Assembly: GCA_028688325.1 (NCBI GenBank)
Contig: JAQTYI010000003.1
Coordinates: 1 to 32,115, forward strand
Origin: Candidatus Portnoyibacteriota bacterium
GTDB lineage: Bacteria > Patescibacteriota > Minisyncoccia > Portnoybacterales > GWB1-42-6
DNA: 32,115 nt
Direction: 5' to 3'
Made by a program: the position numbers and the translations under genes. The notes beneath the pieces were generated by a model. That model searched no databases, was not told the DNA's origin, and saw only the letters and a program-made list of their open reading frames with translations. Positions 1 through 32,115 of this stretch are shown one piece after another (position 1 is the stretch's first letter; each line of letters opens with the position of its first letter).

Positions 1-117
1 AGGAAGCCGGTAATACCGGAAGCGCCATTTATTTGGTTCCAAGGTAGGATCGGTAACAGGGAAGAAGTCGTAACAAGGCATCCGTAGCGGAAGCTGTGGA
101 TGGATCACCTCCTTTCT
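1..117 (+). rRNA. 16S ribosomal RNA, 3' end (partial)
   Basis: The segment carries the conserved 3' end of bacterial 16S rRNA: the helix 44/45 region with GAAGTCGTAACAAGG, then GGATCACCTCCTTTCT. The anti-Shine-Dalgarno core CCTCC is intact, which agrees with the AAGGAGG-type sites seen before several small genes in this window. The 5' part lies outside the window. No 23S or 5S sequence follows; the next genes are on the opposite strand, so the rRNA operon is split here. The exact mature end (about 117) is by analogy with other 16S genes. Confidence 0.97.
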
Positions 118-353
118 AGATTTTTTTATTTACTTTATGTAAATGACCATCTAGGAAAGTGTCGATTATTCTGTTTACGGGCATTCTGTTCACAGAATGG
201 GTCTCGGCGTAGACCTTAAATTCGCCGGTTAATAATGGCACAACCCTTAAAAACCCATTCGAGACAACTAAAAGCAACTAAAATTTTCTGCAAAAATTTT
301 ATCCCAAACATTGCACGGCAATGATTTGGGATCCGGTATTAAATGGAATTAGA
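118..353 (+). other. 16S 3' trailer with several hairpins
   Basis: No gene is visible in this stretch. It holds a series of stem-loops: 112-159 (6-bp CTAGAT/ATCTAG plus 4-bp CTTT/AAAG, enclosing a small ATTTAC/GTAAAT hairpin), CATTCTGT/ACAGAATG at 182-199, AAAATTTT/AAAATTTT at 280-300, and ATCCCAAA+CATTGC paired with GCAATG+TTTGGGAT at 301-332. It ends at a strong terminator. These are probably pre-rRNA processing or 3' protection structures. The usual 16S-23S spacer tRNAs on the plus strand are absent. Confidence 0.6.
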
Positions 354-381
354 AAAAATAACCCCGAAAGGGGTTATTTTT
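354..381. terminator. Bidirectional intrinsic terminator after 16S
   Basis: A perfect 12-bp stem, AAAAATAACCCC (354-365) with GGGGTTATTTTT (370-381), closes a GAAA tetraloop and has A and T runs at both edges. It can therefore stop the plus-strand rRNA transcript and also minus-strand transcription leaving tRNA-Ala. Its position ends the 16S transcript before any 23S gene. Confidence 0.9.
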
Positions 382-400
382 GTTTCTCAATAAATAGTTT

Positions 401-422
401 ACCCTGAGCGTAGTCGAAGGGT
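401..422. repeat. Short imperfect palindrome of the dispersed GAGCG-type repeat family
   Basis: ACCCT and AGGGT arms flank GAGCGTAGTCGA. The wording is related to the longer TGTCATCCTGAGCGAAG-type elements listed elsewhere in this window. The element touches the 3' end of tRNA-Ala at base 422. Confidence 0.5.
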
Positions 423-494
423 GGACCGATGGAGATTCGAACTCCAGACCCCCTCGTTGCAAACGAGGTGCTCTACCAACTGAGCTATCGGCCC
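422..494 (-). tRNA. tRNA-Ala (anticodon TGC)
   Basis: The minus strand folds as a full cloverleaf. The acceptor stem is GGGCCGA/TCGGTCC with one G-U pair, the D arm is GCTC...GAGC, the anticodon stem is CCTCG/CGAGG with loop TTTGCAA (anticodon TGC), and the T arm contains GTTCGAA. The discriminator is A. The gene does not encode CCA (ACCC follows), so a CCA-adding enzyme is needed. Spacer tRNA-Ala usually runs in the same direction as 16S; here it is opposite, so it is a separate unit with its own candidate promoter at 507-535. Confidence 0.95.
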
Positions 495-506
495 TCTTTC
501 ATAAAA

Positions 507-535
507 ATAATAGCAGTAATTTAGGTAAAAAACAA
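507..535 (-). promoter_or_regulatory. Candidate sigma-70-type promoter for tRNA-Ala
   Basis: On the minus strand TTGTTT and TATTAT are separated by 17 bp, ending 13 bp before the tRNA 5' end. The -35 box overlaps the T-rich tail of the terminator of the small gene upstream. Confidence 0.5.
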
Positions 536-560
536 TAAAAAAGGCCCTATGGCGGGCCTT
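531..560 (-). terminator. Intrinsic terminator of the two small minus-strand genes
   Basis: On the minus strand AAGGCCC and GGGCCTT form a 7-bp stem around GCCATA, followed by TTTTATTGTT. It lies 18 bp past the stop codon of the 75-residue gene. Confidence 0.85.
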
Positions 561-577
561 GTGGGGAGGCGGTTATT

Positions 578-805
578 TTATTGGGCGGAAGCCGGAACCG
601 CTCTGGTGGAGTCGATGAAGCGGTCTCCCTGATAGAGGACAATGCAGGTTTCCATCCCGCTGGTGTCCGCTTCGGTTCTTGCCATCGACACAATTCCTTT
701 TCTGCCCTCGTTCTCGTCTTTTACATCAAAAGGAACTCTGTCGATCCTGGGAACATTGCCTTTCCACGAAATGACCTTGACATTGAAGCCGCTAAGATTT
801 TTCAT
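578..805 (-). CDS. Small hypothetical protein (75 aa)
   Basis: I do not recognise the family. The start is set by a strong site on the minus strand, AAGGGGGGC about 4 bases before ATG, and the gene is followed by a clean terminator, so it is very likely expressed. The protein is soluble, without signal peptide or membrane segment. It is mostly beta-like, with WKGNVPRIDRVPFDV near the N-terminus and a later Cys in METCIVLYQGDR. It follows the 83-residue gene by 45 bp and probably shares its transcript, whose only obvious promoter lies before the tRNA-Ile locus at 1415-1443. Confidence 0.75.
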   Translation of the reverse strand: MKNLSGFNVKVISWKGNVPRIDRVPFDVKDENEGRKGIVSMARTEADTSGMETCIVLYQGDRFIDSTRAVPASAQ

Positions 806-850
806 AGAGCCCCCCTTTCTTGTCCGAATAGATTGGAATTGCCGGCTTTT

Positions 851-1102
851 TTAACCCAGTTTGCCTTCGATGATTTTTGCCACTTTCTCTCCAAATTCAC
901 GGGGAAATGGGCGCTCTCCGCCCTCAAGCAGCTCGGCAACGGTTTTTGCAAATTCACGGGGAAAGCTTTCTTCCTGTTCTTTGGTCAACGGTGAATTCAT
1001 TATTCTGGCGATCTCTTCAACGGAGACATAACCGGGGCGTTCGCTTTCTTTTGTACAAAAGAATTTTCTTATGGCAGACAGGATCTTTTTTATTTTTTCC
1101 AT
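851..1102 (-). CDS. Small hypothetical protein with an internal duplication (83 aa)
   Basis: The family is unknown. The site GGAGGTGAGGT directly before ATG fixes the start. The N-terminus is basic and helical (KIKKILSAIRKFF). Residues about 45-62 and 64-81 are two copies of a unit reading FPREF-x3-VA-x3-EG, and the DNA keeps the shared CAAATTCACGGGGAAA twice (894-909 and 948-963), so the duplication is recent or under selection. It is likely co-transcribed with the tRNA-Ile locus upstream and the 75-residue gene downstream. Rough lengths and repeat phase suggest paired amphipathic helices; no function can be assigned. Confidence 0.75.
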   Translation of the reverse strand: MEKIKKILSAIRKFFCTKESERPGYVSVEEIARIMNSPLTKEQEESFPREFAKTVAELLEGGERPFPREFGEKVAKIIEGKLG

Positions 1103-1192
1103 ACCTCACCTCCGTTAGGTATTTTATTAAGGAACAATAAAGCTTTGTGGGCGTGCCAAGATTCGAACTTGGGACCTCGTCATTATCAGTGA

Positions 1193-1222
1193 CCCCGCAC
1201 AAATGCTTCGCATTCTGCGGGG
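1193..1222. repeat. Hairpin inside the interrupted tRNA-Ile
   Basis: CCCCGCA (1193-1199) pairs with TGCGGGG (1216-1222), with an inner AATGC/GCATT stem. The left arm is repeated in inverted form at 1321-1331, so it can pair alternatively with the far end of the insertion. Confidence 0.7.
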
Positions 1223-1237
1223 CGCGGCGCGCTTTTG

Positions 1238-1311
1238 TGGGCGATCGAGGATTCGAACCTCGGACCTCGTCATTATCAGTGACGCGCTCTAACCAGCTGA
1301 GCTAATCGCCC
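1238..1311 (-). tRNA. tRNA-Ile (anticodon GAT), intact, nested
   Basis: The cloverleaf is complete: acceptor GGGCGAT/ATCGCCC, D arm GCTC...GAGC, anticodon stem CGTCA/TGACG with loop CTGATAA (GAT), T arm CGAGG/CCTCG with TTCGAAT, and discriminator A. CCA is not encoded (ACAA follows). This is the functional candidate. It is 74 nt long and lies wholly within the second insertion of the interrupted tRNA-Ile gene on the same strand. Confidence 0.95.
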
Positions 1312-1339
1312 TTAATATTTTTTGTGCGGGGTAGCGCTC

Positions 1340-1374
1340 CCTGCCCCGTCAATTCCAAGGGAATTTTTACGGGA
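1340..1374. repeat. 35-bp hairpin insertion in a tRNA D-loop
   Basis: CCCGT and ACGGG arms, with inner AATTCC/GGAATT, form a hairpin placed between the D-loop TTA and GAGC of the interrupted tRNA-Ile. The adjoining bases 1324-1345 form a further GGGG/CCCC palindrome around AGCGCT. Confidence 0.6.
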
Positions 1375-1414
1375 TAACCAGCTGAGCTACACGCCCCCCT
1401 ATAAACACAATAAT

Positions 1415-1443
1415 ATAATAACAAAAAGGTCGTTTAAAATCAA
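1415..1443 (-). promoter_or_regulatory. Promoter of the minus-strand tRNA-Ile and small-gene unit
   Basis: On the minus strand TTGATT and TATTAT are spaced by 17 bp, ending 18 bp before the acceptor GGGCGTG at 1396. It is back to back with the plus-strand promoter at 1452-1480. Confidence 0.65.
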
Positions 1444-1451
1444 GGGAAGAT

Positions 1452-1480
1452 TTGGCATAGAATTGAAAATTTGTTATAAT
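1452..1480 (+). promoter_or_regulatory. Promoter of the 59-residue coiled-coil gene
   Basis: TTGGCA, 17 bp, then a consensus TATAAT. It lies 43 bp before the ATG at 1523. Confidence 0.75.
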
Positions 1481-1522
1481 TTTAGCAGTAATCGGTTATC
1501 AAATAATCATTAATTTAAAACT

Positions 1523-1702
1523 ATGGACAGCGACATCAAAGACCAATTCAGCAAAATCATCTCTATGATAGAAGAGATGAAAAGGTCAAATTTGGAAGGC
1601 CTCAAACAAAAAGTCGACGCGCTGGATTTAAGAGAGATAACCGGCATGCTTCGCGAGATAAAAAGCCGGGTGGAGATCATTGAGAGCAAAATACAAAAAT
1701 AA
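1523..1702 (+). CDS. Small helical coiled-coil protein (59 aa)
   Basis: An open frame from ATG to TAA encodes a highly charged 59-residue protein, rich in Lys, Glu and Ile/Leu in heptad-like spacing (for example KIISMIEEMKRSNLEGLKQK). It has no Cys, signal peptide or membrane span. An ideal promoter sits just upstream and there is no obvious SD site. Small helical proteins of this kind are common and often unnamed in Parcubacteria-like genomes; an oligomerising or adaptor role is only a guess. A dispersed repeat begins 10 bp after its stop. Confidence 0.7.
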   Translation: MDSDIKDQFSKIISMIEEMKRSNLEGLKQKVDALDLREITGMLREIKSRVEIIESKIQK

Positions 1703-1711
1703 CAATCTTGA

Positions 1712-1796
1712 TGTCATCCTGAGCGAAGCGAAGGATCTCTGGCGCATGCCAGAAACCCGCATTCGCGGGAGATTCCTCGTTCCACTCGGAATGACA
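1712..1796. repeat. MITE-like dispersed repeat, full element
   Basis: Terminal TGTCAT and ATGACA frame two related inverted arms (left TCCTGAGCGAAGCGAAGGAT; the right arm in reverse complement begins TCCGAGTGGAACGAGGAAT). Two internal hairpins, TGGC/GCCA (1740-1751) and CCCGC/GCGGG (1756-1769), lie between them. It contains no open frame. It abuts the start of the YbaK-like gene, so that gene's 5' leader derives from the repeat. Confidence 0.8.
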
Positions 1797-1807
1797 CCCG
1801 AGTTTTT

Positions 1808-2314
1808 ATGCTATCCAAAACCATCCAAAAATTCCTGGACGCCAATAAAATCAAATATGAAGTCATTGAACACAAAACCGTTTATACGGCTTTTGACAAG
1901 GCCTCAACGCTCCACGCCAAGACACAGGAAGTGGGCAAGACCGTAGTTGTGTCGCTGGACGGCAAGGACTACGCGCTGGGACTCATCCCATCAAATAAAA
2001 ACCTGGACAAGAAAAAAGTGCTGTCCACTTTCAATAAATTGCGCGCCAAGGCAAAGGAAAAAAACTACAAAAAGATTGACTTTGCCAAAGAGCAATGGAT
2101 GAAGAACAATTTCAAGGGCGTAAAAATGGGTGCCACGCCGCCTTTTGGCGCGTTATATAAACTCCCGTTTTTTATGGATAACGCGATGGCCAAGCCCTCA
2201 AAAATAATCGTCAACGGCGGGGAATACGAACTGTCAATAAAACTTTCTCCGGCCAGTTTGATTAAAATTAATTCGGACACGATAAAAGGCGGTTTTTCTA
2301 TGGCTAAAAAATGA
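1808..2314 (+). CDS. YbaK/ProX-type aminoacyl-tRNA deacylase domain protein (168 aa)
   Basis: The sequence fits the YbaK/prolyl-tRNA-synthetase-associated fold: an N-terminal helix (KTIQKFLDANKIKYEVIEH), AKTQEVGKTVVVSLDG with the conserved Lys region, and a C-terminal GATPPFGALYKLPFFMD followed by IVNGGEYELSIKLSPASLIK. Family members hydrolyse mischarged tRNAs such as Cys-tRNA-Pro or Ala-tRNA-Pro in the cytosol; the substrate here cannot be read from sequence. The length is normal for a freestanding domain. No SD site precedes ATG, which lies 12 bp from a repeat element, and the TGA stop is inside the next hairpin repeat. The family call is firm and the specificity open. Confidence 0.85.
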   Translation: MLSKTIQKFLDANKIKYEVIEHKTVYTAFDKASTLHAKTQEVGKTVVVSLDGKDYALGLIPSNKNLDKKKVLSTFNKLRAKAKEKNYKKIDFAKEQWMKNNFKGVKMGATPPFGALYKLPFFMDNAMAKPSKIIVNGGEYELSIKLSPASLIKINSDTIKGGFSMAKK

Positions 2315-2451
2315 CATCGCGCTTGCGCGATGTCATCCCGCACTTGCCCTGCCCATCCGTAGCTTTACGCGAAGGAGGGATGCGGGATCCAGGATCTGGA
2401 TTCCTGCTTTCGCCATCCTCGCCGAGTATAGGCGGGCGGGAATTACAATTA
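2311..2451. repeat. Composite hairpin repeat overlapping the YbaK-like stop codon
   Basis: ATGACATCGC (2311-2320) pairs with GCGATGTCAT (2327-2336). This is followed by a CATCCCGC...GCGGGAT arm pair and a GGATCTGGATTCCTG stretch with CGCC/GGCG motifs. The last codon and stop of the YbaK-like gene lie in the first stem. There is no gene and no clear T tract, so it is a repeat rather than a standard terminator. Confidence 0.6.
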
Positions 2452-2459
2452 ATTATGCT

Positions 2460-3509
2460 ATGCTCCAAATTCTAACCTCGCTTTTGATACTCCTGAACCC
2501 CTCGGTGGCGTTTTTTACGCCGAACCGCGCGCCGATCCAAGACGCTCCTCCCAAAGAAGCGGTTTCTTTTGATTCGAGCATTGATAATTATAAATTACCC
2601 ATCTCCGAATCGATGTTTCTGGCCAGCCAGCTTGTGCCGGCTTACCCCATCCGCAATTGGAATTCGCCCGATCCCCAAATTTCCGCCAAGATAGGATTGG
2701 TTTTTGAGATATCTCGCCAGAGAATACTCTGGCAAAAGGACGGCTTGCACGAATCCCGTCCCATCGCCAGCTTGACCAAACTGATGACCTCCCTGGTTAC
2801 AATGGAAAACTCCAAGTTGGATGACGCCTTTAAGGTTAGCAAAAACGCCGTGGCCACGCCCGGAGAATTGGGAGGACTGATCGTTGGAGAAGAACTAACC
2901 GTTAAGAACCTGCTTTTCGCTCTTTTGGTTGAATCAAGCAACGACGCGGCCGTGGCGCTGGCCGAGGGAGTGAGCCAAAAATTAGCCCCAAACAACAACA
3001 TTGACACAAATAATATAGACCGTTCTGCGGACTCGACCGATACCCGAGGCGGCGAGCAAAGTCGAGTCGCAAATCCGGATATTGGATTATTCATCAATCT
3101 GATGAACCGAAAAGCCGAGTCAATGAGATTGGCCGACACTGATTTCACAGACCCGTCAGGCCTGGACCCCGGCAACCGCTCCAGCGCCTGGGACCTGAAC
3201 CGGCTTATGCAAGAAGTCCTGAAATATCCGGTCCTGCAGGAAATAATGAGAACCAAAGAAATTGACTTTGCGTCGGCGGACGGAAAATTCAGCCACCATC
3301 TGACCAGCACCGATAAACTTTTAGGAGTTGTGCCGGAAATTATCGCCGGCAAAACCGGCTACACGGAAGAAGCGGGCAATTGCATGATTCTGACCTGGCG
3401 GGCGCCAAATCAAGAGGGAACGGTGGTCTCGGTCATTATGGATAGCCAGGACAGAATGGCCGAAAGCGAGGCACTGGTGAAATGGACAAAAGAGGCGTTC
3501 TTGTGGTAA
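2460..3509 (+). CDS. D-alanyl-D-alanine carboxypeptidase (peptidase S11, DacA-like; 349 aa)
   Basis: A serine-type penicillin-binding protein that trims the terminal D-Ala from peptidoglycan stem peptides outside the membrane. The three active-site motifs are present: SLTK at 104-107 (nucleophile and Lys), SSN at 159-161 and KTG at 298-300. A hydrophobic N-terminal segment (about 3-20) is a likely export signal or anchor. The usual C-terminal amphipathic anchor is absent. Residues about 175-205 are a low-complexity insert, and the DNA under its end (3030-3068) is a GACTCGAC...GTCGAGTC hairpin, suggesting a repeat read in frame. It heads the mur/fts cluster. No SD is visible, and another ATG lies 5 bases upstream in a different frame. 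Confidence 0.92.
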   Translation: MLQILTSLLILLNPSVAFFTPNRAPIQDAPPKEAVSFDSSIDNYKLPISESMFLASQLVPAYPIRNWNSPDPQISAKIGLVFEISRQRILWQKDGLHESRPIASLTKLMTSLVTMENSKLDDAFKVSKNAVATPGELGGLIVGEELTVKNLLFALLVESSNDAAVALAEGVSQKLAPNNNIDTNNIDRSADSTDTRGGEQSRVANPDIGLFINLMNRKAESMRLADTDFTDPSGLDPGNRSSAWDLNRLMQEVLKYPVLQEIMRTKEIDFASADGKFSHHLTSTDKLLGVVPEIIAGKTGYTEEAGNCMILTWRAPNQEGTVVSVIMDSQDRMAESEALVKWTKEAFLW

Positions 3510-3590
3510 AATCCTAATAACAAATGACTAATTTCTAATAAAGTCCCCGCTTCGCGGGGACTGGATTTGTTATTAGAAATTGGGATTTTG
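3508..3590. repeat. Long hairpin repeat before mraY
   Basis: TAATAACAAAT (3515-3525) pairs with ATTTGTTATTA (3565-3575). ATTTCTAATAA (3531-3541) can instead pair with TTATTAGAAAT (3570-3580). AGTCCCCGC/GCGGGGACT (3542-3562) forms the apex, and AAAATCC/GGATTTT closes the base. It has two mutually exclusive long stems and no T tract. It fills the gap between the carboxypeptidase and mraY. Confidence 0.7.
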
Positions 3591-3604
3591 ACATTTTTTA
3601 TCAT

Positions 3605-4657
3605 ATGTCTGATCTATTCCAAATCTCAAGAATTCTGGGCCTGGCGGCCCTATCGTTCGTCGTCGCTTTCGCGCTAACTCCGCTCTGGGTCCATTTTTTG
3701 ACAAAGTGGCGCCTGGGCAAACAAATCCGCGCGGAAGGCGCGCCGGTATTCAATAAATTTCACCAGAAAAAAGAAGGCACGCCGACCATGGGCGGGCTTT
3801 TGATCTGGGTCACTGTCTTGTTTCTGGCTTTACTTTTTTGGGCATTAACCAAGATTGGAGTTGATGGCATTATCGGGAAATTAAATTTTTTAAACCGCTC
3901 TCAAACGCTTTTGCCGCTGGGCGCGCTGGTTGCTTCGGCCATTGTTGGATTAGCTGACGATTTGCTGGGAATTTTTCGGATCGGCCCCAACGGCGGAGGA
4001 TTGAAAATGCGTCATCGCTTATTAATTTATACCGCTATTGCCAGCTTTGGCGCCTGGTGGTTTTATTACAAACTAAGCTGGAGCACTGTTCATATTCCTT
4101 TCATCGGTAATTTCGATATCGGTCTTTGGTATGTTCCGGTTTTCATTTTTATACTCGTGGCTACATCTTTTTCGGTTAATGAGACAGACGGACTGGATGG
4201 ACTGGCCGGCGGCACACTGATGACGGCTTTTGGCGCCTATGGCGTCATCGCTTATGCACAAGGACATTTCGATCTGGCGGCTTTTTGCGGAGTGATCATC
4301 GGAGCGTTGCTGGCGTTTTTATGGTTCAACATAAACCCGGCCAAATTTTTTATGGGAGATACAGGTGCAATGTCCCTTGGCATCACGCTTGGCATCATTG
4401 CCATGATAACCAACCAATTTTTACTTTTGCCCATAATCGGCTTGGTCCTGGTGGCCGAATCCGCTTCTGTCATCATCCAGCTGGTTTCCAAAAAATTGCG
4501 CAACGGCAAAAAGGTCTTCATTTCCGCGCCCATCCACCACCATCTGGAAGCCAAGGGCTGGCCGGAATCGCAGATAACCATGCGCTTTTGGATAATTTCT
4601 TTTATGACCGCGTCCGTTGGGCTGATAATCGCGTTTTTGGATAGATTTTACTTGTAA
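3605..4657 (+). CDS. mraY: Phospho-N-acetylmuramoyl-pentapeptide-transferase (MraY, 350 aa)
   Basis: MraY transfers phospho-MurNAc-pentapeptide from UDP to undecaprenyl phosphate, making lipid I at the inner face of the membrane. The protein is a polytopic membrane protein of typical length (about 10 spans). It contains GTPTMGG near residue 60, ADD in the third conserved loop, NETDGLDGLAGG (the catalytic Asp loop) near 197-208, NPAKFFMGDTGA, and the C-terminal PIHHHLEAKGWPE motif. Neighbours murD, ftsW and murG confirm the role. No SD precedes ATG; the leader is a hairpin repeat. Confidence 0.97.
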   Translation: MSDLFQISRILGLAALSFVVAFALTPLWVHFLTKWRLGKQIRAEGAPVFNKFHQKKEGTPTMGGLLIWVTVLFLALLFWALTKIGVDGIIGKLNFLNRSQTLLPLGALVASAIVGLADDLLGIFRIGPNGGGLKMRHRLLIYTAIASFGAWWFYYKLSWSTVHIPFIGNFDIGLWYVPVFIFILVATSFSVNETDGLDGLAGGTLMTAFGAYGVIAYAQGHFDLAAFCGVIIGALLAFLWFNINPAKFFMGDTGAMSLGITLGIIAMITNQFLLLPIIGLVLVAESASVIIQLVSKKLRNGKKVFISAPIHHHLEAKGWPESQITMRFWIISFMTASVGLIIAFLDRFYL

Positions 4658-4666
4658 ACCCTAAGC

Positions 4667-4740
4667 TGTCATTCTGAGCGAAGCGAAGAATCTTTGACAA
4701 ATTTCAAGATCCTTCGTCGTTACGCTCCCCAGGATGATCT
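4667..4740. repeat. Dispersed TGTCAT-type repeat between mraY and murD
   Basis: The left arm TGTCATTCTGAGCGAAGCGA and a right arm whose reverse complement begins AGATCATCCTGGGGAGCG mark a full element of the same family as 1712-1796. It ends 3 bp before the murD start, so murD has no room for an SD site. Confidence 0.75.
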
Positions 4741-4743
4741 AGT

Positions 4744-6189
4744 ATGGAATTAAAAGATTTTAAAGACAAAAAAATAACCGTCATGGGCATCGGGCTCCAC
4801 GGCGGGGGAGTCGGGGTCATTAAATTTTTGGCGGAACAGGGCGCCAAGATATTGGCGACCGATTTGCGCAAAAAAGAAGATCTAACCGGCTCTTTGGAGG
4901 CGCTTTCGGGCATAAACAACATCGAATATGTTTTGGGCGAGCACCGGTTGGAGGATTTTACAAATACCGACCTGGTGATAAAAAATCCGGGGGTGCCGGA
5001 TGATTCAAAATATCTGGCTGCGGCCAGAGAAAAAGAAATTCCCATTGAAAGCGATATCGGCATATTTCTGGAACTTTGCCCGGCGCCGATAATCGCCGTC
5101 ACCGGCACCAAAGGCAAATCCACCACCGCAGCGCTTCTGGCCCATATTTTGGAGCAACACTACCCGCAGGTGATTTTAGCCGGCAATATTCGCCGATCGG
5201 TATTGGAAAAACTGCCCGAGATAACCAAAGACACTATCGTTGTTCTGGAACTTTCTTCGTGGCAGCTGGCCGATGCTAAAAACCACAAAAAAAGCCCATA
5301 TGTAGCGGTTGTCACCAATCTTATGCAAGATCACCTGAACCGCTACGCCAGTTTCCAGGACTACATTGAAGACAAAAAACTTATTTTCAAGTTTCAAAAA
5401 GAAAAAGATTATTTGTTCCTGAATTACGGCGACGAAATCTCCCGCGAACTTTCCAAGCAGGCCACATCGCGCATTTACTTTTATTCCACAGACGGAGACA
5501 AGCTTTTGCACGCCGAGTTGCCGTTCCTTAACCAAAAAGCTCGCACCGGCGCGTACATAAAAAAGAAGACGATCTACTACGGTGCCGCCCAGGAATTGAT
5601 CGCCCCCGCCAAGGATGTGAAGATAATCGGCAAGCACAACTTGGCCAACGCCTTGGCCGCGGTTTCGGTTGCAGATCTTTACAATGTGCCCAGAGAAAAA
5701 ACCAAAGAAGCCCTGCGCACCTTCCGGGGGCTTGAAGGCCGATTGCAATTTATTGATAAAATAGCCGATGTCAAATACATAAACGACACTACTGCCACAG
5801 CTCCCGATGCCGCCATCGCGGCGCTGGAGACCATCGCCAAAGAATATCCCCGAAAAGACAAGCAAAAACATATCGTTCTAATCGCCGGCGGCGCGGATAA
5901 AAATTTAGATTTTACCAAATTCGGCCAAGAAATATCCAATCATGCCAAAGCCGTTATTTTATTAGAAGGCACAGCCACTCAGAAACTGGCCAAAGAAATA
6001 GGCCCCGACATAAAAATAAACGGAGTCAACAGCATGGCCGAAGCCGTGACGCTGGCCAGCCAATTGGCCCAGCCGCAAGATGTTGTTTTACTGGCTCCGG
6101 GCTGCGCCAGCTTCGGTCTTTTCCAGCATGAATTTGACAGAGGAAAGCAATTTGACGAAGCAGTAAAAAAATTAGCCGAACATGAATGA
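4744..6189 (+). CDS. murD: UDP-N-acetylmuramoylalanine--D-glutamate ligase (MurD, 481 aa)
   Basis: A cytosolic ATP-dependent ligase adding D-Glu to UDP-MurNAc-L-Ala. The N-terminal Rossmann-like domain starts at KITVMGIGLHGGGVG. The ATP P-loop GTKGKSTTA is near residues 120-128, then the central Mur-ligase region with ELSSWQL and NLMQDHLNRY, and a C-terminal domain with RLQFI, INDTTATAP and LIAGGADKNLDF. The RLQ and DSKATN-like features separate MurD from MurC/E/F. The length is slightly above the usual 440-460. The end overlaps the following gene by 8 bp, showing translational coupling. Confidence 0.95.
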   Translation: MELKDFKDKKITVMGIGLHGGGVGVIKFLAEQGAKILATDLRKKEDLTGSLEALSGINNIEYVLGEHRLEDFTNTDLVIKNPGVPDDSKYLAAAREKEIPIESDIGIFLELCPAPIIAVTGTKGKSTTAALLAHILEQHYPQVILAGNIRRSVLEKLPEITKDTIVVLELSSWQLADAKNHKKSPYVAVVTNLMQDHLNRYASFQDYIEDKKLIFKFQKEKDYLFLNYGDEISRELSKQATSRIYFYSTDGDKLLHAELPFLNQKARTGAYIKKKTIYYGAAQELIAPAKDVKIIGKHNLANALAAVSVADLYNVPREKTKEALRTFRGLEGRLQFIDKIADVKYINDTTATAPDAAIAALETIAKEYPRKDKQKHIVLIAGGADKNLDFTKFGQEISNHAKAVILLEGTATQKLAKEIGPDIKINGVNSMAEAVTLASQLAQPQDVVLLAPGCASFGLFQHEFDRGKQFDEAVKKLAEHE

Positions 6190-7069
6190 ACGCGACAAAG
6201 AACTGATACAACGGCTGCACGATAACTTTAATGTTTGCATCCAGGATGCTATCGCGCTTATCCATAATCTTAAACCGAGTTTGCGCATATCAATGGGAAC
6301 CGATAAGTCGCGGGAGCTTAATGAAATACTGGCTCAGTTTAACCTTAAAGCCGCCGAACCGAAAACTCCGAGCGATTCCGCCGATAAGATCTTCTTCATA
6401 GCCAAGGATGATGCTATTCTGAATGAATTGCGCTCTTTTAAGCCCAATCTTGAAAACCCCGGTAGAATCGGCGAACTTCTGGGGTATCCGTCTTGCTGCG
6501 TTAATTCCTGGATACGGACGCAAAAAAGAGAGACCGAGGAATCATTTCCGCGCGTATCAAAATGCGCTTCAAATGATATCGACAGGATGGATCATCAACT
6601 GAATTTTTTATTGCATACCGGCAGCCGGCTGAAAATCGGGACAAGAACCAAAAAAAGATTCGATGAATTCCTGAAGCAGCCCTTTCATCCGTCACGCCTG
6701 AGCTATCTCATTCCCCATATTCCTTGCTCTTTTTCCTGCCGGCACAGCAAAAAATACGCCCGAGCCCTCAAACACCTGTTGGAACGGCCGTTTCCCGAAT
6801 ATCTTAAACAGATGGAATATTTCCTTAAAAAACCCGTCTTGCTTATCAATGATTTTGAATTTCTGTTGTTTAACGGCAAGATTACAAACAACGGCCGGTT
6901 AAGTTATGATACTGTTATTGATGTTAATAATCTGTTCAAAAAAGGCCTGATAGGAAAAATAGCGAAAGGGGACGGGATAGCCGTCTCGCCCGGATATTTC
7001 GAGATATACGATAACGGACGCAGGGTCGGCAAAATTAACACCAAAGCCGAATTTTTTAATTTCGTTTAA
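6182..7069 (+). CDS. Cys-motif protein, DUF483-like (295 aa)
   Basis: I recognise only a resemblance: GYPSCC at 101-106 and HIPCSFSC at 179-186 match the two Cys motifs I associate with DUF483, a family known mainly from archaea. The four conserved Cys could bind a metal or cluster. There is no signal peptide or membrane span, so it should be cytosolic. An N-terminal helical part (1-60) precedes the Cys region, and a beta-rich C-terminus (about 205-295) ends with YDNGRRVGKINTKAEFF. The gene starts inside the end of murD and ends 10 bp before ftsW, so it is within a tightly packed peptidoglycan operon. Function unknown; the family call is moderate. Confidence 0.7.
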   Translation: MNERDKELIQRLHDNFNVCIQDAIALIHNLKPSLRISMGTDKSRELNEILAQFNLKAAEPKTPSDSADKIFFIAKDDAILNELRSFKPNLENPGRIGELLGYPSCCVNSWIRTQKRETEESFPRVSKCASNDIDRMDHQLNFLLHTGSRLKIGTRTKKRFDEFLKQPFHPSRLSYLIPHIPCSFSCRHSKKYARALKHLLERPFPEYLKQMEYFLKKPVLLINDFEFLLFNGKITNNGRLSYDTVIDVNNLFKKGLIGKIAKGDGIAVSPGYFEIYDNGRRVGKINTKAEFFNFV

Positions 7070-7079
7070 ATCCTACAAG

Positions 7080-8180
7080 ATGAAAGAGAAAAGGCAGCCG
7101 GACTACATATTGATGTTTGTTATCGGAATTTTGGTCATTTTCGGTTTGATCATGGTTTCTTCCGCCAGCATCGGGCTTTCGCAGGAACGATTCGGCGAAA
7201 GTTATTACTACCTGAAAAGCCAGCTTCTCAAAGGCCTCCTGCCCGGCCTCTTTTTAGGGCTCATCGCGTATTTTTTGCCCTATCGCTATTTTAAACCCTT
7301 GGCGTTGCCGGTGCTTGTTGCGACAATTATCGGACTGATTTTGGTATTTGTTCCGGGCATTGGCTCGGGTCACGGCGGCGCCAACCGGTGGATATCCGTC
7401 GGACCGATAATGCTGCAGCCGTCTGAATTTTTAAAATTAAGTTTTATTTTATATTTGGCCGCTTGGATGTCCAGCAAGGGCAAGGTAGTTAAAGATTTTT
7501 CGCAAGGGCTGGTGCCGTTTTTATTAATGGTCGGGTTGGTGGCCTTCTTGATTTTAAAAGAACCGGATATCGGCACGCTCGGCGTTATCGGTTTCAGTTC
7601 GTTGATAATTTTCTTTTTGGCTGGCGCCCGGATATCACATATCGGACTGATTGGGCTGGGCACGGCAGCGCTGTTTTATCTCCTGACAAAATTTTATTCC
7701 CATGCGGCCAATCGTTTGCAGGTTTTCTTGCATCCGGAGCTCGACCCAAAAGGCATCGGCTACCAGATAAACCAAGCGATTCTGGCCCTGGGTTCCGGCG
7801 GAATGTTCGGCGCGGGCTTGGGCCAAGGCGTACAAAAATTCAAATATCTGCCTGAACCGGCTTCCGATTCCATTGTGGCGGTGGTCGGCGAAGAATTGGG
7901 GTTTATCGGCATTTTGGCACTTTTGATATTGTTCATAATTTTTACTTTCCGAGGCCTTAAAATCGCCCAGGGCGCGCCAGATGATTTTGGGCGCCTCCTG
8001 GCTGGAGGACTGACCGGCTGGATAGTGGTTCAAGCAATGATAAATATGGCGGCTATTTGCGGATTGATTCCTTTAACCGGCATCACCTTACCCTTCATCT
8101 CGCTCGGCGGCTCGTCGCTGGCCATAACGCTGACGGCGATGGGGATGCTGCTGAATATATCTAAATACAGTAAAATATAA
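7080..8180 (+). CDS. ftsW: Cell-division lipid II polymerase FtsW (SEDS family, 366 aa)
   Basis: A polytopic SEDS protein with about ten membrane segments. Conserved elements include GGANRWI near 100, LKEPDIGT in the large loop, the extracellular region with HPELDPKGIGYQINQ and ALGSGGMFGAGLGQGVQKFKYLPEP, EELGF, and the C-terminal PLTGITLPFISLGGSSL. SEDS proteins polymerise lipid II glycan chains with a partner penicillin-binding protein. FtsW rather than RodA is chosen because it sits between murD and murG, as in dcw clusters. The ATG follows the upstream stop by 10 bp; no SD. Confidence 0.95.
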   Translation: MKEKRQPDYILMFVIGILVIFGLIMVSSASIGLSQERFGESYYYLKSQLLKGLLPGLFLGLIAYFLPYRYFKPLALPVLVATIIGLILVFVPGIGSGHGGANRWISVGPIMLQPSEFLKLSFILYLAAWMSSKGKVVKDFSQGLVPFLLMVGLVAFLILKEPDIGTLGVIGFSSLIIFFLAGARISHIGLIGLGTAALFYLLTKFYSHAANRLQVFLHPELDPKGIGYQINQAILALGSGGMFGAGLGQGVQKFKYLPEPASDSIVAVVGEELGFIGILALLILFIIFTFRGLKIAQGAPDDFGRLLAGGLTGWIVVQAMINMAAICGLIPLTGITLPFISLGGSSLAITLTAMGMLLNISKYSKI

Positions 8181-8286
8181 TTTAAAAGTCAAAAATTAAA
8201 ATTTAAAATTGCAAGTCAAAATTTAAAAGTTTTAATTTATTCCCGCTTTGCGGCAATGCTAAACTTTTGACTTTTGATTTTAATTT
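8181..8286. repeat. AT-rich inverted repeat between ftsW and murG
   Basis: AAAAGTCAAAA-type units recur on the left (8186 onward, twice) and in inverted form on the right (CTTTTGACTTTTGATTTT, 8264 onward), around a CCGC/GCGG hairpin. No gene is seen. The right arm runs up to the murG start codon. Confidence 0.65.
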
Positions 8287-9414
8287 ATGCGCGTTGTTTT
8301 AACGGGCGGCGGCACAGGAGGACATCTCTTTCCAATTATCGCCGTTGTCCAGGAAATTAAAAATTTGGTTGCCGAAAATATTTTCCAAATACCGCTTGGC
8401 GAAGGTTCGAGCGTAGAATTCTTATTTATCGGCCCCGATACCATAGGAGAAGAAGCGCTCGCCAAAGAAGGAATCACGCACAAAATCATTATGGCGGGCA
8501 AATTGCGTCGCTATGCTTCACTGCAAAATATCTTTGATATTTTTAAGATTCCCTGCGGAATTGTGCAATCACTCTGGCATCTTTTCTTTTTTATGCCCAA
8601 TGTAGTTTTCAGCAAAGGCGGGTATGGCAGCGTGCCCGTGGTGCTGGCGGCCTGGATTTTTCGCATTCCGGTCATAATCCACGAAAGCGATTCTGTTCCC
8701 GGTTTAGCCAATAAATTTTGCGCCAAACTCAGCCGGCGCGTGGCCATTTCATTTTCCGAAGCGGCTAAATACTTTCCGGCTAAAAAAACCGCGCTAACAG
8801 GCAATCCGGTGCGCGTTTCTCTTTTTGGAGGCACGGCTGAACAAGCCAGGCAACTTTTCGGCCTGAGTGGGATGAAAAATGTAATTTTAATTTTAGGCGG
8901 CAGCCAGGGCGCGCAGGTCATCAACGACCTTATTTTCACTTCTCTTTTGCTTATAACAAAACGCTGCGAGATCATCCATCAGACCGGCCGGGCGAATTTT
9001 GAAAGCTCAAAACAGCTTATCGGCGGCGATATTCCATCCGAATACCATCTTTTTCCTTTTCTGGACGATGGCCAACTGGCCCAGGCCTATGCCGCGGCCG
9101 ATATCGTCGTCGCGCGGGCGGGCGCGGGTACCATCGCCGAAATAGCGGCCATAGGTAAACCCAGCATTTTAATTCCTCTGCCGAAGTCCGCCGCCGACCA
9201 TCAGTTAAAAAACGCCACGGAGTTTGCCTATACTGGCGGAACAGTTATAATGGAACAGGCCAACTTAACGCCGCATCTTTTCCAAAGCGAGATATTTTCC
9301 CTGTTGGACAATCCCAAACTCCTGAAAACGATGGGGGAGAACGCCAAAAAATTCAGCCATCCCGACGCCGCGCAAAAAATCGCGCAGGAAATATTAAACA
9401 TCGTAAAGTATTAA
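8287..9414 (+). CDS. murG: UDP-GlcNAc:lipid I N-acetylglucosaminyltransferase (MurG, 375 aa)
   Basis: MurG adds GlcNAc to lipid I to make lipid II on the inner membrane face. The family's N-terminal glycine loop LTGGGTGGHLFPI is at residues 4-16, HESDSVPGLANK lies in the acceptor domain, LGGSQGAQVIND opens the C-terminal GT-B domain, and ARAGAGTIAEIAAIGKPSILIPLP with ADHQ forms the UDP-GlcNAc site. The length is close to the family norm. The segment around residues 30-45 (IFQIPLGEGSSVEF) is longer than usual. The stop codon overlaps by 3 bp the stop of the convergent small gene. Confidence 0.96.
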   Translation: MRVVLTGGGTGGHLFPIIAVVQEIKNLVAENIFQIPLGEGSSVEFLFIGPDTIGEEALAKEGITHKIIMAGKLRRYASLQNIFDIFKIPCGIVQSLWHLFFFMPNVVFSKGGYGSVPVVLAAWIFRIPVIIHESDSVPGLANKFCAKLSRRVAISFSEAAKYFPAKKTALTGNPVRVSLFGGTAEQARQLFGLSGMKNVILILGGSQGAQVINDLIFTSLLLITKRCEIIHQTGRANFESSKQLIGGDIPSEYHLFPFLDDGQLAQAYAAADIVVARAGAGTIAEIAAIGKPSILIPLPKSAADHQLKNATEFAYTGGTVIMEQANLTPHLFQSEIFSLLDNPKLLKTMGENAKKFSHPDAAQKIAQEILNIVKY

Positions 9415-9620
9415 ATATGCTGCATGTTGCGAGTTGCCCTGCGGCACTTAATAAAAAACGGCTCCTTGTTTTTTAAGAAGCCGCCCATAAGAACAGATTG
9501 TAATATTGTAATGGGGATGTTATCTCGCAAAATAGGAAAAAAGAGATCCGGATTGTAGGTTGCCAGCAGACACGGCAACCCCGCGATGGCAAAGCCCAAA
9601 AGCATAATTTCTTCTTTCAT
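9411..9620 (-). CDS. Small membrane protein (69 aa)
   Basis: The start is taken at MKEEIMLLGF because AAAGGAGGG lies directly before this ATG; upstream codons in frame lack a site. Two hydrophobic segments are visible (about 5-20 and 30-47). The family is unknown. An intrinsic terminator (9451-9483) lies inside the last third of the frame, so the normal transcript would end before the stop codon. The real gene may therefore end just before the hairpin and be extended by a single-base error or frameshift, or the 3' end is unusual. It follows the 67-residue membrane gene by 11 bp. Confidence 0.55.
   Translation of the reverse strand: MKEEIMLLGFAIAGLPCLLATYNPDLFFPILRDNIPITILQSVLMGGFLKNKEPFFIKCRRATRNMQHI
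9451..9483 (-). terminator. Intrinsic terminator inside the 3' end of the 69-residue frame
   Basis: On the minus strand CGGCTTCTT and AAGGAGCCG form a 9-bp stem (one G-U) around an A-rich 7-base loop, followed by TTTTTTATT. By geometry it ends the two-gene membrane-protein unit. Confidence 0.8.
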
Positions 9621-9631
9621 ACTCCCTCCTT

Positions 9632-9835
9632 TCAGAAGCATTTTTGTATTTCCGCTATCATCCACAGAAACGAACATCCGGCGATAGTCACAAGGAACAT
9701 TAACGGCCGCATTTTAGGAATTTTTTCTAAGGCCGCCAACGCCAGAAAAATTGAATACAGAGCGGTCGATAACACGATACTGGCATAGAGCTGCCACCGG
9801 CAAAACTCCCAGCACACATCAAACAGGCAATTCAT
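9632..9835 (-). CDS. Small membrane protein (67 aa)
   Basis: AGGTG lies 4 bases before ATG on the minus strand. The protein has two likely membrane helices (about 15-35 and 44-62) and ends in IQKCF. No family is recognised. It forms a two-gene unit with the 69-residue membrane protein downstream, inserted between murG and gltX on the opposite strand. The divergent gltX start is 63 bp away. Confidence 0.65.
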   Translation of the reverse strand: MNCLFDVCWEFCRWQLYASIVLSTALYSIFLALAALEKIPKMRPLMFLVTIAGCSFLWMIAEIQKCF

Positions 9836-9898
9836 GATGCACCTCGCTATAAAATATATTCCTTTTAAGAACTAATAAGGTATTAATACTATATCATA

Positions 9899-11413
9899 AT
9901 GGAAAAGAACAGTCAAGTCAGAACCCGTTTTGCGCCAAGCCCCACCGGCTATCTCCATATCGGCGGTTTGCGCACTGCTTTATACGATTTTTTATTCGCC
10001 AAACAACAAAATGGCCAGTTCATTTTGCGTTTGGAAGATACAGACCAAAAGCGTTTTGTTGAGGGAGCGGCCCAAGCTATTTATAACGGACTTAAGTGGG
10101 CGGGACTCAAATACGACGAGGGCCCGGATATCGGCGGCCCGTATGAGCCGTATATTCAATCCCAACGCCTGGATATTTATAAAAAATACGCGCAGGAATT
10201 GATTGATAAAAGCCGGGCCTATTATTGTTTCTGCGACGAAGAAACCTTGGAAAATATGCGGGTAGAGCAAACCGCTAAAAAACAAGCGCCAAAATACGAC
10301 CGGCGATGTTTAAAATTGTCAAAAGACGAAATAAAACAAAAGTTGGACAATAACGACCCCTGTGTCGTCAGAATGAAAATTCCGGAAGGTCGAATAATTA
10401 TTGTAAATGACCTTGTGCGAGGCAAAGTTTCATACAACACCAACGAGCTGGACGACCAGGTGCTTTTGAAATCCGACGGCTTCCCGACCTATCATCTGGC
10501 AGTCGTCGTGGACGATTATCTGATGAAAATCACTCATGTCACGCGCACGGAAGAATGGCTTCCGTCAACACCGAAACATATTTTACTCTACGAATATTTC
10601 GGCTGGCCCGTTCCGCAATTCGCGCATCTGCCGCTCCTGCTCAATACCGATAAAACCAAGATGTCAAAACGCAAGGGAGATGTGGCGGTGGAGGATTATA
10701 TAAAGAAGGGCTATCTGCCCGAAGCCATGATAAACTATTTGGCGTTTTTGGGCTGGAATCCCGGCTTGTCCTCCGAAGTTTCAACGAAGGGGGAGCGCGA
10801 AAAAGAAATTTATTCAATGGAAGAATTATTGAAAGATTTTTCGTTGGAGCGCGTGCACAAAGCCGGCGCGGTGTTTAATGTTGAGAAGTTGGATTGGTAT
10901 AATTCTTATTATATAAAGCAGCTGCCCTTAGATAAGTTAGTTGAATTGTGCCTCCCGTATTTATCCGCCCTGCCGGGTCATCCTGACCCCGCCGCAGCGG
11001 TGGAAGGATCTAAAGAATACATAATGCTCAAAAAAATCGTCGCCCTGGAACAGGAGCGGCTTCAGACGCTGTCCGAGATAAGAGAGCATGTCGCCTTTTT
11101 CTTTGAACTGCCTACCTACAATAAATCCCTGCTTAAATGGAAAGAAATGACGGATGAAGAAATAAAAAATTCGCTAAAAATCGCCAAAGAAATAGTCGCC
11201 AATATACCAGACAATGAATTTACCAAAGAAAAATTGTCCGAAGCATTAATTGCTCAAGCGTCAAAAATGAAAAGCAAGGGCGAGATCCTCTGGCCTTTGC
11301 GGGTGGCGCTGTCGGGCCAAAAAAATTCCCCGCCGCCGTTCGATATCGCGGAGATATTGGGAAAAGAAGAGAGCGTGAAAAGAATAGCGATAGCGATAAA
11401 ATTACTTTCGTAG
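9899..11413 (+). CDS. gltX: Glutamate--tRNA ligase (GluRS, 504 aa)
   Basis: A class I aminoacyl-tRNA synthetase charging tRNA-Glu, and possibly tRNA-Gln in organisms without GlnRS. RTRFAPSPTGYLHIGG carries the HIGH signature, and KMSKRKGDV is the KMSKS loop. CFC and RRC near residues 110-140 correspond to the zinc-binding site of other GluRS, with the usual His replaced. The C-terminal helical anticodon-binding domain is shorter than in Escherichia coli. Residues about 359-371 (PGHPDPAAAVEGS) are encoded by DNA that matches the dispersed repeat family (10977-11011), read in frame. No SD is visible; the ATG lies in an AT-rich leader. Confidence 0.96.
   Translation: MEKNSQVRTRFAPSPTGYLHIGGLRTALYDFLFAKQQNGQFILRLEDTDQKRFVEGAAQAIYNGLKWAGLKYDEGPDIGGPYEPYIQSQRLDIYKKYAQELIDKSRAYYCFCDEETLENMRVEQTAKKQAPKYDRRCLKLSKDEIKQKLDNNDPCVVRMKIPEGRIIIVNDLVRGKVSYNTNELDDQVLLKSDGFPTYHLAVVVDDYLMKITHVTRTEEWLPSTPKHILLYEYFGWPVPQFAHLPLLLNTDKTKMSKRKGDVAVEDYIKKGYLPEAMINYLAFLGWNPGLSSEVSTKGEREKEIYSMEELLKDFSLERVHKAGAVFNVEKLDWYNSYYIKQLPLDKLVELCLPYLSALPGHPDPAAAVEGSKEYIMLKKIVALEQERLQTLSEIREHVAFFFELPTYNKSLLKWKEMTDEEIKNSLKIAKEIVANIPDNEFTKEKLSEALIAQASKMKSKGEILWPLRVALSGQKNSPPPFDIAEILGKEESVKRIAIAIKLLS
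10977..11011. repeat. Dispersed repeat fragment inside gltX coding sequence
   Basis: It opens with GTCATCCTGA and closes with GGAAGGATCT, as do the left arms of the intergenic elements (for example 1713-1739), with CCCCGCCGCAGCGGT in the middle. It is in frame and encodes a Pro/Ala/Gly-rich loop in GluRS. Confidence 0.6.
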
Positions 11414-11416
11414 CTC

Positions 11417-11515
11417 GTCATCCCGAACGCAGTGAGGGGTCTCGCACGAATGGGCGGCAAATGATCTCGCATACGCGAGAGATTCCTCGCCGCTTATCAG
11501 CGACTCGGAATGACA
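11417..11515. repeat. Dispersed GTCATCCCGA...GGAATGAC repeat, copy left of the GIY-YIG gene
   Basis: A full element with GTCATCCC at one end, GGAATGAC at the other, and internal short hairpins such as CTCGC/GCGAG. Its last 40 bp (11476-11515) are identical to 11886-11925 on the other side of the GIY-YIG gene. Confidence 0.85.
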
Positions 11516-11535
11516 AACATTTTGTTTGAGATTTT

Positions 11536-11814
11536 ATGCAAAAACAATATTTTGTTTATATCGCCACGAATAGATCTTTTACTCTCTACACTGGAGTAAC
11601 TAACGACCTACGCCGACGAATGCACGAACATAAAAATAAATTGGTTAAAGGATTTACCCAAAAATACAATATTGATAAACTGGTATTCTATGAGATATTT
11701 TCCAATCCCAGAAATGCAATAGAGGCAGAAAAGAAAATAAAATCCTGGACCAGAAAAAAGAGAATTGAGCTGATAAAAACTAAAAATCCGGGGTTTAAAG
11801 ATTTGATGATTTAA
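11536..11814 (+). CDS. GIY-YIG nuclease domain protein (92 aa)
   Basis: A single-domain GIY-YIG endonuclease of the UPF0213/UvrC-like type. YFVYIATN and LYTGVTNDLRRRMHEHK hold the GIY-YIG-equivalent (VYI...YTG) and the conserved Arg. The metal-binding Glu is in NAIEAEKKIKSW. The length is standard for freestanding members, which are abundant in candidate-phyla genomes; their roles are poorly known (DNA repair or mobile DNA). The gene is enclosed by two direct copies of one repeat element, starting 20 bp after the first and ending 13 bp before the second, which suggests a cassette. No SD site. Confidence 0.9.
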   Translation: MQKQYFVYIATNRSFTLYTGVTNDLRRRMHEHKNKLVKGFTQKYNIDKLVFYEIFSNPRNAIEAEKKIKSWTRKKRIELIKTKNPGFKDLMI

Positions 11815-11827
11815 GAATCTTCTATAT

Positions 11828-11926
11828 TGTCATCCCGAGCATAGCGAGGGATCTCCCGCGCATGCGGGACCCGTCTCGGACAAGTCGAGAGATTCCTCGC
11901 CGCTTATCAGCGACTCGGAATGACAT
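11828..11926. repeat. Dispersed repeat, copy right of the GIY-YIG gene
   Basis: The same element and orientation as 11417-11515. It has TGTCATCCCGAGCATAGCGA at the left, a CCCGCGCATGCGGG hairpin in the middle, and the 40-bp identical right end at 11886-11925. Confidence 0.85.
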
Positions 11927-11936
11927 CTATTTTTTA

Positions 11937-11982
11937 GTCATCCCGCGTGAAACGAAGGATCTCGCCCGAATGGGCGATGTGA
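11937..11982. repeat. Partial dispersed repeat before the M23 gene
   Basis: A left half only: GTCATCCCGCG, CGAAGGATCT and a TCGCCC/GGGCGA hairpin. The right half is missing. It forms the leader of the following gene. Confidence 0.65.
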
Positions 11983-11998
11983 TAATTAACCTCTTGTT

Positions 11999-13267
11999 TT
12001 GAAAATCAAAAATTATAAAAATTATTTTACCATCATCTCTTTAACGGTTATTGCTAACCTGCTTTTTTATCCAATTCTCGTCTCGGCTGATCTGCAATCA
12101 GACCTGCAAAACGAAATTAACCAGAAACAATCCCAAATACAGGAACTGGAAAAACAGATCGCCCAATACCAAAGCATGGTCAAGGGCACTCGGGCCCAGA
12201 GCAACACGCTCAAAAACACCATCGCCCAAATGACGGCGCAGATAAAAAAGCTGGAGGCGCAAGTGCGCCTCACCCAAACGAAAATCTCCCAGACATCGCT
12301 AAAAATCCTCGGCCTGACCAATGATATTTCAACGCAAAATATTGAGCTGGAAAGGCAAAAGAGCAATCTTGGCCAGACCATCCAAGCGCTCAACGAATAC
12401 GATCAAGCCGGCCCCTTGGAAATAATCCTGGGCAGCGCCAGTTTTTCGGATATGCTCAATCAGGCCCAATATATGAGTAATCTGCAAAGCGGCTTACAGG
12501 AAAAACTGACCTCTATCAAAGAGCTTAAGGTGCGGCTTGAAGAGCAAAAAACTCAATCCGAAAGCCAGAAAGCTAATTTGGAAGGCCTAAAAAAACAATT
12601 GAATGGGCAAACATTGGTGCTGGATTCGCAAAAAGACGAGCAAGGTGATTTGCTGGCCGCCACCAAAAACCAGGAGAAGATCTACCAATCAACGCTCACC
12701 ACCTTGCAAAAACAGCAAAAGCAGATAGAAAATGAGATATTCGCCGCCGAACAAAAACTTATTGCCGCCATCAACCAAAATTCCATAACCGGCGGCAAGG
12801 GGGCTTTCATCCGACCGATCGACGGGGTTATTACTCAAACATACGGCTGCATTGTCTCCAGTTTCGCGCGCAATTCCTATCCGGCCTGCAACGAAGGCAA
12901 AGGCAACGGCGGATTCCATAACGGCCTGGATATGGATCTGGAAACGGGCGACCCGGTGAGAACGGCGCGAGACGGCGTGGTTTCGGGCGTTGCCAATATG
13001 GCCCGCTACGCCTACGGCAAATGGATAACTATAAAACACGATAACGGCTTAACGACTCTCTACGCCCATCTTTCCGTGCAAAGCGTCTCCGTGGGCCAAA
13101 AGGTCAAAGCCGGTGATATTATCGGCTATGGCGGCTCTACCGGCTATTCCACCGGCTCTCATTTGCATTTTACGGTCTACGCTACCAACACCTTTAAAAT
13201 CGAGCCCAACCGCTACGGCTACCCGACGCCTCTGGGCGGGCCGCTAAATCCGCTTCTGTATCTTTAA
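11999..13267 (+). CDS. Coiled-coil M23-family murein peptidase (422 aa)
   Basis: A secreted or membrane-anchored protein with a hydrophobic N-terminal segment (about 9-26). A long coiled coil of about 230 residues rich in Gln, Lys and Leu follows (for example QKQSQIQELEKQIAQYQS), then a C-terminal LytM/M23 domain. The metal site is visible as HNGLDMDLETGD and HLHFTVY; TLYAHLS lies between. The layout matches EnvC/NlpD-like amidase activators and CwlO-type hydrolases. Because the His/Asp metal ligands are kept, real endopeptidase activity against peptide crosslinks is likely. The start is TTG, without a clear SD; a later ATG would remove the signal segment. Confidence 0.9.
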   Translation: MKIKNYKNYFTIISLTVIANLLFYPILVSADLQSDLQNEINQKQSQIQELEKQIAQYQSMVKGTRAQSNTLKNTIAQMTAQIKKLEAQVRLTQTKISQTSLKILGLTNDISTQNIELERQKSNLGQTIQALNEYDQAGPLEIILGSASFSDMLNQAQYMSNLQSGLQEKLTSIKELKVRLEEQKTQSESQKANLEGLKKQLNGQTLVLDSQKDEQGDLLAATKNQEKIYQSTLTTLQKQQKQIENEIFAAEQKLIAAINQNSITGGKGAFIRPIDGVITQTYGCIVSSFARNSYPACNEGKGNGGFHNGLDMDLETGDPVRTARDGVVSGVANMARYAYGKWITIKHDNGLTTLYAHLSVQSVSVGQKVKAGDIIGYGGSTGYSTGSHLHFTVYATNTFKIEPNRYGYPTPLGGPLNPLLYL

Positions 13268-13295
13268 GCAGCTGTTGTTTCGGGCATCAAAAACA

Positions 13296-13325
13296 TTGAC
13301 ATACATAATATAAATATGTTATGTT
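13296..13325 (+). promoter_or_regulatory. Promoter of the 207/159-residue gene pair
   Basis: A consensus TTGACA, 18 bp, then TATGTT. It lies 55 bp before the GTG start at 13380. Confidence 0.65.
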
Positions 13326-13379
13326 TTTTTTGTTCTTTACAATAAAATAATCCCATACCCACTATAAAAAGGAGGCATT

Positions 13380-14003
13380 GTGAAAACACTGAAAGGAACC
13401 CTACGCTATCTTGGAAGAAATCGCGGCTGGCTTTTGGTCAACGACGAAAAAGAAACCGATCTTCGCCCGATTTTCCGCAAGGTTTTTGAAAAACTTCACG
13501 GAAAACCGACAACATTGGACACGACTAATTTCCTTATTTCCATTTATCAAAACAGGAGGTCCTCTCAAATAATGGATTTCTTTGAAGAAGATGGTGAAGA
13601 TATGACCATCCTCAAAAGCGAGAAACCCGCAGACAACTACAAGAATGTGGTGTCCATCATCAGCAGGGCGCTTCAGCGCCTCAACGGCCGAAAAGTTTTT
13701 GTTGAGAGTGACGAAGAAAAAATCACTCTCCACTCCGACGACTGTCTGGATAATTTCATTCTCGGACTTTATCTTAGCGATAACGGCTATTGCAAAATTC
13801 CTCCGGGAAAAGAACGAAGCGTTTGCAAGATGGATGAGGAAAATAATTCCTGCCTCTTTCTCGTAAAAGACGCTGCTCAATTTTTTTGCTGTAAATTTGA
13901 GCTTGTATTGGCAGAGATGCTTTTGGCCATCTATGACAATAAAACACTGCCCAAACCGACGCGCCGCATCGGCAACTGCGCATTGCTTGGAAAGGAGAGA
14001 TAA
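13380..14003 (+). CDS. Hypothetical protein (207 aa)
   Basis: The family is not recognised. AAAAGGAGG five bases before GTG sets the start, and the frame runs to TAA just before the next gene (3 bp between them). The protein is soluble and mixed alpha/beta. It has Cys residues at the C-terminal half (CKMDEENNSC, FFCCKFE) and an acidic FFEEDGEDM stretch near residue 68. No signal peptide or membrane helix. It is the first gene of a two-gene transcript with its own promoter and terminator, and the pairing with a possible DUF218-like partner is the only functional hint. Confidence 0.8.
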   Translation: MKTLKGTLRYLGRNRGWLLVNDEKETDLRPIFRKVFEKLHGKPTTLDTTNFLISIYQNRRSSQIMDFFEEDGEDMTILKSEKPADNYKNVVSIISRALQRLNGRKVFVESDEEKITLHSDDCLDNFILGLYLSDNGYCKIPPGKERSVCKMDEENNSCLFLVKDAAQFFCCKFELVLAEMLLAIYDNKTLPKPTRRIGNCALLGKER

Positions 14004-14006
14004 AAA

Positions 14007-14486
14007 ATGGCACGAAACATACTGATAATAACTTATTACTGCGGGGATGCCGGCAATAACGATTATCTGGCAAACTGCCTCAAAAAAGCGCGAGAAGAAA
14101 ACGCCAAGGATATCATTGTGATGGGCGGCGCCGAGTGGTCAAATGACGAGTCCCGCGACCAGGCGGAAAGCGAAGTAAAAAAACTCTTAAGAATGTCGAG
14201 TATAAACGAAGGTTTCCGTTTTCAGCCGATGGGTGGCAAGCTGAAAACAGCTCTCTCCGCGTTGATATATTCAATGAAAATAGCCGGAATCGCCATCAAT
14301 AAAATAGTGGTATGCGCCCAAAGATCCCAATTGGACCGCTATCAAAGGGAAGCGTTGGCCATTAAAGACCTCGGGCTGATAAAATTGTCAACCCACGAAT
14401 ATCGTCCTCCGGACGCAACGAGCGGCAAAGAAGCAAAATATGAAAGCAAACCGAAACGCGGCTTGTTCAAAAAAATCTTGGGTTGA
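14007..14486 (+). CDS. Hypothetical protein, possibly DUF218/YdcF-like (159 aa)
   Basis: AAGGAGAG precedes ATG by 7 bases. The N-terminus NILIITYYCGDAG and the later DIIVMGGAEWS...ESEVKKLL, then NKIVVCAQRSQLDRYQREA, recall the order of elements in the DUF218 (SanA/YdcF) fold. The match is weak and the usual N-terminal membrane helix is missing, so a cytosolic variant or another Rossmann-like fold is possible. A basic tail (KPKRGLFKKILG) ends the protein. It is second gene of a unit ending at the 14499 terminator. Confidence 0.75.
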   Translation: MARNILIITYYCGDAGNNDYLANCLKKAREENAKDIIVMGGAEWSNDESRDQAESEVKKLLRMSSINEGFRFQPMGGKLKTALSALIYSMKIAGIAINKIVVCAQRSQLDRYQREALAIKDLGLIKLSTHEYRPPDATSGKEAKYESKPKRGLFKKILG

Positions 14487-14498
14487 GAAACGCAACAG

Positions 14499-14524
14499 GG
14501 GAGCTCCCACAGGCTCCCTTTTTT
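14499..14524 (+). terminator. Intrinsic terminator of the 207/159-residue gene pair
   Basis: GGGAGC and GCTCCC pair across an 8-base loop and are followed by six T. Confidence 0.85.
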
Positions 14525-14692
14525 AATTTCCGCACCGCACATAATCCGCCGGCGGGGGACATCTCATTTGACCGCCATTTTGCGCGTGCTACCATTAAAG
14601 TAAGGAACATTAATCAAACCTTTAACTTGTTTCTATATATTTTATAAAGGTCGATTATCAATATAATAAACTTTAATTCTTTACAAAAAACA

Positions 14693-14893
14693 ATGAAAAT
14701 CCTTAACTGGGTTACTTTCATTCTGGTGGTTATCGGCGGGTTGAACTGGGGCCTCGTGGGCCTGCTGGATTTCAACTTGGTGACCGCTATTTTCGGCACC
14801 GGCACCCTGACCAATATCATTTACGATTTGGTGGGCTTGTCCGCCATCTATATGCTTATTTACGGCGGCAAAATGATGTCCAACGGCCAATAA
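14693..14893 (+). CDS. DUF378 membrane protein (66 aa)
   Basis: A short protein of the DUF378 (YuzA-like) family: two membrane helices with the typical VIGGLNWGLVGLLDFNLV motif in the first half and YDLVGLSAIYML in the second. The biochemical role of the family is unknown. The gene is monocistronic, preceded by an AT-rich leader with a possible TATAAA at 14643, and followed by a strong terminator. No SD before ATG. Confidence 0.9.
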   Translation: MKILNWVTFILVVIGGLNWGLVGLLDFNLVTAIFGTGTLTNIIYDLVGLSAIYMLIYGGKMMSNGQ

Positions 14894-14908
14894 TCGCTTG
14901 GTTATAAT

Positions 14909-14940
14909 AAAAATTCCCCGTTTTTTATCGGGGAATTTTT
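14909..14940 (+). terminator. Intrinsic terminator after the DUF378 gene
   Basis: AAAAATTCCCCG (14909-14920) pairs perfectly with CGGGGAATTTTT (14929-14940), followed by ATTTTT. The symmetric A and T flanks allow use from both strands. Confidence 0.9.
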
Positions 14941-15005
14941 ATTTTTCTGCATTTCCTCCTCTTTCCGCAAAAAGGACGGGGGAGACCCAGATTATACTTT
15001 CAAAT

Positions 15006-15035
15006 TTGACAATTCCGCCCCAATAATGCTATAAA
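15006..15035 (+). promoter_or_regulatory. Promoter of the 138/116-residue gene pair
   Basis: A consensus TTGACA, 18 bp, then TATAAA. It lies 62 bp before the start codon at 15098. Confidence 0.75.
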
Positions 15036-15097
15036 ATAATCAATGCGGACAGCACCTTTCACGATTGTCAAACATGCGAATAAAGGAGGGATTGAAA

Positions 15098-15514
15098 ATG
15101 AAAAACGAAACGAACAGAAGAAATTTTGCGATCCTCTCAGCAATAAAAGAAAAAGGCGACCCGAATTGCGCGATAACGCCCGTGGGCCTGGATGCGCTCG
15201 TAAATCTCGGTTTGATTGAAATAGCGGACCAAGCCGAGATAGACAGGCAAAAAATAATAATCTCAAACATAGACGCCCACAAAGAAATTCTGGAAAAACT
15301 GAAAAGAACCAAAGAAAAAAGCAACAGCCGCATCAGCGACCAGGTAAACATACTGCCTCTCGCCGAAACTATCTGCATCGCAAAAAAAGAAATAGAGCTT
15401 TCGGAGAAAATCCGGGACGGCCTGGCCCAATATATGGAACTCGGCCCGGGAAAATTCGTCCGGCTGACGAAGATGGGGCGAGAGTTCCTTGCCAGCGGGC
15501 TGGTCGCCGCTTAA
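15098..15514 (+). CDS. Hypothetical protein, possible winged-helix-like repeats (138 aa)
   Basis: AAAGGAGGG seven bases before ATG fixes the start; the frame is open further upstream but lacks a site. The protein is helical and charged. Two stretches resemble each other: ITPVGLDALVNLGLIEI (about 27-43) and RLTKMGREFLASGLV (about 122-136). Both read like the recognition-helix end of small winged-helix proteins (LT-x2-G-x3-L-x3-GL), with a coiled-coil-like middle. That suggests DNA or protein binding but is only inference. It is the first gene of a two-gene unit with a clear promoter. Confidence 0.8.
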   Translation: MKNETNRRNFAILSAIKEKGDPNCAITPVGLDALVNLGLIEIADQAEIDRQKIIISNIDAHKEILEKLKRTKEKSNSRISDQVNILPLAETICIAKKEIELSEKIRDGLAQYMELGPGKFVRLTKMGREFLASGLVAA

Positions 15515-15544
15515 TTGCCGTCATCCAATGAAAGGAGATTTGCG

Positions 15545-15895
15545 ATGGAACGAGTCATATGCGCAGCGGAATTCCATATGATGGAAGATCGCGTTTCGAT
15601 GTTGCCAATGATGGAAAAAAGATTGGAAGACCTGAAAGTTTCCCTGAAAACCAAAGAATTCGCCGTTATGCCGAACGGCAAAATAAACGCCGCTTTTTGG
15701 CGCTTGCTCTTTTGCAGCATAACTATTCCCCTCAACGACACGCGCTTAACGGGCGGCGCTTACAGAAAAATCAAAAATCTGAGAAAGTCCGTAAGAATCT
15801 TGAGCCGGGAAATCTACAAGCTAAAAAAGCTGGAAAAAACAATGGACAGGTATGCTCAAGTCGGAGAAAAATTTGTTCTCTCAACGGGAAATTAA
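15545..15895 (+). CDS. Hypothetical helical protein (116 aa)
   Basis: AAAGGAG seven bases before ATG sets the start. The protein is basic and helical with a coiled-coil-like C-terminal half (RKIKNLRKSVRILSREIYKLKKLEK). A more hydrophobic middle has RLLFCSITIPL. No family is recognised. It is second in the unit that starts at 15098 (30 bp between the genes) and is followed by a terminator. It could be a partner of the first protein. Confidence 0.75.
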   Translation: MERVICAAEFHMMEDRVSMLPMMEKRLEDLKVSLKTKEFAVMPNGKINAAFWRLLFCSITIPLNDTRLTGGAYRKIKNLRKSVRILSREIYKLKKLEKTMDRYAQVGEKFVLSTGN

Positions 15896-15911
15896 TCCCA
15901 TAAAACAAAAG

Positions 15912-15940
15912 GCGGAACCAAAACGGTTTCCGCTTTTTTT
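15912..15940 (+). terminator. Intrinsic terminator of the 138/116-residue gene pair
   Basis: GCGGAA/TTCCGC extended by CC/GG (one unpaired T) around AAAAC, followed by seven T. Confidence 0.85.
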
Positions 15941-15956
15941 AATTCTCCCGCGTCCC

Positions 15957-16005
15957 GGCATCCGACAACCCAAATAATAAAAGAATTTTCCGATTGTCGG
16001 ATGCC
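15957..16005. promoter_or_regulatory. 12-bp perfect inverted repeat upstream of the Cys-rich peptide gene
   Basis: GGCATCCGACAA (15957-15968) and TTGTCGGATGCC (15994-16005) are separated by 25 AT-rich bases. It ends 13 bp before the -35 box of the next promoter and lies after the previous terminator. It could be a dyad operator or a small repeat; the position favours regulation. Confidence 0.5.
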
Positions 16006-16018
16006 GCCAGATTAAGAT

Positions 16019-16048
16019 TTGACCCCAAAACCGCCCTTGCGGTATTAT
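16019..16048 (+). promoter_or_regulatory. Promoter of the Cys-rich peptide and small membrane protein
   Basis: TTGACC, 18 bp, TATTAT. It lies 26 bp before the ATG at 16075, so the leader would be short. Confidence 0.6.
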
Positions 16049-16074
16049 TATGGTATAAACCACATAACAATCCT

Positions 16075-16200
16075 ATGAACGACCGATGCCAATGCGGCGA
16101 GCCGCTGAGCGAGGACAATGCCTGCCAGTGCAGTCCGGAGCTCTGCAAGGATTGCTGCCAGTGCGACCCGACTTGCGAATGCCAATGCAAGTGCCAATAA
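16075..16200 (+). CDS. Metallothionein-like Cys-rich peptide (41 aa)
   Basis: The frame from ATG encodes 41 residues with 12 Cys at 5, 7, 17, 19, 24, 27, 28, 30, 34, 36, 38 and 40, mostly as Cys-x-Cys, as in CECQCKC. There is no His or aromatic residue and several Asp/Glu. This composition is typical of metallothioneins, which bind Zn, Cu or Cd through thiolates. The arrangement does not match the bacterial SmtA pattern, which includes His and longer spacers, so it would be a new or distant type. A longer frame extends upstream, but the promoter and an inverted repeat occupy that DNA. The next gene follows by 7 bp. Metal binding is inferred, not shown. Confidence 0.7.
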   Translation: MNDRCQCGEPLSEDNACQCSPELCKDCCQCDPTCECQCKCQ

Positions 16201-16207
16201 AATTATT

Positions 16208-16465
16208 ATGAAAATAAAAAAGATCGCCTATCTTTTCGCATCCATTGTTTTAGGCGTTCTTTTGGGTTTTCTTCTTCGCGCGGCAATTGAGATTGCCGCT
16301 CTTTATTTTTTTATCGATAATTTCGACTGGCCGACCTGGCTTCTCATCAGCCAAATTCTAACCGCCGCCTTTTCCATACTGGGCGTTATTTTCGGCTATT
16401 GGATAGGGAAGCGATGGTGGCAAATAGTTTATGTTGAAAAAAGATACGCCAAGAAATGGAAATAA
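16208..16465 (+). CDS. Small two-span membrane protein (85 aa)
   Basis: Two hydrophobic segments (about 6-38 and 45-66) with a basic, aromatic C-terminus (GKRWWQIVYVEKRYAKKW). The family is unknown. The start is the ATG with MKIKKIAYL, the natural positive N-terminus. It is co-transcribed with the Cys-rich peptide, so a link to metal handling or to the membrane side of the same response is possible. The last codons lie in a GAAATGGAAA/TTTCCATTTC stem. Confidence 0.7.
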   Translation: MKIKKIAYLFASIVLGVLLGFLLRAAIEIAALYFFIDNFDWPTWLLISQILTAAFSILGVIFGYWIGKRWWQIVYVEKRYAKKWK

Positions 16466-16504
16466 ATTTCCATTTCTCCTTCCTTTACGGGAAGGGAGGT
16501 TGGG
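16456..16504 (+). repeat. Hairpin repeat at the end of the small membrane gene
   Basis: GAAATGGAAA pairs with TTTCCATTTC, and a CTTCC/GGAAG hairpin follows. There is no long T tract. It may act as a weak terminator. Confidence 0.45.
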
Positions 16505-16546
16505 AGGGATTTAAAACCATTCATTTATGTCTAAAGCCATAATCTT

Positions 16547-16581
16547 TGACCTCGCTTGAGGTCACAAGCTTGAGGTCACAA
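16547..16581. promoter_or_regulatory. Dyad plus tandem 14-bp repeats before the zinc-ribbon gene
   Basis: TGACCTC/GAGGTCA form a dyad around GCTT (16547-16564). The unit GCTTGAGGTCACAA occurs twice in tandem (16554-16567 and 16568-16581). The layout resembles an operator with iterated half-sites 57 bp upstream of the next start; no binding protein is known. Confidence 0.4.
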
Positions 16582-16637
16582 ATTGTGCCTCCAAGTAGAT
16601 AGGGATGTAAATAGTGTAAAAAATAATTTAAAATAAT

Positions 16638-17441
16638 ATGCCGAATAATTTTTGTGCTAATTGTGGCGCGCCGGTAAATCAAACCGATGTCTTTTGTAAA
16701 AAATGTGGGGCTAAATTAAAAAAAGAAAATCCGCCATCAGTTCCGAAAGAAAAACCGACCGAGGAGCACGAAGAATATAGTAAAACATTTTTTCGACTCT
16801 TTTTGTGGGGAATCGTTTTAAATATTTTTCTTTCTGCCTGCAATGCTTTTAACAGTGGTCTTCTCTGGCTTACAGCCTTAGCAGCCCTTGGTTATTATGT
16901 TTATATATTCTGCCAAACAACGGAAAAAGCTATGCAATCAATCGGCAAAAAAAACTGGTGGCCGTTGGGTCTTTTAGTTTTGGTGCCGTTTGGCTTCTGG
17001 ATAGCGTATTTTGTCATCAGACATCAACTAAAAAAGCAAAATCGATGGGGTAAGGACTCACTGATATTTATAGTCATTTTAACCGTTACTATTATTGCTG
17101 TAATCGGCATTCTGGCTACTATTGTCATGGTTTCGCTGAATAGCGCCCGTACCAAAGCCAGAGAAATTAGGAAAATTAGCGATACACGCCAAATTCAATT
17201 GGCTCTGGAATCTTATCACAATACAAATGGTCGTTACCCCAGCTTCTTGAATTATTTAACAAATCTTCCCGAAGATATCTTAATCTCAGATTACCGCTAT
17301 TGCGCCAGCCCGGATGTAGGATATCACTTAGGTATTGAGTTAGAAGATAGCTCTTTATCAGCATTAACCCAAGACGATGACAACAGCGCTTGTTTTTCCG
17401 GAACCGACCCGGTGCTTGATTATATCGGAATTGTAAAATAA
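16638..17441 (+). CDS. Zinc-ribbon, membrane and pilin-like fusion protein (267 aa)
   Basis: The N-terminus is a zinc ribbon with Cys at 6, 9, 20 and 23 (CANC...CKKC). Hydrophobic segments follow at about 50-66, 74-92 and 108-127. Residues about 141-267 resemble a type IV pilin or pseudopilin: a long hydrophobic helix (ILTVTIIAVIGILATIVMVSL) running into NSARTKAREIRKISDTRQIQLALESYHNTNGRYPS, then a small globular domain with two Cys (YCAS, SACF). The prepilin peptidase site and GFTLIE start are absent, since the helix is internal. The zinc ribbon would be cytosolic and the pilin-like head outside. Function unknown; no SD. Confidence 0.8.
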   Translation: MPNNFCANCGAPVNQTDVFCKKCGAKLKKENPPSVPKEKPTEEHEEYSKTFFRLFLWGIVLNIFLSACNAFNSGLLWLTALAALGYYVYIFCQTTEKAMQSIGKKNWWPLGLLVLVPFGFWIAYFVIRHQLKKQNRWGKDSLIFIVILTVTIIAVIGILATIVMVSLNSARTKAREIRKISDTRQIQLALESYHNTNGRYPSFLNYLTNLPEDILISDYRYCASPDVGYHLGIELEDSSLSALTQDDDNSACFSGTDPVLDYIGIVK

Positions 17442-17463
17442 TTTAATAAATCAAATAAAAAAT

Positions 17464-17706
17464 ATGAAAAAAATATTTTTGGTTTCTATGGCGATATTTA
17501 TCGCTTTCGGTTTTTTGGCCGGTTCGGCCAGCGCGGCGGTGCGCGTTAGGGGATATATTAAACCCAGCACCGGCAGATATGTAGCGCCCAGCTACCGCTC
17601 AAGCCCAAATAAATCGATCTGGGATAATTATTCCACAAAGGGCAATTATAACCCTTATACCGGTAAAAAAGGATCCGTAAGCCCATACAAATCTTTTAAA
17701 TGGTAA
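17464..17706 (+). CDS. Secreted small protein (80 aa)
   Basis: A clear signal peptide (MKKIFLVSMAIFIAFGFLAGSASA) leaves a mature peptide of about 56 residues. It is rich in Tyr, Pro, Ser, Gly and Lys, with RGYIKPSTGRYVAP-YRSSP and NYSTKGNYNPYTGKKGS. This wording recurs in small exported proteins of many bacteria that I know only as hypothetical. It should be surface or periplasm-like located. It follows the zinc-ribbon protein by 22 bp and may share its transcript. Confidence 0.85.
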   Translation: MKKIFLVSMAIFIAFGFLAGSASAAVRVRGYIKPSTGRYVAPSYRSSPNKSIWDNYSTKGNYNPYTGKKGSVSPYKSFKW

Positions 17707-17761
17707 AATGTTGTGCGACATAAGACATAATAAGTTAAGTACTGTAAGCAAAATAACCAAA

Positions 17762-18211
17762 ATGCCTAAAATAGCCCTTTTAGCCGTTATTTTAAACCTC
17801 TCCGCCCTAGGCGGACTTGCAGCTTTTAGCTCTGTTTTGGCCCAGGAGACGGGTTCGAGCACCGATGCGGTAAATCCTTCGTTTGACCTGCCAACGAGCC
17901 CCCTGGACGGGCTTTTAAATGAGTGGTTGGGAGGCAAGGATATAAACGTCAAAGAAACCATCCAGCAAGGTATGAACCAGGCCCAAACCGGGCTCCAGCA
18001 GGCTGCCGGGCAAGCCCTGGGTAGCGCCCAGGATGCCGCCAAAGCCGAAATTGCTAAACAGGCCAACCAGGCCGTCCAAGGCGCCAAACAGCAGACCCAG
18101 GGGTATGTCGGGAAGGTAGTGGCGATCATAAAAGAAAATATTTCCGGCGCGATAGAAAAAATAAAAATATTTTTTGTTGATCTGTTTAAAAAACCCGCGG
18201 CGACATACTGA
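17762..18211 (+). CDS. Secreted helical Ala/Gln-rich protein (149 aa)
   Basis: The start at MPKIALLAVIL is preferred because it places a signal peptide (to about SSVLA) at the N-terminus; the frame is open to an earlier ATG at 17708. The mature part has a Ser/Thr/Pro-rich linker, then a helical Gln/Ala-rich region (QQGMNQAQTGLQQAAGQALG, repeated AKQANQAVQGAKQQTQ) and a C-terminal hydrophobic/basic helix (IEKIKIFFVDLFKKP). It may associate with the envelope. The family is not recognised. No SD for either start. Confidence 0.7.
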   Translation: MPKIALLAVILNLSALGGLAAFSSVLAQETGSSTDAVNPSFDLPTSPLDGLLNEWLGGKDINVKETIQQGMNQAQTGLQQAAGQALGSAQDAAKAEIAKQANQAVQGAKQQTQGYVGKVVAIIKENISGAIEKIKIFFVDLFKKPAATY

Positions 18212-18241
18212 TGCGTTGATTTTAAAAAACGAGCAGTGGGC

Positions 18242-18272
18242 GAGGGTCTATGAAAATAGGCCCTCTCTTTAT
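18242..18272 (+). terminator. Probable terminator after the 149-residue gene
   Basis: GAGGGTCTAT pairs with ATAGGCCCTC (one G-U) around a GAAA loop. TCTTTAT follows, a weak T tract. Confidence 0.55.
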
Positions 18273-18465
18273 AGGCTCATTGGGTCGCAAAAGGAATCTT
18301 GTGCGACATCCTATTAAGGGCGCCTTGACACTTCTCCCTAAGTTATCCACAGTTGGTTTCGGGCTTTCCTCCAAACCTTAATAGCTGATTTCCTAAAATA
18401 TTTTTATAAAATAAATATTTTATTTTAATATTATTTTTTTATTTTAAATATTTTTATTTTTTGTA
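18273..18465. other. Non-coding stretch with a DnaA-box-like site and an AT-only tract
   Basis: No gene is seen between 18212 and 18565. 18343-18351 is TTATCCACA, a perfect DnaA 9-mer. About 45 bp later a tract of roughly 80 bases (18395-18475) is almost pure A/T. Only one good box is visible, and dnaA, dnaN and clustered boxes are absent. Confidence 0.5.
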
Positions 18466-18500
18466 AATAAAAAAGGAGCGGTCGTTTTTTGACCCGCCCC
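18466..18500 (-). terminator. Terminator of the interrupted minus-strand gene
   Basis: On the minus strand GGGGCGG(G)TC pairs with GACCGCTCC around an A-rich loop, followed by TTTTTTT. Confidence 0.7.
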
Positions 18501-18565
18501 TATCCCCTTGAGATACCCCTATCGGGCCTTTTCGATACAAGTCCTTTTGCCCGCCTCCTCTCTTT

Positions 18566-18883
18566 TTATGCTTGAGCAGCTTTGCTCCAGTCGATATCCG
18601 CGTCCCAGCTGGTATTGATCTCAATGGTAACTCCCCGGCCCACGGCATCGCCTCTGTTTTCCTCTACGGTCAGATACAGATCAAAGAAAGCGCAGGTCAG
18701 CGACTTCACCAGTTCCGTCTTTTTCTTGTCGGTTATTACTATCTCTTCCGGATTGCTTCTGATATCATCGGCGATATACAACAGGTCAGACACTTTCCGA
18801 ATCAACTCTTTATATTCGATTCTTTCCGCTTCCGACAGTGAAGAGACATATTACTCGATCTCGATTGCGAAAGTGATCTTCAT
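18566..18883 (-). pseudogene. Small gene with an in-frame TAA at codon 11
   Basis: On the minus strand AAGGGGGGC precedes ATG (18881-18883) as in the 75-residue gene at 578-805. The frame reads MKITFAIEIE, then TAA (18851-18853), then continues open for 94 codons as YVSSLSEAERIEYKEL...IRKVSDLLYIADDI to TGA. One G-to-T change from GAA would explain the stop. The downstream part could restart at TTG (18805) but has no SD there. The encoded protein is small, acidic and without membrane spans; family unknown. Options are a recent nonsense mutation, a sequence error, or readthrough. TAA recoding is not expected. Confidence 0.65.
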
Positions 18884-19152
18884 ACGCGCCCCCCTTCTTT
18901 TCTTCGGTTTTTAAACAACACTCGAAAGAATAGTAACGCTACCTTTCATTAAATAGTACAACAAACCGCGCTTTGCATCAATCTTTTATTTTGGCCCCGA
19001 AGATGCTAAAATTGGCCTATCCCAGGCAGTGAAAATTTGACAGGTTATATATCTAACAAAATAGCTTGCCAAGCTTTTACAACCTCGGCGAATATATAAA
19101 GCATAACAACAATCGTTACAATAATTATTCGGTCAAATTTCTACTGCCTGGT

Positions 19153-20334
19153 ATGCGAATATCCTATTCGGCTCTGGAAACCTTCAAAAGGTGTCCGCTG
19201 AAATTCAAATTCCAATATGTTGATAAGATAAGAACGCCCAAATCCAAAGACGCGCTTTTTGGCACTCTGCTGCACAGCGCCCTGAAGATCCTGCACGAAC
19301 CCGGGCTCATTATTCCCGCGGAAGAAGACATCCTGAAATTCATCTCCAACAAATGGGATTCCTCCATTTATTCTTCGGAACAAGAATCCGCGCTGAATTT
19401 CGCCCAGGCGATAAAGATAATGAAGGATTATTATGCCAAAAATTATCCCTCGCAATTTACCGTGCTGGCGCTGGAAACGATGTTTGAGGTACCCTTGCAA
19501 GTTGCGGGCCAGCAGCATCTGCTCACCGGCAAGATCGACCGGGTGGATAAGACCGAAGACGGCCTGCTGGAAGTGATTGACTACAAAACCACCAAAAAAA
19601 TGCCTTCTCAAGACGCCGTGGATAAAGATCTGCAATTGGCGGTGTATCACTTGGGCGTAGCCAACCGCTGGCCAACCTTGGTCAAAGAAGAGCGGCCGCT
19701 CAAAACCAGCTTGTATTTTCTGAAGCACGGAGAGAAGCTTTCCAGCACCCGCACGGCCGAGAACCTGGCCGAAACCAAAGAGAGTATCATTCGGGATTTT
19801 GAGGTCATAGACAAGGCCTTTAAAGAAAGTAAATTCCCCGCCACGCCCAATGTCCTTTGCGACTGGTGCGAGTTCCAGCGGCATTGCCCGTTCTTTAAAC
19901 ATAAATTCAAGGAGGAAAAAATATTCTTCAACGACCAGGATGTCAAAGCATTGATCGGCGAATATTCCAAGCTTAAAAACGAGGTTGATGAGCGCGATGA
20001 ACGCCTGAGTGAAATAAAGACCGATCTGAGTAAATTCATGGACCAAGAGGGGCTGGAGCGGCTATTTGGCGACGACGGATATATCACCCGCCAAGCTATC
20101 CAGCGCTTTAAATATGATGTTGAAACATTGCGAGCGATTTTGGAGCCGCTGGGCCGCTGGCAGGATGTGCTTAAAGTCGATGATGTGAAACTGAAAAAAG
20201 TCGCCAAGGAATTGCCGGCGGACAAGCGTTCAAAAATCGAAGCCGCGCACAAGCTTGATAAAGAATACAAAACCCTGACGCTTAAAAAGTCCGGCAAGAA
20301 AAACTCCTCTATTTCACGCACTCCGACTGCGTGA
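19153..20334 (+). CDS. RecB/Cas4-like PD-(D/E)XK nuclease (393 aa)
   Basis: A PD-(D/E)XK exonuclease-type protein of the RecB/AddB/Cas4 group. The N-terminus ISYSALETFKRCPLKFKFQYV holds the first cluster Cys (14). A His lies in GTLLHSAL. The catalytic core is GKIDRVD...EVIDYKTTKK near residues 129-150, with QLAVYHLG following. The last three cluster Cys are in LCDWCEFQRHC near 235-245, so a 4Fe-4S cluster is likely. A C-terminal coiled-coil and helical part of about 130 residues follows. The start is chosen at MRISYS, the usual family start; an upstream TTG frame at 19066 is possible. No helicase or CRISPR gene is nearby, so it acts alone or with distant partners. Confidence 0.85.
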   Translation: MRISYSALETFKRCPLKFKFQYVDKIRTPKSKDALFGTLLHSALKILHEPGLIIPAEEDILKFISNKWDSSIYSSEQESALNFAQAIKIMKDYYAKNYPSQFTVLALETMFEVPLQVAGQQHLLTGKIDRVDKTEDGLLEVIDYKTTKKMPSQDAVDKDLQLAVYHLGVANRWPTLVKEERPLKTSLYFLKHGEKLSSTRTAENLAETKESIIRDFEVIDKAFKESKFPATPNVLCDWCEFQRHCPFFKHKFKEEKIFFNDQDVKALIGEYSKLKNEVDERDERLSEIKTDLSKFMDQEGLERLFGDDGYITRQAIQRFKYDVETLRAILEPLGRWQDVLKVDDVKLKKVAKELPADKRSKIEAAHKLDKEYKTLTLKKSGKKNSSISRTPTA

Positions 20335-20338
20335 AATA
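20310..20338. repeat. Hairpin across the nuclease stop codon
   Basis: TATTTCACGCA and TGCGTGAAATA form an 11-bp stem around CTCCGAC. The last seven codons of the nuclease, including TGA, lie inside it, so the C-terminal residues derive from the repeat. Confidence 0.7.
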
Positions 20339-20343
20339 TAACA

Positions 20344-20374
20344 AAAAAGGGTTGTCGCAAGGGCAACCCTTTTT
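20344..20374. terminator. Bidirectional terminator after the nuclease
   Basis: AAAAAGGGTTG pairs with CAACCCTTTTT across a 9-base loop. It serves the plus-strand nuclease and the converging minus-strand small gene. Confidence 0.88.
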
Positions 20375-20437
20375 ATACTTGCTAAACTTTTCAACTGATG
20401 GCGGAGCTAAGCGGAATTGCGTCCTACGGAAATCTTT

Positions 20438-20626
20438 TTAAATTTTACGGCAAGTGGCGTTCATCGCCAAAAGCTTTTCACCGCTTGGCTTTTCCGTACA
20501 AAAACTTCTTGCGCCGTCGGGATAAAAAATAACATACTTGTATTCTACTCCCGACCTCTGGACGCTCTCCAATATTCTGTCCCATTCCTCAGAAGCAGCC
20601 CTTCCCATCTTTTTCTCCTCGTCCAT
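20438..20626 (-). CDS. Small hypothetical protein (62 aa)
   Basis: GGAGGTG five bases before ATG fixes the start at MDEEKK. The protein is soluble and charged, with a helix (EEWDRILESVQRSG) and a beta strand EYKYVIFYPDG, plus two Cys. The family is not recognised. It is 77 bp downstream of the Ada-like gene on the same strand and shares the bidirectional terminator at 20344-20374. Confidence 0.65.
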   Translation of the reverse strand: MDEEKKMGRAASEEWDRILESVQRSGVEYKYVIFYPDGARSFCTEKPSGEKLLAMNATCRKI

Positions 20627-20703
20627 AGCACACCTCCATATCAAATTTAAAAGAACTCCTCCCCGATGATTATTGCGCGAATAGAACTTAATTCGTATCT
20701 TTT

Positions 20704-21135
20704 TCAAGGTTTCGCATATCCGGCCGGGGCTTCGCTGGTGATGCAGGCGCCGGGGGAAAAGCCCGCGGCCTGCGCATCTTTTTCCGAATTAAACCAAACC
20801 TTATTCTCTTCTTTTATCCTGCCGGCCCAGGAGCACCAGGGCCAGTAGTATTTTGTGCCGTTCTTACTGGCTACAAACAAACCCTTGGCGCCGGCCATGC
20901 TCGCCGACTCCCCCGCCGCACCGATTATCGGCCGTGAAACATTACTTAAAATATTGGCGGAACTTGAAGAATCCGGCTCATCAATTATTACCGGATTTCT
21001 GACAATTTGGGGCGCGCTTAATCGCCCCGACCCGAAGGCGATAATAGCCACCAAAATGAAGCCCGCGGCGATGGCGATATCGGCCTGGTTGCGCTTGAGC
21101 CAGTCCCCTATTCGGTTAAAATCAATAATTGACAT
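20704..21135 (-). CDS. Membrane-anchored protein with an Ada-like metal-binding domain (143 aa)
   Basis: An N-terminal membrane helix (AIAAGFILVAIIAFGSG, about 20-37), a Ser-rich linker, and a C-terminal domain with FVASKNGTKYYWPWCSWAG, RIKEENKVWF and DAQAAGFSPGAC. This matches the small Ada-type zinc-binding fold found in many exported or nuclease-associated proteins (ASK-x-G-x-KYH-x-P-C). One of the usual four Cys is hard to place. The domain is outside the membrane; the role is unknown. A good minus-strand promoter (21156-21185) is just upstream. Confidence 0.8.
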   Translation of the reverse strand: MSIIDFNRIGDWLKRNQADIAIAAGFILVAIIAFGSGRLSAPQIVRNPVIIDEPDSSSSANILSNVSRPIIGAAGESASMAGAKGLFVASKNGTKYYWPWCSWAGRIKEENKVWFNSEKDAQAAGFSPGACITSEAPAGYAKP

Positions 21136-21155
21136 AAAAATACCGTTATGCTAAT

Positions 21156-21185
21156 ATTATACAGTAAATTTTCTATATGTGTCAC
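21156..21185 (-). promoter_or_regulatory. Promoter of the Ada-like membrane protein gene
   Basis: On the minus strand GTGACA, 18 bp, consensus TATAAT. It lies 20 bp before ATG at 21135, so the leader is very short. Confidence 0.65.
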
Positions 21186-21200
21186 CTGAGGCCTTAAGCC

Positions 21201-21238
21201 GAAGAATCATAGATCCTTCACTTCGTTCAGGATGACAA
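21201..21238. repeat. Partial dispersed repeat before rpmA
   Basis: GAAGAATC, GATCCTTC and TTCAGGATGACAAC match the right arm of the dispersed family. It ends 10 bp before the rpmA ATG. Confidence 0.6.
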
Positions 21239-21248
21239 CCATAAAGTT

Positions 21249-21530
21249 ATGGCACATACAAAGGCGGCCGGTTCTACTAAACTGGGCCGCGATTCACAAC
21301 CACAATACTTGGGTATTAAACTTTTTGCGGGAGAGCCCGCCAACGCCGGCAGTATTATCGTCCGCCAGCGCGGAACGAAATTTATGCCGGGCAAAAATGT
21401 CCGCCGGGGCTCAGACGACACGATCTACTCTATCATCAAGGGTATCGTTAAGTTTACCAACAAAAAAGTTACCAGCTTCACCGGCCACCAGAAGATGAAG
21501 AAAGTCGTTAATGTCGTGGCGGCTAAATAG
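21249..21530 (+). CDS. rpmA: Ribosomal protein bL27 (93 aa)
   Basis: Large-subunit protein bL27, located near the peptidyl-transferase centre. [22 protein letters not shown] is the usual N-terminus, followed by [19 protein letters not shown] and [10 protein letters not shown]. The length is normal. The MAH start means no N-terminal cleavage is needed. bL21 (rplU), the frequent upstream partner, is not adjacent; the upstream gene is on the other strand. A TTCG-loop terminator follows. Confidence 0.96.
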
Positions 21531-21549
21531 TAAATAGTTTATGGAAAAG

Positions 21550-21570
21550 CACCCTTCGGGGTGTTTTTTT
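21550..21570 (+). terminator. rpmA terminator
   Basis: CACCC-TTCG-GGGTG followed by seven T; a short but stable hairpin with a tetraloop. Confidence 0.85.
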
Positions 21571-21584
21571 GTTATTCCTGCATA

Positions 21585-21777
21585 GACCGCGCATACGAAA
21601 AACTTTAAGACAAAATCGAGATGAGCGAGGCGTTTAAAATCGCGTGCTGTGGCGGGCCCCAAGCTGACGCTTGGGGCGTTGCGGATAGCGCTTTTAGGCG
21701 AGCGAATCAGATTTTGTTAAAGTTTTATCGCCGTGCGGGACTTTTTTTGTTACTTTTTTGTGGATACAAAAAAGTAA
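21585..21777. repeat. Structured multi-helix repeat, copy 1
   Basis: Nested helices: AACTTTAA + CAAAATC (21601-21617, 2-nt bulge) with GATTTTG + TTAAAGTT (21710-21724); CGTTTAAAA (21631-21639) with TTTTAGGCG (21692-21700, two G-U); GCCCCAAGC with GCTTGGGGC (21656-21677, 4-nt loop); and a separate 3' hairpin TTACTTTTTTG/CAAAAAAGTAA (21750-21777). Conserved single-strand blocks GCGTGCTGTGG and GTTGCGGATAGC flank the central hairpin. Copy 2 is at 31342-31542. No frame of note. It lies between the convergent rpmA and pyrG. Confidence 0.8.
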
Positions 21778-21787
21778 AGTGATTAAC

Positions 21788-21852
21788 TCTGGATCCCGGG
21801 TCCCGTCTATGCTAAAGCTTCGGCGAGGCGCGGCAAACCCGGGATGACAACT
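21788..21852. repeat. Dispersed repeat variant next to pyrG
   Basis: GGATCCCGGGT and ACCCGGGATGACAAC are related inverted arms, with GCTAAAGCTTCGGCGAGGCG between them. It ends the 333-bp gap between rpmA and pyrG. Confidence 0.55.
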
Positions 21853-21863
21853 ATTATTGTCGA

Positions 21864-23486
21864 TTATTTTTTAATGATGGCCGCTTTCACGAATTCCCGA
21901 AACAACGGATGCGAGGTTATGGGCCTGGATCTGAATTCCGGATGGAATTGAGCGGCCATAAAAAACGGATGGTTTTTGAGTTCTATGATTTCCACCAAGT
22001 CCCGCTCGGGATTCACGCCCGAAATCACCAGGCCGTTTTTGACCAGAAGTTCCCGGTATTCGTTGTTGAACTCGTAGCGGTGCCGGTGTCGCTCGGATAT
22101 CAATTCTCGGCCGTAGGCCTTGGCTGCCTTGGTGCCCGGTATTAGGCGGCAATAATACGCGCCCAGGCGCATGGTGCCGCCGTAGCGGTTATCTTTTAAC
22201 GCGGCTTTTTGCTCCAGCATCAAGTCGATGATCGGATTTGGGGTGTCTTTGTTGATTTCGGTGGTATGGGCGTCTGGCAGGCCGCAAATATGGCGCGCAA
22301 ACTCAACGCAGGCCAGCTGCATCCCGTAGCACAAGCCAAGGTACGGGATCTTGTTTTCACGGCAAAATCGAATGGCGGAAATTTTTCCCTCAATGCCGCG
22401 CGAGCCGAATCCCCCGGGCACGATCACGCCATCATATTCCTTCAAGTTCTTCAGTGCTTTTACATTTTTTTCAAATTCCTCGGCGTTTATCCAGCCGATG
22501 ACGGGCTTTCGCTTATGGAAAAAGGCCGCGTGCTTGACCGCTTCGATCACGGAAAGATAGGAATCAGACAAAACAAAATCCCCTGTGCCAAAATACTTTC
22601 CGACTATTCCTATTTTTACCTCTTTAGCAGCCGTGCGGGCTGTTTTAGCCAGAACGCGCCAGTCATACAGATTATTTTTCCTCGGCCTGACCTTCAATTT
22701 TTTCAGCAGCAGGTCGCTCAAGCCGTCTTTTTCAAAATTCAGCGGTACTTCATATATCGTTTCGATGTCCGGCGCGGAGATGACATCTTCCTGGCGCATA
22801 TTGCAATTTAACGCGATCTTTTCTTTTCTTTTACTGTCCAGCGCCGCGGCCGAACGCGCCAGAATGATATCCGGCTGCACCCCGGCGGAATTGAGCGTAC
22901 GCACGGCATATTGGGTGGGCTTGGTTTTCATTTCGCCTATTTTGCTCGGAATCGGCAGATAGCTTACCAGCACAAAAAGCACATCGTTGGGTTTTTTCAA
23001 CCTGAGCATGCGGGCGGCTTCCAGAAATAAGACATTCTGATATTCGCCGACTGTGCCGCCGATCTCGATAGTGATAAAATCCGCCCTGGCTTTGCTTGCG
23101 GCCTTTTCTATCCGGTCGATGACCTCCAAGGGAATATGGGGCACAACTTCCACGCACTTGCCCCCATACCCCATATTGCGCTCCCGGTGTATCACCGCTT
23201 CATAAACGCTGCCAGTGGTCATATAATTTATAGCCGGCAAGTCTATATCCAAAAAACGCTCGTAGTTGCCCATATCCTGGTCGGTCTCGGTGCCTTCATC
23301 CAAAACAAAAACCTCACCGTGTTCGGTGGGGTTCATGGTGCCAGCATCGACATTGACATATGGATCTATTTTTATGGCTGTCACCTTGAAGCCGCGGGAC
23401 TGCAAAACCTTGCCGATGGAGGCAGTCGCCACTCCTTTTCCCACGCCCGACATGACACCGCCCGCCACAAAAATATATTTTGCCAT
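21864..23486 (-). CDS. pyrG: CTP synthase (PyrG, 540 aa)
   Basis: CTP synthase converts UTP to CTP using ATP and glutamine in the cytosol. The N-terminal synthase domain opens with KYIFVAGGVMSGVGKGVATASIG (P-loop) and has DPYVNVDAGTMNPTEHGEVFVLDEG. The C-terminal class I glutaminase domain has PGGFGSRG, LGLCYGMQ (nucleophile Cys) and FHPEFRSRP (His and Glu). The length is full. AAAGGA before ATG is a moderate SD. The family normally has GGVVSGLGKG; here it reads GGVMSGVGKG, a conservative change. Confidence 0.97.
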   Translation of the reverse strand: MAKYIFVAGGVMSGVGKGVATASIGKVLQSRGFKVTAIKIDPYVNVDAGTMNPTEHGEVFVLDEGTETDQDMGNYERFLDIDLPAINYMTTGSVYEAVIHRERNMGYGGKCVEVVPHIPLEVIDRIEKAASKARADFITIEIGGTVGEYQNVLFLEAARMLRLKKPNDVLFVLVSYLPIPSKIGEMKTKPTQYAVRTLNSAGVQPDIILARSAAALDSKRKEKIALNCNMRQEDVISAPDIETIYEVPLNFEKDGLSDLLLKKLKVRPRKNNLYDWRVLAKTARTAAKEVKIGIVGKYFGTGDFVLSDSYLSVIEAVKHAAFFHKRKPVIGWINAEEFEKNVKALKNLKEYDGVIVPGGFGSRGIEGKISAIRFCRENKIPYLGLCYGMQLACVEFARHICGLPDAHTTEINKDTPNPIIDLMLEQKAALKDNRYGGTMRLGAYYCRLIPGTKAAKAYGRELISERHRHRYEFNNEYRELLVKNGLVISGVNPERDLVEIIELKNHPFFMAAQFHPEFRSRPITSHPLFREFVKAAIIKK

Positions 23487-23564
23487 GGCAAATTCCTTTA
23501 TGCCATAAAAATCTGGGGCTTAACGGAGGACGCAAGCCGCAAAATTTTATGAAAAAATTAATTA

Positions 23565-24044
23565 TTATTCCAAATCGCCTGCGTCTTCTTTTCCTTCGCC
23601 AACCTGTTCATTGATGATAAGCTTCACCTTCGCTTCGAGTCCATGATCCAGCTCCAGAACGATCTCGTGCTCCCCCAGCGTTTTTATCGGCTCAACCGTC
23701 TTGATGTTCTTTTTGGCCACATTAAAACCTTTGTCTTTTAAAAATTTGGCTATTTTTATAGGAGTAATGGAGCCGTATAGTTTTCCTGTGCCGTCGGCCT
23801 TGACCATCATCTCAAATTCCTGGCCGTCTATCTGCGTCGCCACCTCTTCCTGCGCTTTCAGGTCTTCTTCGGCCTGTTTGGCAAGCTCGGCTTGCAGCGC
23901 TTCTGCCTGCTTCAGCGCCGCTTCCGTGGCGGGCTTGGCCAAACCCTTGGCCAAAAGAAAATTCCTGGCGTAGCCGTCGGAAACATCTTTAACCTCGTTT
24001 TTTCTGCCCACTTTCGGGACATCTTGGGAGAGAATAACTTTCAT
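23565..24044 (-). CDS. rplI: Ribosomal protein bL9 (159 aa)
   Basis: Large-subunit protein bL9. The N-terminal domain [36 protein letters not shown] is diagnostic. A long helix follows ([25 protein letters not shown]), then the C-terminal domain with [15 protein letters not shown]. The length is about 10 residues above usual because of an acidic tail ([11 protein letters not shown]). It is 78 bp upstream of pyrG on the same strand, and the two may be co-transcribed. Confidence 0.96.
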
Positions 24045-24187
24045 GGTTTCTCTACTAATTACGAATTTATTACGAATATGCGAATTCCTCCTTTTTTAAT
24101 CCGCATATCGGTACTCATCTATATTCAGTAGTGATTTCTATTTATTTATTTATTTTACACCAACCGCCGACCGCTTGCAACTCTTTT

Positions 24188-25390
24188 TTATTTAAAAATT
24201 TCCAGCGCTTTATCCAGCTGGGGGTCGCGGCCGCCGGCAATATCATCAGCGCTGATTTCCACTTTTACATCCGGCTCCAGGCCGTCATCCATTATGGAGT
24301 GGCCCGAGGGCGTGTACCATTTGGCCACGGTTATTTTAAGGGATGTGCCGTTGCCCATCGGCTCCAATTCCTGCACCGAGCCCTTGCCGAAGCTTTTCTC
24401 GCCCACCAACTTGAATTTCTTGTCGTCGCGCAACGCGCCGGCCAAAATTTCCGAAGCCGAGGCCGACCCCTGGTTCATTAAAACAACCACCGGATACAAG
24501 CCAAGTTTGTCCGTGCCCGCGCTGCGATGCTCAATTTTTTTGCCGTCGCCGTAGTCCTCCCAAACCACCATTTGCCCTTCGGGTAAAAACCAACCGGCTA
24601 TTTCCACGGACGATTCCAGGTAGCCGCCGGGATTGTTGCGCAAATCCAAAATGATTCCTTTGGCGTCCGAGGTTAAAATTTGCTGGACCGCTTTTTTGAA
24701 TTCCGCCGCCGAATTTTCAGTGAAATGATATAACGCCAAATAGACCACAGTTTTATCCCCCACTTTTTTCATCTCCAACTTAACGATGGGAATATTTATC
24801 ACGGCTCTGATAATCTTTATTTCTTTGGCGTCGGTCCAGCCGTCGCGCGTAATGGTCAGAGTAACCTGAGTGCCTTTTGGCCCGCGGATCTGGCCCACCG
24901 CTTCGTCTATCGTCATGCCGTCGGTTATCTTATCGTTAATCTTCAAGATCTTATCACCGGCCTTAAGCCCCGCTTTCATGGCCGGGGAATCGGTCAAAGG
25001 AGAAATGATAGTAACAATGTTTTTGCGCATGCCGACTTCCGCGCCGATGCCTTCAAGATTTCCCTGCATGGCCCGGGAAAAATCTTTGTTCTCCTCCGGC
25101 GGCATAAAGACCGTGTAGGGGTCGCCCAGCGAAGATACCATGCCGGAGATCGCGCCGTAAACCATTTTCTGATAGTCGATCTTCGAGCGGTTGACGAATT
25201 TATCCTGAACGCGGACCCACGCGTCCCAGAATAGGTTGAAATCGACATCGGGAGATTTGCCTTGTTCAAGATTTTGCAGACCCGCGACCTTCTCAATGGC
25301 GGGCCGGTTGTTTTGGCCATACCAAAAACCGCCGCCGAATCCGCCGGCGACTAAAGCAATTATTACGATTGAATAAAGTATTTTCTTCAT
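24188..25390 (-). CDS. Carboxy-terminal processing protease (CtpA-like, S41; 400 aa)
   Basis: An exported serine protease that processes or degrades envelope proteins. An N-terminal anchor (about 4-24) is followed by a helical region and a PDZ domain (about 95-170, with GIGAEVG, SPAMKAGLKAGDKILKIND and GPKGTQVTLTI). The S41 catalytic domain has DLRNNPGG, GSASASEILAGAL (nucleophile Ser) and EKSFGKGSVQE (Lys). The length is typical. Its leader is a three-helix structured element (25418-25534). No SD is visible. Confidence 0.95.
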   Translation of the reverse strand: MKKILYSIVIIALVAGGFGGGFWYGQNNRPAIEKVAGLQNLEQGKSPDVDFNLFWDAWVRVQDKFVNRSKIDYQKMVYGAISGMVSSLGDPYTVFMPPEENKDFSRAMQGNLEGIGAEVGMRKNIVTIISPLTDSPAMKAGLKAGDKILKINDKITDGMTIDEAVGQIRGPKGTQVTLTITRDGWTDAKEIKIIRAVINIPIVKLEMKKVGDKTVVYLALYHFTENSAAEFKKAVQQILTSDAKGIILDLRNNPGGYLESSVEIAGWFLPEGQMVVWEDYGDGKKIEHRSAGTDKLGLYPVVVLMNQGSASASEILAGALRDDKKFKLVGEKSFGKGSVQELEPMGNGTSLKITVAKWYTPSGHSIMDDGLEPDVKVEISADDIAGGRDPQLDKALEIFK

Positions 25391-25417
25391 CAGAAATCAA
25401 TACTGGGGGGCGAAGTG

Positions 25418-25534
25418 GTTTTTTCTGAAACGCTCAGTTTTGCGAGCGGGCACGGTTCCGCCTCGGGCGGAGAGCGAGCAAAACTGGCGAATAAAATTTT
25501 CACGCTGGGAAAATTTTATGCTTTCAGAAAAAAC
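25418..25534. repeat. Structured three-way-junction element upstream of the protease gene
   Basis: GTTTTTTCTGAAA (25418-25430) pairs perfectly with TTTCAGAAAAAAC (25522-25534). Inside are CGC+CAGTTTTGC (25431-25443) with GCAAAACTG+GCG (25478-25489), enclosing TCCGCC/GGCGGA (25457-25471), and ATAAAATTTT/AAAATTTTAT (25491-25519). It begins at the stop codon of the GT2 gene and ends 28 bp before the protease ATG. No coding signal. Confidence 0.75.
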
Positions 25535-26328
25535 TAACGAGCACCCTTATACTTCCAAAAATATTTTATCGCGCTTGAAATATGTATCCAAGTATACTTG
25601 TTAAAAAGCAAATCCGCCAAGCCGCCCGCTTTCTTGCTCACCCGGCCGTGGTAATGATGCATCCGGGCCTGCGGAAAATATACCACGCTCCATCCTTTGG
25701 CCCAAAATCTCCGGCACCAGTCAGTGTCTTCAAGGTATAAAAAAAAGCGCTCATCCATGGGCCCGACTTCTTTCAAAGCCGCCCTTTTCAGCATCATGGC
25801 CGCACCCAAAAGCCAGTCGACCTCGCGCACGCTTTGGCGGTCAAAATCGGCCATCGCGAACCTGTTCAGCTCTTTTTTTCCCCGTGCGGTCTTGCCCAAG
25901 AATGTCCGGCGGTAAACGATGGTGAGGGGTTTGTAAAAACGGAAATAAGAGTCCTGCGCTGTGCCGTTAAAATTCAGAAGCTGCGGGCCGATCAATCCCA
26001 CCTTGGGATTTGCTTCCATATATTCGGTCATTTTCCGCAAAGAATCTTTCTCGGCCAGAATATCGGCGTTCAGCACCAGAAGATATTCTCCCTGCGCTTG
26101 GCGCAAACCCACATTGACTATTTTAGCATAACCGGTATTTTTCTCAAATGGCAAAAACTTAATATCCGGAAAATCGCTTTTTATCATCTCTTCCGTTTCA
26201 TCCTGCGCTTCGGAATCCAGCACCAATATCTCGCAAGACAAATTTTGGCTCGCTTCTTTGAGGGAATTTAAGCAAAGCCGCAAAAGCTCGGGCGTTCTGT
26301 GATGAGTGATGATTATGGATAATTTCAT
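25534..26328 (-). CDS. GT2-family glycosyltransferase (264 aa)
   Basis: A cytosolic-face glycosyltransferase of the WbbL/rhamnosyltransferase-like GT2 group. KLSIIITHHRTPELLRLCLNSL is the nucleotide-sugar-binding start, LLVLNADI holds the DXD-equivalent, and FFLYLEDTDWCRRFWAKGWSVVYFP contains the ED base motif. There is no membrane span. The length is short and complete. The start overlaps the stop of the LCP gene by 1 bp. The sugar donor cannot be told from sequence. Confidence 0.92.
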   Translation of the reverse strand: MKLSIIITHHRTPELLRLCLNSLKEASQNLSCEILVLDSEAQDETEEMIKSDFPDIKFLPFEKNTGYAKIVNVGLRQAQGEYLLVLNADILAEKDSLRKMTEYMEANPKVGLIGPQLLNFNGTAQDSYFRFYKPLTIVYRRTFLGKTARGKKELNRFAMADFDRQSVREVDWLLGAAMMLKRAALKEVGPMDERFFLYLEDTDWCRRFWAKGWSVVYFPQARMHHYHGRVSKKAGGLADLLFNKYTWIHISSAIKYFWKYKGAR

Positions 26329-27467
26329 TATTTTACGGTATCAAAAATATTTCGGCTCGCTTCTTGGATCCTGGAAAAATTATCGCCCTGCGGCAACAAG
26401 ATATACGCGCCCGCAGAGCTTTTACCGGCATAGAGCAAACCCTCGGGGGTTGTATCAAAAACCTTATGGATGATGCTGCTGGTTTTTAGGCCTCCGGCCA
26501 TATCAAGCAATGATCTGAAGTCGTTCATTCCCATATCGGTGCGCACATTCTTGCCCAGAGAATCCATTATCTGGAAAAGTTTGACGGGATTGGCCAAAAT
26601 TCCCAAAGATAGCGCTTTGTCTTTCATAGCCGACAAGACCATTTGCTGACGGCGCACCCTGTCAAAATCACTAGTGGCATAGCGCGCGCGGACAAAATAA
26701 AGAGTGGAGTTGCCGTTAAGGGTCGATGTGCCGGCCGGAACTTCAAAAACCCATTTTTGGGCCTCCCTCACTCCCTTGGAAGTGGTCGAGACCCTCGTCT
26801 GGATATGGAAGAAAGGCGACAGCCCGGCATCTCCTCCGTCGATCCATTGCTGGTCTTCCGTCATGGACTTATCCAGCGTTACGGTTACGCCTCCGAGAGT
26901 ATCGACTATCTCTTTCAATGCCTGATGGTCCACGGAAATGGCTTTATTCATATAAAGACCCGTGGCCTGGGAAACGGCGATCTTGCTGAAAAGCAAAGCG
27001 CCGGCCGCGCCTTTCTTTTCAAAGCCGAGCGCATAAGCGTAATTTATTTTTTCTTTGTTGCTGGTGCTGGGGATCATAACATACAAATCCCGAGGAATAG
27101 AGATTAGCGCGATTTGGCCGGTTGATTTCTTGATGCTCAAGACCATTATGGAATCGGTTAGCAGCCCGCCGTTGGGATCGCCTTCACCCCTTAAACCGAG
27201 CAACAAGATATTCAGACGGTCGCTGTCGGGAGATGGCGTGGCCATATTTTCCGTAAAACCCATGGTGTCCAATTTGCCGGTATTCATCTGGGTAAAAGTG
27301 AAGCCGGTCTTGTAAGCCAGCGCCCCGCCCACGCCAAACAGAATAACTACCAAAGCCAAGACCCAGGAGCTAAAAGCAAAACGCCGCCAGCGAGGTTTGG
27401 GGTTGGGGGTTTTGTAAAACTCCGATATTTCAAAATTTTCTCTTTCGTTGTCCGGCATATTTTTCAC
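26328..27467 (-). CDS. LytR-CpsA-Psr (LCP) family glycopolymer transferase (379 aa)
   Basis: LCP enzymes transfer undecaprenyl-linked polymers to peptidoglycan outside the cell. The N-terminus is a cytosolic tail with one membrane helix (about 31-52). The LCP core has LNILLLGLRGE, TDSIMVLSIKKSTGQIALISIPRDLYV (the Arg-rich active-site region), NYAYALGF and RARYATSDFDRVRRQQ. The C-terminus is short. The start is GTG, sharing GTGA with the stop of the upstream glycosyltransferase (4-bp overlap), so it is translationally coupled. Confidence 0.94.
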   Translation of the reverse strand: MKNMPDNERENFEISEFYKTPNPKPRWRRFAFSSWVLALVVILFGVGGALAYKTGFTFTQMNTGKLDTMGFTENMATPSPDSDRLNILLLGLRGEGDPNGGLLTDSIMVLSIKKSTGQIALISIPRDLYVMIPSTSNKEKINYAYALGFEKKGAAGALLFSKIAVSQATGLYMNKAISVDHQALKEIVDTLGGVTVTLDKSMTEDQQWIDGGDAGLSPFFHIQTRVSTTSKGVREAQKWVFEVPAGTSTLNGNSTLYFVRARYATSDFDRVRRQQMVLSAMKDKALSLGILANPVKLFQIMDSLGKNVRTDMGMNDFRSLLDMAGGLKTSSIIHKVFDTTPEGLLYAGKSSAGAYILLPQGDNFSRIQEASRNIFDTVK

Positions 27468-28510
27468 TTAAACCACTTAGACATCTCTTGATTGCTTATT
27501 TTTTTTCGCGACATGATCATTTTTCTTTTTTGCAGAGCTAACGGCGCTTGTTCAAACAGCTCCCTTATCGCCCGCCAACTGTATCGCTCAAGCAGTATCA
27601 CGAATATCCAGGAAGCAATCTCTTTGGGCAACCAATAAAAAATATCTTTCAATAAAAGCGGCGCCTGCTCGTTTTTTATTTGCATCAGACGCTGATTCTT
27701 AAATGACAAATATTTGGCGAATTCGCCTATCTTCAACCGCTCTTTTACTATCGCTAAATAATTTCTCGCCTCGCTGTCGCCCGAGGTTCTGGCGTGCCAA
27801 GCGATAATTTGCGGCGCGTAAATCACTTTCCAGCCGTAAAGTCGCATCCGCCAAGCCAAGTCCACATCTTCTTTATAGGCAAAAAAATCTTCGTCGAAAT
27901 ACTCTGTTTTTCCATTAAGCGTGATCCCTGCGTTTTTTAATGTTTCGCGCCTATAGACCGGTATGGCCCCATCAACGCCGAAAACCTCTTCCGGCTTATC
28001 ATATTGGCCGCCGTCCTGGCGCCCTTGCCCGCGGGCGATGATGCGCCGGTTCTTCAAAATTACCAGGCCCGTCGTATCTATTATATCAGTTTTGATCAAG
28101 CTCCCATCATCAATCTTCAGCCGCAATATTTTTGCCTGCGCCGAGCCGATTCCTTTGGCGCCATCAAAAGCTTGCGCGGCTTGTTTCAAAAAATCTTCAT
28201 CCAGAATAACATCCTGATTTATCATTGCCACCAATTCCCCCCTGCTTTCATTAATTCCTAGGTTATGCCCGCCGGCAAAGCCCAGATTTTCCTTGTTGGC
28301 GATTATTTTATAAAACGGAATTTTTCGCCCCTCTTTTTGCGCCTGCTCGATTATCTCTTTTACGCGCTCAACCGTTCCGTCGCCGGAATCATTATCCATT
28401 ATTAGCAGTTCAAAATTTTCGTATGTCTGGGCAAAAATGGAATCCAAACACGGCTTCAAGTAAAATTTCGGCTTGTATAAAAGCAAATTGACAGAAATAA
28501 GCGGTTTCAT
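27464..28510 (-). CDS. GT2-family glycosyltransferase (348 aa)
   Basis: Another GT2 enzyme of the rhamnosyltransferase-like type. SVNLLLYKPKFYLKPCLDSI opens the domain, AMINQDVILDEDF carries the DXD-type motif, FDEDFFAYKEDVDLAWRMRLYGWKVIYAP is the ED motif, and a C-terminal amphipathic helical tail has LKDIFYWLPKEIASWIFVIL, probably touching the membrane. It overlaps the ligase gene upstream by 4 bp (ATGA). Confidence 0.92.
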   Translation of the reverse strand: MKPLISVNLLLYKPKFYLKPCLDSIFAQTYENFELLIMDNDSGDGTVERVKEIIEQAQKEGRKIPFYKIIANKENLGFAGGHNLGINESRGELVAMINQDVILDEDFLKQAAQAFDGAKGIGSAQAKILRLKIDDGSLIKTDIIDTTGLVILKNRRIIARGQGRQDGGQYDKPEEVFGVDGAIPVYRRETLKNAGITLNGKTEYFDEDFFAYKEDVDLAWRMRLYGWKVIYAPQIIAWHARTSGDSEARNYLAIVKERLKIGEFAKYLSFKNQRLMQIKNEQAPLLLKDIFYWLPKEIASWIFVILLERYSWRAIRELFEQAPLALQKRKMIMSRKKISNQEMSKWFK

Positions 28511-30063
28511 ATCTTGTCGGGATCATAAATAATATTTCTTAAGCCGTACAATGTTGCCACTTCCGCCATAAAAAACAGCAAAACCTTGTCGTTCAACAGC
28601 ACCACATCAAAGAAACTGTAGCCCAAGATCCAGACAAAGTAAAGACAAAAAATCAGGCCGAAAAGCTTAAAATGCGGCTCCGTTGCGCCTTGCCAGACCA
28701 GCCAGCCGGTCCACAGAATGTCAGCAAACATCAGCAGCAATATTAGCAGCCCCGGAATGCCGATCTCAGCGGCGATATCAAGATATAGATTATGCGCCGA
28801 GGCGCCTTTTTTGGCAGACGAAATATCTTCGCCGATGACGGAAATGAAATTGCCCAGCCCCACTCCCAGTATTGGATGATTTTTGATCGAGACCAAGCTC
28901 TCGCGCCAAATTTCCAACCGGCCCTGGTTTGACGCTTCTTCCAGGTCAGAAATCGATTTGGCGCGCTCAAAAAAAGAAATGGTGCTGCTTGAATATTGGC
29001 CGGATTGCCAGGTCTGATATTTGTAGAATGCCAAAGGATAACCGGCCGAAATAAAAAAAATCAAGGCGAATATTGCCAAACTCAAAACCGCCTGCTTTGG
29101 CACCTTCTTGTCCGTTTCTTTAAACCAAAAATACAGCGCCGCGATTGCAACAGGCAACGCGCTTATCCAAACGCCGCGAGAACCGGAAAAGACCGCGCCA
29201 AACAGCGACAAGCCGCCCAGACACCAAAAAAATATTTTTATGCGCTTTCTCTGCTGATAAAAAACCGCCAGACATAAAAAAATCGGAACGGCCAACAGGC
29301 AAAACATGGCAAAAGAATGCGAATCGGGAAAAATAGAAAATAACCGCAAAGTCGGCGGAGCCGACTTGTAGTACGCAAACCAGGTATTGGAATAAGCCAA
29401 GAGCTCCGACAAATTTTGGCCGTAGAAAAAATCAATGACCCGGCTTGCCCAAAATTGCCAGAAATCAATCAATGACGCGAACAAAACGGCAAAAAACTGC
29501 ATCAAGGCCACCGCAGTCGTTATGATTCCCCCGACTGCCGCCGCCCGCCAAACATGCAAAATCGACTCTTTGCTGCGCGCGCTGTTTCGCACCACCAAAA
29601 ACAGCAAGAAAATATTTATCAAGAATAAAAGTTTTTTGAATGCCAAAATCCGGTAATCGGCCACTGCGATGGAAAGCGCCGCCATCAACAAGAAACCGAC
29701 GGACAGATATTCCAAGGCATACTGTTTTAAGGTCTCCTTTACCCACCCTTTCCCAGCTTCGTCTTTTATCAATCTTGAAGAAATGCCATGTTTAAAAAAT
29801 TGGTACAAGAACAAAACCGCGAGAATAATGCGCCAATCGGCTAAAGTATCGAGCGATTCGCTCACGGGTAAAGCGGCAAACAACGGAATTGACGCGACAA
29901 CAAGCCACAAAGCGTCCTTGACCGGCGCCAATATTACATAAAACACGGCCAGGCCCGTCCAAAACAAGATCGCCTCGCGAGGGATAAAACCCGTGGCGGC
30001 CAGAATAACGGCAATGATCTCTAAACCGAATACAATATTTAATTGAGTAAAAAACCTTCTCAA
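28507..30063 (-). CDS. O-antigen ligase/polymerase-like membrane protein (518 aa)
   Basis: A polytopic protein with about 11-12 membrane helices and the Wzy_C/WaaL signature: a large external loop followed by GRLEIWRESLVSIKNHPILGVGLGNF, then AHNLYLDIAAEIGIPGLLILLLMF. These proteins join or polymerise lipid-linked sugars at the outer face. Whether it is a ligase (WaaL-like) or polymerase (Wzy-like) cannot be decided. Neighbours (GT2, LCP, GT4) support a surface polysaccharide pathway. The start at MRRFFTQL is near a repeat leader. Confidence 0.9.
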   Translation of the reverse strand: MRRFFTQLNIVFGLEIIAVILAATGFIPREAILFWTGLAVFYVILAPVKDALWLVVASIPLFAALPVSESLDTLADWRIILAVLFLYQFFKHGISSRLIKDEAGKGWVKETLKQYALEYLSVGFLLMAALSIAVADYRILAFKKLLFLINIFLLFLVVRNSARSKESILHVWRAAAVGGIITTAVALMQFFAVLFASLIDFWQFWASRVIDFFYGQNLSELLAYSNTWFAYYKSAPPTLRLFSIFPDSHSFAMFCLLAVPIFLCLAVFYQQRKRIKIFFWCLGGLSLFGAVFSGSRGVWISALPVAIAALYFWFKETDKKVPKQAVLSLAIFALIFFISAGYPLAFYKYQTWQSGQYSSSTISFFERAKSISDLEEASNQGRLEIWRESLVSIKNHPILGVGLGNFISVIGEDISSAKKGASAHNLYLDIAAEIGIPGLLILLLMFADILWTGWLVWQGATEPHFKLFGLIFCLYFVWILGYSFFDVVLLNDKVLLFFMAEVATLYGLRNIIYDPDKI

Positions 30064-30071
30064 ATTTACGC

Positions 30072-30138
30072 GTTGTCGTCCTGAGCAAAGCGAAGGATCT
30101 ATAATAGATTCTTCGGGCTCTGCCCTCAGAATGACAAC
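30072..30138. repeat. Dispersed repeat between the ligase and GT4 genes
   Basis: GTTGTC and GACAAC ends, with TCCTGAGCAAAGCGAAGGAT on the left and TCTGCCCTCAGAATGAC on the right; a full element of the TGTCAT family with a short AGATTCTTCGGGCTC middle. Confidence 0.75.
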
Positions 30139-30143
30139 CTATT

Positions 30144-31310
30144 TTATTTGATAGCCATCAATACTTCCAGTGTCCTCTCCGCACACTCGCGCCATGAGAA
30201 CTTAGCCGACTGCTCCCTGCCGCGCAATATCAATTCTTCCCGTAAAATTCTGTCGCGCGTTATTTTATGCATAGCGCGAAAAATTTCTTCAACATCAAAA
30301 TTGTCTTTTATAAGCAGAGCGGCCTGACCGACCACTTCACTAAGAGACGAACCGTCGGTCGTTATAACCGGCGCTCCCAAACTCATCGCTTCCAGCGGCG
30401 GCAAACCAAATCCCTCATAGTCGGAAAGCCAAATAAAAAACGCGCAGGCGCCATATAATGATTTTAACTCGTCGGCGGCAATAAAATCAACCCTCAAGAT
30501 TGCTTCTCGGCCTAATTTTTTGTTCATTTTTTTCACCAGCTTGTTTATCGACCTTCCTTCGGTGTAGTCCTTGCCGCCAAGCAATAATTGATAATCACCT
30601 TCCTTGATTAAGCATTCAAACGCGGCGATAACTTCCGATAAATGGCGGCGGGTGAAAATCGACCCGATATAAAAAGCGAATTCATCCTTTAAGCCGTATT
30701 TAGCGTTTATCGCGGCTGCCTCATTATCGTCAACGCCGCTTGACAAGGACGCCTCCACGGCCAAAAGTGTGACAACTACTTTTTCGGCGGGCACGCCGTA
30801 ATGCTTTATGACTTCTTGCCGGGAAAATTCCGATGGCGTAAATATCACGCTGGTTTTTTCAGCCGCTCGCCGGGAAGCCCATTTAAGCAAGAATCTATCC
30901 GCTAAGCTCGGCCAATTAAATTCTTCGGGCCGCGCTTCGTAGCTGATATCATGCAAAGTTAATGCCATTTTCCCCCTGTAGCCAAGGGGCGCCACATATG
31001 CCGGACAAAACAAAATATCAATCTTGTCGGCGGCCGCCACCCGCGCCAGATCCCAGTGCATAAATTTGGCAGTACTGCCGACATTCAATAATTTACATTC
31101 AAATAATTCCGACTCGGGCAGGTCTTGCGGAATTTCATCTTTAAAATAAAGGATGAATCTGCTATTGGCTATTAGCTCGCCTCGATTCGAGAGCGAAGCG
31201 GGCCATTCGCTATTCGCTAATTTGCCCCATTCTCTCAGCAAATTAAAAAGATACCGCCCCACGCCGGTCCTTTTTCCTTCCAAATTGTGAGCATCAATGC
31301 CAATAAGCAT
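30144..31310 (-). CDS. GT4-family (GT-B) glycosyltransferase (388 aa)
   Basis: A retaining GT-B glycosyltransferase like mannosyl- or glucosyltransferases. MLIGIDAHNLEGKRTGVGRYLFNLL is the typical N-terminus, FTPSEFSRQEVIKHYGVP and AFYIGSIFTRRHLSEVIAAFE link the domains, and DYEGFGLPPLEAMSLGAPVIT is the donor-site motif. Residues about 31-50 (with EWPASLSNRGELIANS) come from a repeat inserted in frame (31161-31220). The sugar and acceptor are unknown. It is a probable member of the glycan cluster. Confidence 0.92.
   Translation of the reverse strand: MLIGIDAHNLEGKRTGVGRYLFNLLREWGKLANSEWPASLSNRGELIANSRFILYFKDEIPQDLPESELFECKLLNVGSTAKFMHWDLARVAAADKIDILFCPAYVAPLGYRGKMALTLHDISYEARPEEFNWPSLADRFLLKWASRRAAEKTSVIFTPSEFSRQEVIKHYGVPAEKVVVTLLAVEASLSSGVDDNEAAAINAKYGLKDEFAFYIGSIFTRRHLSEVIAAFECLIKEGDYQLLLGGKDYTEGRSINKLVKKMNKKLGREAILRVDFIAADELKSLYGACAFFIWLSDYEGFGLPPLEAMSLGAPVITTDGSSLSEVVGQAALLIKDNFDVEEIFRAMHKITRDRILREELILRGREQSAKFSWRECAERTLEVLMAIK
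31161..31220. repeat. Repeat inside the GT4 coding sequence
   Basis: CTATTGGCTATTAGC and CATTCGCTATTCGCTAAT surround a GCCTCGATTCGAGAGCGAAGC core. The wording resembles intergenic AT-rich repeats. It is in frame, near residue 31-50 of the enzyme. Confidence 0.55.
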
Positions 31311-31341
31311 GAATTGTTAATTATGATTTATGAATAACGGA

Positions 31342-31542
31342 GCGCCCTCGCCCATAGCGCGAAAATAGCTAGAAAATCGAGTTGAGCTGAAGGATAAAAA
31401 TTGCGTGCTGTGGTGGGGCCCCGATCGTCAGGTCGGGGCGTTGCGGATAGCAATTTTTATCGTGAAACAAAACCGATTTTCTCTATTTTCGACGCTCGGG
31501 CGCAGGTCTTTTGGTTACTTTTCTAACTGCCAGAAAAGTAAC
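31342..31542. repeat. Structured multi-helix repeat, copy 2
   Basis: Helices parallel to copy 1: GCGCCC (31342-31347) with GGGCGC (31498-31503); CGAAAATAG + AGAAAATCG (2-nt bulge, 31360-31379) with its complement at 31474-31491; GATAAAAATTGC (31393-31404) with GCAATTTTTATC (31450-31461); GCCCCGATC/GGTCGGGGC (31418-31439) with a 4-nt loop; 3' hairpin GTTACTTTTCT/AGAAAAGTAAC (31514-31542). Shared single-strand blocks GCGTGCTGTGG and GTTGCGGATAGC, and AAAATCGAG(A/T)TGAGC before them. It lies between two minus-strand glycosyltransferase genes. Confidence 0.8.
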
Positions 31543-31553
31543 AAGAAAAATTT

Positions 31554-32115
31554 CTAGTAGTATCCTTCCAACTTCCCCTTCTTCCCTTTCCAAAAATCCC
31601 AAACCCCGTGCATAACGGGTTTGGCCCAATCGCGCCTAAAGCCGGAAACCAACTTTATGATCTGCTTCAAAAATATCCAAACGCTTAACGAATAAACGAC
31701 CAATTTATTGCCAAATCGCTCGCCGAACATCAACCCGTTGCGGGAATGGTAGTAGATATAGGGGTAAGAAAATTCAACGGTGCTTTTTGATGCCTTGTGG
31801 TAAATTTTTGCCGCCGGCGCAAGCAAGCATCTCCAGCCGGCTCTTGCCGCGCGCAAGCACCAGTCCGTATCCTCGTAATACAAAAAATAATCTTCGGAAA
31901 TCAATCCTATTTTTTTGATAACTTCCGCCTTTATCAGAAGGCAAGTGCCGCTAATATAATCCACCTGCTCGGTTACCTCATAATGCCCCTCGTCTTTTTC
32001 TTGATACGCAATAAGCTCGCCGCGCGTAAAATTATCGCTTATGCGGCCGCCGGCCGACCAGATTAATTGCTTGTCGCCAATCGCCCGTTGCGAATCGTAA
32101 AAATAAATTAAAGGA
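31554..32115 (-). CDS. GT2-family glycosyltransferase, 5' end outside the window (partial)
   Basis: The frame is open to the window edge, so the N-terminal half is missing. The visible part holds the acceptor-side GT2 motifs: VDYISGTCLLIKAEVIKKIG, then EDYFLYYEDTDWCLRAARAGWR with the ED base, and a C-terminal amphipathic tail with VYSLSVWIFLKQIIKLV. It is the third GT2 gene of the cluster. The gene ends 11 bp before the structured repeat. Confidence 0.92.
   Translation of the reverse strand, partial: PLIYFYDSQRAIGDKQLIWSAGGRISDNFTRGELIAYQEKDEGHYEVTEQVDYISGTCLLIKAEVIKKIGLISEDYFLYYEDTDWCLRAARAGWRCLLAPAAKIYHKASKSTVEFSYPYIYYHSRNGLMFGERFGNKLVVYSLSVWIFLKQIIKLVSGFRRDWAKPVMHGVWDFWKGKKGKLEGYY

Follow-up and report, generated by a model that had tools for sequence, protein, structure and literature searches.

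What is the structured element that occurs twice in the stretch of DNA analysed here (hereafter the window, 32,115 nucleotides), and does it work as an RNA or move as DNA? A preliminary description, made from the sequence alone, had placed two folded copies at 21585-21777 and 31342-31542, proposed a new RNA or a mobile element, and suggested a covariance search and a comparison with Rfam. Both copies were located at these places, on the plus strand. Copy 1 comprises a core (21588-21737) and a 3' hairpin (21750-21777), and copy 2 a core (31349-31502) and a 3' hairpin (31514-31542); folding energies relative to dinucleotide shuffles correspond to z = -6.2 and -8.7, respectively.

A family of intergenic elements

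The two copies have a common architecture, a long interrupted hairpin followed by the 3' hairpin. The core of copy 1, composed of an outer stem, a second stem, an inner stem and a tip, is supported by covariation in the family and scores 148.2 bits (E 5.4e-32) with R1, a covariance model of the 151-position core that was built from six copies; the core of copy 2 scores 169.2 bits (E 5.5e-37). Stem bases differ between the copies with pairing kept. The single-strand blocks reported earlier as nearly unchanged are in fact identical: GCGTGCTGTGG (21642-21652 in copy 1 and 31403-31413 in copy 2), which is invariant across the six copies of alignment A4, and GTTGCGGATAGC (21678-21689 and 31440-31451), recognized by comparison of the copies. 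Sequence and fold define a tip hairpin, GCCCCAAGC-TGAC-GCTTGGGGC in copy 1 (21656-21677) and GCCCCGATC-GTCA-GGTCGGGGC in copy 2 (31418-31439). The 9-bp GC helix is as first described, except that one of the nine pairs in copy 2 is T-G. The 3' hairpins, taken from the sequence and the listing of core-to-hairpin segments, are TTACTTTTTTGT-GGAT-ACAAAAAAGTAA and GTTACTTTTCT-AACTGCC-AGAAAAGTAAC.

Copy 1 is flanked by rpmA and pyrG, whose 3' ends converge on it, as expected for a position beyond gene ends. The same had been said of copy 2, which lies between two minus-strand glycosyltransferase genes, past the stop of one and also just ahead of the start of the other. An intrinsic terminator was rejected for the 3' hairpin, as no T run follows it on either strand. 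A REP-like stretch (GAAGAATCATAGATCCTTCACTTCGTTCAGGATGACA) is present upstream of rpmA (window 21193-21240), and REP-like hairpins of type TGGATCCCGGGTCAAGCCCGGGATGACA often stand directly after the element (L101:5540-5600, L111:1549-1640 and window 21788-21850); a hairpin of this type also forms the interior of a variant copy, L109:910-1064.

The element belongs to a family of about 190 bases scattered between the genes of one Patescibacteria lineage. The exact core pattern was found in five copies in the source genome (G000) and in one copy in a relative, and the R1 search returned 23 copies in the source genome after removal of opposite-strand matches, in place of the two first supposed. 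All nine sampled genomes of the family, several of which are incomplete MAGs, have R1 matches, with copy numbers from 1 to about 30 per genome. At the level of the order one further genome, G014, gave a weak single match, and a class-wide search of 384 genomes, run with stricter filters, was positive only for the nine family members and the distant G259 (three copies). The exact core pattern matched 62 stretches in 84,980 species genomes; only one of these is real, L038, which corresponds to contig G007:C20 and alone carries a record name ('Patescibacteria group bacterium isolate MM_PC_MetaG.mb.188'). No viral contig contained the core pattern, and the matches of copy 1 to phage records were chance only. 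Neither window copy matches Rfam at the gathering score, and copy 2 has no match at E-values up to 10. A model for these intergenic repeats would be a gain for genome annotation.

The core and its predicted 3' pseudoknot

Across 108 copies, 97.2% of stem cells hold standard pairs and 42 of the 46 stem pairs show double-sided change, values that were reached by none of 500 shuffles; kinship of the copies inflates these covariation counts, and the margin is very large all the same. No version of the alignment with slid columns came near the observed covariation. The compensatory change suspected from two copies is therefore confirmed on the larger set, and the proposed covariance search and Rfam comparison yielded many matches, covarying pairs and no Rfam match. 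The pairs are predominantly Watson-Crick, with G.T (or G-U) at about 2%. Mismatches of the outer helix are divided almost equally between G.T and A.C (17:16 genome-pair combinations). On the plus strand G.T exceeds A.C in the inner helices (16:2 in the inner stem and 10:3 in the tip), an excess that favours the plus strand as the one that folds in this part. Template-switch correction of palindromes could account for some of the covariation of the outer stem without any selection.

The 3' hairpin had been taken for a separate part, and is joined to the core by a predicted pseudoknot and a pyrimidine third strand. The order from core to hairpin is fixed in the sequence listing: a head of 3-4 bases, a pyrimidine run of 5-8 bases, and the hairpin, as in GCAG-TCTTTTG-GTTACTTTTCTG-CTGC-CAGAAAAGTAAC. 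In most copies the head can pair with the loop of the hairpin, which defines a putative H-type pseudoknot (head/loop pairs GCGG/CCGC, CAGG/CCTG, GGGC/GCCC, GGCC/GGCC, GTGG/CCAC, TAA/TTA and GAAC/GTT). Pairing of at least 3 bp is seen in 30 of 41 distinct combinations, against a shuffle mean of 12.2 and a maximum of 22 in 5000. Read in parallel register, the pyrimidine run corresponds to the purines of the 3' arm, so that the two form a mirror repeat instead of an inverted one (TCTTTTG/AGAAAAG, TTTTTTCC/AAAAAAG, TTTTTCTG/AAAAGAGAA, TTCTTTG/AAGAAAG and TTTTTCC/AAAAAG); over 45 combinations the match averages 5.80, compared with a shuffled mean of 4.95 and a maximum of 5.38 of 5000. The length of the run and the position of its C covary with the purine arm. 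Head-loop helix and parallel third strand thus both covary, as expected of an H-type pseudoknot with a major-groove triple helix. The path of the third strand, from the loop beside the head to the base of the stem, makes the topology coherent, and because a mirror match is not producible by duplication or by palindrome correction, it offers the best indication that a three-stranded fold is under selection.

In window copy 2 the head is CAGG, of which CAG pairs with CTG in the loop, and the third strand TCTTTT (head and run at 31503-31512) is parallel to AGAAAA in the 3' arm. Some copies break the head-loop rule, among them window copy 1, where the head GGAC, followed by the run TTTTTTT (21738-21748), mismatches the loop GGAT. 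The triplex match is kept in both G014 and G259, and the head-loop match in G014. When a stricter descriptor was run blind on 1.4 Mb of family stretches, some of which overlap, it recovered 38 modules, compared with none in shuffled DNA; on 467 kb of 62 other contigs it found one, in a family member. Overall, the patterns of sequence change give good support to a dispersed structured element with a covarying pseudoknot and a putative triple helix.

Pseudoknots with U•A-U triplexes are known in RNAs. Telomerase RNA, the SAM-II riboswitch and the omegaRNA of TnpB likewise form H-type pseudoknots in which pyrimidines of a loop occupy the major groove of stem 2, whereas the present fold ends a dispersed repeat and has no link to telomerase, a ligand or TnpB. 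No description of this structure was found in the open literature, subscription papers being outside the search. Tertiary structure in an uncharacterised element is seldom backed by covariation of three strands, as it is here.

Orientation, sites and exchangeable interiors

In 103 of the 108 copies the plus strand of the element is the C-rich one, with the element itself excluded from the GC skew; this skew comes from short stretches, and gene strand contributes to it. Flanking genes run either way, and copies amid genes of the opposite direction still follow the replichore. The clearest case is contig C3 of G000, in which orientation and skew flip together; the analysis covers this contig apart from some 64 kb (about 240000-304000) given as N. 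For the majority of copies, both neighbouring genes are encoded opposite to the plus strand. An orientation that follows the replichore is hard to explain by a function at the level of the transcript, and fits incorporation of a folded single strand at replication forks, or selection. As the orientation is fixed in genomes of about 0.9 Mb, spreading at forks is directly testable.

Several comparisons bear on mobility. The copies at L108:5118 and L110:6365 are identical over core and hairpin and have different flanks. L101 has two copies at a distance of 944 bp whose cores are identical and whose 3' hairpins differ, and at several places in the source genome wholly different interiors are enclosed by the same termini. 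Within a syntenic block, relatives at four loci have no element, other palindromic repeats or a different copy. At one syntenic site three species have the element, possibly as an ancestral insertion; most of the compared sites are not common to different species. Swapped interiors and an orientation locked to the replichore are more in keeping with a mobile DNA element than with an RNA whose role is purely regulatory.

Further source-genome copies combine the same or partial termini with at least two additional types of foreign interior, and are found at L108:1325-1483, L230:2047-2205, L240:2843-3001, L223:9302, L233:6797 and L229:4780-4936. They escape the covariance model, and those that were read keep the replichore orientation. 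Stand-alone 3' hairpins were considered as a target site and discarded: two of the apparent solo hairpins in G000 and G005 are unrelated palindromes, and all others are either the same hairpins seen on the opposite strand or parts of copies whose interior is foreign or disrupted. In G001:C106 (L182:6960-7265 and 7680-8060) another palindromic repeat with no relation to the element, CGCCGAGAAAAATGTGTCGCAGACGCCTCC ... GGAGGCGGCGAGACACAAGCCGCGGCTGG, stands at sites where G000 or G007 have the present element.

The flanks show only A/T richness and C or T at position -1. No target-site duplication was detected over 90 copies (left and right flanks agree at 0.46, and shuffles at 0.51), and a clean empty site from a close strain was not found. 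Terminal inverted repeats are present, in the form of the outer stem CGCGCATACGAAAAA / TTTTATCGTCGCGCG with a further hairpin outside it; a MITE of a DDE transposon, which such repeats might indicate, was nevertheless rejected on the absence of target duplication. An integron attC site was rejected on layout, the copies being scattered without cassette arrays. The alternatives first offered, a new RNA or a mobile element, were well chosen, and dispersal, identical copies in different flanks and species-specific sites support the second, albeit with neither target duplication nor an adjacent transposase.

The 3' module in Proteobacteria and the competing explanations

The 3' module is not confined to Patescibacteria. 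A search with the hairpin pattern returned five contigs of viral databases whose heads are, by eye, complementary to their loops, and seven exact copies of the module came from a Kangiella MAG (G740), one of 49 additional genomes and records that were searched. There the head GTGGTC pairs with the loop GACCAC over 6 bp, a sterically tight pseudoknot with 2 loop bases left, and TTCTTTTG stands against AAGAAAAG. The interior of the Kangiella element is TwoAYGGAY (RF01731; 47.7 and 47.1 bits, gathering score 43), a candidate RNA motif without an assigned function (Weinberg et al. 2010, PMC2864571). Scores above the gathering threshold were also obtained for elements with the shared 3' module in Nevskia (G758) and Pseudomonas shirazensis (G770), with 25, 10 and 4 TwoAYGGAY matches in the Kangiella, Pseudomonas and Nevskia genomes, respectively. 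A descriptor places the module at 18 of 30 TwoAYGGAY loci; in the cases read it is on the strand of the motif and downstream, about 120-170 bases from the start of the match. Additional variants at these loci include heads and loops TGTC/GACA and GGCGCGC/GCGCGCC and the pyrimidine/purine pair TTCCTTT/AAGGAAAG. In P. shirazensis some TwoAYGGAY copies form inverted pairs, spaced by about 300 bases.

Plasmids of Variovorax, Comamonas and Iodobacter carry the module (TCGCC/GGCGA, CGCA/TGCG), and in Burkholderia cenocepacia the run matches and the head pairs poorly. The module is therefore present in Kangiella, Nevskia, Pseudomonas and Betaproteobacteria, with TwoAYGGAY upstream in the three gammaproteobacterial genomes, and a lower stem GTTAC/GTAAC common to the modules suggests common descent. 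The Patescibacteria interiors differ from TwoAYGGAY in that the RF01731 model finds no match at gathering score in G000, G005 or the window, and the pseudoknot-triplex end lies outside the region matched by Rfam. The earlier statement that no named family was recognised is correct for the copies in Patescibacteria; their 3' module also occurs in elements with TwoAYGGAY inside. It is possible, at slightly less than even confidence, that both groups represent an unrecognised class of mobile structured elements that is defined by the covarying 3' triple-helix pseudoknot, has TwoAYGGAY as one of its interiors and spreads as a folded single strand. The module links a reduced-genome Patescibacteria lineage to Proteobacteria, and suggests that an orphan Rfam motif is part of a larger repeated element.

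The element is likely to be mobile, and its best reading, to which we give about an even chance, is a non-autonomous mobile element that acts as a folded single strand. An interspersed unit of about 190 bases would fold on its plus strand into the long interrupted hairpin and then the H-type pseudoknot, with the head, 3-4 bases past the long hairpin, pairing with the loop of the short 3' hairpin. The pyrimidine run would lie as a third strand in the major groove of that hairpin, parallel to the purine arm (T•A-T and C+•G-C triples). The constant outer stem and the pseudoknot-triplex are the probable recognition parts for a mobility machinery, and the interior would be exchangeable cargo. Copies would be inserted, or retained, so that the plus strand coincides with the C-rich (lagging, nascent) strand, a placement that suggests incorporation of the folded single strand at replication forks, in intergenic gaps. 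Counting against this reading are the lack of orientation bias in the seven Kangiella copies, the tight fit of the Kangiella pseudoknot, and the failure to find a flanking transposase, a target duplication or a clean empty site.

The preference for movement as single-stranded DNA over RNA is weak. The excess of G.T over A.C in the inner stem and tip and the link to TwoAYGGAY in Proteobacteria, where the module is downstream on the RNA strand of the motif, leave room for an RNA form, and triplex pseudoknots of this type have RNA precedents. Even so, we regard a structured non-coding RNA family, with a transcribed plus strand that works like TwoAYGGAY and spreads by recombination or an RNA intermediate, as rather unlikely: the orientation tracks the replichore, the plus strand is mostly antisense to both neighbours, interiors are fully replaceable, G-U pairs are scarce, and no promoter-like site was found on the plus strand upstream of either window copy. 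A host function is quite improbable. A site for replication or chromosome organisation, such as a polar fork-pausing or segregation signal with its orientation under selection, would explain the near-uniform orientation and the occurrence of the element in all nine family genomes, and mirror-repeat pyrimidine/purine runs can form H-DNA, which stalls forks. This explanation is at odds with the wide range of copy number within the family, with sites that mostly differ between species, with freely varying interiors, and with the seven Kangiella copies, which have no orientation bias.

Hairpin ends, lagging/leading bias, intergenic sites and a lack of target duplication are typical of elements moved by Y1/RAYT proteins (PMC6006769), and the present element has these traits. 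RAYT-like Y1 proteins are encoded in five of the nine family genomes, with two in G000. That the element is REP-like or derived from IS200/IS605, and moved by an HUH (Y1/RAYT) transposase on single-stranded DNA hairpins, is nonetheless unlikely in our estimation. No Y1/RAYT protein was found in G005 and G007, the carriers with the most copies, the two genes of G000 have no flanking copy of the element, and the plus strand is not the favoured lagging template, unless activity resides in the minus strand; RAYT was accordingly rejected as the machinery, the flanking palindrome being a different one. That palindrome, TGATGTCTGACATCA, lies in and beside one of the two genes (L218:2920-3640, G000:C1) and is probably the REP of the gene itself. 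REP, REPIN and BIME repeats with RAYT (TnpA-REP) are similarly multicopy, mosaic intergenic hairpins that lack target duplication, whereas the present element is much longer, has conserved internal loops and a pseudoknot with a third strand, is replichore-locked and has no flanking RAYT. BOX, RUP, ERIC and Correia elements, small repeats whose origin is either unknown or in TIR-MITEs (PMC2229807, PMC3049150), are also intergenic, modular, foldable and non-autonomous units of 100-200 bases; the present element is set apart by its lack of target duplication, its pseudoknot-triplex end and its orientation bias.

Among the nine family genomes, neither a transposase flanked by the element nor a candidate enzyme common to all carriers was found. 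TnpB with its omegaRNA was rejected, as no TnpB scored above the cut-off in these genomes. Reverse transcriptases, which occur in five of the nine, were likewise set aside as the machinery, being DGR- or retron-like by motif and having no tie to the element. The source genome (0.9 Mb) has four such genes, at C8:18415 (L242), C3:385517 (L247), C8:252915 and C3:336954; two have an IRYADDF or YADDF motif and resemble diversity-generating retroelements, and one appears retron-like.
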